A stretch of 64,000 bases of DNA from Tremella fuciformis. Taxonomy: Eukaryota; Basidiomycota; Tremellomycetes; Tremellales; Tremellaceae. Both the position numbers and the translations under genes were made by a program. The stretch lies in assembly GCA_032768795.1 (NCBI GenBank), contig CP136491.1, positions 2,046,001 to 2,110,000 on the forward strand, given 5' to 3'. Below are positions 1-64,000 of this stretch, piece after piece. Every line of letters begins with the position of its first letter. Position 1 is the stretch's first letter. The notes beneath the pieces are model-generated. The model saw only the letters and a program-made list of their open reading frames with translations, was not told the DNA's origin and searched no databases.

Positions 1-1
1 A

Positions 2-841
2 GCTGTTTATACCGGCTGTGAAACAGGCTATGATGAGACTACAGCAGTCCGGACACCAACTCCAGTGTTTTCAGGTGGCACCAACTTGGCAATTTCAGAT
101 GTTCAACTGCAGACTCCCACAACACAATCAGGGTGCAAGAACAAACAAACTGTGTCTGAGCCCCAGAGCCCCAGAGAGGGAAAGACAGTTGCCCAAGTCA
201 GGTCTTGCCCCAGATCAATTGGAAGTCAGGCAAACAGAGCAAGCAATGTGGCTCATGATTCACAAACTGTCAGCTTTGATCCTACTGTGCGGGGATGGCG
301 ATCATTCAATGACCCAGAAGGGAAAGTGTCCTTGCTGGCAGCGGATTTAGAGGTTGTGGACGTACAAGTAGTGCAGTTCAGGGGGAAACCAAGAATGATC
401 CATGCAATTTGCAACAAAAAGACGCACGTTGGAGCCACCATTGACATCATGTGTTGGAAGATACACTTGGCAGAACTGAGCTTGACTGGCAAGCCCTTAC
501 ATTTTGAGGATGAGTCCTACAGAACCATAGTGACGAGAAAGCTACATGATGAGGCATGGTTGCGCCATTCTGCAACCTACAGAACTAAAGAATGTGATGA
601 AGGACGGGTTCGCATGATAAGCTATGCCGTTCTTATAAGCCGTGGAGAGACGGAGCAAACTATGGCCCCTGAGAACCTTGCAAATTTGACTGAGGAGTTT
701 GCTAGGCAACAGATGGAGAGAGAGGGGTCTACAAAATCCAAATCGTTGACTCTGCGTGTGACAAAGCCTTGGTTCAGGTCCAGCAAGACTCAACCACTCT
801 TGACTCAAAGCATATATGTGTCAACCGCAAATACAGAATGA
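2..841 (+). CDS. hypothetical protein, 5' end outside window
   Basis: I do not recognise this protein. The frame is open from base 2 to the stop at 839-841 with no in-frame ATG near position 65, so the gene begins left of the window; about 279 residues are visible. The N-terminal third is Ser/Thr/Gln-rich and low in structure. The middle, from about residue 120, is mixed and charged with regular hydrophobic positions. No signal peptide, membrane segment or known motif is visible. Base use looks less GC-rich than the genes beyond 5.3 kb, and the ORF lies beside LTR relics, so it may belong to a repeat or an unusual accessory gene. Its coding status rests only on ORF length. Confidence 0.4.
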   Translation, partial: AVYTGCETGYDETTAVRTPTPVFSGGTNLAISDVQLQTPTTQSGCKNKQTVSEPQSPREGKTVAQVRSCPRSIGSQANRASNVAHDSQTVSFDPTVRGWRSFNDPEGKVSLLAADLEVVDVQVVQFRGKPRMIHAICNKKTHVGATIDIMCWKIHLAELSLTGKPLHFEDESYRTIVTRKLHDEAWLRHSATYRTKECDEGRVRMISYAVLISRGETEQTMAPENLANLTEEFARQQMEREGSTKSKSLTLRVTKPWFRSSKTQPLLTQSIYVSTANTE

Positions 842-1124
842 TCAATCCTGTCATGACCTCCACCAGTGAAGTCAATCCAGAGACCAAACTCCTGGTTGCA
901 GCCAACTGCAACTCAAAGCTTTCTGACCTATTGTAGGCAGCACATGTCATTACTTCTGATGAGGACAAGTTTAAAACATGACTCAGGGAATGACATATTA
1001 TTTGTAGAATGCATTATCAGCTTCCCACTCCGGCTCCACCTAGCTGAGTAAGTTTTCACCATTGAGACATTTCTGCTATGAACTAGTCTTCTGCTTCCCA
1101 TGGTAGTCAATGCAAGCCACTTAT
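842..1124. other. non-coding gap left of LTR relic
   Basis: I see no gene here. Only short unsupported ORFs occur before the LTR-family copy begins at 1125. Confidence 0.5.
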
Positions 1125-1521
1125 TGTAATGTTGGCCATGCCTCCATGATCACCAGCGCACACCCACAACCCTCTTCTCAGCCCAGCACACCTGTCACCC
1201 ACGTGAGCACATCATCAGCGCTTGAGTGCCTTTGACAAGCCTCAAGTAGCCTTGACACCTCTAAAGCCTGAGCCTTATCAATGGTGTTTTAAGGAGAGAG
1301 CCCCTGGCGGTGCAGAGGCGGGTGCGATGATATATATACAACCTCACGCTTCTAGACCGTCCTCAGCACCATGTGAGTCCCAGGGATAGGCAAACAGCGG
1401 AGCCGTTTTGTACACACACAAGAGGCTGTAGCGTACACTTTCTTGTGGAGAAAAGCAACAGATCCACAGAGAGCACGTTTTACAGGGCTCATCAATTGAC
1501 AATCAGCCTGGCTTTGTGACA
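1125..1521 (-). repeat. degenerate LTR copy (family A), inverted
   Basis: Read on the minus strand, this 397-bp block starts TGTCACAAAG and ends ACATTACA. It aligns along its whole length with the LTR at 3791-4194. Shared landmarks are the ACGTGCTCTCTGT block, the CTCCACAAGAA block, the TATATATAT box, and the GACAGG(T/C)GTGCTGGGCTG and GGAGGC(A/G)TGGCC blocks near the end. The flanks (CTTAT before, GATAC after) do not form a target duplication, so this is either an old insertion or one end of a rearranged element. A short unsupported ORF across it resembles one in the other copy, as expected for homologous repeats. Confidence 0.8.
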
Positions 1522-2242
1522 GATACTTAAGCCTCGCAGAACCCTTGTAGAACTTTAGTATTCTTGTAATTGATTGAGCTACATACATCTTTCACCCTTT
1601 ACTTACTCTCTCTTGCTCCATCCCGCCAACAGCTGCTAAGGTCTAGCACTTGTCGGCTGCCTTGCCTTGCCTTAGCTTGTCTTGCCTTGTCTTGTCAACA
1701 CCAGCCAACACTTGCTCAGACTCTACAAGGCCTCTGCGTCCTTGCCCCTGGGTCTTCTCCTAGCCTTGCTCAGCATTGCCAAAGTCAGAGAGTGTTGGCT
1801 ACCTCGCAACAGACACTTGGACAGAGACAGAGGGGTATTGTGATGCATTTCCATGAAAATTTGCATATTTGCTAAACATGTCGACTGCAATCTTTGGCTG
1901 TTTTGGCTCCTGATCGATCAGACAATCTGGTTGCATGCCTTGCCTGGGCACCTGTAACGTTGCATTTTGCCAACCACATACCTTTCAGGGGAGTAGCAGA
2001 ATTGCACAAAGCCTCTTGCGCTTCTTTTGACACTGACAAGGCGAAAAAGGACTCAAGGCCAATAGCAGGTTGTCTGGCATAATGGAAAAACCTGTGCAGG
2101 TGAGCTGTGTTGCTCAAGAAGCAAATTAATTTGCATCTTGACTGAACTGAATATTTGCCTTATAGCCCCTTCACCTTGCAACTTGATGCTGCATCTGGAA
2201 CATCAAACATTGACATCTAAAGTCTAGCTTCTCCATACAAAG
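1522..2242. other. non-coding gap with CTTGCCTTG-type simple repeat
   Basis: There is no supported gene. Positions about 1655-1700 hold an imperfect microsatellite built from CTTGCCTTG/CTTGTCTTG units. The stretch up to 2242 is probably the leader of the ORF that starts at 2243. Confidence 0.5.
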
Positions 2243-3163
2243 ATGTCTCTTCACAGCTTTGGGCAGCAACAGATGACAGCAGAGCAGTCCTTAGACCGGC
2301 TTCAGAACCTAGCTGCTTCGTTGAGCAGACAACCAAGAATCATGCAGACAGCTGTTGATAGGTATCGTGCTGCATGTGTAGCGGCAGATACTTCAAAGTA
2401 TCCCACCAAGGCCGCAGGCAAGAAGATTAATCTCCGGAGATCATTGCAAGTTGTTCTGGCTGCAGTAGATGACGAAGCCAGTAAACTTGTATCTCTTGAC
2501 AGCCATGTCTATGCTCTCTACACAAAGGCCACTAATTCATCACAGCAAGATCCCCAATTCCCAGAGGTAGATTTGGCAGCACTGTTCAACGGCCACAAAG
2601 AGCTTCTAGAAGCACTTCAGATCTCAAGGGCTGCTAGTTGCCCCTTAGAGGTCCAAACAGCAGGGCTTGCTGCTGCAATTGAGGTGGTGACTGGTCTTGT
2701 CCACAGCCCAGGGCAGGGCACAGCTGAGTTGAGGCAAAATGCCCAGAGCAGTTACAGGATGGGTGTGGGAGACAAAACTCAGCTGGCTACACCAAGCACT
2801 GTGAGGCTGGACAACCAGTTGTCTGTACAATGCAGTGGACAATATTTGGTAGACGCTGCTAATACAACAGGGAAGGGAAAGTTGCCTGACCAGGCAACCA
2901 TATTGGGTGGGTCAGCTGCCGCCAGCTCTCTGACTCCAATGGCAACTTCAATGGGAAGCTTTGAGACTCAGACTCTCCACCATCCTGGCTATCACCCATC
3001 GGAGATCTATCCCCCTCATCCCAATGCTGTCCATCATCAAGACAATGTGACTTACCCTACTCTGGGTGGAACCAAGCCTTATTCTGGAGCAAATCAGGAT
3101 GCTCAAGAGCCCTACAATGATGAGAGCAGTGATTGTCCATATGAGTTGGACGCCACACAATAA
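2243..3163 (+). CDS. hypothetical protein, 306 aa
   Basis: I do not recognise this single-exon ORF. Residues about 1-140 look helical and amphipathic (repeated LxxL and AA patterns); the C-terminal half is Pro/His/Ser/Gln-rich and probably disordered, ending in an acidic tail. There are no transmembrane segments, signal peptide or cysteine motif. It lies between two inverted copies of the same LTR family, so it could be cargo or a decayed element gene. However, the right-hand LTR has its own target duplication, which argues that the two LTRs arrived independently. ATG at 2243 is the first in frame. An ORF of this length is unlikely by chance, but no family supports it. Confidence 0.45.
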   Translation: MSLHSFGQQQMTAEQSLDRLQNLAASLSRQPRIMQTAVDRYRAACVAADTSKYPTKAAGKKINLRRSLQVVLAAVDDEASKLVSLDSHVYALYTKATNSSQQDPQFPEVDLAALFNGHKELLEALQISRAASCPLEVQTAGLAAAIEVVTGLVHSPGQGTAELRQNAQSSYRMGVGDKTQLATPSTVRLDNQLSVQCSGQYLVDAANTTGKGKLPDQATILGGSAAASSLTPMATSMGSFETQTLHHPGYHPSEIYPPHPNAVHHQDNVTYPTLGGTKPYSGANQDAQEPYNDESSDCPYELDATQ

Positions 3164-3790
3164 GCTGGAAGACCCCTTTACTTGTCATGAACCACCAAAC
3201 TTTGGCTATGCTACAACCTTTTCACTCAATTCCAGTGAGCTTTGCTTGACTACAACTGGGCATCCCTGGCACATCCACCCTCAACATGACTTTCTACCCA
3301 GGTGTTCACCTCAACATATGTGTCTCATTCACCCAAACAAACCCCAGCCATTAGCCAATATCCCTGCCATGAACACCTGAACACAAGCAGCATTCATCCA
3401 ATCAGCTTTGATCACCTGGACATCTTCCACAACAGGTAGTATCCAGGCTGCTCACCCAAAATGACTATTTGAACGCTTGCAGCATTCACCTAAACACCTT
3501 TTGCATGTATAACCCCACAACTTTCTTGTATGGGCCAGCAATAAATCAGTTTCATATTTTCAGTGCCTTTCCGTCAGTGACTTCCCGTCAATTCCCTCTC
3601 CCAGTCTGACCCGTTTGTTCAAATCTGACCTTGGCATTTCCTGACACTGACACATGACCTCTCTCTTTATCTCTGCTGCTCTATTTCCATATGGACATAT
3701 CGGTGTTGGGGTTTTGGTGGGGTGGGGAAAAAGGGGGGGGGGGGGGTGGGCAGGAGTGAGGCTCTTACAGCCTGCATGCACCGGTAGTGA
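3164..3790. other. gap with 14-G homopolymer
   Basis: There is no supported gene. An AATAAA-like signal (CAATAAATCAG) lies at about 3539-3549 and may belong to the upstream ORF. An uninterrupted run of 14 G occupies 3733-3746 inside a G-rich tract from about 3705. The last five bases (3786-3790, AGTGA) are the left target duplication of the LTR that follows. Confidence 0.6.
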
Positions 3791-4194
3791 TGTCACGGGG
3801 CCAGACCGGTCGTCAACTGATGGGCCCTCTCACACGTGCTCTCTGTCAATCTATCTCTGTCCTCCACAAGAAGGTGTGTCCTACAGCCTCTCGGGCGTCG
3901 ACAACACAGCCGCGCCGTTACTCTCTATCCTTGGGACTCAATACCACGGTACTAAGGACGGTCTATGGGTGAGGACTTGTATATATATTGCCCATGCCCT
4001 CCTCTGCACCGTCTCGGGCTTTCTCCTTGAAACACCATCAACAAGGCTTGTGCTCTAGATTTGTTGAGGCTACTCGACACTCGTCAAAGCTACTCAAGGC
4101 TTGATGATATCCTCACGTGTCTGACAGGCGTGCTGGGCTGGGACAAAGGTCGTAGGCATGCGTTGGTGATGATGGAGGCGTGGCCGACATGACA
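3791..4194 (+). mobile_element. solo LTR (family A) with 5-bp target duplication
   Basis: This 404-bp block begins TGTCA and ends TGACA, a perfect 5-bp terminal inverted repeat. It is flanked by the direct repeat AGTGA at 3786-3790 and 4195-4199, the mark of LTR-retrotransposon integration followed by LTR-LTR recombination. It contains a TATATATAT box near 3979-3987 in the forward sense, where the LTR promoter is expected. It aligns end to end with the inverted copy at 1125-1521. No internal retroelement coding region is attached. The family assignment (copia or gypsy) cannot be made from the LTR alone. Confidence 0.88.
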
Positions 4195-4199
4195 AGTGA

Positions 4200-5347
4200 G
4201 GAGTGTCAGTATCAGCCTCATAATTGGATTATTGATTACAGCCCGGGATTTCAGAATAATATATGTAGACAATCTGTTCAGCACCTGCTGTCCCAATGTC
4301 TGCCATCTCTGTCCAGTGCCAGAGGGGCACATATGACAAACAGCTGACCAGGGGGCTGCTGTACTTGGCAAGGAGCTGGGTGAGCTTGACAATCATGGGC
4401 AAGCGGGGAGGACTTGGCAAAGACCTTGGTAGGGGACTTGGTAGGGTACTTGGTGTTGCTGGCAGACCAAGGTATGGATCATAGTAGGCAAACCACGTGT
4501 CTGCAGAGAACAACAATTGGAAGCAGACTGTGGAATGTATCATGCGCCAAATCTCCTAAGTACCTGTTGTCTCTTGGTGAGCTCCGCAACCAGCACATTG
4601 AGTGAACAAACCCAACATCCGTGTCCGCCATGTGGGTTCCATGCTTTCACTACATCCATTGTGATGCCTTCATAGCAGCTGGATAGCACTTGTGTAGCAT
4701 TTGCAAAACACTTGCTCCACACCATTCATAGACCTTGCACAGCATTCTGGCTCGCAGTTTCATGGTTCTCAGTACATATAAGGGATATGAGTAGGCCTGT
4801 TTTCCACTGAAGACCTTTGCCCGGTCATGAAATCATGGTCACTCCGCTGTCTCTTCTTAATTTCCTGTCCCTCCAATATCCCAGACCATGTCCAGGGCAT
4901 CCTTATACACATCATTCTATTACACAGAGAGGCAAAACAGCAGACAATCAAGACGCCCAGTGTTTCTAGCCCAGTCCAGCTTGCCACTCATAGTAGTGAG
5001 CGTCCAGTCAGGTCCAGCCTAGCACTAGTCTATCCTACCACCAGCGATGAAGTCACAATACTTGACTCTTCTACAGGTTATGACCAAATTGCCAGTACTG
5101 GACCGCAAGAGGGGGTCTGATCATCTGCATCCCTTCATCACGGTTGCGGGAGAGGGTGTGCTCTTTGTATCCTTGTTCAATTACAAGCAGACTTGCATTG
5201 ATTTGGCAATGGAGACTCGGCAAAAATGCCCTGACATCCGGCGTTTTCGGCATTTCCTATGACGTCGATCGTACATGATCGATGGTCATCCTTTGCCAAT
5301 GCCGACCAGACTCTTTGTCCCTCACAGCAGGATGCAGCGAGAACGAC
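4200..5347. other. non-coding gap, probable promoter of the NYN gene
   Basis: No gene is supported. Around 4410-4455 there is a short imperfect repeat of ACTTGGTAGGG/ACTTGGCAAAG units. The rightmost few hundred bases probably contain the promoter and leader of the gene that starts at 5348. Confidence 0.5.
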
Positions 5348-7302
5348 ATGAGCGGCACTTCAATCGCGGTCCCAGCTGACAACTTGTCCCCTGATACGAC
5401 GACGGCCGACGAGCCAGATTGGGCAGCGTTAGGATTCGAGTCGCCCGTTCAGAAGGATCAAGCCAAGGACGCTCGCCAGACCTTCCCTATCTCACAAACC
5501 CGCCTGACCGGTCGAAGTATCTTCGACACGCCTTCGTCTGGTAGAGATCGGACACGACTCCCCCGCATTGGCAGCTATTCGTCCGCAGACTGGTTCCCCA
5601 AGAATCTGTCTCGCAGCGACAGCCATCAGCAAGATGATAGCATCGAGGCCTCCGGTACTCTTCGCAGAGCAGCTCTAGTCAATGACATCGCCATCGGCGA
5701 TGACCTACATCTGCTGTCAGACGGCTCACCTGCCTCAATTGATGTGCTTCACGGAAATGAGACGGACGCATCCTTGCCCCCGCCATCGACTTCAGTGCCT
5801 CGAAGGTCGACAAGCAAGGCGTACAGGATACAACGTCGCTTGGAGCGCATTGGTCGAGGTACGAAATACATTCAGACTCGCCTAGTGCCCAACTTGCACA
5901 ACGAGCGATGCAAAATTCGTCCCACATCTCCTCAGCAACCGGTCGACCCCTCTCCTTCGCCCAACACATTTCTCGCCGATCTCTATTCTCGATTCCCAGG
6001 CGCCGTAAAGCTTATTGAAGCGGCAACACGGCATCACAATGCCACCGGCGAGCTCCTCCCACCACACGTACTACCGCTATTCGAGAGACTCATTGATCCG
6101 AAAGAGGCGATCACTGCAGCTAATATCATCAGAGGACATTTCGACTTGCCTACCCTCGGTCAGCCAACGGATCAGATCGCCCTGCGTAGAGCCATGGCGC
6201 GAACGAGGGAGCGACTATATGGAGAGATCGCATCAGCTCTGATCCTCCCCGAGGCTCCCCCACCAGGACCTGCTTCTGTCAATGGCGATGAAGACCAGGA
6301 GATCCAAAAGCCCCTTGTGCAACTTACGACTTTCTCCCTCGAGGTGATGAAGCAGAGGCTGCCAATTAAGTTTGGCAAGGACAAGGCGGCTATCCGAGCA
6401 TTCTTGAGCAATCCTGAAGACGCGTATGGCGAGCAGGCGGGCCAAGTTGTATGGGAGAGAGGCGTTGGTAGCATAAAAGGTGCCCCTGGAGGATTCGCTG
6501 GCAAGGTGCTTGACACCGAGGGACTGCTTCATGTCTTCGTGGATCAGTAGGTTCAGACTCTTTCGTCGCGGTTCCGCGTGCTTACCTTTAGCTCGAACGT
6601 CCTGCATGGTCTCTTGCATACGCTGTACAACGCTCCCCCTGACGCCCTTCCTCCTCGCCACCTACGAACCCTTTCCCTCCCCTGCTTGTCCCTCCTGCTC
6701 CGACGGGGCAGACACACTCCTCCTGGCAGTCTCCATCTGGTGGCATCGTCTCCTCTCAAGCAAAATCTCGACCCTCTCGTATGCCTCGGGTGGGAAGTCT
6801 CGATACTCAAACGCGTCGAGGTGTATGAGGAGGAAGTCGTCGACGCAACAGCTACTAAGCTCGTCGACAAACCGATCTCCCAGCCCAACGCGACACATAC
6901 GGGACTGAGGCGGTATAGGGAGCAAGGGGTGGACGAGATACTGCATCTGAAGCTGCTTCTGGCGCTCAATCAGAAAGAGACGCCTGCTCCGAAGGGTAGC
7001 ACGGTTGTTCTCGCAACTGGAGATGCCAAAGGCGGACAGTTCAATCGAGATGGGTTCCTTGGCGCAGTGCGAGAAGCTCTCAAGCGAGGCTGGTCGGTGG
7101 AGCTGTGGTCGTTCAAGGCAGGTGAGTTCCCCATTCCGCAGAGACAAAAGTCCATTGACTAAACTGACTGTCAGGCCTCTCGCACTCGTGGTGGAATACC
7201 GCAAAGAAGGAAGGTTGGGGTCAGCAGGGTGGCCGATTCTCTATCTACTTCTTCGATGATTGGGCCGAGCAGCTCGTTGAATTCAGCGACGAGGACTACT
7301 AG
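5348..7302 (+). CDS. NYN-domain (PIN-like RNase) protein, three exons
   Basis: This is a predicted RNA-binding or RNase protein of the NYN superfamily (related to Limkain-b1/MARF1 and YacP-like nucleases). The N-terminal ~390 residues are mostly low-complexity Ser/Pro/Asp. The NYN fold begins where exon 1 joins exon 2 (intron 6547-6591) and reads VFVDHSNVL, carrying the first acidic catalytic Asp and the Asn. It continues to VVLATGDAKGG, the second acidic centre, and after the second intron (7122-7174) ends with LSHSWWNTAKKEG and FSIYFFDDWAEQLV. Both introns are about 50 nt and restore frame. The first in-frame ATG is 5282, but 5348 (MSGTSIAV) looks the more natural start. Being intact and GC-rich, it marks the return to ordinary genic sequence after the repeat zone. 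Confidence 0.82.
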
Positions 7303-7909
7303 CAGAAGGCCTAGGATTGCCAACTAAGCAGAGTACAGCCAACGCTGGCGCATGCAGCTGCACTCACTCTCAAACCAGCTGCCCTCTTCATGCAATTTAC
7401 TGCCTTCTCGTTGTTGTTTCCGTCAGGCACCTCTGGCCTCGCCTTGTCATTGACAATCCCGAGGGATCCGGCGACCCCGAACCGCCTGGAATCGACATCG
7501 CAAAACCGCGGAGGGAGTATGTGGATCGCCCGAGAGAGTGAAACTACTGACTATCCGTCGACCGACCGACTGGGGACTCGGTAGCCGGCGCAATACACCG
7601 GTACCCTAATCCGTTCATGGCAGCGGTGGGGTGCTATGAAGCGAGGATGACGTCGAGGCTTGATTCCGGCCGATTGAAACTGGCATAGGCGAGGCCGCGA
7701 TGGGATGGCGATGGCGACTGGCACTGATCTGGCTGTCGCCGATGCCGCTGGCCAGGCCTCGCACGTACTCACCTTTGACTATCTCTCCAGGAGAATTCGC
7801 GATAAATCGCTCAGCTTCTCTCTTGCCGACCTCGGCAGGATAATGATCCTGTCGTGGAGCGCCATTGGTGGTGAGCTGTCCACGCTGGGTCGAGCTAGAA
7901 ACGATAGAG

Positions 7910-7915
7910 TATAAA
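7910..7915 (+). promoter_or_regulatory. TATA box of first array gene
   Basis: TATAAA lies 119 bp upstream of the ATG at 8029. Similar boxes precede other array members at near-constant distance: 8956 (102 bp), 9721 (109 bp), 10527 (111 bp), 12044 (138 bp) and 12842 (98 bp). This indicates that each gene has its own promoter. Confidence 0.6.
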
Positions 7916-8028
7916 GCCCTGTCGACACCCCGCTATTCTCTCTTCATCCAACCCACCGACCAACTTTGTCAGCTTCAGTCGTACCACACCCAACCCACCG
8001 CCACTTCCGCAACAACTCATCCGACACG

Positions 8029-8289
8029 ATGGCTTGCGCCCACACCGCTCAGCCCGTCTGCCAGTACCTCGGCTGCTGCCCCGGCGACAGCTACGGCAAC
8101 AACAGCGGCTGTGAGTCCCTCTCTTGGCCCCCTTCGACGTCCTGCTCCTCGTTCCTCAATTCCCTGTGCTCGCAGGTTCTCTCCAGCCTCATCGTCATGA
8201 CTGTTCCGACTTGCTGACGGTCAGACGAGTGCGTCTCGATCACCATCGAGGACGTGCAGTACTGCCAGTACTGCGGCGCCTGCCTCTGA
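8029..8289 (+). CDS. small Cys-rich array protein A (48 aa)
   Basis: Unrecognised family; first member of a same-strand tandem array. Exon 1 (8029-8110) ends in CCPGDSYGNNSG, then a phase-1 intron (8111-8224), then an exon encoding ECVSITIEDVQYCQYCGACL and a stop. It has eight cysteines in 48 residues. The family spacing is C17-x12-C30, then C41-x2-C44, followed by G and one more Cys. No signal peptide or membrane segment is seen, so the protein is probably intracellular. The four core cysteines could hold a metal ion or form disulphides; this is inference. The TATA box at 7910 and the ATG context support the start. The intron is longer (114 nt) than in its paralogues. The gene is too short for ordinary gene finders, and its reality rests on the family pattern. 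Confidence 0.75.
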
Positions 8290-9057
8290 GCGACTTCGTC
8301 GCTAGGGCTGCTCGACGGGCCCTGCAATACCGCTCGAGAACTTTCGTACATGCCCAACAGCCGATCGCCACCCTCTTTCCTGTACGTAGTTAGATATGAG
8401 AAGCAAGAGTCGAGTCGAGTTGGAGTCGGAACAGGAGTCGAAGTCGGGGCCGAGTAGTCCGCGGAGATCATCTAGTGTTTGTCTACCTGAATGCGACGAC
8501 TGTTTTGCGAAGGTGTTGCCCATCTTATCTGTACCCAGCGACGGTCGGCCGCGAGGACAGCGCTTCCTCCAAGTGAGACAACCAAGATTTACAGTCTGCA
8601 GGCCGGAGGCGAGTCGCGGGATGCGGTGTCGCAGCTGGCGCTGGCCTTGTCTGCTTGTCCTGGTCGGCGAGGACAGCGTCGGACGGGCATGCCGAGCGGG
8701 TTGAGGGAGGGAGGCGGCCCCACTTCCAAACGTTAAAGATCACGCTTCTCGCCGCTCGGCCGGACACCCTGGTTTCGGCAATCAGTCTCGGACTGTCTCC
8801 ATGTCCTTTGCGTCTATCCGGCATTTGCGCAAACTTGGAAAGCGTCGATGCTGGCCGGTATGCCCGAGATTACGTTCGAGTGAGACGTTGTCCTGCAACC
8901 GAGTACCGGGACCGCAGCCTCTCTTTTTCGCGTCCCACCGTCCACGGCACAGAGATATAAGGCTGGAGCACCCCCCACGTACTGCTCTTACCCCCACCGA
9001 CCTCACTCATCTTCATCACCAATCCAGATTACCAGCGCATACAGGCATCCAGTCATC
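8290..9057. other. array intergenic region A-B
   Basis: There is no further array member. Positions about 8400-8452 hold a GAGTCGA/GAGTCGG-type short repeat. The TATA box for the next gene is at 8956. Confidence 0.6.
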
Positions 9058-9259
9058 ATGGTTCACTTCCACTTCGTCGGCTTGACCAAGCGGATCTACC
9101 GCCGATTCGGCGCCAGTCTCAGATGCCCGGCCCGTACAGATGGAGGCCGTGAGTCCGTCAACTTGGGCTGTCGCCTCATCTCTGACGCCAATAGCATGTG
9201 TGCTCGAGATCCACGTTGATGGGCGCAGGCGCTGCAGGTCATGTGGTCAGGACTGGTGA
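9058..9259 (+). CDS. small Cys-rich array protein B (50 aa)
   Basis: Unrecognised; second array member. Exon 1 (9058-9148) encodes a basic, aromatic N-terminus and ends RCPARTDGG. The phase-1 intron 9149-9194 starts GTGAGT and ends AATAG. Exon 2 reads PCVLEIHVDGRRCRSCGQDW and stops at TGA 9257-9259. Core cysteines are C23-x8-C32, then C43-x2-C46 followed by Gly, with DGR before the CxxC as in member C. It uses only the four core cysteines, which argues that these four define the fold. TATAAG lies at 8956-8961, 102 bp upstream. The function is unknown. A small metal-binding knuckle is the simplest idea, but no sequence match supports a named family. Confidence 0.75.
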
Positions 9260-9829
9260 GAGCGTTGCTCAACGCGCCTTATGTCCGTGCCGAGCCTGCA
9301 ACGAGTCTAGTCAGTCGTATAGCGTTGTGTCCAGTCAAGGGCGGTTCACAATTCATGTGCTGCACCAAATGCACCCGATGAACTCCCGTGCTTTGCCGCC
9401 CAGAGCCTTTTCGTCGTCGCGGTAATGCTCCCCGATTCGCAGCGAAAACTTGCACGGGCACTCTGCTTCCATATCGTGATGATCTTACCCGTCGAGCTTC
9501 CCATGAAAGGTAGAGGGGCCACTGTTCCATAGCAACGGAGTTCCGGTCAACAGTCCAAAAGGTCCACTCAAGGAGAGTCGTAGCTCCTTGTTGGTGACAC
9601 GCACGGGACCGAGCCGACGTCGTCAATGCATTCCTCGCCTTTCTGCCGGCTCACCATTGGACTAGACCGCAATCGAGCCGCAATACCGGCTTGGCCAGAG
9701 AGATATTCGGGCCATCGACCTATATATCGCTCATCTTGGCCCATCATACAGCCCCACCCGCGCCCCGACTCTTCCCTCTGCGTCCAGCGGCACCTTTCAT
9801 ACACCAATCGACAAGACTACGCCTCTACC

Positions 9830-10059
9830 ATGGTGTGCTTCCACTCCCGCAAGGTAGTCAATCACATCCCCGACTTGGTCAATCGCGACAATGACGAGGA
9901 GGACGAATGCATCGGTCGTATTGGAGGCGGGCGTGAGCCTTTCTCGCGGCTGGCAGGCGTACACGGCTGATGGCATGATTAGCCTGCGTCGGAGTCGAGC
10001 GGTCCGACGGCCGCGTCTTCTGCAAATACTGCGGGGTGATCATTCTCACTGAGGCGTGA
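9830..10059 (+). CDS. small Cys-rich array protein C (59 aa)
   Basis: Third array member, closest to B. Exon 1 (9830-9932) has an acidic run NDDNDEEDE-like before ECIGRIGGG. The phase-1 intron 9933-9982 follows, then exon 2 PCVGVERSDGRVFCKYCG plus a short hydrophobic tail, stop 10057-10059. Core cysteines are C27-x8-C36 and C48-x2-C51. The DNA at the CxxC (TGCAAATACTGCG) is identical in members D and G, pointing to recent duplication or conversion. TATATA sits at 9721-9726. There is no signal peptide. The role is unknown. Confidence 0.75.
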
Positions 10060-10637
10060 ACAAAGAGGCTTTTGCCAAGACGCTGCAACGCAGTACAGCC
10101 CCTGCAGTCCGGAAAGATGCTGGTGCATACAGTATGTGATGCCGATGCAGTCGACTGAGACCGAGAGTCGGCCATGACTCCACCGCAAATACCTCCTTTC
10201 TTGCTGCACATAGTACCTTCATCTCGGGGACACAAACTCTGGAATACCGGCTGGGTGGTCGGCCCCACACATCGACGGTGATATGAGTCATCTGCGTGAT
10301 CTCAGCATCGTTCTCCCGCCCATACTTACGTCGACCAAACACCGTTGCGTGAGAAAAACGCGAAGTCAAGCAGTGTGGAAACCCTTTTCCTCGCTCACTA
10401 AAGAGACAAAAGGAGGGTCCTGCGCTTTCAGATCTGACGGTATCGGATGGTCCGCACCCGGTTCTGACAATGCCTCCGGTCGGATCACACACCATAGGCG
10501 AGGCTGATGACCCTCAGTATCGCTGATATACAAGGCGAGCATGCCCACGCAAGCCTTCCCCGCCAGTAAAGGACGCAGTGCAGAAGAGATCCCTACGACA
10601 CCTCCCCAGCGAATCCCTATCTGACCCCGGTGTCGCC
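10060..10637. other. array intergenic region C-D
   Basis: There is no clear gene. A TATA-like box (GATATACAAGG) lies near 10525-10535, 111 bp before gene D. The region holds scattered ORFs on both strands without family motifs. Confidence 0.5.
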
Positions 10638-10856
10638 ATGAGCACTTTCCAGAATGTCTGCCCCGGGACCGCGACGGGTGTGAACAAAGGTAGTGAGTCT
10701 TGAGGAGGCCATTGCGCTCCTTACCCGATAACTTGGCTGACGACGCCAGAAAAGCACATCACCGTGTTCATCATTGGTGGCCTGCAGTGCAAATACTGCG
10801 GAAGGATCTGGGCAATGAGCCGAGCATTGTGGGGAGGGGAGAACGACGACGCCTGA
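10638..10856 (+). CDS. small Cys-rich array protein D (53 aa), Cys-to-His variant
   Basis: Fourth array member. Exon 1 (10638-10692) ends VCPGTATGVNKG. The phase-1 intron 10693-10749 is followed by exon 2 KHITVFIIGGLQCKYCGRIW and an acidic tail, stop 10854-10856. The second core position, Cys in most paralogues at the same spacing (C8-x12-), is His21 here. C32-x2-C35 is kept. A His at that place is a conservative change only if the residues bind a metal, so this member is indirect evidence for metal binding rather than disulphides. The TGCAAATACTGCG segment is shared with C and G. Confidence 0.72.
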
Positions 10857-11215
10857 GGAGTGCTGCGTCGGTCGAGGAAGTTGGAGACAACCTATTCATC
10901 AGTAATGCTGCTTGTGAGGCGATACATGTATGTGGAAGTACCGAATACTTGGCTTTCTGTTGCACTGGGCGGCGAGTGTCCCGAGTCCGGCGCCCTCCGT
11001 CCCAGAGATGTGGGACTGTAGTGATGCACGACTTTAGCTTGGCGGTGGAGCCGAGCAAGCTTGGAGCTGGGATGATGTCTACTGACGAAGACAATTGGCT
11101 GTGTGCTTAGGACATCGGCGAGCGCAGCTTTCGCCATCGTCCCCCCGTTGCACTTCCCTGTTTCTTCCCTCCTGGCCGCCCGCAGCGTTTCATACGGTCC
11201 ACGTTCACTTGCGAC

Positions 11216-11515
11216 ATGGCGCCCACTAAGAGCCCCCACCCATACGATATCGCCAACATGCACACTGTCAAGCTTGGCGCCCCGATCCCGTGTCAATGTT
11301 ACGATCACAAAGGCTATGCACACCAGAGCACAGGAGCCGAACCCGCCGATGACCTGCCCATCTGCGCGGGTAACTTTCAAGGCGCGAACAAGGGCAGTCA
11401 GTCATATGTCTGTCCGACCCAGCACAGCTAAGAAGCAGAGACCTGCGTGATCTGGACCGATCTCCAAGGCAAGACCAGCTGCTTGTACTGCCTGACCGAG
11501 TACACTGTCGAGTGA
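11216..11515 (+). CDS. small Cys-rich array protein E (85 aa)
   Basis: Fifth array member, with the longest N-terminal extension. Exon 1 (11216-11396) encodes two extra cysteines in PCQCYDHKGY and ends ICAGNFQGANKG. The intron 11397-11438 (GTCAGT donor, AAGCAG acceptor, phase 1) leads to exon 2 TCVIWTDLQGKTSCLYCLTEYTVE and a stop. Core spacing is C-x12-C, then C-x2-C, but the Gly that usually follows is replaced by Leu. Reading through the intron gives a stop at 11429-11431, so the spliced form is preferred because it restores the family pattern. I see no clear TATA box at the usual distance. Confidence 0.7.
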
Positions 11516-12181
11516 ATGGAGGGGCGCACCACAGTCTGCGGTCAAGCGACATGAGCCTCAGTAGTGACACGAAGTGAGATGAGGTGATGCATGTCTGTAT
11601 AACGTTCTGCTCTTCCCGCTGAGCCTGCGAGCATCATGGCCACTGACAAGCGGCCTTGCATGCCGATAATGCTTTGCCCATCCTCGCAGCGGGTTGGTCA
11701 TCACGAGTGTGGCACTTTTTTGTCGCCACCGATCGACGCTAGAAGCACGCTTCAAATCCGCCACATCCATTACCGACATAAACAAACACGTTGGTCCCAC
11801 TGTAAACAAGAGAAGTTTGAGAGACTCATTACCCCCGCCGCAGCCTCCGATCTGACTGCGACATCTCGGTTCGGAAAGGACGCGGCGCGTCAGTGCGGGT
11901 CGCTTGTGGAAAGAGAGGCATTTACGGTCGATTGCATCTTTGCTGGCCTGGGTGGAGCTTCTGTCCACGGCCTCATGACGAACCTCGTTATCGGCGTGGA
12001 TACGCCTCGGACAACAATCAGCCGTGATAGACATTGCTTATGATATAAGTGTTGAGCGAGAGCCCAAGCCGAGTAGCAAGACAGAGCTCCCCTCACCGTC
12101 CTCCCCCTCAGAGAAGTCCACTTCACCTGCTCGCAGCTGCGCAATCGCCCAGCTCTCTCTAGTCGTATATCCACTCGCACT
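11516..12181. other. array intergenic region E-F
   Basis: An open frame from 11636 (about 135 codons) lacks the family motif and is probably chance. A TATAAG box at 12044-12049 serves gene F. Confidence 0.5.
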
Positions 12182-12440
12182 ATGGCCAGGCAGCCTCCTG
12201 ACCCGAACGACCCCGGACTTGACGGTACCGTCTGTGACGGCGATGACTACGGCCGTAACAAGGGCGGTGAGTGCCCGCAAACCGTTTGGACAGGATTCCA
12301 CTGAAACGGCAGAGACGTGCAAGGAAATCGAGATCAACTACGTCGATGCCGACAACAACGAGTGGTGGGGCACCAAGTGTTACTGGTGCGACTGCATGAT
12401 CGAAGGAATGCGCATCGTCACCGACTCGGACAGCGATTAG
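12182..12440 (+). CDS. small Cys-rich array protein F (70 aa)
   Basis: Sixth array member. Exon 1 (12182-12266) encodes a Pro/Asp-rich start and ends VCDGDDYGRNKG, almost matching member A's ending. The phase-1 intron 12267-12312 is followed by exon 2 TCKEIEINYVDADNNEWWGTKCYWCDCMIEG and an acidic tail DSDSD, stop 12438-12440. Core spacing is C-x12-C, a long acidic/Trp loop, then C-x2-C with a third Cys two residues later, like A. It is strongly acidic overall, unlike the basic B. Such charge divergence on a fixed cysteine scaffold suggests varied partners; this is inference. Confidence 0.75.
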
Positions 12441-12939
12441 AGGGGTTACGGCGGGGCTCTGTCCGGTTCACCACTCCCCACTGTCCTGTACAAGCTATCC
12501 GAACGATGTATGAAGAGCCAAAAGTGTCGTCCGCCTGAGCATGCATGTTCATTGCTACGTGTCCGTACCCAGCTCAACCACACTTTTGTCGCCTCCGCTC
12601 CTCACCTTCTCGCTCGAAGTTGCTCCATTGCCGCGTGTTGGAAGAGAAGCCCCGACACCAAAGCCCCCTTGCTCAACACCGACATCCTCATCTCCGAACA
12701 GAGTTGTTCGCTACCGCGCCGGCTGGTCCGAAATGAGCTGCCTTGTGGAAACGGCGTGTAACCTCGTCACCGTCGCCGCGTACACAAGGTGGCGATTCGC
12801 GGAATGTCCGAAACGTCATGTGCATTCGCGATGACTGAGGGTATAAATTTAAGGCCAGCTGCACTGGACCCAGTGGCAAGCGACATATCCCCAGCTACGC
12901 TCCCTACAAAAGTCATCTCGAAGCCTCGAGGAAGTCAAC
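12441..12939. other. array intergenic region F-G
   Basis: There is no family motif. TATAAATTTAAGG at 12842-12854 is the clear promoter box of gene G, 98 bp before its ATG. Confidence 0.6.
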
Positions 12940-13368
12940 ATGAGCGGTCCGGGCGGATGCCTGCACCCCTTCTCGGCCTCCGACCGCATGTGTTCGCAGA
13001 ACGCATCTCGCGAAAACGGCGGCCGTACGTTCTGGCTGCGACATCCTGTAGCGATGATGGGCTGAAGCGCAGGCTGCATGTCCGTGCAGGTGCAGCGTGT
13101 GATGGGCAACGCCCTGTACAACGGCTGGGAGTGCAAATACTGCGAGGCGAGCATGGGCCCGTGGTGCCTGGTCAAAGAATTCTGTTCGGTCAATTACGAG
13201 CGTGAGTGCTTTCCGCTCCTGATCCGGTGTGTCTGATGAACAGGCGACTGTTGGGCGTCCATTGAGAAGGAGAACCGGCCGGACGGGTCACTGTGGACGC
13301 GGCAGAAGTGTTACTACTGCGGCAGGATTCTGTCCGAATGGGAGTGCCTGTTCGCCCCGCCGCGATAG
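12940..13368 (+). CDS. small Cys-rich array protein G, double domain (112 aa)
   Basis: Seventh array member, and the only one with two modules in tandem. Exon 1 (12940-13024) ends MCSQNASRENGG. Intron 13025-13072 leads to exon 2 (13073-13201), RCMSVQVQ...WECKYCEASMG, ending FCSVNYE. Intron 13202-13243 leads to exon 3, RDCWASIEKENRPDGSLWTRQKCYYCGRILSEWECL, stop 13366-13368. Both introns are phase 1, so each module exon is a symmetric cassette that can be duplicated without a frameshift. That explains how the second module arose. The first CKYC carries the TGCAAATACTGCG segment shared with C and D. The function is unknown. Confidence 0.75.
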
Positions 13369-13657
13369 TGATCTCATCGCGGTCGATCGCGGATTGTACG
13401 TACGCAGTATCCGGTGCGGATCAAAGAAGATAACACCGAAAATGTCGTACATTGCACATGCACGGTCAAGCGAGATTCGGTCTAACTCGACCGGGATGAT
13501 GAGATGGTGTGTGTCGGTCAGAGAAGTTTGCTTTGACTCCTTCAGTTCCGACTGCCCCCAGGTCTACCGTAGCACCTTCCTACCCTTGCTACCTTTGCTG
13601 CATTGCCGCCCCACCGTCGTGAACTTCTGCGCAGGCTTTCGAGAGTCCGACTCATCA

Positions 13658-13970
13658 ATGCAAGCCAGTCCAATGATCATCTGCCTCAACCGTTTGCGCG
13701 GCGTCGACACAAGGGGCACAGCCAGGAGCGTGGAAGCCGAAGAGGGCTGCAAGGGCGATGCGGCCGGGAATAACGCAGGCAGTGAGTCCAGGTCGCGGGC
13801 CGTGCTCAACGTCAGAGCCCTGCCGGAAGCTCTATCGAATGGACGGCACCAGGATCTGTCCCTTCTGCGGCAGGACCTTCTGGTCCTCTGACCGAATGCG
13901 TTCCGCTTCAATGAACCGTATGGCCCGTTGGGCGTCTGCGAAGGTATGTCTGTCTCTATCACGAGACTGA
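13658..13970 (+). CDS. small Cys-rich array protein H
   Basis: Eighth and last clear array member. Exon 1 (13658-13781, alternative ATG 13673) ends GCKGDAAGNNAG. The phase-1 intron 13782-13815 (34 nt, short but GTGAGT...CAG) leads to PCRKLYRMDGTRICPFCGRTFW. Core spacing is C-x12-C, then C-x2-C-G, with DGT before the CxxC. The frame continues past the module to a stop at 13968-13970. A possible further intron starts at 13946 (GTATGT) and would change the C-terminus, so the end is uncertain. No TATA box is obvious at the usual distance. Confidence 0.65.
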
Positions 13971-14360
13971 AGCTTAGCGTGTCAGGAATACGCCACAGGT
14001 GTCACCCTTTGAGGTGGTCCATCCTGCATCATTGTTAGGTCATACACGTCGTTGCCTTACCTGCCCATGATCACATTTCTCATGAAGTTCTCCGAGGGCT
14101 GCAAGCGCTAGAGTGTAATACAAACCTTCCACCCTTTATGTACGAGCCCCGTCAGAGTCAGCTCTCCTTATGTCCAAAACATGCGAACTTTGCAAATGTC
14201 TCAAAGGCTTGCTCCTATGTGTCTACAGGCTAGAGGAATTGCAAGCCAAGGGAGGGAGAAGAACCAAGAGACATCAGCGCAACTCCCTGAGAAACTCCCT
14301 ACCGTCTTTCGTCTTCCCCACACTCTCGCATACTTAGCCAAAGCAGACCAACATCGAACC
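13971..14360. other. gap between array and next gene
   Basis: I see no gene. This stretch is probably the leader and promoter of the gene at 14361. Confidence 0.5.
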
Positions 14361-15093
14361 ATGAGCCGCATGATTGCCCACTATGAAGGGACCGTGGAAT
14401 ACACCAAAGACGAGAGCTTTGATGCTAGCGACAAGGTGAGTCTCATGAGGGTGCCCCTCGTTCCCCTCCCCGTGCATTGCTCCAGGGTGTCACTGCCATG
14501 ATCACTGATTTTGTCAGAGGACCTGGGTCTCGCACTTTCACGGGGTATCTTGGTCAGCCAAGCGGGCGAATACCTGCACATGTCGTCTCGCACGCCCTAC
14601 CCCGGACGGCATGCAGTTCAAAGGTATGCGCTTTCATCTCATCAGGGAGAACCAGACGTATACCGGGTCCACGGTCTCTTTGCGCTCGGGCGATGGTGCC
14701 TCGGCAAATATTCGAATCAGTTGCAGCCCGGGGTGCAAGATTGTCTACTCGGTAGTTACCTGTGAGGGAAATGATGAACAGCTGTCCGGATCCAATTACG
14801 AGACATCCACTCTTCGACCTCGAGGTGTCATACCCGGTGTGACCCATGTTCAATCGTCTCTTCCGACGTGGCGAACGTTGCGAACTCTGCCTGGCTGGCC
14901 GGAGGAGGGTCCGCAACAACATGTTGTATCTGTACAGCCGACGGTTGGGCGGCTTGATATCATGCCACGAACAACGGTCATAGTGACCCAGCCGTCCCCC
15001 CATTGGCGGTTGGGACAGGGTTGTTTGATCGTGCTCGAGAGGCCGGCAGAGATCCCGAGTATCGGTGATGCCGGACTGCAGGAGGCACTATAA
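14361..15093 (+). CDS. hypothetical protein with YEGTVEYTKD N-terminus
   Basis: Unrecognised. Exon 1 (14361-14435, 25 codons) contains YEGTVEYTKDES. A phase-0 intron (14436-14517, GTGAGT...TCAG) leads to an exon starting RTWVSHFHGVSW, open to 15093. The first half has TCTCRL and a stretch resembling a small beta-rich fold (GSTVSLRSGDGASANIRI, SPGC, VVTCEG). The last ~90 residues look unstructured and may be mis-joined. The same design (GTV-x-Y-[S/T]-[R/K]-D, phase-0 GTGAGT intron, then R-x-[Y/W]-V) recurs in the gene at 16532, so the two are probable paralogues. The N-terminal exon pair is well supported, the 3' end less so. Confidence 0.55.
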
Positions 15094-15260
15094 TATCATC
15101 TGTTATGCATATCCCATCTGCAGACCCGAGACGGACCGGGTGTACAGTCAGCACCGCGCGGAATTGCCGAGCCAGTCCCGGATATTGACTTTACAAAAGG
15201 CCCGACACCGCACCTGGGCCCCCACTACTTCTCCACACCCCTCATCGTCTTTGAGTAAGT

Positions 15261-16022
15261 ATGTCGCAACACGGTATCAAGGCTATCATCACCGACACAG
15301 GCGGGACTGTCTTCGACTGGCACACCGCGGTCGAGAGCGGATTTCGCGAGACTGGTCAACCCCGCGGGGTATCAGCAGACTGGTCGGCATTGACGAAGAC
15401 GTGGCGCAAGCTCTCGACCACACGGGTCGACAAGGGGCTGCCCGTTGCGGCCAGTGGACGTGTAGAGATGGACATGGACGACGTGCTGAGGGAGACCCTC
15501 ACACAGACGCTCGAGCAACATCGAATCACCGGCTTCACGGCAGAGGACGAGGCCAAGCTCGTGGCTTCGTGGCGAAACATGCTACCTTGGTCCGACATCC
15601 CTCGAGGAGTGGCCAGACTGCGCAAAGGTCTGATTGTCGCCCCATTCACCATCCTCAAAGCCGCCTTGGTTATCCAGGCGAGCAAGCTCGGGGACGTAAA
15701 CTGGGATGCTATCATCTCCTGTGAGATGATCGGGGTGTACAAGACCCATCCCACTACGTATGCCACCGCTCATAAGTGGCTGGACGTCGCCAAAGAGGAG
15801 ACCCTCCTCGTCACGACCCACAACAACGATCTCAAGGCGGCGCACAAATTCGGGATGAAGACGGCTTTCATTTATCGCCCGAAGGAGTGGAGTGACATCC
15901 CCAGTTTGGACCCCGTAAGCGCAGCAATGCCAGACTTCATGGCTGACGGATAGGAGCCTGCTCCGGAGGCCGATTGGGTCGCTCAGGATTTCGAAGATCT
16001 GGCTCGACAGCTGGGACTGTGA
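15261..16022 (+). CDS. haloacid dehalogenase type II-like HAD hydrolase
   Basis: This is a HAD-superfamily hydrolase like the 2-haloacid dehalogenase/epoxide-hydrolase-like type II group. The motif I nucleophile is Asp12 in ITDTGGTVFDW, where the family usually has DxFGTLxDW; the Phe-to-Gly change is unusual. A helical cap follows, then a motif II region, the motif III Lys in YKTHPTTY, and the motif IV region VTTHNNDLKAAHKFGMKTAFIYRPKEW. The frame meets TAG at 15951-15953, but 15915-15953 is a good 39-nt intron (GTAAGC donor, CTGAC branch site, TAG acceptor). Splicing joins DP to EPAPEADWVAQDFEDLARQLGL, the normal family C-terminus, stop 16020-16022. The substrate is unknown; a small halogenated or hydroxy acid is only a family guess. 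Confidence 0.85.
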
Positions 16023-16531
16023 GCGCCACCTCCAAAGTGCAATGTAGACATTGTTCGAGCACATCGACATGCCCGTGTACCGATGTCTTGGCTTCTGCCA
16101 CAAATGTCCATGCATCCGCATCAGTCAAATCTACTACACTGCCTAGCGCGCTCTGTTGGGGCCCACGCCGAGGTGTGCAGAGGATTCTGAGATTGCGAAG
16201 CCGGCTTTCGCTCGTTAGGCTAAGAATTATTCAACACCCTCTACTGGTCAGATCGTTTCGCTCCACAATGAAGCGCGAGGCGGGTGGCGACTCGCGAGGT
16301 CAAACACATTGCGGTGAAGACGCACAGAGCAGACAAGGTCAGACTGAAACAATCTCCGGACAGAAGCTTCATGCCCGACTCGTTTTGCAATTGTTCTCAA
16401 ACGTGTGAGATGCCCCTGAAAGGATTGAGTGCCCCTTCATAAAGCGAATGACTCTCTTCTCCGCCAAGCATCTCTATCGCTTCTCCCCCATGTGTCCTTC
16501 CTCCCCAGCATCAGCTGCCCTCTTGACCAGC
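16023..16531. other. gap before second GTV gene
   Basis: No gene is seen. A possible TATA-like TCATAAAG lies at about 16437, roughly 95 bp upstream of the ATG at 16532. Confidence 0.45.
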
Positions 16532-17150
16532 ATGTCTAGCCCTGCGCCAACATCTCTCTTTGATGGCACAGTCTGGTATAGTCGCGACGATGTGAGTCCT
16601 ACCTGTCCGGTGTAGCTCGACTTCTGATGACCGATAGCGAATATACGTGCGTTCGTATCGAGCTCATCAGAATAGCGAGGGTCAGTGGGCCCCGATATGC
16701 CACGAGTTCTCCTTGGATGGGGAGCCGCTGAAGATCACACGGCAGGATCATCCGTCCCTGGCTTGGCCGGACGGGACAGCTTTGGAAGACCCGCCACTTG
16801 GCAAGGTGACCTACACTGATCTGTACAAGGTGACCTTGCCTGACTCGGACTCCTCGCTGACTGAGGGTGAGTCAGTCCTTCCGGGATGCACAAGGGACAT
16901 CACCATTGCAAAATCCGGCCCGATGATGAATTTTGCAACCCAAATCGAGGGAGGGAGCGCCATTCGCTGTCGACTCGATCAGATGCGGTCACAGATGAAT
17001 CAACGCGGACAAGCCGATATGGACAGCTACGTGATTCTCATGGAGAACAATGCAGAGGTCAAACCACAGGCAGATGCTCCCACTACCGATGCCAACAGCC
17101 CAAGAGGCAGTGTGTTCAGCTCTTTCCTCGCGCAATGCTGTTGTAGTTGA
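16532..17150 (+). CDS. hypothetical protein with FDGTVWYSRD N-terminus, 190 aa
   Basis: Unrecognised. Exon 1 (16532-16591, 20 codons) reads ...LFDGTVWYSRDD. The phase-0 intron 16592-16637 (GTGAGT...ATAG) is followed by RIYVRSYRAHQNSEG. The rest is soluble-looking with no membrane segment. It ends QCCCS, which loosely fits a C-terminal cysteine lipidation site (CaaX-like), though the middle positions are not aliphatic. It is probably a paralogue of the 14361 gene, on the other side of the HAD gene: exon sizes, intron phase and the GTV-x-Y motif agree, while the C-terminal parts have diverged strongly. Confidence 0.6.
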
Positions 17151-18237
17151 CGATACTCGTATGGCTGCCCAGCTCATCAGGCCTTGTCCACTGTTCATAG
17201 GCTTGCATGTATAAGGCATTTCTACATGACGAGGATGAGCTCGGAGCCGAAACGGCCACGAAATCTCTTCACTTCCCTGCTCGAGTGGGCAAGTGGAACC
17301 ATCCTGTCCAGACGCCACGGGCTGAGTCTGCGTGAATGCCCACTCTGTGACTTTCCGCCGCTGTGAAGGGGACGGTCCAAGGTCGATATGCTTGACATCG
17401 GGGGAGATGGAGATCCTTCGAGGTGAGTTTCCTTGCCAAGGGCAAGCGAGACAGTGGCTTGAACATCTTCAGCCGGAGAGGCAATTATTTAAGTTGGCTC
17501 ACTGCGATGACCGCAAGATCTCTTCGGGCTCCGAGGCGAGGACGGACCGCAGCTACAACAGCATTTGCGCCGTCGAGATGTTGCCGGGTCTGCGAGTCAG
17601 CAATTCAAGCCCCAACCAAGCAAGGGTATCAGTCCTGGTGATATGTCAAGGTGGGCAAACGTCGTGAGGTCTTCTCTCAACTTACTGCGAGCAATGTGCG
17701 CGGCTCGCAGCGGGTTCAAGGTAGGCCCTTCTGGGTCGCTCGTCCTCTCCTGGACAAACTTTGGGGCCAATCGCCCACAGCTTTTGTGCTTTGAGATAGG
17801 GCCCAGGCGACCACGACCATGGCCGAGACGGTGATACAGTACTTACGGGCGTCTACAAGTCAGAGCGAGCCGTTGATGGTTAATCTTATAGTAGCGGTGT
17901 CTAGGCTATCCGCAGCGCCCAGACAAGTGGATCTGGCAAGAAGAAGCAATCACGAACTCCCGTACGGGGCTACCAACGGCGGAGTCTGGGGTTTCGGCTG
18001 ATATCTTGACCAGGTGGGACGATGCTTGGTGGTCAACTCGCCTGAGGCAAGGTCAAAGACAGTGTTCTGGAACACTGCATCTCTCTCACGCCTCATGACG
18101 AGCGCGCCGGACCAACTTGAACCATCGGACTCGATTCTTGAGAGAACTCCGTGACTTGAGGTTTCTCATTGATCATTCAGCCAAGTTGGAGCAATTTGGT
18201 GGCTCTTTAACTTCATCGCACGAGTCATCCTGAAGGC
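17151..18237. other. non-coding gap between the two gene arrays
   Basis: There is no convincing gene. Two short forward ORFs contain CxxC motifs (ECPLCDF near 17340 and CCRVCES near 17580) but lack the exon design of the upstream array. They may be decayed members or chance. Confidence 0.45.
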
Positions 18238-18266
18238 GAGTTTTCAATAGTATGCATAATCCTACA
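18238..18266 (-). repeat. conserved 3' element, copy 1
   Basis: Plus-strand sequence TTTTCAATAGTATGCATAATCCTACA. It lies about 78 bp past the stop of the minus-strand gene 18344-19294, in its 3' flank. The same element follows the three other genes of this cluster. Confidence 0.8.
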
Positions 18267-18343
18267 GCGGTATCAAATATCGTCGTTTGTATGACAGCAG
18301 AGAAATCGGGAGCAATATGAGGGAGATCTGAGGCAAGAAAGTT

Positions 18344-19294
18344 CTATGGCTCACGTCCGTGATCTACCTCAGGCGCCTGGAGAGCGGCAGATTCGGATTC
18401 GCTCGTGGCACCTTGGTCCGCCCGCTCATACAAGGTCGCGCCCTCGACCCCATTGATTTTAATGCTCTGCCGAGCCGCCCCTGCCTGCTCTAGGATACTT
18501 GAGCAGGCTGCTTCGACCTTCTTAACATCGAGCTTGGGGGGGTGCAAGTTTTCTCCTTCAAGTGATTGTTTTCGTATGCACTGGTCGTACTGCTTTGAGA
18601 AGCTTGAAATTGAGTCTCGCAATTGCAGATCTGCACGGACAACGGCTGTTCTCGCCTCAAAGTCATCTTCACCACCTTTGACGGACTCCCAGGTAGAGAG
18701 GGCCCTGTATAACGCTCCATGAGCCTCAAAGACCTCCCCCCCTGCCTGCTCAAGGGGGGAGGAAAGGTCATCACGATCCAAGACAGCAGAGCTTGTCTTG
18801 ATCAGATAGAGCGTGCTTTGTACCATCAAGTCATGAAAGGCCGAGGCTTGTTCATTGGGGTTTCTCCTCGAGCTCTCAAATACATGTGCGTATGCAAGGC
18901 CCATCTTCGCGAGGGTGTCGTCCAGGCATACCCGCAGAGCGGCTTCCTGCGTTGCCAATGTTACATGTTCTGAGAAACGTGGTGGTACCTGACAAGCTAA
19001 AGTTTTGCGAGTTTCCTGAACGCGGCTTTTCGCCTGTAGTAGTTCACGGTACATGTCGTGCATTAACTGTTGGTTTGTTGCATGTGTCCCCTTTCGAAAG
19101 TCTGATTCGAAGGTTGCAAGATCTCTCTGCTGCCCAACACGGAAGGTAGTCTCTGTCTGCAAATCTTCTGAGTCTAGCTTGTCCTGCTCAAAAGACATGG
19201 GTGGCAAGTCTTCCAAGTGAGTCGCTTCATTGCTCGTCAAGACAGAAGGCATGTCGACTTTGCTGGTCATTGTCTTTGGATGGCCCGCGGACAT
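18344..19294 (-). CDS. tandem helical-protein family member 1 (316 aa)
   Basis: Unrecognised. A single-exon ORF encoding a hydrophilic, largely helical protein: heptad-like Leu/Ala spacing in residues about 60-280, acidic N-terminus and C-terminus, no signal peptide and no membrane segment. The motif LxxxL...ALSTWESV near residue 190 is positioned like GAWTVFEN in the next gene, hinting at distant paralogy. It is followed by the conserved 3' element at 18238-18266 and oriented like its three neighbours. The upstream 1.4 kb is non-coding. ATG at 19294 is the first in frame. The function is unknown; the cluster organisation is the best clue. Confidence 0.65.
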   Translation of the reverse strand: MSAGHPKTMTSKVDMPSVLTSNEATHLEDLPPMSFEQDKLDSEDLQTETTFRVGQQRDLATFESDFRKGTHATNQQLMHDMYRELLQAKSRVQETRKTLACQVPPRFSEHVTLATQEAALRVCLDDTLAKMGLAYAHVFESSRRNPNEQASAFHDLMVQSTLYLIKTSSAVLDRDDLSSPLEQAGGEVFEAHGALYRALSTWESVKGGEDDFEARTAVVRADLQLRDSISSFSKQYDQCIRKQSLEGENLHPPKLDVKKVEAACSSILEQAGAARQSIKINGVEGATLYERADQGATSESESAALQAPEVDHGREP

Positions 19295-20760
19295 GCTTAT
19301 GGATAAGTGATGAGGTTTGCGTGAAATGCAGCGTTACTGAGCGCAAAGACTGGAGTCAAATTGCAGTATGTGTGCATGGAAGAGTAGAGTCTGCCAAATT
19401 TGGGACTATGTATGATTGACCAACCAGTGCTGGCGCTCTTCTTCAATGGTCAGCGTTTTCAAATTGAAATTGGCATCAAAGGAAAGAGATCCAATATGCA
19501 AAGCCATGTCTTGTCTAGCCTTCAACGAAGGCCTCAGTCATGTTCGGGGTGTAGGGTGTACCTCTTTGACACAGTCCTGCATTCAATTGAAAAGACCGAC
19601 TGACGCATGTCACAAAACTCTTCCACCTGTAATTGGCGAATGCCCCATAGTGATTACCCCATGTGCCAACGCAAGAGTGCAACATCTACTACGCTCTGGA
19701 AGGCAATTGCACGGCACATGGGGCTGAAAGGGCGAGGTTTAAGGAATTTCCACAGAATGAATGAGCAAGCTGCTCCTGGCTGCTCGGCCCTCATCAGCGG
19801 ACCATTTTAGAAAGAGGTGTGGCTGATGTGCTTTGACCAGTGCAACACACTTCGCTCTTCATTCCACCCTCACGCTTGGGGGCGAGTGGGAACTTGGGGG
19901 AGACCAAAATCGTCACTTGTCGACAGATTCCGGTGCTGATCCTATTCAGGGCACTTCTCGCCCTTGTGTCGTGCATGCCCGCAGACCCTTTGTAGGAGCA
20001 ACAGCCAGGGCCGAGATGCGCGGACAATTGCATCTTCTTACTGATGAATGAATTGTCAAATGCCGGCTAAGTGGATCTAGGAAGACTAATCCGGTTGGCC
20101 CTTGTCTGATTGATCCAACTCGTCTGTCCACATCTTTGCGGTCGTACAGCGCATCAGGTAACCCGGAGCAATGGGAGGGCAGGTCCCGCCCAAGGCATGT
20201 GCTGCCGCATGGGATGTGACTCCCTATCTCCGTATCAGTCAGAGGTACATATGCTTGTCTGTGCTCGCTCAACTTGAAGAGGGTGATGACTCAGTCTTGC
20301 TGTCTCCGGTTGCTAAGTTCCTCAGTATTGCGGTACATACTCTCTTCCAATGGGTACAGGGTCTTCCGAGTTGTGATCTTGTCCACGGACGTAAAAGCGC
20401 TTGTGCTATGTTGTGCCCCGCTTCATAGATCCCTGAGCCATGCTGCTCGCTACAAGTGACATTAGGATGCCTTTGGTTGCTCACCTCAGCTGCCAGACTG
20501 CCTCCTGACCAAACGAGGCGTCTGTACTAGTCCCAAAAAATCGAGAGTGGAAGAATCAGGCAAGGGGAGGGCTTCAACCGCTCTTTCGCCTTCAAAGCAG
20601 AACGCACTCGGAGGTGGACCTTGCCAAAGTTGCCAAGCAGGTCGGCACAACGGTTGTGTTGAGGCTTACAAAAGCAACGCGCAAGACATTCCATTGCGCT
20701 ATCCGCTCTCACACTGTCAAAGCCAAATCGCGGCAGCCATAGGATAGACCAAGACACATC
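19295..20760. other. upstream region of family member 1
   Basis: No supported gene. It contains the promoter and leader of the 18344-19294 gene and, at its right edge, the 3' element of the next gene. Confidence 0.5.
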
Positions 20761-20789
20761 CGATTTTCAATGATATGCATAATCCTACA
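20761..20789 (-). repeat. conserved 3' element, copy 2
   Basis: Plus-strand CGATTTTCAATGATATGCATAATCCTACA (two blocks, CGATTTTCAA and ATGCATAATCCTACA), ending 45 bp past the stop of the minus-strand gene at 20834. Confidence 0.8.
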
Positions 20790-20833
20790 TCTGCAGCATA
20801 AGATGAAGATTATCGATAGGAAAGGCAAGTATT

Positions 20834-21634
20834 TCAAGCAGCGCTTGCAGCGGAACGAGAAACAGTGCGCAACCACGCTTCATAGGTATTAATACAGGCA
20901 GCTAACCTGTATGCGGGGTTTTTTTCACTCCATGGCCTCAAATTTGGGTCTTCAATCCTGCTTCGGGTGGGGGTGGATGACTCCTCCAGAGCTTGATCTA
21001 GTTCAGCGTAGCCTTGGGCGGTATGGGCTGCTGTGCTGCAGTCCAACTCGTGCCGCAGAGCAGCCTCCCTGTTTCGGACCCAATCAACAAATCTGCAATG
21101 TTTGATCGCCCGCTCGCCGATCGCTCGCTTGCCGTATGCATCTGTGTCTGAGTTCTCAAAGACGGTCCAGGCACCCTCAACATTGCTGATGGCCGAGGGC
21201 AATGTCATCAGAAATGCTCTCGTGGCGTACTTTGCCTCCAGTCTCTCCTCAGCCCTCAGTGCTTCCCGAGACCTTTTCGACCAACCGCTGGCCGATTCCA
21301 AGGCTCTATCCAGAGCGCTCTTCGAATCCCAATAATGTTCGTCAAGCAGCGATCTTCTTTCAACACTGTTGAGCTGGTGTTTGAGAGGGGAGACGGTTGC
21401 CCTTGTCAACTGTTGGGCCAGGCAGAATTGAAGCGAGTGGTTATTGAGTTCAGCTATTTGAATCGCATCAAAGTTCCTGATGGCCACATCCAATGTCTGT
21501 GCCGCTTTGTATGCAGCTTTCTCGCTCGCCTTCTGCTCCGCCTCAGTCCCTCCGAGCGCCAACAGATTCCTCTTCACTAGGAAATCATCCATTGTGTCGT
21601 GCAAGACTGCTTTGCCTGCTCGTGGGTGCTCCAT
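20834..21634 (-). CDS. tandem helical-protein family member 2 (266 aa)
   Basis: Unrecognised. The first ATG in frame is 21634 (MEHPRAGK). The protein is charged and Ala-rich and reads as consecutive amphipathic helices from about residue 20 to 250, with an EAEQKASEKAAYKAAQTLD coiled-coil-like segment. No membrane segment or signal peptide is present. The GAWTVFENSDTDAY stretch matches the spacing of the corresponding helix in the 18344 gene. The conserved 3' element lies just past the stop, and the gene runs in the same orientation as the rest of the cluster. Single exon. The function is unknown. Confidence 0.65.
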   Translation of the reverse strand: MEHPRAGKAVLHDTMDDFLVKRNLLALGGTEAEQKASEKAAYKAAQTLDVAIRNFDAIQIAELNNHSLQFCLAQQLTRATVSPLKHQLNSVERRSLLDEHYWDSKSALDRALESASGWSKRSREALRAEERLEAKYATRAFLMTLPSAISNVEGAWTVFENSDTDAYGKRAIGERAIKHCRFVDWVRNREAALRHELDCSTAAHTAQGYAELDQALEESSTPTRSRIEDPNLRPWSEKNPAYRLAACINTYEAWLRTVSRSAASAA

Positions 21635-22307
21635 ATCGGGTGTCTGGGACAATCACATCCGACTCCGCCTCACAAGTTGATCAGACTGGCGGAGACAATC
21701 CTCTTATCATGTGGTTCAGAGCTGTACGCGTCGCTTTCATGTGTGTCTGCTTCGTCATGACTCGCATTTTTCATTGCATTAGTACTGGTGATCTCTTCCT
21801 CCACATCTGCCGCTGAGAAAAAAATGTCAATGCCAGGCATGATAGGGAGATGTTTGCCTCTGGTCGGTGAGCAGACAGCTGACTGTAGTTGCGAGCTTGC
21901 TCGTCTCTCAGAGCATTGGACTCCTGAGTAACAGCAAAGCACAAACGGTGTAAGGAGAAAGCTATGGGGAAGACGCGCTGTTCTGTAGTTTATCCTTTGC
22001 CATGCCCTACTATGATCGTCCAATGTCAAATCAGACAAAGGGAAGATTTGCAAAGCTTGTAATTTTTGAGAAGGCAGGACAACTCGTGCGCGTTGCAGAT
22101 GTATTTGATGCAACGCTACGCGCAGTTTGCGTTGAGTGTGTCGCTTAGCTGACAATGGACGCGGCTCGAATCAGTGGAGCTGTCTTTGTATTGTTTGTTC
22201 ATGAGCTCGGTGACGTCTTTGAGTGTTCTCCCGTGGTGGCGTCAATTGTGGCGCGTAGCAGATCTCTCAGTTTGACCGAGGTGAGCATCTTCAAGCACGG
22301 ACCTGAG
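21635..22307. other. upstream region of family member 2
   Basis: No gene is seen. The last five bases (22303-22307, CTGAG) are the left target duplication of the miniature retrotransposon. Confidence 0.5.
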
Positions 22308-22366
22308 TGTTACAAGAAGGCAATCGATGCCTTGACACTTGACTGGCCGGTCACTTTTGTTGAACA
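22308..22366 (+). repeat. TRIM left LTR
   Basis: A 59-bp terminal repeat with TGTT...AACA ends. The primer-binding site abuts its right end. Confidence 0.9.
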
Positions 22367-22537
22367 GATTAAAAGTCCCAAGTCTCCGCCTTGGGCGTGG
22401 CAGACAAAGGCGCAGGTTACAAGGCGCGGGTTCAATCCTCACACCCGCAGGAATGCCGCCTGCAGGGGTAGGCGCATGGTGTTGAACACGTGGCTTTCCA
22501 GGTTCCGAGAGCATCAAGAGCATCTCTCGAGGGGGAG

Positions 22538-22596
22538 TGTTACAAGAAGGCGATCGATGCCTTGACACTCGACTGGCCAGTCACTTTTGTTTAACA
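22538..22596 (+). repeat. TRIM right LTR
   Basis: A 59-bp terminal repeat preceded by the purine tract at 22528-22537. It matches the left LTR except for about four substitutions. Confidence 0.9.
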
Positions 22597-22601
22597 CTGA
22601 G

Positions 22602-23144
22602 GGCATTCTAGCATCGTTGTCATACATATGTAGGTGCGTCACATCACATGGGTACTGGTTTGAGCTAGGTGTACATACGTACATGCACTATTTGCATTGT
22701 GGAAACAGTTCATTCCTCATTCTCTTGCTTCATTGTCATCGCGTTGAGCATGGCCATGATGCCCTTTGCCTCCATCACTACTTTGAGGTTATAGCGCCAG
22801 CTGTGGTCTTGCTAAGTGTATTCAGTATGCCGGGAAACCCATGTGCCATTGCTTACACCGGCCAGTATGCCGCTTCCGCACAGACCATTTGATCCGTTCG
22901 TTAAGTATCCTTGGTGGAATGCCCATGATGATGTGACAGTGCCTGCTGTATATGGTCCAGTCAATCCCGGTAGACCAGCAGTATGCACATAACACTCTTA
23001 GTCTTTTGGTGTATCAGAGCTATCAGACCCTGTGACACGCAAATGCTCCCGGTCTGGTCTTCCATCCTCAGCGGCGACTGTATGATCGTGGTGTCTGGTC
23101 AGAGTCTCCGGCAACTCCCAAGTATGAGAGGTTCTGCTGAGAAT
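22602..23144. other. gap between TRIM and 3' element copy 3
   Basis: No supported gene. A forward ORF of about 100 codons crosses the TRIM edge and is unlikely to be real. Confidence 0.45.
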
Positions 23145-23172
23145 CGGATTTTCAAGAATGCATAATCTTACA
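23145..23172 (-). repeat. conserved 3' element, copy 3
   Basis: Plus-strand blocks CGGATTTTCAAGA and ATGCATAATCTTACA; one C-to-T change in the core and a shorter spacer. It lies about 100 bp past the stop of the minus-strand gene at 23276. Confidence 0.78.
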
Positions 23173-23275
23173 AATTATATATGACCGACTCACATATGCA
23201 ATGACTTTCAAACATCAGATCTGTCCCATGGATCAGTTTGCGCGTCTTCGGTCGTTATTATCGTTGCTGCCGCTG

Positions 23276-23854
23276 TTATTGCTGCTGCTGCTGGTGTTGA
23301 TCTTGTTGGGGCTGTTGCTGATCCCTGTCAGCGTCATCCTGACTTTGGTCTATCACATAGCCGTGCGCAGGTTGTGCAACAGACCCATACTGTGTGACCG
23401 GCTGGACATTCTGATAATACGTCTGCTCAATGACATGTCCTCTGGCGGCATGTTGAGTGATGGAAATCGTGAGAAAAGAGACGGTCTCCCGATGATGTCC
23501 TAGCCAGGCGCTCAACTCGGATGCAGCACCAGGCCAGACATTCTCAGTCAACACTACTCGGTTCAGCGCGTCCTCTAGTATTGACGTCACCTGGTCGTAC
23601 CGGTGCGATACTTCAGCCAGAGTCGCTGGGCCAGCTGCAAGCCGTGTGTGTTGGTCGTACAGCTCTCTCGTAATCACCGCAACGTTGGAATAATCTACCC
23701 AGACACGTTGGAACGAACGTTCGACCCGGCCTAGGTCGACCGTCGACGTCGTTCGAAGATACCTCCTGACCTTGGTCTCATAATCGTTGAGGTGTTGTTC
23801 AAGAGCAGTTGTCGCCGCGTCCAGTTCTGCATTGGAGTCGTCTATGATACTCAT
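23276..23854 (-). CDS. tandem helical-protein family member 3, polyQ tail (192 aa)
   Basis: Unrecognised. ATG at 23854 (MSIIDDSN) is the first true ATG; the frame is open a little further upstream. Residues 1-130 are helical and charged (AELDAATTALEQHLNDYETKV, SFQRVWVDYSN). The C-terminus is Tyr/Val/Gln-rich with HGYVIDQSQDD and ends in a Gln-rich run. That ending resembles GHVVDEGEDGQAYIKQ in the next gene, supporting paralogy. A TATA-like CATAAATA (minus strand) lies near 23950-23960, about 100 bp upstream. The conserved 3' element follows. The CAG/CTG-rich tail DNA may be length-variable. The function is unknown. Confidence 0.65.
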   Translation of the reverse strand: MSIIDDSNAELDAATTALEQHLNDYETKVRRYLRTTSTVDLGRVERSFQRVWVDYSNVAVITRELYDQHTRLAAGPATLAEVSHRYDQVTSILEDALNRVVLTENVWPGAASELSAWLGHHRETVSFLTISITQHAARGHVIEQTYYQNVQPVTQYGSVAQPAHGYVIDQSQDDADRDQQQPQQDQHQQQQQ

Positions 23855-24349
23855 GATGTCCGTGTGGTGCCGATTTAATAAGCGTGCCAAAAGGTGTGGG
23901 TTTACGCAATGAACAAAAGGGCTTGAAGACGAAAGCCCTCTGGGGTCTCGAAACGGTATTTATGGTTTCGCAGCAATGCGCACGGATTTGCAACCGACAC
24001 CAGTTGAGCTTCAAAATGGAGCAAGACGGAGTAGCGGAGCACTGACCGTCAGGCGAGAGATGTTTCAACTTGTCCGTGAATGCGGCATCAGACAATTGTT
24101 GCGAGCCCCGCTCGCAGATTGTTTGCCCTTCCCTTGTGGATACGGAGAGCAGACGGGCATGACGTCCGTTAACTAACGAGACACAACAATAGATGCACGG
24201 AGCAGGCGAAGGCCACTGCACATTCATGCTTCTCGCGCCACGCCCCTTGTTTTATCAGCCTCGGTTACAACTCGGCATGGCTGACATCGGAGCCTGTACT
24301 TTACAACGATCTACAAAGGCTGGGCTCTCGCTCAAGCTCCCCTCGGCTG
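23855..24349. other. upstream region of family member 3 with duplicated block U1
   Basis: Positions about 24150-24320 resemble 25222-25385. Shared pieces include GACGGGCATGACG, ACACAACAA, GCACGGAG, CTCGGCA(T/C)GGCTGACATCG and TCTACAAAGG, in the same order. Both blocks lie about 0.3 kb upstream of their genes, consistent with a duplicated gene unit. Confidence 0.7.
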
Positions 24350-24378
24350 CGATTTTCGATGGAATGCATAATCCTACA
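24350..24378 (-). repeat. conserved 3' element, copy 4
   Basis: Plus-strand blocks CGATTTTCGATGG and AATGCATAATCCTACA, ending 47 bp past the stop of the minus-strand gene at 24425. Confidence 0.8.
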
Positions 24379-24424
24379 CGAGTGTTAGTATGAATAGGTC
24401 AATCATGTTGGAACTAGAAACAGC

Positions 24425-24910
24425 TCATTGCTCTCCTTCTTCTTGCTTGATATAGGCTTGGCCATCTTCCCCCTCGTCAACGACGTGACCTTGCTGGGCG
24501 GCTTCTTGAGCAGCGTAGTAGTCCCTTTGCTGCGCCCAGGTCTCCGCATTCTCCAGGACTGTTCGCACCTTTTGCACACTCAAAGGAATGCCAGTGTTGG
24601 GGAGCCATGCCGTGTATGTTAACAACGTATTATGGACAAGAGTCACCCGAGCGACGCTCGTCTCCCACAGTCCCCGATGATTCCCCACCGTGCCCTGCTG
24701 CAAGTCCTCCCGGAAAAGCGCTTCGACAGCGTTCGCGTATGTGATTGCTTGTGTTCTAGTTTGCTCCAAGTATCGAATAGTAGCAGTCCGGGCATCGTCA
24801 TAGTCGAGGCCGCGCGCCACACGAGCGTCCCAGACACTCCGCCTTTCGTTGAAGCTGCTTTCAGCGGCGTTGAAGCGCCTTTCGCTCTGTCTCCAAGCGT
24901 CGTAAGCCAT
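24425..24910 (-). CDS. tandem helical-protein family member 4 (161 aa)
   Basis: Unrecognised; the shortest of the four. It starts MAYDAWRQSERRFNAAESSF, continues as charged amphipathic helices with regular Trp and Tyr, and ends with the acidic tail GHVVDEGEDGQAYIKQEEGEQ, which parallels member 3. The minus-strand TATA box ACATATAAATACG lies near 25063-25075. No membrane or secretion signal is seen. The upstream block U2 at 25222-25385 duplicates U1 upstream of member 3, and the 3' element is also shared. Members 3 and 4 therefore look like the youngest duplicate pair in the cluster. Confidence 0.68.
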   Translation of the reverse strand: MAYDAWRQSERRFNAAESSFNERRSVWDARVARGLDYDDARTATIRYLEQTRTQAITYANAVEALFREDLQQGTVGNHRGLWETSVARVTLVHNTLLTYTAWLPNTGIPLSVQKVRTVLENAETWAQQRDYYAAQEAAQQGHVVDEGEDGQAYIKQEEGEQ

Positions 24911-25392
24911 TCTAATTTACAATGGCTGGATCGAAGGAGGGAGCTGGGTCGATATGTGACTTGTGCACCCAAGTTGTGCTTGCCTGGGTTGTGTGATGCA
25001 GTGAGGCAGACCTGATTCAATTGATGACAGACAAGATGCGCTCAGTGGAGACGAGACGTATTTATATGTAGGAACCTCGATACAGATTGCTCAGTCAGAA
25101 GTTCGGCATTTCAACTAAATGTTAGCGAGCGGCGAATATCAAGGTCAGCTGCAAGTCCGGCGACCAGGAGAGGCTTCAGATAAGATTTGCTTGTTGCGGA
25201 CGAGCGGAGACGAGTACTGGGGACGGGCATGACGACAATGACAGACCCACACAACAAAGGACGCACGGAGAAGTCAACTTCAAAAACGATACATATACAA
25301 AACTCCCCGCGCACAATACGTCGTCAGACCTCGGTTGCAGCTCGGCACGGCTGACATCGAATTCGGTCGTACAACAGTCTACAAAGGTTGAT
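24911..25392. other. upstream region of family member 4 with duplicated block U2
   Basis: It contains the TATA box near 25063-25075 and the duplicated block at 25222-25385 described for U1. No 3' element follows this block; the Bsd2 gene ends here instead. Confidence 0.65.
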
Positions 25393-27127
25393 TTATACTC
25401 CCCAAAGACCTCTACTCCGCCTACTCTCCTCCCCGCCGCCCGCCATTGGCTCATCGAGACCATATCCCTGAGCTTCTAACAACTCATGGCCGCCTTCGTT
25501 CTCGTCGTCCGTCGGCACGGGCGCATGGCCTCCGCCGCGTATTCGCCGCCCATGCATCCCTAAGAAGCCCCGATGGATATCTCTGGCGCCCATCCAGGCG
25601 TCTCTGAAAGCGGCCGTGTAGTAAGCGGGAGTGAAAGGCCCAGGTCGGACGGCTGGTGGAGAGGTTGGAGCGGTGGAGAGGTCGGAGTTTGCCGCCCCGG
25701 CGTCCTCCGCGCCTTCGGCGTTAGCCCGAGCTGCGGCCTGGGCAGCTTCGGAGTCTCGTTGAGCCTGACGAAGGCCTCGTTCAAATCGCTTCACGCGCCA
25801 CCAACCGCCGATGCTGGTTAAGACAATGAACCAGCCGAGACTCATGAGCATGAAGGAGAACCACTCGTTGGCCTTGCCGACATCTTGGGCGGAAGGGAGA
25901 CCGAGCATCTCGGTAAGCGTGCGGTTGTGAGCTTCAGCCCAAAGTTCGGCTTCGTGTGCGTTGTGGAAGGTGATGAGTGGGGCGTCGACCGGTGCATCCG
26001 GGTCTCGAAAGGTAGCGGGCCACGGAGATCCGGGACCCCAGTATGCACTGATGGCGTTCTCGGCAGCAATCTCGTCCGCGTTCGCGCCGGGGACTGGTTC
26101 GGGAGAGGACGGATCGGTGGGAAAACGACCTGTTTCGAGGAGCTCTTGAGCTTTGCTTCGAAGGTTGAAGCCGAATTGGATGAGGGTGAGGCCCAAACCG
26201 ACTCGGGAGCCAAATTTGGCAGCATGCGTGGTGTGGAGAACATAGGTGAGGAGGAAGCCAACAAACTGGAATGAGACCGAGACGATCATGTTCCAGAAGA
26301 ATCCAAAGAAATTGCCAGTAGGCATGCCGTCGATAAGGATGTCATCGCCGCTGATCGAGCTGGAAAGCGGACCGAAGGGCGAGTTGGACGAAGGGAGAAC
26401 AACAGTGGTGTCCCAATAAGGCGGCACTGCATCGCGAAGGGCGTTTTGATAGGACTGAATGTGAGCATGAGATCGAGAAAATTTATGGTGAACTGACTGG
26501 TGGCGCGTCTTTCTGTGTCTCTTCCGGAACCCATTCGGCCCCTTCTCTCACAGTCGTTGTGTCCGGGCGAGCCGTTAGGTTGCGAAAGACACCACTCTGA
26601 CCGCCTCCAATGACACGTTGACCTGGCGATGAAGGGTCTCGGCGAGGAAGGATCGATGTAGGTAGAAGGCCCCCTAAGAAGTGGCGGGGATGAGGGGTAG
26701 GGCGAACGACAGGTGAATTGGGTATCTCGCCGTTGGTATTGCCAGGAGCAGGATTCTCAGCCGAATACTCCTGGAAAGGAGGAGGGGATTCTGGGGGAAG
26801 GGTCTGAATGTCAATCATCTCCCCATCTCTAGAAGTGGCTGGGCCTACGTAATCTCGCTCAAAGTCATAGTCACCGGGCACCCGCTGTGATCCCGTCTGT
26901 CCCGTCAACAGACCACGAGACTCATGCTCGTTATCATCGTCGTCGGGTCCATCGAAAGCCGCGTCCATCTCATCCGGGTCGGGCATGGGAGCAGGCCGGC
27001 GCGATCCAAAACGGAAAGAGGATATAGATGGGCGGCGGAGCGAGTGGAGGGACGATCGGCGTGAGTGAGAAGGCGAAGTAGGTGAAGAAGGACCGGTAGA
27101 GACGGGGTTGTAGCGAGCGGACGACAT
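25393..27127 (-). CDS. BSD2: Bsd2/Ndfip-type Rsp5 adaptor
   Basis: A homologue of yeast Bsd2 and animal Ndfip: a Golgi/endosomal membrane adaptor that recruits the Rsp5/NEDD4 ubiquitin ligase to cargo such as metal transporters. The N-terminus is Ser/Pro-rich, with a PPPFQEY stretch. The key PPSY (PPxY) motif is created across the 43-nt intron 26455-26497: exon 1 ends APP and exon 2 begins SYQNALRDAVPPYW. Then follow ILIDGMPTGNFFGFFWNMIVS, FQFVGFLLTYVLHTTHAAKFGSR and GLTLIQFGF, the hallmark family block with two to three membrane segments, and a last membrane segment near FSFMLMSLGWFIVL. ATG 27127 (MSSARYNP) is preferred to the in-frame ATG at 27175. Stop TAA at 25393-25395. Confidence 0.9.
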
Positions 27128-27936
27128 GGCGAAGTGATGAGACGTGAGGGATCTGACCGGGGTCAGCGCTGACAAAGGATGACAGAGGCGAGACGCCTCG
27201 TGAGTGCGAACATCGATCCAGACGGGACATGGGTGATATGGTGTACTGAAGAGGAGGAATGCCCATCATAGGGTGGTGCATGAAGTCTGTTGCACACGAT
27301 GTGACCTGCTCGACCCGCTTTGACCCAGCCTTGACTCTGATCGGAGGACCCGAGGGCCGACCGACCAGAGGGGCTGGAACGGATATCGAGACGAGATCTG
27401 TAGCGACTTCGGTTATAATCATTTGGGCAGTGGTACGGATGTGAGGAGAGATGATGGAGGGAGGGAGGAAGGCAGATGTCACGAGGGGAAGAGGATGACT
27501 CACACGAGACGGGGAGGGTTGAACTGCGGAAGGGGGTTGTTGTCGAGTGAGTTTGGGCGTTTAAAGCGAGTCTAAATGATATTCTAGGTGTCGACGGGGA
27601 CCATTACAACAGTGACAAGGGTGATGCAGACCCCAAAAGGGGCTACAAGGATGTCTACGATGCTTGTAGATGAGAAGAAAGAGAGGGAAACAGAGAGGGA
27701 AAGGCGATGTTGCCAAGTGAAAGACGCTTGCGCCGTCGGTCACGGGCATTCGGCCGATAATGACGGGGCATTTCAAAGGGAGATGCGTGATAAGGATAGT
27801 CCCTCCCGTCATCCTACGTCATCATCGAACCTTGTAGCGTCCAAGCGACCAAACGCCTCTCCATCTCTCTCTCCCTCTTTCAACACCACCTTTTCATTAC
27901 TACGCGACCCAACCAGAGTATCACCACAGAGACATC
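27128..27936. other. divergent promoter region of BSD2 and the RTC3-like gene
   Basis: There is no coding support. The two genes diverge from here; CT-rich stretches just before 27937 look like a fungal leader. Confidence 0.5.
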
Positions 27937-28595
27937 ATGACTGGCAAACACGGAGAGGGCAAGTCCGCCATCGCTGTCATCTGGAGGCCCAACGAGCACG
28001 CAGACGAGTACATCGTGTTCGTCGAGGACGTCGCAGAGGTGGGTCCTCCTCTTTCTTTCCTTTGTGCCGGGACCCGTATGACTCGATCTCGTCTCATATG
28101 GTTGATGGAGGACATGTATGCTGACAGCCCAGTACGAGCAGTGGAAGGAGGACAAGTCAATCGCCCTCTCGCGCTTCCTCGGGCAATTCTCCATTGTGAG
28201 TATTCCCTGTGGGGAGGAGTCCGAGCGTAACCGGAGCTGACTGAGGGCAGTTCAAATCGTCCACCTCGGGCCACACCGGTACTCTCGGAGAGATCTCGAA
28301 GCAGGAGATCGAGAACGCCTTCTTTGGCGACGACAAGAACGTCAAGGACAAGTCGCTAGAGTGAGTGTCGCGTGACCTCGAGACCCAGCCGGGCTGACGC
28401 CATTCTCTCCCTTCCTACCATACGCATCTACCCTTTACCTTTCATTGTGCCCGCAGAGCCGCCATCATCCTCATCCTCCAGAACGGCGCCATCCACAAGG
28501 GCGACTTGGCCTCGTCCCAGCACATCACCAAGAACCCCGCCAGGGGTTCGGGCGACACTCGCGCCACCGGGGCTTTCCAGGGCTCGCACCGATAG
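27937..28595 (+). CDS. RTC3: SBDS N-domain small protein, RTC3-like
   Basis: A homologue of the yeast Rtc3/Hgh2 type: a single SBDS (Shwachman-Bodian-Diamond) N-terminal-like domain linked to RNA metabolism. Four exons: 27937-28038, 28133-28195, 28251-28360 and 28457-28595. The joined protein starts MTGKHGEGKSAIAVIW and passes through EYIVFVEDV, the SIALSRFLGQFSIFKSS segment, and HTGTLGEISKQEIENAFF, a characteristic block. It ends in a basic/Ser tail GAFQGSHR. It is about 137 aa, slightly longer than the yeast protein. All three introns have GT-AG ends and keep frame. The family call is good; the cellular role is taken from yeast only. Confidence 0.85.
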
Positions 28596-28861
28596 ACATT
28601 CGACAGTCTATTGAATTGGGGTTAGGGGAGGAGAACAACGGTCAAAGCACATAGCATCACGAAGCAGCACAAAGCAATGCCAATGCAACAATGACGTCCC
28701 ACTGGATACATGGTCAGGGCTACAGGCTAAGAGCTACACTGCGCGAAATCCTTTCAATTAGGGTGTCCGGCCCGTCTACCAAGGGAGCTCGAGCGGCTCG
28801 GTTTGATTGGCCGCTTTCTCGCCCATGACATCTTTGACGTTTCCGATACCGCGCCCGCCCA

Positions 28862-29780
28862 CTAATCATTAGTACTGAGGCCGATCACAGAGGGGGACCC
28901 ACTCGGCGCCCACAGCTTGCCCGACTGCTCCATGGTGAGACCATCGATGAACTTGGCGATGGGTATGCTCGCCTCATCCGGCGTCACAGCTGTTCGTTAG
29001 CAGATTCATGATGCACACGAGCGAGCAGAGAGCCCCACCGCCCATCTCGTCGTAAAACTTGTCGAAACCAGCTTTTTTCGTCATCTCCGTCTTGAGAAAC
29101 CCAGGCTGGAATCAGCCTCCCACTCCTTTGCTAGGTAGAGTGACGGGCAAAGAGTGTCGCTGCGCTCAATCGACTCACATGGATCATGACGATGATCACA
29201 TCCCTCTCTTTCAGATCATAGCTCAAAAGCCTGCCAACCATATTGCCCGCCGCCTTGCTCCCATGGTGCCCGTACATCCCTCCACCCTCCTCTTGAGTGC
29301 GGAGACCGATCGAGCCGGACTCGCTGGTCAGGAGGACGACCTTGGCGCCTGCGTTGAGGGCGGACGAGTGTGTGAGCGAGGACACAATGAGGACGGGGGC
29401 GATCGAGCATATCTTGTACATCTCCACTTGGTCCTTGAAGGAGACGTGGTCGAAATCCTCATCATCAGCCCCTGCGACCCCCGACCATCTCTGCGCTCTG
29501 ATGTGAATATGGCCTGACGCACCTCCGACTTCATCAGGCCCGCGACAACCACGACCACGTCGAGGGCGACTCCTTGGAGACCGCTGACGATCTTCTCTCC
29601 CACGTCTTCCTGCGCACAATCGACATCCGGTATCACAGTCACGCCTTTATGCCAACCATCACCAGCGGAAGACGATCGGATGGTGGCGAAGACCCGCGAG
29701 CCGAGAGAAGCATAGTGTTCGGTCAAAGCCCTGCCTAGACCGCGAGAGGCGCCGACAATGAGGACCGAGGCGGGGGGCAT
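28862..29780 (-). CDS. short-chain dehydrogenase/reductase with altered catalytic Tyr
   Basis: An NAD(P)-binding SDR, closest in look to the C-factor-like fungal oxidoreductases. ATG 29780 starts MPPASVLIVGASRGLGRAL, the GxxxGxG cofactor loop. Introns are 29458-29522, 29106-29178 and 28990-29038. The joined exons give VVVVAGLMKSEDFDHVS, VVLLTSESGSIGL with the catalytic Ser region, then MYGHHGSKAAGNM, where the usual YxxxK has become HxxxK, then VIIVMIHPGFLKTEM and a C-terminal AVTPDEASIPIAKFIDGL, stop 28862-28864. A Tyr does occur two residues before the expected place. The substitution could impair catalysis or reflect a shifted active site. It converges with the RTC3-like gene. Confidence 0.82.
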
Positions 29781-29930
29781 TTCGTTGAGTTGTGAAGAGA
29801 GAGGGGTGCGGCTACTGCAACAGTTATGACCATCGTCGACGCTCGGCATGGCGTCATCTCCCCACTTTGCCCCCACCTTCGGTCTGTCTCGATTCCACAC
29901 TGTACTGCTCGTCGTCTACTCGTTGCATGC

Positions 29931-32572
29931 TCATAGGCCTCGCCAGGTGACGCTGCGCTCCACCGTATAACTCAGAGTAGCAATCACGTCCTCAGCTGAG
30001 TTTGCAACTTCGATAGCATACTTCCCACCCTCGACTTTCCACTCGTGATGCGCCGAGTCCCACTGTGCAAATGACCGCTTGTCCAGCGATACAGTTACAG
30101 TCTCCGACTCGCCTGGAGCCAGCAAGCCGGTCTTGGCGAATCCCTCCAGCGACTTGTACGGGACACCGGAAGGGTGGCGGACATACACTTGAACGACATG
30201 CTTGCCTGGAACTTTTCCAGTGTTGCGCACCGTGGTTGCGATATCGACTCCCGAGTCATCAGTCCCCTTGAGGGAGGCATCATTGAGCTCGAAGGTGGTA
30301 TACGACAGACCATGACCAAAGCATATAGCTGGGGTGATTCCGCGCTCGATGTATCCCGCATAGCCGTTCGACAGCCCCTCAGAATACACCAGCGACATGT
30401 CCTCCTTCCTCGGGAACAGGCTCGCCGTCGGACAGTCCTCGAGCCGCTTCGGCCAGGAGAACGGAGACTTGCCACCGGGGTTGACCTTGCCAAAGAGGAC
30501 ATCGGCAAGGGCATGGCCGGATTCCTGTCCCGGTATATGCGCATGGAGGATGGCAGCAGCGCCATCGGCACAGGTGAGGTCAACGGCGCCGCCAGACTGG
30601 TTGACGACGACCGTATTGGGCTGCACGGCCAGCACTGCTTTCACCAGCTCGGCCTGGCCACACGGCAGCTGAATATCGGTCCGGTCCACGCCTTCCATCT
30701 CCCACTCGTGGGTGGTGCCGACGAACACACAGGCCATGTCGGCAGACTTGGCAGCGCGCACCGCTTCGGTTAAGAGGTCTTTCGCGCTGATGTCGAGGAC
30801 CATTCCTACCATCAAGCCTTGTCCCGGTACGACTATCGAGCCAACGGGATGAGACTGGGTGACTACACGAATGGCATAGGATTCACCGGCTCGGAACGGG
30901 TGGGTGAAGGTTCGCTCGAGCTCGTGCATCTCGAACAAGAAACGAGCCAGGGGTACTTCGCCGTCAGGGGCATAGTCGTATATCTTCACATCGTCCACGT
31001 AGACCTGTGCTGTGTAGCCAGAGATGACAGATAGGATATACGTGCCCGTTGTCGGAACAGTGACGGTGGCTGTCATTTCGATCTCGTACTGCTCCAGCGG
31101 GACCGGGGACGTGACATACGCCTCGACCGCCTCGCGCGCATGCCGAGTCGAATGGGGCTTCGCGCCTCCGCCAGCCGTACGGTCTTGGCCTTGCCACAGG
31201 TTGTAGTGTATGTCTCTCGAGAACCGCTGGTCAAGCTTCGGTATGCAGCGGTGCACGTACACCCCGTCCGAGTGCACGATATCAAGATTGCTAGTGTCGC
31301 CCGACGCCTCGGCGATTGCTGCACGGATTCCATCAAGGGGCTTGACGAGGTAAGCAGGGATGAGGAGCTGGGAGATGTTTCTTGCAGTCGCAAGCGGGCC
31401 GATGACCGCTAGAACCTTCTTGCTGGAAGGCGATGGGTCGAGCGGCAGGATCCCGTTATTCTTCATGAGGATCATGGCCTCCGACGCCGCGCGGCGATTG
31501 AGAGCCACCGTCTCGGGAAGAAGGGGAGAGGCGCGATCTGGAACGGTGCGGGCGGAAGGGGGGAGAGGCGAGACGTCCTGTAAGAGCTTGATGATGCGCT
31601 CGCAGGAAACGTCCAGCTCTGCTTCGGTGAGGGTGCCCTGCTTGATCGCTTCTAGGAGCTTGGGGCCGCGAGTGTGCGGAAAGGGCATCTCGAGGTCGAG
31701 GCCAGCTTTGAGGGAGGCGATGCCGTCGCTGCCCGTCAGATGTGACTCTCGCACACAGCGGAACACTCGCTAGGTGCCAGACCAGTCGCTCATGAACATG
31801 CCGTCCCATTTCCATTCCTCCCTGACCAGACGCAGAAGCTGTTCATTTTGACTCGCGGCAGTGCCGTTCTGCAGTCAGCCCCACTCTGCTCTCCAGCTTG
31901 ACCGGAAGAGGAGAGGAAACGTACGAGCTTGTTATACGAGGTCATGATGGTCCTCGGGCTGGCCTCTTTGACGAGAATTTCAAACGGGCGCAGGTATACT
32001 TGCCGCAGTGTCTGCTCATCCACGATGACATCGTAGTCTTTGCGATCCGTCTCCGATTCGTTGCACACCAAGTGCTTCGCGCAGACGGCAATACCCTCGT
32101 CGTGCACACCTGGACTCAGTATTCCCATGCGCAGTACCGAACTTCGCAGCGATAACTCACCAGATACGAACGCCGCCCCCACCTTGCCCGCCAGATACCC
32201 ATCTTCCCCAAAGCTCTCCTGGTTTCGCCCGCCCCTGGGGTCCCGATGCAAGTTCAGCGTTGGAGCAAGGTACACATCCCCCTCTTTCCACTTCGCCTCA
32301 CTCCCGAGCAGGCGCCCAACAGAGCGCACGAGGTCGAGGTCCCAGGTCGCAGAGAGGGCCGTGGCGTTCGGGACGACGGTGGTGGATGGCCCGACTATGA
32401 GTCCGTCGCCATTGATGCCCATGGGGCTGTCTGTGACTTTGGCGGGGTGCAAGCCCAGGCGCGGGATGCCCGAGGTGCGCATGAGCGCCGAGCCGGAGAG
32501 GAGGGTGATCTTCTCTTCGAGACTCATCTGGGCGAGGATCTCCCGCGAAGGTTGATGGGAAGAGGTGGCCAT
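29931..32572 (-). CDS. GH3 beta-glucosidase with PA14 domain, GC-AG intron
   Basis: Family 3 glycoside hydrolase, 830 aa, hydrolysing beta-glucosides (cellobiose-like). No signal peptide, so probably intracellular. Exons: 32161-32572, 31925-32109, 31771-31868 and 29931-31728. The N-terminal barrel includes VTDSPMGINGDG, NLHRDPRGGRNQESFGEDGYL, VCAKHLVCNESE and the nucleophile Asp227 in MFMSDW. A PA14 domain (YNLWQGQDRT to QVYVDDVKIYDY) interrupts the C-terminal sandwich, and an Fn3-like domain ends the protein. The last intron (31729-31770) has a GC donor (GCGAGT), a CTGAC branch and a CAG acceptor. Splicing there gives SDWSGTYDGIASLKAGLDLEMP, the exact family spacing; without it an in-frame TAG would break the gene. 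Confidence 0.92.
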
Positions 32573-32846
32573 TTTGCGTATTGGATTGAGTGCTCAGCAG
32601 CTACAAGCAAGCCTAGCGCTGACGATGATGAGCGAATGAGTAAGCAGCACACCTCACGGCCTGCATGTCCCCAGCTGCCGCAGCTATACCATAGGGCAGC
32701 TCGGTGAAAGAGGCGAGGGACACAGGCTATGCGGAATTGGCTCGGCTCGCATCGTCGGACCGGCATCGGAGCGAAAGCGAAAGTCGTACAAAACACCGGT
32801 ACTACAGATACAATGCATCGTCTGTCTATAAAGTGTACACGCGTGA

Positions 32847-35220
32847 TCACTTGCAGCAGCTCTTCTCGCCGTTCGTCGCGTGTCCGTTGGCAACCTCGAC
32901 CGCCTTGGTCGCCTGGAAATGCGAGCCCGTCGACTTGTTCTCGAACAACTTGGACTGGTTGAAGCGCTGTGTGCTGGCAGGCACATCAATGGCCGGAGAG
33001 GCGGTGAAGAAGTCGGCAGGTTTGAGAGAAATCATGTGCGTCTCGCAGGGCATGACCGGGAAGTCTTCAACGCGCGGATTGTGGGTCAGGCCGAAGGTGT
33101 GCCAGAGGACGAGGTCGGCATTGTCGACGTTGTCTTTGCGGTCGATCCAGGAGCGGATCCCGCTGGCTTTGCCGTTGCTCTGGTTTGTGTACCTGCCGCC
33201 GGAGAACAATTCGTTGTCCCGGTGGGCGGTGACGAAGATGTGGTGGTCGCCGAACTCGGCGCGAGCATGGGCGACCGAGTCAGGATGCGCGAGCAACAGT
33301 TGGCTTGGCGCGGGGACGAGCTTGTACCCCACTGGCCGGCCGGATATGGGGTTGACAACATTGGGATTTTGGCTGAAGTCAGCTCCATCCTTCACAGCAT
33401 CATCGACCAAGAATGGCTCACATCTTGAAGACGCGATTGAGGTGTGGGGCAGCGTCAGCAAACCCAGACTGGGTGATCGATGTCTTTGCCACAGTGTAAC
33501 CGACACCAAAGCGATTGTCCGCTGGCGGGTTTGCCTTGTCAAAGGGCATGGGCACCGAGTCTTCCTGTACGACCGTGTTGTTGTGTCCGTCGATGGAAGG
33601 GTCTATCCGCACGCTGAAGAGGTGCTGGTGGTTCGTGGCCAGCACACCGGGGCTGACGACATTGCCAAACGGCGAGGTCTCCCCGGGCACAATGGCGGCG
33701 GTACTGAGGATGCCGGTTGCACGGGTCTCGAGGTGCAAGCCGGCCGCCTGGTCGAGCTTCCATGCAAAAATGTACTCGTAGTTGGCGACCGTGATGATGG
33801 TCTGCAGGACCAGGACTCTGGAGCGAGTGACGGCGGGCTTGCCGGTACGGAAGTTGGTGTGTTTCCATCCGATGCCTTCGTCCTGCTCGTGAATGCACAC
33901 GACGCCCTTCATGTTGGTCGCATCGCCGTGCGAGTTCAGGTGGTCAAAATCGAGGTAGAGGATCTCGCCGAGGCAGTCGCAGCCTAGCTGCAGCTCGTTG
34001 GCGGTGAGACCCGCACCGACGTCGCCAAGGTCGAAGGCTTGTTTGCGGTGATACGGCGCACGGGGGTCGCCGTAGGGGACGGTCATGTCGGATACGCTGA
34101 GGCGGTAGAAGACTTTGCGCCCGTCATACCGGACGTCGTTGAGGACCAGGCCTTCGCGGTAGTTGAAGCCGATGTGTAGAGTCCACTTTTGCCACCGCAG
34201 CACACGGCCTTCCACCGAGAACTCAAGCTCAGCCATCCATTACTTCTCGGTTGGAGCTCAGACTCACGCTGGCGCCTTCGGGCTGGATAACACGGTATGG
34301 CTTGACGTCGGAGCGCATCGCCAGTCCGGCTTTCTCTCGGATCCCCGCATCGTACTCGTTAGCAGCATACTCGTGCCACGGGAACGGTGTCCCCTCTGCT
34401 CGCAAGTCGAGGAGGGTCTTCTCTCCGACTCCACTGACGGGGCAGTACTCAATCTTGACGAGCTCAAGAGTGTCGGCATAGACGGTAGGGATGATTGGCA
34501 ATGGAGCGGCATAGTGGCACGAGTCGGGGTCGTCGCTGAAAGAGAGGTAACACATGAACGAGATGTAGCGGGGTCCGTCGTCGAACGAATCGGCGCCTTG
34601 TCATCAGCCCAAGATCTCAAATATGAGGTGAGGCATACCGTAGATCCAACCTTCCGCCAGCACCTTGGCATCTGTTGGAAGGTCGAGCGACTTGATCACC
34701 TCAAGGAACTTGGGGTGGGACATGAGGGCGTCTTGAGCCGCGATCATCTCGTCCATGTCGGCCGGAACGTGGTGACCTTCTGGCACTCTCTCGCACTGAG
34801 AGACAGTGGCAGCGCCCGTGCGAGGGATACAAACGGTGTACTCTGTATCCCGTCAGCGCACGTCCCCTACGTTCAAGTGGGCAGCTTACCATACCACGTT
34901 GTCTCCTGGGACGATTTATGTCCGACAAGCAGGTCGGCCCGCCTTTCAAACTCATCCCCGTGGACCTCTCCGGCATGCCAGCGGTCCAAGTAAGGCGCAA
35001 GGGCCTTCTTGGGCGGGTCAAGCAGCTGCACACTCTTGAACCACAGTCGGGATCCTTCTTCTTGCAGAGACGGCTTGGCATGCGCCCTGATCGCATGGAC
35101 GGCCGAGGCGATCTCAGAAGCGGAGATCGGGTCGAGTGGGTGAGGTCTGGGCTGAGGCTGGGTCGAAGACACGCCCACGGCATTGCCCAGCGTCGCGGTG
35201 ATGCGGTTCAAGAGAGTCAT
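32847..35220 (-). CDS. copper amine oxidase (TPQ-dependent primary amine oxidase)
   Basis: A copper/topaquinone amine oxidase converting primary amines to aldehyde, ammonia and peroxide. Five exons (34890-35220, 34639-34842, 34268-34596, 33422-34227, 32847-33372) join to 731 aa. The protein has N2/N3-like domains, then EWxKW-type RWQKWTLHIGFNYREGLVL and the catalytic domain. The TPQ precursor Tyr438 is in ITVANYEYIF, matching T-x-x-N-Y-[DE]-[YN]. Cu ligands are likely in TNHQHLF (HxH), with a third His downstream. NPISGRPVGYKLVP and THNPRVEDFPVMPCE are family blocks. The C-terminus ends EKSCCK, which is not a classical peroxisomal signal. It diverges from the permease at 35725 across about 0.5 kb, which suggests shared regulation by amines or nitrogen source. 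Confidence 0.93.
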
Positions 35221-35724
35221 CTTGCCCAATTCTTGTGGCTGTCAGATGCTGCGTTACACGAGAAAGCAAGGAGTTTCGATGTTCGATTTATAGCGCGCTG
35301 CAGCTCTGATGTCCTTGCAGCATTAAGCGACCACGAGGTTGACGAAGTTAGTAAGTGTTGGCAGAGTTAACAGAGTTAAGCGAGATATCGGGACTATGGG
35401 CCGTGCATCGCCGTTTCGTATTGGTCGGCTCCTGAACAAAGAGATAGTTGTTTGATTTTGCGGTTGGTCGGCTGCGATTTTTTGGCTCTTCTTCTTGCTT
35501 CTCTAGGTCAACCTGGGTGGAGTTGCTGGTACGATGCCCGTCCGCTCACCAGTAGAGGGCTTATCACCTGCCGCCACGCTCTGTTAGCTCGCTACAAGAT
35601 ACGATATCCTGGAAGAGGAGCGATAATCAAGCGATGCGGTCATTCTCACGCCTCAAGCTCAAATAGGAGGAAAGCAGAGCCCTAGAGCCCAAGCAGCCAT
35701 CCCGGCACGGGCAAAGAATCGACA
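35221..35724. promoter_or_regulatory. bidirectional promoter, amine oxidase and permease
   Basis: A 504-bp divergent intergenic region with no ORF of note. Given the functions on either side it is a candidate site for the nearby Zn2Cys6 regulator. I cannot point to a convincing CGG-type inverted or direct repeat by eye. Confidence 0.5.
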
Positions 35725-37748
35725 ATGTCCAAGTCTCAGAACGAAGTCGACTCCGCCAAAGTCGCAAGTGCGACAGAAGTGGCTGTGCTTGTCGACGAAG
35801 CTGCTGGACCGTCCGGCACGGTGGATCAGGCGCCGCTCGTCAAGAATGCCTTCAGCCCGCTCGGAGCACTCGCATTTGGATTCGCAGTCATCAACAGCTG
35901 GGTCGTGCTTGTCGTCGGGCTAGGAAGTGGGCTCGCATCTGGCGGGCCTACTGCTTGTAAGTACTGTACCACGGACAAATGGGCCGGTGTGGAAGCTTAG
36001 GCAGCAGTGGTATGGGGCTTCGTCTACTCAGGTCTCGCCAACATGGCTATGGTTCTATCACTCGGCGAGGTCTTTGCCGTCTTCCCGACTGCGGGTGGTC
36101 AATATCACTTTGTTGCAGTGCTCGCACCTGCGAATCTACGAGCGTTTGCTTCATGGGCAACTGGTCTCATGAACGTTTTTGGTCTATGGCTAGGAGGCGC
36201 GACCTCGGGCTACTTGTCGAGTGAGAGCCTCTCATTTGCGACGCCAACTTCAGCTTTTAGCTGACCGGACAGCGGTCCTCATTTTGTCCCTCATTGTTGT
36301 CAACAACCCGGATGTCGTGATCACCTCTGGAATGCAGTATGGTATCTTCGCTGCAGTCATCGTTCTCGGGCCCATCGCCAGCATGATGGCCGGTCCTAGG
36401 TCGGTCAGCTCGTCCATCCTGCTGCTCAAGCTCATGCCAGGCTGAACCGCTGGGTGGACACGTGCATGACATCCCTCTCTGTTATCGGCTTGGCTACAAT
36501 CACTATTACGCTCCTTGCCATGTCGTCACCCAAAAACAGCGGGGTATGTCTAGGATCACTTCTTTTTCACCTACTTAGACTGACATCAGTCCTTCGTCTT
36601 TGCAGGCGTCAACAATGCGACCGGGTGGGACTCGACAGGTATCGCATGGCTCATCGGGGTCCTGCAAGCTGCGTTCGCCTTTCTGGGGTTCGACCTCGTC
36701 TTCCACATCTCCGAGGAGATGCCGAATCCCCGAAAAGAAGGACCCCGGATTCTCAACCTCTGCATCATTGTCAGCAGCATCACAGGGCTGTTTTTCATTA
36801 TCAGCATCCTGTTTTGCATTCGAGACATTGACGAGGTCCTCGGTACAGCGTATCTGTAAGCAGTAGCACTTTAAGTCAGAGTGATCAGTTGCTGATGTTA
36901 AGGCTGCCCTTTGCGCAAGTCTGCATGGACGCAACTGGTTCAGTGGCGGCAACTAGCATCTTCCTTCTCATCCCCGCTTTGATGTTCATCAATACTGTCC
37001 GGGGGATCGCCATGACCGCGTCGAGAGTGCTGCTGTCTCTCGGTCGTGACAATGCTCTACCGTACTCATCCAAATTCACGGTGGTCAAATTCGGTGAACC
37101 CATCTATGGCGTCACTCTCAGCTTGTTCGTCATGCTCCTCTGCGGCTTGGTGCAGCTCGGTCCTTCGGCTGCCTTCAACTCGCTGACTGGTTCCGCGACA
37201 ATCATGTTCGAGATCACTTACAGCGCGTTGCCTGCACGTGTAGCGCCGAACGAGCTGACCCACAGCTGCCCCCATCTTCCTCATGTTGCTTGGCGGGAGA
37301 AGGATGCTGAACCGTGACTATCCGAAGAGACTGTACAATCTCGGAAGATGGGGAGTGGTGTGCAATCTTGTGGCTTGCTTCTTCACACTCGAAGCGTGTG
37401 TGATCTACTGTTTCCCGGCCGCAAGGGTAAGTCTTGCCTGCCAGGTAGTTTGGGGGTGTGCTGAGTCCAGCCCGTCACGTCGGCCAATATGAACTATGGT
37501 GAGTCCTTGCAGTATCCGATAGTCCGGCTGATAGCAGTCATCGTGTTTGTGGGCTTCTTTCTCGGTCTTCTTGGTACGGTCTGGGTGTTTTGGGCGAAGG
37601 GCCGCTTCATGGGGCCCGGCGTGAGCACTCCATGCGCAGAATGTCACTTGTGCTGATCAGGCAGAAAGAGGCAATCATGGCTATTGCCAATCGTGTCAAG
37701 GAGAGCTCGCAGCTGGAATGTTTGGACCCGGTGTTGGAGGATGAGTGA
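35725..37748 (+). CDS. APC-type amino acid/choline/GABA permease
   Basis: A 12-TM-type permease of the fungal UGA4/HNM1/BIO5 branch (amino acid/choline transporter family). Exon 1 starts MSKSQNEVD, hydrophilic, then FSPLGALAFGFAVINSWVVLVVGLGSGLASGGPTA, followed by SVVWGFVYSG, SLGEVFAVFPTAGGQYHFVA, GFDLVFHISEEMPNP and PLFAQV-type helices, and ends VKESSQLECLDPVLEDE (stop 37746-37748). About eight introns are inferred, among them 35957-36004. The join near 37220-37260 is awkward: ITYS must meet APIFLMLLGGRR, and either a 28-nt GT intron or a GC-AG intron would be needed. Its neighbours (amine oxidase, ammonium transporter) suggest amine, choline or GABA uptake. The exact substrate is unknown. 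Confidence 0.85.
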
Positions 37749-37893
37749 AGGCAGTAGCATTAGAGTCGTTGTAGGAAGCTGCAGTACTTGCTGGCGGTAG
37801 ACCCTGAGAACGGCACGTCATTGTCCCGGGAAGCGATGAGATGAGAAGTGCGGCATTTCATTCTGCCCAGTTAATCTTTACAGATGAGAGGGC

Positions 37894-39879
37894 ATGGTCG
37901 ACCTGGATGAGGGCAAGGCCGAAAAGACTACACCTAAACAGCCCGTAGCTGGTCCATCGCGACGGACGCGCACTCGAACAGGATGCCTGGTGTGCCGGTA
38001 CCGCGGAGTCAAGTGCGACCTCGGCGAGTCTGCAAGCGGGGCGACAGGGAACGCGCTGACTTTGCAGGCAAACCAGAATGCACGCGATGCGTCAACTACG
38101 GAGCAGAATGCGTGTATGCCGCCAAGAAAGTGTATGACTCGCAAGAGCTGGAGACGCGTCTGCGCAAGGGGAAGAGGGAGAAACGAACGTCTGCCCACGC
38201 GTTCCCGCTCGTCGACGCGGAGGGGGTGGTCAAACCCCTCGAACTCGCACATAACATTGGCACTCCAGCCCATGCTCTTCAGAAGAGGATGCCGCATATG
38301 CTGGAGAGTAGCATGGACAAGATGGGGCCGATGGAAATCTTGGCCGCGCTGTGTAGGAGCACGAGGATGGCGCAGTTCTTCGTTGGACCCACCGAGCCGC
38401 CTGATTTCCTGCGGACCGCTTTCCCTGGCGACAACGACCTAAGATGTGTGAGCGATGCTACGTGTCGTGCCCTCTATCAGAGGCGGGCTAATCCCAGTTT
38501 CACCATTGCATAACATATACGCTCTCGATGCTTGTCGTGGACGAGGACCACAACCCCTGGGTGGAAGACGTCGCCCCGTTGTTCCTTTTTCCTGCGGCAG
38601 AAGCGCCCCTCGCGGCCGAGGCACTCAAACAGGCCATGTTGGCTGTTGGTGCTGCCCATCTCTCCTAGTGCGCCAAACACTTGCCGTGCTGTCTAGGCTG
38701 ATTCCATACAAGTCTGCATGCTCGCGGTTCCGAGACCGCATTAGGAGACGCATCCAAAGAGCTGAGCACGACCTATCGAACAGCAGCCGTCAGATTACTC
38801 CGAGCTGCAGCCGTCATCGGCTCGGAAATAGGCCACGATGGCTACCTCGCGGCGTGCACGGCGCTCATAACCCATGCTGTAAGCTCAGAGGCCCTTGAGC
38901 TCAGAAGCAAATTGATGTGCAGGTCTTCGCCGCCGATCCTAGTTGGAGGGAAGTGTTCCGCCTGGCGCTACGCTCGATCCGGGCGAGAGGCGGTGTGGCC
39001 AAGATGCTCTTCGGGGACAGTGGAACCCAGTCGCCCTCTCGCCTGAGGCGATGCATCGTGGAGCAGCTCGCGTTGTGCGATGTCTTCCGTGGGATCCGTT
39101 TTCACGTTGAAGGCGTAGCCTGACATATCAGGCTCACTAACTGTCCGAGAGCCCTGCGCCCTCCTAGGACCGGAATCGCACTGGTGGGAGCTGCTGGCGG
39201 TCAACAGTATGCCCGGTCTTGACGTGGGTCTGGTGTCATCCCGGGAGATCTCGCGCTCACAACAGTCTTTTGAGGCCTTGGCGGGCATGGATCGGGGGAT
39301 CATCCGTCTGGCCGCTCGCGTTCTCGGCTTCCTCCCTGTAGCCCTTCAGCACGTCCAATCGATCCTTCCGGACGCAGCCTTGCCAGAGACGTCCCTCCTC
39401 CTGCACGACATGAATCAATGGTACACCACTGTGGCTACGACCATACTTGCGGCTCGGACGCGTACGGGATCCTTGACCATGTGGCACGCCCTCAACATCA
39501 TCCTCTTACGGTACTACCTAGAACGGGGACTGGATGACCAGGCGGTCCAGTTGAGCGCCAGGAGTATTCTGGAGATCTTGGAGGCGGCTGGAGACAAGAT
39601 TGAGTATCTCAACTGGGTCAGTGAAGTATTCCATACCCTGCTTCAGCTGAAATATGTCAGTCACTCATTGTGGCGTGCTCAGTCCTTGTCGATCCGGCCC
39701 AGCGAGCGATCGCTCGCGGTCTGCTCGACCTGTTCGCCTACCAGTGCTGTTACGAACTGCAGGTCATCCGGATCATCGTGGAGGAGTGCTGGAAGCGGAT
39801 GGATCAGGGTGCAGACTGCGAGGGTTGCAGTTGGTGGGAGATACTGCACGAGATGGGCATTCCCGTCTTACTCGGCTAA
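37894..39879 (+). CDS. Zn2Cys6 transcription factor (first), GC-AG intron
   Basis: A fungal-specific regulator. After a short basic leader (RRTRTRTG), the zinc cluster CLVCRYRGVKCDLGKPECTRC...C is intact (C-x2-C-x6-C-x6-C-x2-C-x6-C) only if 38024-38067 is removed. That intron has a GC donor (GCGAGT), CTGAC branch and CAG acceptor; GT alternatives break the frame. Later introns include 38448-38497 and 39621-39682. The fungal transcription-factor domain follows: FHHCITYTLSMLVVDEDHNPW, LKQAMLAVGAAHLS, HWWELLAVN, and a C-terminal YQCCYELQVIRIIVEECW. It lies 145 bp after the permease gene and just before the ammonium transporter, so it probably regulates this local nitrogen cluster. Confidence 0.85.
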
Positions 39880-40635
39880 GACTCTGGCTGTCACTACAGT
39901 AGCTTCCAATTTATATATGATTTCTTCCTCTCACCAATCAGAATCGGCAGCTGGTCATTGATATCAGACGCCGTGTGCTATTTGCGACTACAGTAGACCA
40001 GACATGTGGCCATCAAAGTGTTCTGCCACTCCCGGCGCGCTGTGCTGCTTGCCCTAAATTACCGCAGACCAAAGCAGCCTCATTACCAAACCGCCGCTCT
40101 GATTGGCCAATCCGGGGCGGAAAGCCAAAAGCAGTTCTTGCTTATCATGGTTCCCCCCTCCTTCTCAGCTGGGCAGAGAACGCTGTTGGGCGGCTGAGGC
40201 CCAGCTGGGTGCGGGGAAAGAACGAGTACGTCAACCCGCGGGGCCAGGTGACCAAAATATATGACGCCACTGTGGTTCCCCGCCTATTCCCAGTCTACAA
40301 CGCGTGCGCAACCGGTGCCTCTCGGCGATCAGGTGGTCTATGAATAGCCGTCAGCAGATATCATTGGGAAGTGTGATTGGAGGTCGAAGGTTGTTGTGGG
40401 TTGGCCTTATCGTGTATTGATGATTGGGGACTGGGTGACTGTCCCGATGCTCACCCATGCTGGGCATCGCGAGGTGAAGGTGGATGAGGACGCGGACTGG
40501 GGGTTCTGTTGGCGGGAAGGGGAAGGGGACAACACGTTGTTGTTCTACTACTACATCGCTGGCTGGAAGAAGTGCACCTGAGCCACTTGTAACCCGTAGC
40601 GACCGTACGAGCGGCAGCGATACAACAGTAACAAC
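39880..40635. promoter_or_regulatory. upstream region of ammonium transporter
   Basis: No convincing gene; one 61-codon frame at 40396-40581 lacks an ATG at its start. A few TTATC/GATA-type words (about 40140 and 40404) could be nitrogen GATA-factor sites, but such short words are common by chance. Confidence 0.4.
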
Positions 40636-42204
40636 ATGTCCTCTCCCGACTGGCTAGACACGGGGTGCGTCACACGCCGGGGCGGACCTGCTACCCAGAC
40701 GGCTCTTACATGGCGCGCTGACGTCCAGCGACAACGCCTGGCAGCTGACTGCCGCCTCCTTTGTCGCCTTCCAGTCCGTACCCGGTCTCGTGATCCTCTA
40801 CTGCGGTATCAGCAAGACGAAATGGGCGATCAACTCTGCCTTCATGGCGTTTTACGCCTTTGCCTCGACTCTCATCGTGTGGGTGTTGTACGCGTACAAC
40901 ATGGGGTTCGGGAATCAGTGGATACCGATCTGCGGAGTGCCGTACCCTATCGTCGGCATGGATCATGAGCTGCGGCAGTCAACCCTTCCAGCAGCGGCGA
41001 CGGAGCAGAATTATCCTCTCAGTACCATGGTATACTTCCAGTTTGTCTTTGCGTGAGTCCGCCCCCAGCCGTCCTTTGACTGGGAGCTGGCTGACTTGCA
41101 GCGCCATCACGACTGTCATCCTGGCTGGAGCGCTGCTGGGCCGCATGAACTTTCTCGCGTGGATGGTCTTCGTTCCCTTGTGGATCACCTTTTCCTATAC
41201 CATCGTCGCCTTCTCCATCTGGGGCGGCGGTTTTCTTTTTCAGCGCGGTGTCATTGACTACTCGGGCGGATACGTGATCCACCTGTCCAGCGGCACGGCG
41301 GGCTTTATAGCGGCAGCGATAGTGGGACCGCGCGCGCCGCAGGACAGGGTCGAGCATCGGCCCAACAACCTGGGCTTTGTGATGGTCGGTGCTGGACTTC
41401 TCTGGACAGGATGGAACGGATTCAACGGAGGTGATCCTGTAAGCTTGCTTGCTTGGAATCTCAGAAACAATCAATTGATGCGCTCAGTACGCCGCATCGC
41501 CCGACGCTGGTGCCGCAGTGCTGAACACCAACATTTGTACCGCCACTTCGCTGCTCACCTGGACGTTCCTCGACTACTTCTACTACAAGAAGCCGGCGAT
41601 CCTTGGTTCCGTCCAAGGCATGATCACCGGCCTCGTCGCCATCACCCCGGCTGCCGGTGTCATCGCCGGCTGGGCGGCCATCGTCATGGGGATCCTCTCC
41701 GGCTCTGTGCCCTGGCTCACGATGAACCTTCTCGGCAAGAAACGCCCGTTTGTGTGGGTAGACGACACGCTGGGCGTCGTACACACCCACATGATTGCCG
41801 GATTCCTGGGCGGCTTCTTTACTGGTATATTCGCCACTATCGAAGGTAGCGCCGCCTTCGGCATCACCAACCCCGGGGGCGCTATCGATCGGAACGGTCA
41901 CCAGGTCTGGATCCAGATCGTCAGCGCCTTGTTCGTGATCGCGTGGAACATGGCCTGGACACCGCTCATCTTGTTCTTCATCCGCTTCGTGCTCCGCATC
42001 CCGCTCAAGTTCTCTGATGCGGTGCTCGCGATCGGGGACGATGCCATTCATGGCGAGGCGGCGTACGCGTACGAGAGCTTGCCGTTCTTGGAACGCGGAA
42101 ACGGCGGGGGAAATGGCACTACTGGCGTTGTCGAGGAGGACGACAAGGTCAATGGAAAAGGGGCACGCGAAGTGCCTTCCACTACTTCGGCGGTCGTTGT
42201 GTAG
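40636..42204 (+). CDS. ammonium transporter (Amt/Mep family)
   Basis: A plasma-membrane ammonium channel/transporter of the Mep2/Amt type. Exons: 40636-40664, 40729-41052, 41102-41438 and 41488-42204. The protein starts [36 protein letters not shown], the first TM with the usual extracellular start. It continues with [33 protein letters not shown] (first pore-lining His), [61 protein letters not shown], and [18 protein letters not shown] (second pore His). The cytosolic tail is long, with a Gly/Asn stretch GNGGGNGTTG. All splice joins keep frame. It sits beside genes that release or move amines, as expected for ammonium recovery. Nitrogen-source control is likely but not shown. Confidence 0.94.
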
Positions 42205-42585
42205 ATGTCCATGCCGACCTGGCACCCTTGAAGAGTGACCCGTATCTCTCTAGCGAGTGACCGAGATGTTTGCGTTTACAGTCTCTTCGCTTCTTTGTCA
42301 TTAGTGTTGGTAGTCGAATGAGTAGCTTCCGCGTGATCAGAGGTCCGAGGCGGACTATGCATAAGAGTGAGCGAGAATGACGCACCTAAAAGCTGCGCGA
42401 TATAATACCGCAAGTCTATTCTGGGATTGCGGAGGAAGATCGTCGGGACATCCCATGCAGGCCTCGGCATCTCGACGAGTTGGGCATCTTGACGAGCAAG
42501 TGTACTCTCAACGGCGTCTCTCACTCAGCCAACATGTTGAATCAACCCCTCGGGCATGGTTCCGCAGCTAGATTGAGGTTGTAAG
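42205..42585. other. gap between ammonium transporter and membrane protein gene
   Basis: I see nothing coding. Confidence 0.5.
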
Positions 42586-43625
42586 ATGCCAACACGGCGG
42601 CTACCGGGAAGCGGTCCGGACCCGCCGGCTTCGCGCGTCGCCACCGAGACTCCGGACGCCGTGTCAGCAGTGGCAACGGTGACGGCGGCAACGTCGAGCG
42701 ACTCGTCACTAGACAGCGCAGATATCCCGAGCTTGCACTACTACGTCGTGGGCTGTCAGTAGTGGCAAAATGTCCCCGGCTGAATAACAGTTCTTCGGCA
42801 TTATTGGGGCTGTCTTCCTCACCGGCGCGGTGCTCTTTTACCGGGCTTCGCAGCTGCGTCGCCGTAGATTGCGGGAAGCGGCCGAACGAGCGCGAGCGCC
42901 AGGGGAATCCGGGGCGCGTCCTCACGACCGTGCCGACTTCTGGGGTCTCGGTGGCCTAGCCGCGTACACGTCTGACGGGAGAGACCGCTTCGGTCTGCCG
43001 TACCCATATCCTTATCCGTCGAGCGACCCGGGAAGTAAGGGAGCGGATGATCTATGGCTGAAGGTGCCAGAGCTGCACGAGATGAGGCCGATCGACGAAG
43101 CTGGCAACAGAAGAGAAGTGGATTCGGATATGCAGGTGAGTTATCAGCAGCATGACAAGGGTCGACTGAAGAGTGTAGCCTTTGGCCGTGTTCACGAGTG
43201 TTCCCCGGACCAGTATAGGCAAACCAAGCCCGGCGCACCAATCTGCGGAGGCGGTGCATCCTGTCTCGCCACGCGATATGGGTCCACGACCGCGGCCGCC
43301 GCCCATCCACATACCCCTGACACTGGCACCTCTGCGCCGGTCCCTCTCGTCCCGTCGACGCTCTCTTTCGCCTCCGGTAAATGGTCATCGGGACAGGAGA
43401 CCTTCCACCGCATTAGCCAGTCCCACGAATAACGCAGCCATGCCTGAGGTGTCCGAGGACAGTCTGACGAGACTGACGACCGGCTCTACTCTGTACATGG
43501 CGGCACTCATCCGGATGCCCCAGCCGGACACGGGGGCTGATGAGGATTCGGACACTGCTTGGGCGCCAGGAATGGAGCTTTGTGTCTGGCGAGGTGTGGT
43601 GGGGCATGTTGACGACTGCTCTTGA
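42586..43625 (+). CDS. single-pass membrane protein of unknown function (317 aa)
   Basis: Not recognised. Exons: 42586-42747, 42791-43135 and 43179-43625. The N-terminal ~50 residues are Ser/Thr/Ala-rich and lack a signal peptide. One transmembrane helix follows (FFGIIGAVFLTGAVLFYRAS, created right after the first splice join) with the basic stop QLRRRRLRE. The rest is a long, Pro/Arg-rich, probably cytoplasmic tail ending in VWRGVVGHVDDCS. The topology suggests a type III or mucin-like sensor, but no domain supports that. The first intron needs the GTGGGC donor at 42748; a later GT would break the frame. Confidence 0.65.
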
Positions 43626-43708
43626 TGCACGACGTTCACTGGCAGTGGGCATATTGTCCGTTGTGCCACCGCCACCTAGGGAGCGCTAATGCTAGTCTGA
43701 AACCATTC

Positions 43709-45267
43709 ATGCGTCCTTTGTCGGCAGGGGTGGTGGTCAATCAACGGACTACTAATCAAATGCTCTGCGCGCACCGTATTCCTGACGGAGCACGATGAGA
43801 CGAACCACAACAACGACAATAACGACGAGGCCCAGGCGAGTCAGTCCCACTGTACAAGTCCGAGCACTAGCCTGTCGCCGTACCCTCGCTTCTGCGACCA
43901 GTGCCGCGGATCCACGCGTGCAGTGACTGTCCCGCTCCCTGAACGAGGTCTGCGGAAACTTCGATCCCATTTTCGCACCGTGCACTACCATCCACAGGGT
44001 GGCGTGCCGACGGAGACGTTGCCCCTTGTCGAACTATGGATGTGCGACTGGCACGGACTGCCCAAATCGATCCAGTCTTCGTCGCAACTTCCGGCACTGA
44101 AGCACATCCAGCTCAGCACCGCCGGGGCAGACAAGTCTCTCCGGAATCCGCTCATCAAGTGCCTGTGCGCCCCAAGACAAGCAGGAGAGAGCGACATCAG
44201 GCCGGTCTCATTGAGCTCGGCTGCGGGAGTCCACGTTCTCAGTATTCCCAACTACGTGGTCGCAATGACTGTCAATATCAATCATCAGCTGTATCGGCAG
44301 ATCGAGCTTGGGCGGGTGAGCACGTCGATGATCTATTGAGCGAGGCTAAGGGTTGCAGGTGCGCAAAGAGTGGCCTGCGAGGGCGGATATCGATCAGACG
44401 GGTGCTCCCATATTCTACAACCGTCAGACTCGTGGGAAGATCGCTGGCTTTTTGGTAGGTCATCGCGGTTCTCTGCCTCTTTGCAAGACACTCTTAGCTG
44501 ATGGATGGGGCTATGGAGCATTGGGCCGCGAGTCGGCAAGGTTGTGCAAGGCGCTCGGACTGAGGATCATTGCTGCCAACACCTCAGGACGGCCCACACA
44601 ACAAAAAGGAGTAAGTCTATATCGAGGCAGGCTGTCAACTCACCGTCCAGTACATCGTTCCCGGGACTGGTGACGCTGACGGTGAGGTGAATGCCTGAGA
44701 GATAGCCGTAGATCTTACTTTTCAGGTTCCATTCCTGAGGAGTACTTCTCAACCGGCGACTCAGAAATGTTGAAACGGTTCCTAACCTTATGCGACGTGC
44801 TTGTATGTACTCTTCCTAGCACGCCGAAGACTACGCGGCTGCTCGACCGACATTAGTCGGGTGAGCGTTCAATGAGACTGTCTGCCACGTTGGTCAAGCT
44901 GACGAGTAGGCCTACTTCCGAAAGACGCCGTCTTCATCAACGTCGGCCGCGGCGACTTGATCGAGTCAGGTAGGTGACATCAGATCAGTGCAACCTGCCA
45001 AGAAGTCACTGACCCTCGAGGGAGCTGCAAGCTGCTCTTGATGTGCCAGGGCATCTTCTTGGCGCCGCGATCGACGTGACGAAGCCGGACCCGCTGCCGA
45101 AAGATCACCCACTGTGGTCGCAACCGAAATTATTGATCACCCCTCATCTCTCAGGAGACACTGAGGGAGGTCTCGATCTCGCTGTGGATGTCTTCCTTGC
45201 GAATGCGGAGAGACTCGCCAAGGGGATGCCTGTTCTCAATCGAGTGGACTGGGACAGGGGATATTGA
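43709..45267 (+). CDS. D-isomer 2-hydroxyacid dehydrogenase, start unresolved
   Basis: An NAD(P)-dependent D-2-hydroxyacid dehydrogenase (glyoxylate/hydroxypyruvate reductase-like). Joined exons give LKHIQLSTAGADK, a VHVLSIPNYVVAM-like segment, the nucleotide-binding ADGWGYGALGRESARLCKALG, CDVLVCTLPSTPKTTRLL, LLPKDAVFINVGRGDLIES, AALDV, LGAAIDVTKPDPLPKDHPLW with the family's C-terminal Asp/Pro block, and LITPHLSG with the catalytic His. Several ~45-nt introns are needed (for example 44324-44357 and one ending at 44500). The 5' end is unclear: the first supported frame is open from well before 43923 without an in-frame ATG, so a small first exon with ATG near 43709 or 43760 is assumed. Substrate unknown. 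Confidence 0.75.
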
Positions 45268-45383
45268 TACAGAGCACATTTCGTGGACAGCGGCCAGGTC
45301 GTGAACTTCTGATCGACAAATCATCCGGTGTATTTCGTACGTATGCATCCCATACGTCGGAGCGGCCTGGGGTACCCAGTAGC

Positions 45384-46545
45384 TCACCACGGCCGCAAGT
45401 CGTACTGTCGCTCCTCGTCCGTATCAAAGAAGTTGATGGGCCACGCCGCTGGGCGATACCCAGCTGGAACATTTCCACGGACGGGGTTGGCTCTTCCTGC
45501 CGCCGAGATCGAGTTAAAATCCTCTTCGCTCAGAACAAAATCGTCAAAGTTGGCCTCGACTTCAGCGCATGAATTCGACGACGTAGATAAGGGGTACGCA
45601 CGATAATACGGCTGGGCGTGACGGACTTTGGAATGACGCAGAAGCCTTGTTGAGCACACCAGGCAATACAGACCTGCGCGGGCTGCTTGCCGAGCTTGTT
45701 GGCGACGGCGACGATCTCGGGTAGGTCGATGACCTTTGGCTTGCCGGTGGTGTTGTTTCCAGTGGGCGAATAGGCGGTGATCTGGATTCCCTTCGATCTG
45801 CCTGCCCATCATGAGCAAGGTCTGTATGTATCGGGTGCGGAGGGAAACGCTCACAATAGTCAAAGAGGGCTTGATCGTTTACGCCCGGATGACACTCGAT
45901 CTGGTTGAAGGCAGGTACGACTCCAGTGGCGTCGATAATGATCTCTAGTTCCCTCACACCAAAGTTACTGACGCCGATGGACCTGACCTTGTTGGTCTCT
46001 CGCCAGATCCTGATCATCTCCTTCCACGTCGTGACGATACCAGGGTGGTCTCGGTCGATATGGCGCTTGGGGGGCTCCGAGCCGGGTTCGACAGGCTGAA
46101 GGGTGTCCGCGCTCGGTACAAAAGCGACGGGGAAGTGTATGAGGTACGAGTCGAGATAATCGATGCCGAGCTGCTCGAGGGTCGCGTCTAGGTCTTTCTC
46201 GATCAGACCGGGGCGGTGGCTGGTATTCCATAGCTTGGACACGATGAACAATTCGGAGCGGGGGACATTGGCGGCTTTGATCCCCTCGCCGATCTCACGC
46301 TGGTTGCCGTAGACGATGGCACAATCTATGTGTCTGTAGCCGTGCTCGATGGCACATTTCACGCTACGATCAGCCCACCTGTCTTGGGGGACAGTCGGAC
46401 TCACGCCGGACCAACTTCTCCAGGTTTGGACAACCACGTCCCGTAGCCGATCAGGTCGACCTCCTGGCCGGTGTTCCTGTCCTGTCAGCTCGTTCCCCTT
46501 GACTCAAGTCGAGCTGCACAATTTGGCTCGGCGATGAAGAGCCAT
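45384..46545 (-). CDS. aldo-keto reductase
   Basis: A cytosolic NADPH-dependent aldo-keto reductase, 328 aa. Exons: 46520-46545, 46405-46476, 45855-46363, 45598-45801 and 45384-45559, with joins that keep frame. The tiny first exon gives [23 protein letters not shown]. The catalytic tetrad is present: Asp and Tyr in [10 protein letters not shown], Lys in FIVSKLWNT, His in YLIHFPVAF. Cofactor-binding blocks are [27 protein letters not shown] and [11 protein letters not shown]. The C-terminus [18 protein letters not shown] is a loop that sets substrate choice and is not diagnostic. It converges with the hydroxyacid dehydrogenase gene, 116 bp apart. The pair could act on a common carbonyl substrate, though this is only positional inference. 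Confidence 0.92.
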
Positions 46546-46863
46546 GGCAACTTGTCTTCCAGTAGCGTGCTTGAGTGACGGGCAGACAGCCTTGTCCTGT
46601 ACATATGTGCGCCATGCTTGCATTTGATACTTGACAGCCTGAGATGCGATCAAGGCAAGGCAATTAACAGGCGTTCGGGCCGAACCTATCCTGCACGCCT
46701 CGGATCTACTCGATCAACAGCAAGTCCGCTTAAATAACAAGCATGCGTAACAGCCGAGAGCAGCTATGCATGCGATGCGTTCACGTCAAAGCGAAATGAA
46801 ATGGAGCCCTGGGCTAGGATTGATCATAAGAGCATTAAAGAATGTCCGGTGCGATGTTTCGCC
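46546..46863. other. gap between reductase and glycoprotein genes
   Basis: No gene is seen. It holds the reductase promoter and the 3' flank of the glycoprotein gene. Confidence 0.5.
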
Positions 46864-48531
46864 TAGAAGAGGATCGTAGCAATTCCACCAAAAACTGCGA
46901 CAGGTACCATAAGAAGTATGGCACTGGGACCGGCTGAGCGACCAGCGGCAGAGGAAGACTTTGAAGCTGCAGATGCGGAGGCGGTGGTCGAGCCGGAGGC
47001 GTGAGAGGAGGACCCAGAGCCGGAGCGAGAAGCAGAGGCAGAGGCAGAGGCGGAACCCCCAGATGCGGCCGCGCCCGCGGTGGAAGCGGCGCCGCTGAAG
47101 TCTTGCGAGATCGTGCCGTACGACGTAGGGGTCGTGGCGGGTGTGGTGGTGAGACCGATGTCATCGAGGACGGTGGCGGTGGATTGATAGCCGAGGTCCT
47201 GAGCGGGGAAAAGGTCGGTCGAGTGATAATAGACACAGTTTGACGAGGCCGGGATCCGAGGGGTCCAAGGGAGGGTGGACGTAGCTGGCAGGGATGACGG
47301 TTGGGACCAGGTGTACGCTATAGGTCAGCGGTGTCTCGTGTGACGAGTGGAGCGCGGCTTACTCTGCCCATCCGAGGTGTATGTCCCGACCTCGTCCTGG
47401 AGATCGCCCTCACAGGACAGAAAGACACCCGGCTCATATGCCGCGGGCATGTTGTAGTTGCAGCCGATGAGGTCGTAGATGCTGCAGCGTCAGCCTTATC
47501 GCATGAGGACGCAAGGAGCGCGGGGCTCACTTCTGGCAGTAGTTGAGATCGGTCGAGTAGTTTGGGTCGCAAAGCTTGATGCAGAACTGGTTCGAGCCAA
47601 CAAAGTTGTTCCACGATTCTGAATCTCAGCCGTCTCGTCAATCCTTCTTTCTCAGTGGACTGACCGGTCTGTTGGTACGTGGTATTGTCACCCGAAGGCA
47701 GACCCGTAGAGTACATCAAGCCACCGAGCGGGTTGCCGGCCAGATCGGCACCATGCGGGTCGAGTTCGCCTCCGGGATCAGTCGGGTCAAGGTTGATTGC
47801 CGTCTGGTTGAACCATCCAACGACCTGGATGTACGCGGCGGTCCTCATGAACTGATGGTCAGACATCTCGCGCTTTCTCCACTCAGATGCAACTCACTTG
47901 CACGCCGGTAAACGTGCCCGGAGGGAAGATGCGAGAGCCATGACCCGATTTTGTGCACTGATGTCAGTCGAGCTCCAATGTTTCGAGACATGACAGCTCA
48001 CGTAGGCAACGACGGCGGCCTCGACATCGCTGATCGACTGATTGGGGAACAGACCAGGCGCGCCCCAGAAACAAAAGTCTGACTCGTTAGCGCTCCAAAG
48101 CGTGAGAGTTGCTACGACCAACCATCGACCGAATTGACGATGGCGGTTTGGCATTGAGAGTCTGCTCCTTCGGTGCTCGAGTTGCACTGGTTGTCTGATG
48201 CGTGAGCTGCATGCTCATTCTGCGCAAAGCCGTGCACCCACATCCCGATTGGGGTCCGCGACCAACTGCATAGGGGTTGACCTGGTACGGGATGGCACTA
48301 TAAGGGTAAAAGTAGCTGCAATCTCAGTATCGCTTGCCAGCCTTAGCATGGAGAAACCTACTCGGTGAGAGGGAGCGGAGAGGTCGTCTCGTAGGTCGTG
48401 GCCGACGAAGATGCTTGCCTGGCCATCAAGGTGGGCTGGGGCGCGGTGGTGATCGTGGTGAGATCGGCTGCCATGGCCGAGAGCGAGGCCGACAGGCCGG
48501 CCGCGACGAGGCCGAAAAGGAGCGTGGGCAT
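46864..48531 (-). CDS. GPI-anchored macrophage-activating-glycoprotein-like protein
   Basis: A secreted, GPI-anchored fungal glycoprotein. ATG 48531 starts MPTLLFGLVAAGLSASLSA, a signal peptide. Several introns follow. Joined exons carry DYFYPYSAIPYQVNPYAVGRGPQSG, the NSSTEG...CQTAIVNSVDDFCFWG block, DVEAAVVAYCTK, TGVQ, DTAAYIQVVGWFNQTAINLDP, GGELDPHGADLAGNPLGGL, FCIKLCDPNYS and IYDLIGCNYNMPAAYEPGVFLSCEGDLQDEVG. These match the basidiomycete 'macrofage activating glycoprotein' family as I know it. The C-terminus is a long Ser/Ala-rich stalk and a hydrophobic tail ending FGGIATILF, the GPI signal (stop 46864-46866). Surface or wall location is strongly implied. The molecular function of the family is not known. 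Confidence 0.82.
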
Positions 48532-49233
48532 GACGAGCTACGACAGTCAGTAAGCAGATGGTAGTATAGCAAGATGAGACGTGATCAGAAGCGTCAGCTA
48601 TATACGATCGCGAGATGCAATGCCAGATGGCCAAGGGGAGCGCGATGCGAGAGCGCGACGCGGTAAGAGTCTGCGGCTGTTGAGACTGGGGCTTGCACCC
48701 AAAATAGCCTCAAATTGCTGTGCTCCGTTCAAGGTTGTTGACAGTCCAGTTACGTCAAATGCCCTCCGGAAACGCCTCCTGCGGAGGGTGCCCCTTGTAC
48801 CAGAGCCAACCTCTGTGGCCGAAGATAGCTTTGTCTGTTTGTCTGCGAAAGGAGGCGATCCGGGTCGCATGAACAAGGGATCGCTCATGTCAGCTCTGTG
48901 GTTGTCCGGGTCAGGGTTGGATGCCGCGGTGCCCCTTCCCCTTCGGCGCGCTGTCATCGCCTTCTCCGACAGTCATCATCGTCCAAATATCATGGTTATC
49001 GAGCAGATGGTCGATGGGGACACTGCGACGCAACATGGTCTTGTCAAAGCTCTCCTTGTGTCTCGTGTCTGCACGCTAGTCGACACATCTGGTCGGCCGA
49101 AATATCGGATCCATCCACCACCTGCGCAGTCGACTTTGCTTTTCATCGTCGCTGCGCAGCCGGGCCAAAGACCTATAAACCGTACACAAGGATCGCCATG
49201 TAGTGCACGCAACTCTAGCCGTCGTCGACGAAG
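48532..49233. other. divergent region upstream of glycoprotein and phosphatase genes
   Basis: No coding support. Both neighbouring products are secreted, and they diverge from this 0.7-kb region. Confidence 0.5.
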
Positions 49234-50340
49234 ATGATCAAAGCTTCTTCCTTCCTGCTGCGAAGCCTGATCGCGCTGGTAGTCGGATCGATGGTCATCG
49301 CTGCTCCTCTCGTCCAGCAAGATTCGCACTCCGTCTCCGCCGCCGCCATCTATTCGAAGCCTCGGTTCTCCAACCGGGTCGTGTTCATCAGACACGCCGA
49401 GAAGGGTTGGGCACCTGGCCAGAAACCAAAGGCAAACGAACTGCAAGGTCCTTTCGAGGGCGGTCGGGATCGACCAGGGACGGGAGAATCTGGCTGGCCG
49501 GGAAAACGTCCAGACCATCCGCATGGTCCAGGAGGTCCAGGAGGTCCAGGAGGTCCAGGAGGGCCCGGAGGGCCTTGGGGTCCTGGTGGTCCTGGTGGTC
49601 CCGACAAGTTTCCTAGCGGACTGAGCGACAAGGGGAGGGAGCGGGCACAATGGCTGCGCACAGTGCGTCTATCCCCTTTGCGTATCTGAGCTAGCTGAAA
49701 GGTCTAGCTGTTCGGCAACGAGTCGGAATACGACTTTGGCCTGATCTTTGCCGCACCCCGGATCTACGACGAGGTCGAGTTTGAGCGGACATACGCTACG
49801 GTCTTCCCCCTTGCTCAGGATCTCAACCTGACCATCGACATCAGCTGGTGTGACATCCTGGGAATATAAAGGCGTCGAGCTGATGTTGCCAGCGCCAACG
49901 AGGTGTACTCGTGTATCGCCGACCGCATCGAGGCTTTCAGCCAGCAATCGGATAACGATGTTCTCATCAGCTGGGTACGTGAACATTGGGACCTTGTGGT
50001 GTCGTGGTGTCAGGCTGAGCTGCAGAAACACCGCGATCTCAACCTCATTGCCACTGCACTCGGAGCACCCAATGCCAAGCAGATTTACCCCGACGACAGG
50101 TGCGCCAGCGTCCTTGGCATGGGTCTGCACTATGGACTGACCTGCAGGAACGACGTCATCTGGATCATGCAAGATGGGCAGATCGTCGAGAAGCGATCTC
50201 AGCACTGCCCCGGTTTGGATGATGGACGCGTCGACGAGAACGATCCCGATCTCGAGGTGGAACAGCCCGACGAAGCCACCTCGACTGCCAAATTGCCGGT
50301 ATGGGATACCCTCAAGGCCGCTCTCGACGCTGTCGTCTGA
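49234..50340 (+). CDS. secreted histidine-phosphatase-like protein with collagen-like insert
   Basis: A histidine-phosphatase (phosphoglycerate-mutase-like) superfamily protein, 338 aa. Exons: 49234-49662, 49708-49847 and 49893-50340. It starts with a signal peptide ([25 protein letters not shown]). The catalytic motif is [11 protein letters not shown], an RHG-type motif with Ala in place of Gly. Between it and the [13 protein letters not shown] helix lies a run of GPGG/GGP triplets, collagen-like, encoded by an 18-nt-type GGTCCAGGA minisatellite at about 49525-49600. Later blocks include [21 protein letters not shown], a second domain with GxHY, and an acidic tail. A phosphatase or a catalytically weakened relative is possible; the second catalytic His could not be placed with certainty. 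Confidence 0.78.
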
Positions 50341-51103
50341 GCATGTAGACTACTGAGATGGATAGATGATGTCCCTGTGCGAGGAAGCGATGGGTTCTCA
50401 ACAGTCGGCGCGGCCAAATGAGCCTAACGCTCTCCTCTAGCATCAGGCTTCGACCTGTTTCTTCCACTATTCTCTTATCCCCACTCATGGGAGATATCTT
50501 GCTCAGCCTCTCTGACCGATTCCGCCGCCTCTGTACAATGCTGTTGGTGGCCATAACGCAGTGTCGCCCAAGACGTGACTGTCCCCGCACTCTTTTCGGC
50601 TATGATCCCTTGCACCTCATGTGCTTTCTTGCCCGTGTCCACGCAAATGACAGGCCAGCAGCTGAGTAGCTTCAACATCATCATTCGGACCGAGGGAGAT
50701 CTCCGCCGGTGATCGGGGTCTTGGCAATGAGAGGGGGATGATGATGTGGACTGATTTGAATGCGACGCGGGCCATCTGTGAATGACACTAGAAGTGCGGC
50801 ACCTGGAAGACGACTCTCGCTGGTCAGTCCTGGTTTCTGCCAGTCATACTTCATGAGTGAAGCTCATTCGACAGCCTCGTCTGAGGGGATCAAGCACCTG
50901 TTCCTCGAGTTGTAAGGCGCAGATCCATGCATACAAGCTTGCAGACGCTGGACTCGCCCAGGAGGCGTAGGTTTCCCACGGTGAACTAGGCCACTAACCC
51001 GTCCAGGTCCGTAGCAAGATAACATCAGTTACTCGTAGTTGCGATTATCATTGGAAGACCTCCGTCTGGTCATGGACCCCGATCATCTACGCGGCAGGCG
51101 ACG
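50341..51103. other. gap between phosphatase and second Zn2Cys6 gene
   Basis: I see no gene in these 760 bp. The right part is presumably the promoter of the regulator at 51104. Confidence 0.5.
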
Positions 51104-53594
51104 ATGCCCAAGAAGTACAGACGTGTGGAGAAGCCGCTGAGCTGTGAGCTAGCTATTCAGAGCATTCCAGGTTCATGAAGCACAAGCTAACTTACTCGCC
51201 AGGTGCCGAATGTCGACGACTCAAGATCAAGTGCGAGCTTCGCTTCCCATGCAGTCACTGCGTCAAGAGAGGCCTCGGATCCATATGTCCGGATGGAGAG
51301 CTCGTTAACGGGTCGAGGAGACTGTGAGTCGACACATTCGCCGCTCTGCTGAAACAACAGCAAAGTGTTGAGCAGCACTGAGGCAAGTTGCCTGCGCTTT
51401 ATCTCGAATCGAGTTGGCTGAATGGGCTCAGGAGCTACATCAACGCATAGCGGAGCTGGAGGAGGCGCTCAGATCGGTCCAGCCCGCCCACCCCGCTTTG
51501 GAGCATAGTGTTCACTCGAGGACAGAAGTGTTGCGGACACAAATCGCTAATGAGCGACGTCGGCTCCCCAGAGAACCCCACGACACGATCAGTCCACCCG
51601 GTTGGTCAACCAAGACTTCAAGTGAAGGCAATGACCTGTTCACACGCGAACCCATCGCCACTCACGACTCTTCTCCAATTGGTGCGATGGCCCCTCATGG
51701 ACACCTGATCTTGGGTCCGGTCCCGGGAAGCTACAGATACTACGGGGCCGCAAGCAGTGTGTACCTCTCGGTGTGTGGAGTAACACACGCATGGGTGTCC
51801 GCTGACGGGCTGCAGAAGAAGACCATCTCTTCAGAGCAGTCGGACGTCATCAACGGCTCTCCATTGGGAGAAAGCCTCTTGCGATTCCTTGGCCCTCCAC
51901 TGGGCTACTCTCCTGTTCATACGCTTGAGGAGGTCCTAGCCGAGCATCTACCCCCATTTCATGAAGCGCAGCGTCTAGCTGGGTTCTTCTTCGAAGTGCG
52001 ACCTTTGTTTGGCTGCCTGTCAAGCTGATGACAATGATAGATCTTTAGCTGGATGACGCCCGTCGTCCTCCCTGTGGCATGGGAGACAGAGTATCTCCCC
52101 AGTGTATATCCCATGGACGGCTCCTCGGATCGAGCCTCAGCCGCACCGCAGCTGGCCGCTATTGTGTTCCTCGTACTGGCCATCGGCGCGAAGATGGACC
52201 TCAACATGCCTCGGCAGAACATGCTGGCCACTCGCCTTCTGACAGCCGCCAAACTATGCTTGAGCCTCGACACAACGCACTGTCTCCACTTTGTACGGTG
52301 CATCGTACTCTATGGGTACTGCATCATGAACGGGGATCGCGACACGTCGCTTGGCGATACCTACTGGCCTCTCCTGCGAATGGCGATGGGAGTGGTCGAA
52401 TCGCTCGGCCTTCATCGAGACGACAGTTGCTGGGATCTTACCCCGGAGGAACGACTGGAGCGACGCGTCCTCTTCTGGGAATGCCATACGTTTGACGTCC
52501 TGCAGAGCGCCAGTCTCGGCCGCGGGCAGTGTATCGCCTATCACGCCATCGACTGCCCTACCGTCAACGTTGATGATGCCGGCTTTCACAGTCTGGCATG
52601 GGACTTCACCCTAATGTGGTCGAAGATCAACGACCTGCAGATACGAGTCCGACCCCCGGCTCATTCGGAAGCCTTGGAGATTGATCGTCAGATCACTGCA
52701 TTCGAGACAAAGTTGCCGCCGCATTTGGCTCCGCATGTCCCACCATCGCCGCTCGATCTGACCGAGCCAGTGAGGAAACGGCTCGCACTGAAGAGAAACT
52801 TGCTGTTGCTCTTCATCAACGAGGCACGAATCGCCTTGCACCGCCCTTGGTTCGTCCAGGCCTTGAGCTCACATCCGCACGAGTTGCTTGAGAGTCCGGC
52901 GAAGATTTCTTGCCTGGTTTGTCTTGAAGCATGTCGAAGTATCGTCGCCCTTGTTCGAAACATGGTGGCGCTTCACGGAGGGTTCATACATCGAAGATGG
53001 CACTTCTTCTTTCATCTCTTCTCGGCTTGTGTCTGTCTGGCGGCAGTGGGCATCCGAGCACCGGGGTCGTCTCTGGCACTGATAGCCCTGGGAGAGCTGG
53101 AGCTGGGAGTCGATCTCTTCCGAGTGACTCAGCGCGACGAGCTGGTCTGGCCCTTCACCAATTGCAGTGATGGTCGCTCATTTACAGGCCGTCGTACAGC
53201 GTCTGCGCGATCACGCGGAGCAATGCATCAAATCAGGTCGAGCGCGCGATGGTGCGGGTGACTCGGAAGATCTCGACTTGCTAGGAGCACGAAACAGGAC
53301 GACAAAGTCGACTATACACTCTGGGATAGACATCAGCGCGTGGTTCGAGATACCTGCGCCAGCGACCATCGCGACGCTAGGCCATCACGACTTTGCCTAT
53401 TCCTTGCCTGATCCTCCTTCCCAAGTGGACCCGCAACCACAGAATGACTCAATGAACGATCTTTTCGGGGACATCGACGCAATTGGGCGATCACCAGCGG
53501 TGATCGAGGACTTTGACGTGCAGGCCGTGAGTCGTGATTGCATGCTTGTACGGCTGGCTCATTTCAGCTACTGGCGAGTTTTGGCTTGGAATAA
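51104..53594 (+). CDS. Zn2Cys6 transcription factor (second), Fungal_trans domain
   Basis: A fungal-specific activator of the xylanolytic/nitrogen-assimilation type. ATG 51104 starts MPKKYRRVEKPLS. After intron 51144-51202 the zinc cluster reads CAECRRLKIKCELRFPCSHCVKRG...C, with all six cysteines. Then come a linker and a coiled coil (LAEWAQELHQRIAELEEAL, after intron 51324-51382) and the Fungal_trans (PF04082) domain: HEAQRLAGFFFE joined across 51996-52040 to IFSWMTPVVLPVAWE, AAIVFLVLAIGAKMDLN, MAMGVVESLGLHRDDS, ERRVLFWECHTFDVLQSASLGR. An intron 53145-53187 and a last one (53527-53567) give the tail DVQALLASFGLE, stop 53592-53594. It probably controls the divergent MFS/oxidase group that follows. 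Confidence 0.88.
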
Positions 53595-53932
53595 GTGCTG
53601 GGAACGGTGTTGGGCAGCAATACCGCCGCACTGCCACCTGGAAAGGCCCTCTGATCTTCGATGAGGGGTTATCCGACCTGAAATGTAAAGTTGGTCTCTA
53701 GACAAAGACAGAGGCGGCGAAGTGAGGCATTTGGCACCGTTCACCGGAACTTGATAACACCAAGACATCACTTGTTCATCTACGAGGCATTCTGATCACC
53801 GACACGACTCGACCGGACAGTCGCAAACGCGCAACTGACTCCACTACAACTGAACTTTCGAAGAAATGACTGAATTCCGACCCCGTGGCACCAACGTCCC
53901 CCTCCTCGTCCCGACTTGACGTCGAGCCGACC

Positions 53933-55933
53933 TTACACTCCCGTTCCTGGAGGCACTGCCACCGTCTTGGCGCGAGCAGTGTGCTTGTCGAGCGACTCGA
54001 CATCGTCCCCAAAGCCGACCTTGGCGTCGATGACTTCGACATTGACCGCTGTTCCGGGAACATGCTCAATCTCGGCCACGCCTTCGGTGTATTCCATCGG
54101 AGACTCGTTTTGAGGGCTGCGTCATCAGTGTCTGTGCAGCCGGCCGAATAACGGGACCCACTTGATGACCTTGATGTGGTAAATCCTCAGAGATACGATG
54201 AGGATGGCACAAAACACCCATAAACCCAAGCAGACCTTGTAGCCCGCGTGATAGTGTGGCGCCTGGCTAGTGGGGAAGATGAGAACGTTTGACCAGGCAT
54301 CTAGCCTTCAGTACCCGTCTTTGTGAGGCTACTGAACTTACTGATGGCGTAGTACAGAGAGATACATATACCAATGATGAGGGCACGCTGCTCTGCATCT
54401 CGGGGCACCATATCGCTAAGCCATGCCCAAAGGCACGGTCCACTGGCTGTGCAGATGTACATGCTGAAGACTGTCATGAGCGTTGTTCTCCGGAGAACCG
54501 AGGGTCGACTCACAGCACCAGTATTTGGCGTTGGTCGAAATGCCATTCCAGATCGTCAACATGATGCAAGTCGGGATGCCCAGTATGCATTGGACCATGA
54601 GCATGGGCCATCGCGTTCTCAGCACGTCCGATAGCGTCGAAAAGAACCACACAGAGCCCACTAGCGCGTCAGTCGGGCACTGGACAGTCCAACAATTTGA
54701 CCCCTCACTCTGTAGAGCATATCCACCGATAGGGACAGCGTTCAAGCCGTTGACGCTCCAGACTTTGGAGCCGTCGGCGTTCGTGAGCGACTTGAGCCAC
54801 AGGTTGAAGTCTAGCCATGATCAGCTACAGTCGTCATGGGCATCGGGGGCACGGACATCCACTGCCCGATGGGGCGATGAGCATTCCCGTGTAGATGCAG
54901 ACCATATGCCAGGTGATGGGGTTCAACACGGCCCGTTTTGCGGTGACGAGGTTGACAGGGTTCGGCGACAGTCGTTTGCAGCGTTCCAGACGTTCAAGAG
55001 CGATCTCCTTGTCCCGTTTCGTGAGCCAGAAAGCCCAACGATTGGGGCGGTCCGGCCAGTCCGGAAAACAGAAGAGACCGAAGAGGGCGACGCTGACAGT
55101 CATAGCACCTATCAATGAGCTCGCAGCCATACGTGAAAGTGCCACAAAACACACCGTCGATGATGAAAGTCCAGCGCCACCCCGGGATGCCGTATCGTCC
55201 GTTGAGGTTCGAGTTGAAAGCTGTCTGCAGAGAGCCTGCAAACATGCCGCCAATGGCTTGACAGCTGTGATAAAATCCAATACGCTTGCCCATCTCCCAT
55301 GGGGTCATCCAGCTCACTTTTGTCTCAGCATGGAAACTAAAGAAGGAGGATCTACCCCCAGACAACCGGAGAAAACTCACTCAACATGGTGACCACTCCC
55401 GGGTAGACGGAACTCTCGAGGAGACCCAAGAAAGCCCGGAGGACATAGATCTGCTTGTAATTCTTGGCAGCCGCGATGCCGAAAGTGATGAGTCCCCAGC
55501 AGAATTCGGTTGCTGGCAACCACCACGAGGGACGGAACTTGATGAGCAGAATTTGGGAGGGGATGAGCATGACGCAGTCTGGAGCGATGAGCAAGTCATC
55601 TTTGTCGAGTCCATCGACCTACATCCAACGTTGAACCAAGTTGTGAAATAATTAAGCTGGTCGCCGTTGAGAGAAAGATCCTCTGACATGCCCGAGACGT
55701 AGGCATTGGAGATGGCCGTCTGGTCGATATACTTGATGATTTGTCTGGACAGGGATGAGCACATGCTCGTCGAAGATGTTGAGAGAAGGGAAAACTCACG
55801 AAATGCATCCATAGAACAGCAGGAAGATGTCAAGACGAAGCAAGAGCATGCGCTCCTCTTTGGACTTGTGGTGGCTCTCCGGAGAGACCGTGTTCAGGCC
55901 ATCTCGCTTGCGGAATCGAAGTTTGTCGAACAT
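53933..55933 (-). CDS. MFS organic-anion permease (Dal5/Tna1-like ACS family)
   Basis: A major-facilitator permease of the fungal anion:cation symporter family (allantoate, nicotinate, pantothenate type). ATG 55933 starts MFDKLRFRKRDGLNTV. The first TM (LLLRLDIFLLFYGCIS) leads over an intron into QIIKYIDQTAISNAYVSGMSEDL, the family's TM1-2 block. Then ILLIKFRPSWWLPATEFCWGL, YVLRAFLGLLESSVYPGVV (the R-x-x-L-G-x-x-E block), WEMGKRIGFYHSC, a WRW-TFIIDG motif, and a second half with AVLNPITWHMVCIYTGM. The C-terminal tail has VEVIDAKVGFGDDVESLDKHTARAKTV, stop 53933-53935. Several introns are required. The probable promoter is ATATATAAG near 56008. It is divergent from the amino-acid oxidase gene. 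Confidence 0.88.
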
Positions 55934-56418
55934 GTCGTTGAGCTTGAACGTCAATGCGCCAATTACAGAGGTCTGGCTGAGGCTTGACGGTGACGAGAAC
56001 GCTTGGAATATATAAGAGGGGGAGAAGACATATCAGCAGTGACAAGAAGCCGTATCGCGCTTGGCCAAATGCCAAGGATTCCGTCCGCACGGAAAATTCG
56101 CCCCACTGACGATAACTAGCGTGTCGGGGCGTGACGCCTCAGCAACGGTTAAAAGGTGCGTGCAAAGCTTGAACCTTGGGTCCATAAAGGCCGCCCCATC
56201 GGACAGCTTCTCGACAGCACGCCTGCATGGGCCGACAAGACCTTATCAGCATGCTTCCCGGAAAGGCGGAAATTCTGACCCGGCCGACCTGAGCTAATTC
56301 AACAGGGGGCCGGAGTCTGCCGATGCGAGCCTTCATGAGGCATGTACTTAAACCTGGTCACGCTCCGTAACTACGGGCTGCATAGACATTGTACACCGCA
56401 GCAGATAGCGTACCGACC
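55934..56418. promoter_or_regulatory. divergent promoter region, permease and oxidase
   Basis: A 485-bp divergent region. A TATA-type GGAATATATAAGAG near 56005-56017 lies 75 bp from the permease ATG. No ORF of note. Confidence 0.55.
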
Positions 56419-58237
56419 ATGTCGACGTTTCCAGAGCCGTGGAATTCGTGTGTCTCGTACTGGCAGGCCAGCAACAGGGGCCGGACCTCGCTGTGGGGCC
56501 ATAATAAGTATGCGACACTTCCCAAAGAGGCGGATATCGTAGTCGTTGGTGCTGGGACTATGGGGAGCTCGCTGTCGTACTTCTTGACTCGCGAGGGTGC
56601 CTATGGTGCAGGCAAGAAGGTCGTCTGCGTGGAGGCCAAGGAATGCGGCAGTGGCGCCAGTGGGAGGAACGGTGGACAGTGCGTCGTTCGCTGCCGGCCG
56701 TTGAGCGGCCGAGCTGATTTGATAGCGTCGGACCGAAGACGTACTTCAAGTGGGACCTACTCATGCAGCCATATCCCATGGGCATCGGATGTACCGAGGA
56801 GGAAGCGACCATGGTTATGCAGAACGAGCGGGACAACCTTGACCTGGTCGACGAGCTCGTCAAGAAGCACAACTTGAACGTGGATTTCTGGCGCGGCGAG
56901 CTTTGCGAGAGTCAGTAGACGTGAGACAGTGATGACATGGTGCTCATACTTGTAGCACATCACTCTAAGGAGCAGACAGAGTGGAGCAAGGAACGCAACA
57001 AGGCGTGGCAGGCATCAAGAGAGCGCCTAGGTCTCCAGCCGAACCCGGAGACCAAGTTCATCGACGATCCAGAGGAAGCTCAACGAGTTTCTCGTATCAA
57101 GGGTGTCACTTCGGTCCACATCCGTCCAGGAGGGAGCATTCATTCGTGAGTTGCCCATCAACTCCAAAGCTGACATAACAACGAAGGCTTATGCTGACTG
57201 CCAGTCACAAGATCTGCACCGAGCTCATGCGGCTGGCCATCGAGTCCGAACACAGCGACTTTGCCTTCTACACCTACGCCCCGGTCAATGGATTCCCCGC
57301 ACGCCAGTCTGATGGTACATGGATAGTCGAGACTGCCAGGGGAACCATCCGAGCCAAGCGGGTTATCTTGTGCACCAACGCATACACGAAGAACTTCTTC
57401 CCGGAAGGCGAGCTCTTGCATGATTTCATACAGCCCCTCCGAGGCCAGTGTTCAGTCATAACCCCGACACGCGCTGCATCGGGCGTCAACGCCTTGCAGT
57501 ACACGTACAACATGAAGGACGAGACGTACATGGTGCAGACTGCCGCTGGGGGCATCATTCTCGGAGGTGGCGCACCCAAATTGCTCAGAGACGGTTCAAT
57601 CACGTTAGACGTCATGTACGGAGCGATGGACGACAGTGAGGTACATCCGGCGGTTACCGAGTGTAGGTCGTCCCCTCTGTGGCTCGGGCAGAGCTGACGG
57701 GGCCGAAGATTATGCAAACTTCCTGAAGGAAAACTACATTGGTTGGGGCGAGGAAGCCCACGGTGAAGGTTTGGCCCATACCTGGTCCGGCATCCTCAGT
57801 TCTGTCAAAGACTGGCTGCCGCTCATCGGCGAGGTTCCGGGTAAGGCAGGCGTGTCTATGTGTGCTGGCGTGAGTGTTATGTTACATGCGCCATACGTCG
57901 CTCACAAGCGCCCCAGTTCGCCGGCCATGGCATGTCTCGCATTTTCGCGTGCGCTCGCGGATACGCCGACACTCTGAAGACCGGCAAATGGGACGAGACT
58001 CTCCTTCCAAAGCTCTTCGAGCTCACGCAAGAGCGTTTGGAAAAGACTGCCAAGGCCCAAGCCGACTTTGAGGCGAAAAACGGCAAGAACGTACAGGCTG
58101 TGCACGGCAAGCTGGTCAACGCAGACAAAGCCGTGAAGCAGGTGGACGAGGCGGCGAAGATCATGAAGGCGTCCGATGGGGATATGGGAATGGACAAAAT
58201 CCGAGGTATGATAAGCTCCATTGGGGTGAAAGCTTGA
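56419..58237 (+). CDS. FAD-dependent amino-acid oxidase (DAO family)
   Basis: A flavin oxidase of the D-amino-acid-oxidase/sarcosine-oxidase superfamily, deaminating an amine substrate to ammonia and peroxide. ATG 56419 starts MSTFPEPWNSCVSYWQASNRG, followed by the FAD-binding ADIVVVGAGTMGSSLSYFL (GxGxxG) and GSGASGRNGG, joined over the intron 56679-56725 to HVGPKTYFKWDLL. Five introns in all are inferred. FAD-contact blocks later are RVILCTNAYTK, GIILGGG, TWSGILSSVKDWLPLIGEVPG and the CAGFAGHGMSRIF join. The Lys/Ala-rich C-terminal extension VNADKAVKQVDEAAKIM is unusual and ends SIGVKA, with no SKL-type peroxisomal signal. It sits with two permeases and a regulator. Confidence 0.88.
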
Positions 58238-58781
58238 GCAATTTCTTTCTGTACCTTCGCAGGGGCTCGGGGCCCGGAGCCCGCATTTAAATTTCTGAAG
58301 ATGCATCGCAGCCAACTCTCAGCTTCGGCACGCATTAGGCATCAGGCGGGTCACTTGCATCGCTGTGAGCCCGGCAAGCAAGCAATCAACTTCAGCATTA
58401 GTCCTCCTATCATTTGCAATCCCCAGTGTCGCCTTGTGCGACCCGTTGGACTTACAGGGGGTCTGTTTCCCTACTTTCTCACTTTCAGCGAAGAAGTGTT
58501 TTCCCCCAATACCTCGGGTTCTACGGCACTGTCAGTATGAGGACGTAGGCATAAACCTTGGGAAGCCTCCCGTAGGATTGTGGAAGACTTTCATGCATAC
58601 AATCGTGCATGAGCGAGACTTGCTCTTGCAGTGTGGGCGACCTCAGACGTCAAAGCAGACGTCAAAGCAGACGTCAAAACAGACGTCAAAACAGCGGTTC
58701 AATTTGCGTACCTATCAACGAGCGATTCTTGGGGCCTTCATTGGCATTGTCGGTGTAGCCGCGTCCTAGAGACTGGGCCAA
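58238..58781. other. convergent gap with 12-bp tandem repeat
   Basis: No gene. Positions 58645-58692 hold four head-to-tail copies of AGACGTCAAA(G/A)C. Each contains GACGTC, read as TGACGTC on the other strand, an ATF/CREB-like half site at 12-bp spacing. Forward translation only gives a TSKQ repeat. Confidence 0.6.
58645..58692. repeat. four-copy 12-bp GACGTC repeat
   Basis: Units AGACGTCAAAGC twice, then AGACGTCAAAAC twice. It lies in the convergent intergenic region between the oxidase and permease genes, so a role as a promoter is not obvious. Confidence 0.85.
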
Positions 58782-60844
58782 TCATGAGTTCCAAATATAC
58801 TTGATCCAGCCCAGAACATCGTTTCGTCTGGGCACCTTTTGATCGTCTGTGACTTCTTCCCGAACACTTGCTTTGGTGCGCGTGCCGCTCTGCAAATCGA
58901 TAGCTTCCAGAGGTATCTGCCACGAATTGTATTTGACCAAGGAGAAGAAGAGGTACACCAGGATGACGACGGGGAAAGCCACCGGACTTCAGATGACGTT
59001 TCACCCGAGACACTTGTCACGTACCATAGTTCGTGATGAACGATTTGTACTGAAATGTGATAATGAAAGACGTGAAACCCTTGGTGAGGCTAATCAGGGC
59101 TGTTCCCCCTAATCCCCAATAGCCAAGATACGGGTTGAAGGGATTGTGGTAGGGCAGATCCCTGACATCGATCCCTTGCAGTTTGCAAGCCTTGCGGAAG
59201 CGTAGATTAGTGTACTGGATCTGCATCCAGACGATGGTGGAGAAGAGAGTGACTGTCGAGACAAAGTATTGGAAGATCGTGTAAGCCGATGTCTTGATCG
59301 AGGTGAATGCCAATGTGGCGAAACACATCGAGCACAGGACAGCCACGTATGGGGTCCCAAAGCGATTGGTTCGTGCAAAGATTTTTGGGAAGTTGCCTTC
59401 CTGAACGGTCAACTGGTGTCCGCTCCATGAGGTGAAGGGCTCTCACGCTAGCCAATGTGAACGCAGTTCGAGAATTGGTGTAAACATCCGAGCTCGCGGC
59501 TGAGAGGACGAAGATGAGTGCCGCGGCATTCACAACGTGTGCGAGTCCCTTGATTCCGGCAATGTTGATCGCCACCACGAACGGAGAAGCATTGGCGTTA
59601 CTAGCCGATTTGTTCGCGGCGAGCAACAGCTTCCAGTTCGCGGGCACCACCAGACCTGATCCGTCGGTACGAATAGCCAGCACGTCGGAGGGCTCACCTA
59701 TACAGAAGATCGAGCCACAGTAGAGGAACAGGATGCGATAGAAGCTAGCACCTCAGCACGGGGCCGAGCTGTATCAGTAGCTCACCATGCGCGGATTGCC
59801 CTTGAGATGGTACGACTGGGGTTTCGCATCTCTCCGACCGCCACGCCGACCATCTCTGACCCGGTGTAAGAGTAGACAGCCGTCGTCACGCCGTTCCAGA
59901 ACCCTATGAACCTTCCTAGAGCTCCCGGAACAAGATACGCAACAAAGGGCAGCTCTTTCCAGGTCTGCCATTCAGGTCATGTATAATAGGAAACGGAATC
60001 AAGACTGACTCTGAAACCCATGTAGTCGTGATTTGGCCCGCCACCTGCATCAAGGACAAGAGCAATGATCATGAGCCCGGTCAGCGTCAGGACTTTGATC
60101 GTCGAGCACCAAAACTGGGGATCAGTCGCTATAGGATGGCGATGAGGGAGCATCTCACCTCGAACTCTCCGAACACTCGTACTGGCATGAGCTGCAGCAG
60201 ACCCGTCAAGACGATGAAGATTGCGATCCAGACCCCATTGTTAACTTTGTGGGAAGGGATCCAGTAATTGAGTACGACAGCGCCGGCAGAGAACTGAGTA
60301 GGGGTCTGAAGCAAGTACTGGTCAAGTCAGCTGGAGTGAGATGGACGTCGATGGGAAGCCACGACTCGCCTTGAGATAGTACGAGATACCGGTGGCAGCT
60401 CCAAAGCTCGGACCGACGAACCTTGTGGCGTGACCGACAAAGCCCCTCTGGTGAGGGAGGAACGCTGACATCTCTCCCATCGACTGATTCAAGTGAGCTC
60501 AGCGACTGCATAGATATCAGTGCTGTACTCACCGATAGGGTTGCAAAGCAAAGCGAGCCGACAAATGCATACCCTATGAACAAGCTGACAGGCCCAGAAT
60601 GGGCGAGCCCCGCGCCTGATCCGATGATTAGGCCAGTACCGATAGCCCCGCCAAGAGCAAGCATAGACGCCTGGCGAGAGCCAAGGGATCGACTGAGCTT
60701 CTCATTGTTCTCGGTCGAAGGCTCTTGGGCGACACTTTGGTGCACAGTGGCTTCCGTCTTGTCATCGAACCCCTTTGCCTCGACATCTTGGTGAATGCCG
60801 CTTGCCGGTGTAATGCTGTCTTCGAGATATGGGCGGGATGTCAT
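58782..60844 (-). CDS. amino-acid permease (yeast AAT family)
   Basis: A 12-TM plasma-membrane amino-acid permease of the GAP1/DIP5-like AAT family. ATG 60844 starts MTSRPYLEDSITP, a hydrophilic N-terminus ending LSRSLGSRQASMLALGGAIGTGLIIGSGAGLAHSGPVSLFIGYAFVG, the signature first TM region. Then GEMSAFLPHQRGFVGHATRFVGPSFG, NYWIPSHKVNNGVWIAIFIV, FCSTIKVLTLTGLMIIALVLDAGGGP, FWNGVTTAVYSYTGSEMVGVAVGEMRNP, and RANRFGTPYVAVLCSM. The C-terminal tail ends VLGWIKYIWNS (stop 58782-58784). Several short introns are required. It converges with the FAD oxidase gene, and the two fit uptake followed by deamination of the same amino acids, though substrate is not shown. Confidence 0.9.
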
Positions 60845-61002
60845 CCTGGAAAGGGTCAGACTCTGTGCTTGACGTGAGATCGTGGCAGCCTCATATACAT
60901 TTCCATGGCACAGCTCTCTCGTAGTTAGCCCTGCGACAACCCCTTCTCCGATGCCGCGGGATCGCTCTCCGACAATCTGAACCCTTTGCGGTAGGTATCA
61001 TC
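60845..61002. promoter_or_regulatory. permease promoter, truncated by copia element
   Basis: Only 158 bp separate the permease ATG from the LTR, so the element inserted into, or now supplies part of, the permease upstream region. The bases 60998-61002 (TCATC) are the expected left target duplication; the right copy is outside the window. Confidence 0.55.
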
Positions 61003-61166
61003 TGTTGAACAATAGGCCCCGAGGACCCCGAGGACGCCTCATAGGGTCAGAATTGCCTCTTGCGGCCAAATGAGTAACCTTATGTAGATGGCTTGAGCAG
61101 AGCGACAGCTCATAAGTAGAGAACTGCAGAGATGGACGAATGCATAGCTCTCATCATTGTGTAACA
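61003..61166 (+). repeat. copia 5' LTR
   Basis: 164 bp, beginning TGTTGAACAATAGG and ending TTGTGTAACA (TGTT/AACA ends). The left end is inferred from the terminal inverted repeat, because the 3' LTR is not in the window to confirm it; the right end is fixed by the primer-binding site. Confidence 0.75.
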
Positions 61167-61185
61167 GATTAAAAGTCCCAAGTCT
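61167..61185 (+). other. primer-binding site, tRNA-Lys(UUU) half type
   Basis: GATTAAAAGTCCCAAGTCT. Its complement AGACTTGGGACTTTTAATC reads as a 5' anticodon stem TGGGA, the loop CTTTTAA with anticodon TTT, and the start of the 3' stem, as in a tRNA-Lys cut in the anticodon arm. The same site occurs at 22367-22385. Confidence 0.7.
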
Positions 61186-61509
61186 CAGCCCGAGACTACA
61201 GAGAGCATACGGGCTGTCTATCGAGCCGTCGCCGCCGCCGCAGACGCTCTAGACACCGCCACAAACCGAGCCGTCGCCGTCTACCGTCGCGGACGCTCGA
61301 GAGCAGTTCCTAGCCGTCAGAGAAGGCTAGAGGAAGAACGAGAACACCTCGTAAGCACACAGGGAGAGCGTCGGGCCTAGTAACAGGCGCTCTATCGCGA
61401 AAGTCGTCCCCAGCGAGGTATCGTTCCGCTGACGCACACCGTGCCGTCATATCTATCAAAATCAGCACCCCCGCGTGCGCACAGACCACCTTTACCTACC
61501 ATTATCGCG

Positions 61510-64000
61510 ATGTCTGCCACCAGAGTCAACATTGACGCGATCCCAAAGCTCTCGCATGATCCTGCATCATACGCCCCATGGCGGGCGGCCGTAGAAGTCG
61601 CTCTGCAGCTCGGAGACTGCTGGAATGCAGCCTTGGGCCTCGATCTCGAGCCAGGGCGCGTCGCAGCCACCGAGCGCCGCACTCGAGCTGGTTCCGTCAT
61701 GCCGACAGGCTCGGATATCGGTGGGGCCATGACAAGCGAGGATAAGAAGGACTGGGAGAGGTGGCAAGCCCGAGAGAGCAGGGCGCAGGCAATGTTGAAG
61801 GGGACGGTTTCGGAGGCCGTTCGGCTCGACATTGAAGACCTGCTTGCTGCAGCCGATATGTGGCTGTATTGCGACAAGATGCACGAGGCCGATCTGCTCG
61901 AGAATCAGAGGATCGTGCACGCCCGCCTGTGGACGCTCGATCTCAGAGGCGACGCCTCTGCGGACGAAATGAGCGCTCATGTAGAGACGTTTTCCAAGGC
62001 GATTTCGGACGGCAAGCGCGTCGGGATCGTCCTGAGCGACACCGAGCGCGCTCAGAGGTTCCTCGCCACGATCCTGGACCCCGCTTTCAACATCGTAAGG
62101 GCTGAATTGGCCCCCATTGCCAAGGACAAGCAGTCCTGGGCCGTCGTGCTCTCAAAATACACTACCGAGATCGCGCGACGGCGGGCAAGGCCGCCTCAAC
62201 GGCAAGGTAATGGAGGCGGCAAACCGCTCGCGATGGCTGTCGACCGCCGCCCTCGGTTCGAGAGAGACAAGACCAATGACGAATGTCGTCATTGTGGCAA
62301 GAAGGGCCATTGGGAGCGTGATTGTCGCAAGAAGGCCGCAGAGCTGCAGCGCGGTGGCCTGCAGGGCCGCGGCGGACGCCCTGCTCGGCAGAGAGGCGGC
62401 CGAGGCGAACGTAAGGGCGTCCAAGATCGCCAGGACGTCGCCGCAGCCGATAAGAGGATCACGATTCCTCCTAAAGCCGACTCGGGACTGCTCGCTGCAG
62501 CCCTGGAAGTTGACATGGATCCGTGGGCAGGCCTCACCGTTGCCGCCACCGAATGGGCCGAGCTCGATGACGACAGCGACGATCGCATCGTCTTTCCCGA
62601 CCAGCTCGATGACCCGTGGTTCGAGAACGGGTCTGCAGAGTCTAGTAATGATGCTCTGTTCACCGCAGACACTCTGCAGGTCGAGTCAGAGGCCGTCGAG
62701 CCCGTCTGGGTCCTTGACAGCGGAGCTACCGACCACTTGACACCGCACAGGTCGATCCTAAAGCGTGTCCGTCGGCTTGACAAGCCTCGAGTCTTTGGGC
62801 TAGCAAACGACACAGCCACAATGCAGGCTGTTGAGGTAGGCGAGATAGATCTTGTCCTGTCGTCTGGGCAACGCCTCACGCTCCGAGACGTCTACCACGT
62901 CCCGACAGCTCGAATCAGCCTCTGCTCCCTGTCAAGGCTGCTGCGATGGGGCTGGCGGGCCGATCTTAAGGGCGACGGCGGGACGCTCGAGCGACGGCAG
63001 GAAAGGCTAGCTCTGCGGAAGAGAGGATCGCTTTGGACCGTCCGGCTCGGGACGACACGACCGACGATTCTGCTCACAACTGCCGTCGACACGCGCTCGC
63101 CGTTAGAAGCTGAACATCAGCGTCTAGGTCATATAGGCGTCGAGCGGCTCAAAGAGCTGGGTAGGAAAGACCTACTCACCGAGCCCTGGCGAGCCTATAA
63201 AGACGACCCATTCGTTACCGCTGCATGTGAGGTATGCGCCCGCACTAAGATCACCAGGCCGCCGAAGGCTGGTGACGCCCCGCTGCTCAAAGGCGGCGGC
63301 GACGGTGTCGGCGTTGATGTCGACATTACCGGGCCATTTGAGACGTCTGTCGACGGGTGTGAGAACATGCTCGTAGCTATCGAGCGCTCGAGCAAGATCC
63401 TGGGCGTGGTCCCGATAGGTCGCAAGTCCGAGGCATTCAACGCCTTGCAGCAGTTTATAGCCAAAATCGAGCGACAACTTGGAGATCGCGTCCGGGTCAT
63501 CCGCAGCGACGGCGGAGGCGAGTTCGACAGCCTGGAGGCCCGCGCCTTCTATCAGTCAGCCGGGATACAGCATTACATGACCCCGCGCTACACGCCCGAG
63601 CTCAACGGGGCGGCTGAACGAACGATACGCACCATCAAAGACATGACAGCCGCGATGCTGGCCGACAGCCGTCTACCGCACGCCTATTGGTCTTTTGCGG
63701 CTCGATACGCAGCCGTGATCATCATGAAGCTGTCTGTATCAGCACGGACGGGCTTATCGGCCTGGAGCGCGCTTACAGGGCGTGAGAGAGGCCTAGAGTC
63801 CGTCCTACGATTCGGGCAGAGATGCCATGCGCAGATCCCGTCTCAGATCCGCCGTAAGGCGTCTTTCACGCAAGAGCGCGGCGAGGCGTGTCGGATACTC
63901 GGTCAGAGTGAGACCCAGAGCGGCTGGACCGTGCAGCTTGACGCCACGGGTGAGATTGCCCATCGAAGAGACGTCAAAGTGCTCGAGATGTCGAAGGACG
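61510..64000 (+). CDS. copia Gag-Pol polyprotein, 3' partial
   Basis: Single frame from ATG 61510 to the window end, 830 codons without a stop. Residues 1-250 are gag-like. A zinc knuckle follows (C259-x2-C262-x4-H267-x4-C272), then the aspartic protease (LDSGATDHL, Asp403), the integrase zinc motif (H536-x4-H541-x31-C573-x2-C576), and the integrase core D605 (DITGPF), D667 (RSDGGGEF) and E703 (NGAAER). D667 and E703 are 35 residues apart, the canonical D-D-35-E. Reverse transcriptase and RNase H would lie beyond the edge. All catalytic residues seen are intact. It drives reverse transcription and integration of its own RNA, and possibly of the TRIM's. Confidence 0.94.
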   Translation, partial: MSATRVNIDAIPKLSHDPASYAPWRAAVEVALQLGDCWNAALGLDLEPGRVAATERRTRAGSVMPTGSDIGGAMTSEDKKDWERWQARESRAQAMLKGTVSEAVRLDIEDLLAAADMWLYCDKMHEADLLENQRIVHARLWTLDLRGDASADEMSAHVETFSKAISDGKRVGIVLSDTERAQRFLATILDPAFNIVRAELAPIAKDKQSWAVVLSKYTTEIARRRARPPQRQGNGGGKPLAMAVDRRPRFERDKTNDECRHCGKKGHWERDCRKKAAELQRGGLQGRGGRPARQRGGRGERKGVQDRQDVAAADKRITIPPKADSGLLAAALEVDMDPWAGLTVAATEWAELDDDSDDRIVFPDQLDDPWFENGSAESSNDALFTADTLQVESEAVEPVWVLDSGATDHLTPHRSILKRVRRLDKPRVFGLANDTATMQAVEVGEIDLVLSSGQRLTLRDVYHVPTARISLCSLSRLLRWGWRADLKGDGGTLERRQERLALRKRGSLWTVRLGTTRPTILLTTAVDTRSPLEAEHQRLGHIGVERLKELGRKDLLTEPWRAYKDDPFVTAACEVCARTKITRPPKAGDAPLLKGGGDGVGVDVDITGPFETSVDGCENMLVAIERSSKILGVVPIGRKSEAFNALQQFIAKIERQLGDRVRVIRSDGGGEFDSLEARAFYQSAGIQHYMTPRYTPELNGAAERTIRTIKDMTAAMLADSRLPHAYWSFAARYAAVIIMKLSVSARTGLSAWSALTGRERGLESVLRFGQRCHAQIPSQIRRKASFTQERGEACRILGQSETQSGWTVQLDATGEIAHRRDVKVLEMSKD

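Follow-up and report, generated by a model that had tools for sequence, protein, structure and literature searches.

A tandem array of tiny intron-split genes probably encoding zinc-ribbon-like mini-proteins in Tremella fuciformis

Gene structure and core motif of the array

The window, the whole 64,000-nucleotide stretch of Tremella fuciformis contig CP136491.1 that was analysed, contains between 8029 and 14012 on the plus strand eight consecutive tiny intron-split genes (G1 to G8) with products of 48-112 aa. An earlier note on this DNA had proposed eight plus-strand genes of this product size, and all of them could be rebuilt with in-frame, stop-free exons. The array opens with G1 (8029..8289; 48 aa; exons 8029-8110 and 8225-8289; TATA at -119), the exons of which are separated by an intron of 114 nt (GTGAGT..GGTCAG), followed by two genes with a short core, G2 (9058..9259; 51 aa; core CPARTDGG|PC; exons 9058-9148 and 9195-9259; TATA at -102) and G3 (9830..10059; 59 aa; core CIGRIGGG|PC; exons 9830-9932 and 9983-10059; TATA at -109/-107). 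In G4 (10638..10856; 53 aa; exons 10638-10692 and 10750-10856; TATA at -111) the second ligand is His, the single such case that had been claimed, while G5 (11216..11515; 85 aa; exons 11216-11396 and 11439-11515) has no TATA within 200 nt upstream and a second possible acceptor 3 nt off, which would start exon 2 at 11436. G6 (12182..12440; 70 aa; exons 12182-12266 and 12313-12440; TATA at -138) has an acidic tail, and G7 (12940..13368; 112 aa; exons 12940-13024, 13073-13201 and 13244-13368; TATA at -98) comprises two modules, G7a and G7b, with two phase-1 introns. The last gene, G8 (13658..14012; 92 aa; exons 13658-13781, 13816-13943 and probably 13986-14012), again without a TATA within 200 nt upstream, may have a second intron at 13944-13985, placing its end at 14012 instead of 13970.

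All eight genes share the core C-x(7-12)-[C/H]...C-x2-C, and the core intron is in phase 1 in 9/9 modules, G7 counting as two, as expected from the single phase-1 exon architecture previously described. The donor is usually GTGAGT, as had also been noted (6/9 core introns), the others being GTGAGC (G3), GTCAGT (G5) and GTACGT (G7a), and a CTNA branch-type site lies 11-16 nt before the end of all nine core introns (background 8%). The proposed exon-1 motif C-x-G-[DN]-x2-G-x-N-[KSA]-G was, by reading, exact in four of the eight genes (G1, G5, G6, G8) and short in G2 and G3, but carries one substitution in G4 and is loose in G7. Similarly, the listed spacings of the first ligand pair were recovered (12 in G1, G4, G5, G6 and G8; 11 in G7a; 8 in G2 and G3), but a spacing of 7 in G7b was absent from that list. 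Across the 10 module rows of the alignment the first, third and fourth ligands (C1, C3 and C4) are always kept, and the second is Cys, or His in G4.

A TATA box of their own, as claimed for six genes, was present at -98 to -138 in 6/8 (background 5.9%, P ~1e-6, for an interval picked after the fact), and since these six genes each have such a site, members of the array are probably separately expressible. The predicted pI of the members ranges from 4.1 to 10.1.

Controls for chance assembly

With short exons and a free choice of splice sites, there is a fair prior worry that sites were picked so that random open frames yield a motif, and the codon score of G2 does not favour its own frame. The controls are all contrary to this. 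A scanner for the gene anatomy, built after the genes were known and therefore used as a specificity control, recovered only the eight array genes in 264 kb on both strands; within the window it found one donor per gene for the eight genes on the plus strand and none on the minus strand, and there were no matches on either strand of 200 kb of flanking DNA. When the window was Markov-shuffled and one strand scanned, a match appeared in 1/20 order-1 and 2/100 order-2 sequences. G7b breaks the scanner's Gly rule and was recovered in a relaxed scan only. The codon score was +75.7 bits in frame versus -130.0 and -133.4 in the other two frames, with the gene's own frame best in seven of the eight genes (G2 being the exception), and GC3 across the array was 0.78 versus 0.53 for GC1 and 0.50 for GC2. 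Together with the branch-type sites, the database protein identical to spliced G7 and the conserved G8 ortholog described below, these results make a chance origin extremely improbable. In our view it is refuted for the array as a whole, and single members could be pseudogenes.

Outside support and age of the paralogs

One database protein, P0001, is identical to spliced G7 letter for letter and is encoded on a contig of 1303 nt, which, given its shortness and the spliced form, is probably cDNA. The earlier note had predicted spliced transcripts at these junctions, and P0001 bears this out in part, for one gene of the eight. A second database protein, P0002, has 34/35 core residues identical to G8 with tails that are unrelated by eye, and apparently reads through an unspliced intron at the same place as in G8; judged from its sequence, it is an ortholog of G8. 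The expectation that the pattern would recur in related genomes at orthologous places is thus borne out in part, by its recurrence in another sequence. As to synteny, a protein search with the neighbouring dehalogenase gave no match on the 10115-base contig of P0002 among the 70 listed. No database protein matched G1-G6 in two profile searches, which were limited by exact words and length.

The cores of the paralogs are 15-40% identical to each other, with the values for G7b affected by misalignment of its first ligand in the 11-row module alignment. The proposal that the family arose by duplication and shares a single exon architecture is supported, but the description of the family as diversifying is not, given the near-identity of the G8 ortholog core. 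Because that core is conserved at 34/35 despite the low identity between paralogs, each member seems to be of long standing and conserved in its own right, as far as this single comparison goes.

The earlier picture of eight genes in a row is incomplete: the family extends beyond the array, with a probable ninth member at a distance of 17.8 kb on the minus strand. A DNA search revealed no second copy of the array (counts being lower bounds). A six-frame protein search of the genome used G1, G4, G8, the ninth member, G6, G7 (as P0001), G5, a consensus and P0002 as queries, leaving out G2 and G3. The gene queries recovered themselves, P0002 recovered both G8 exons and the consensus recovered the second exon of G3 (E 0.015); there were also two weak matches in unrelated frames, L034 (E 0.089) and L040 (E 0.011), which we take to be a dienelactone-hydrolase gene and a recyclin-like gene, respectively. 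No gene query recovered a sister gene, and the null result is therefore uninformative on other arrays.

Family, fold and literature searches

Searches of Pfam, NCBIfam, PDB and folds returned no convincing family for the array proteins, in line with the earlier failure to name one. NCBIfam gave two rows only, the best (E 0.0072, one member) being to the biotin synthase auxiliary protein BsaP, and in the PDB profile search neither the best row (E 0.0099) nor the rows covering the full hairpin (E 0.09-0.22) were significant. Most of the weak, sub-threshold Pfam and PDB profile matches were to zinc ribbons and fingers. AlphaFold models were weak, with a mean pLDDT of 46 for G7 (P0001) alone and 64 for P0002 with exon rows, and three fold comparisons gave no significant match. 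The alignment used for folding excluded G7 entirely, the first exons of G2 and G3, and exon 2 of G6, which had aligned wrongly. There were no Rfam matches at the gathering score, no plasmid matches to window positions 5282-6550 or to G8, and no paper on such a family among the literature matches listed, out of larger numbers.

Alternative origins and functions

Descent of the array by duplication and reuse of the zf-CHCC zinc finger (PF10276) of NDUFS6/NUMM of complex I appeared strong by eye. The ligand order C...H/C...C-x-Y-C-G matches and G4 retains the His, zf-CHCC proteins are among the sub-threshold PDB profile rows (E 0.21-0.22), and 10/11 module sequences, all except G6, beat at least 88/100 decoys in which the non-Cys/His letters were shuffled. 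However, when the first half was shuffled and the CxxC knuckle kept, 147/200 decoy totals reached the observed total, and the signal is therefore that of a generic knuckle; hhalign covered 11 columns only, at a probability of 35.6%. The CDGGGG-x-LGHP box, invariant in 7 aligned zf-CHCC rows, was found in 0/11 modules, and the genome's own zf-CHCC gene has introns at other positions (the last junction being read by eye). Pfam gave no zf-CHCC row at E<=1 for any of the eight proteins, nor was zf-CHCC among the 7 families listed for 10 module rows at E<=10, a range in which HMMER filters drop most matches above 0.1. A genome-wide zf-CHCC family search matched at one other place, given the handle C1. 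Having failed the first-half control, this kinship was rejected and is decidedly unlikely.

A role in metal buffering or storage, in which small Cys proteins scavenge zinc or copper in the manner of metallothioneins, would suit small, Cys-bearing, multicopy genes with TATA-like sites in six cases. It is nonetheless unlikely, as each protein has only 3-11 Cys and one site per module, and the conserved Gly/Asn positions and hairpin-length spacing would be unneeded in a buffer. A common pattern among effectors is that of small cysteine proteins encoded in tandem, which the locus also fits. Secreted, disulfide-bonded effector- or antimicrobial-like peptides are nevertheless very unlikely, given that by inspection none of the eight proteins has a hydrophobic N-terminal signal sequence, that the second ligand can be His and that the number of Cys is odd in 5/8 proteins (3, 5, 5, 5, 11).

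Proposed role of the mini-proteins

The preferred reading, to which we assign a probability of about 0.6, is that the locus is a genuine tandem array in which old paralogs encode stand-alone, intracellular, zinc-ribbon-like mini-proteins that act as single-finger binding adaptors or regulators. The genes, their common split, their relationship and the conservation of the core in one ortholog are its established part. Each protein would consist of one module of ~30-45 residues, or two in G7, in which four (nearly) invariant ligands (Cys, Cys/His, Cys, Cys) would bind one zinc ion, fixing a beta-hairpin within a zinc-ribbon-like fold. Zinc binding is suggested by the ligand pattern together with the sub-threshold profile matches, and the His in G4 favours it because His is a metal ligand and not a disulfide partner. 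Points against this reading are that the matches are not significant, that the AlphaFold models are weak and that some haloarchaeal mini-proteins with comparable motifs do not bind zinc (see below). As a signal peptide is not evident, the proteins presumably work within the cell, and as there is no room for an enzyme, they may act by binding nucleic acid or protein partners, with loops and charged tails possibly tuning each member individually.

We consider it somewhat more probable than an even chance that the array represents a new fungal family of metal-binding mini-proteins, each with a single module that is split by an intron and has a long first-ligand loop. Its members would occur as old arrays of paralogs, each with a core that hardly changes from one species to the next and tails that turn over, and family libraries would lack them because such genes are skipped or mis-spliced by gene finders. 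The genes are indeed small enough to be missed, as had been argued from their length. If true, an entire family of small proteins that look regulatory would be lacking from fungal gene catalogues, for the technical reason that almost every exon measures 55-181 nt and the intron lies within the domain. With eight to nine paralogs, two of them supported from outside, the locus offers a ready test set for tracking down the remaining members and for studying the role of single stand-alone zinc modules in a eukaryote.

Comparison with known systems

The array resembles zf-CHCC in its ligand order, C-x-Y-C-G knuckle and Gly-rich first loop, the order C, H, C, C fitting the modules but with His as second ligand in G4 only; it differs in having no GHP box, Pfam match or signal beyond the knuckle, and in its intron positions. 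The zinc ribbons of bL32, Elf1 and Rrn7 share sub-threshold profile similarity over the hairpin and CxxC knuckle; these have two such knuckles, whereas each array module has one, and the scores are not significant. Metallothioneins are extremely rich in Cys, grouped in CxC/CC clusters, unlike the array proteins with 3-11 Cys in 48-112 aa, and fungal CAAX pheromone precursors end in C-x-x-x, whereas by reading Cys is fourth from the C-terminus in 0/8 proteins.

For stand-alone zinc mini-proteins the study used for comparison is on archaea (PMC10716476). The haloarchaeal single-domain zinc-finger mini-proteins it describes, such as HVO_0758 and HVO_2753, are of <70 aa, have a putative zinc site but no enzyme domain, and are numerous in each genome; 12/16 deletion mutants were unlike wild type, and single fingers can therefore matter, while 4/10 characterised C(P)XCG proteins did not bind zinc. 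By that description the array proteins are alike in being stand-alone, with a putative zinc site, several per genome and no enzyme domain. The haloarchaeal proteins are defined by two C(P)XCG motifs in <70 aa, whereas the array has one CxxC knuckle per module, with 4/8 proteins under 70 aa and G6 at 70. In place of a second such motif the first ligand pair of the array modules spans a long loop, C-x(7-12)-[C/H], in which Gly/Asn are frequent, and their core is split by an intron and lies in a fungal tandem array.

Gene models and controls against chance

The window spans C2:2046001-2110000, and the eight mini-genes of the array (G1-G8, window 8029-14012) were rebuilt to complete products of 48, 51, 59, 53, 85, 70, 112 and 92 aa. 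All lie on the + strand and have, in every module, a phase-1 intron that separates the loop of the first ligand from the second ligand, so that the eight genes and common split of the earlier note are confirmed, as is its TATA box, present at -98 to -138 in 6/8 genes against a background of 5.9%. G7 carries the unit twice, giving nine modules in eight genes, and G8 may have one further intron, of phase 0, near its end. A coding stretch for CQY-x-G-x-C is present in both exons of G1 (window 8058-8080 and 8262-8284, 83% DNA identity), perhaps a small internal duplication. N-terminal C-x-H is found in G1 (MACAH, 8029-8043), G3 (MVCFH, 9830-9844) and G7 (CLH, 12958-12966), with H-x-H instead in G2 (MVHFH), all possible extra ligands.

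A scanner was applied which required an in-frame ATG, a Cys 5-13 codons before the intron, a last codon of Gly, a phase-1 donor, an intron of 30-130 nt, and an exon 2 with C/H among its first four residues and then C-x-[YFWSHI]-C. Across both strands of the window this returned G1-G8 and nothing else, with no match in the 200 kb around it, and one strand each of shuffled sequence gave matches in 1/20 order-1 and 2/100 order-2 shuffles. As the scanner was designed after the genes were known, this is a specificity control. Two features outside its criteria agree: a CTNA site starting 11-16 nt before the intron end (an interval chosen post hoc) occurred in 9/9 core introns vs 8.1% of 34,753 AG sites, and codon usage totalled +75.7 bits in frame vs -130.0 and -133.4 in the other frames, being best in frame for each gene singly except G2 (7/8). 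We conclude that the array genes are real.

Scanning 264 kb without the Gly requirement gave six donors at five places outside the array. One of these, on the minus strand at C2:2036173 and 17.8 kb from G1, is a probable ninth family member, reading MSLDLTNCSGNAMGQNIH|QNCVVQIFKATDAAGYTVELYLCAYCQQVIWDWHRVEPPR across a 50 nt intron that has CTGA 11 nt from its end; no TATA lies in the ~200 nt upstream (both by eye). The remaining four places resemble chance matches. Gene queries against the genome (28.1 Mb, 11 contigs) miss even sister genes, and the rest of the genome is therefore not sensitively searchable in this way.

Genomic neighbourhood

The gene content of the window is fungal: Pfam matches at E<=0.001 were obtained for 5/10 large frames scanned, and include a fungal-specific transcription factor domain, GH3, NEDD4/Bsd2 and an ammonium transporter. 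A haloacid-dehalogenase-type gene (window 15261-16022, one 39-nt intron) is possibly of bacterial origin, as the 70 relatives listed for it show 42-75% identity and include one with a bacterial name (Angustibacter). The small genes at 14361-14646 and 16532-17150, each with a GTGAGT intron, share [DE]GTVxY[ST][KR]D shortly before exon 1 ends and R[TI][WY]V where exon 2 begins. They possibly form a second small paralog pair adjoining the array; the model of the first gene is unsure in its later portion. Lower-GC stretches flank the array on both sides (window 1-5 kb and 18-24 kb); in the left one, a segment of 921 bases (2243-3163) is single-copy by genome search, and the right one contains GTGTTACAAGAAGGC[AG]ATCGATGCCTTGACACT twice (22307-22339 and 22537-22569).

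Database matches and age of the family

Among 5.8 billion proteins, the first profile search matched a single one at E<=1, P0001, from a 1303-base contig ('lgn'), which equals G7 across all 112 residues. P0002, from a 10,115-base contig ('ena') in the same database, was matched by profile search (E 9.4e-5) and is identical to G8 at 11/11 residues of the first-ligand loop and 23/24 of the second-exon core, junction residue excluded; by eye, both tails are unrelated. G1-G6 had no match in either search, both of which depend on shared exact words and length. The P0002 stretch SEF... fits A|GTGAGTTY where G8 has its GTGAGT intron, and thus reads as containing that intron unspliced. Database gene calling therefore seems not to splice, in which case the spliced P0001 would most likely derive from cDNA, on the strength of one case each.

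Paralog modules are 15-40% identical to one another, and given the near-identical core of G8 and P0002, the paralogs probably long predate the split between these two. The G8 core looks to be under purifying selection in this single protein comparison. This speaks against the description of the family as diversifying in the earlier note.

Relationships and proposed function

The earlier note could name no matching family, and the library searches agree: none of the eight proteins had a match above the Pfam cut-off (the lowest E among all module rows was 0.0012), and the best values were 0.0072 in NCBIfam, in one member, and 0.0099 in the PDB, based on single knuckles. Membership of zf-CHCC, the zinc finger domain of complex I subunit NDUFS6, was the best idea. 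The reference alignment combined the genome's own gene with two NDUFS6 chains from the PDB and four proteins from bacteria; against it, 10/11 modules scored above at least 88/100 full shuffles. However, when the first half was shuffled and the knuckle kept, 147/200 trials reached the real total, and hhalign joined only 11 columns, so that membership is not supported. The modules may nonetheless work similarly, as a four-ligand clip; the family is not found in the searched libraries and listings, and the mechanism is modest. Structure models are too weak for use, P0002 having a mean pLDDT of 64 and G7 reaching 80 at residues 81-90, within a predicted hairpin, and fold comparisons of the models gave no significant match.

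The first, third and fourth ligand positions are invariant Cys and the second is Cys/His, pointing to one zinc per module (probability roughly 0.7). At this size an enzyme is unlikely. Among working analogies the closest is with the zinc-finger mini-proteins of haloarchaea, for which PMC10716476 gives 43/282 small proteins of H.; we therefore tentatively propose, at somewhat less than even odds, that the array proteins would be single-module binding proteins inside the cell, with tails particular to each member.
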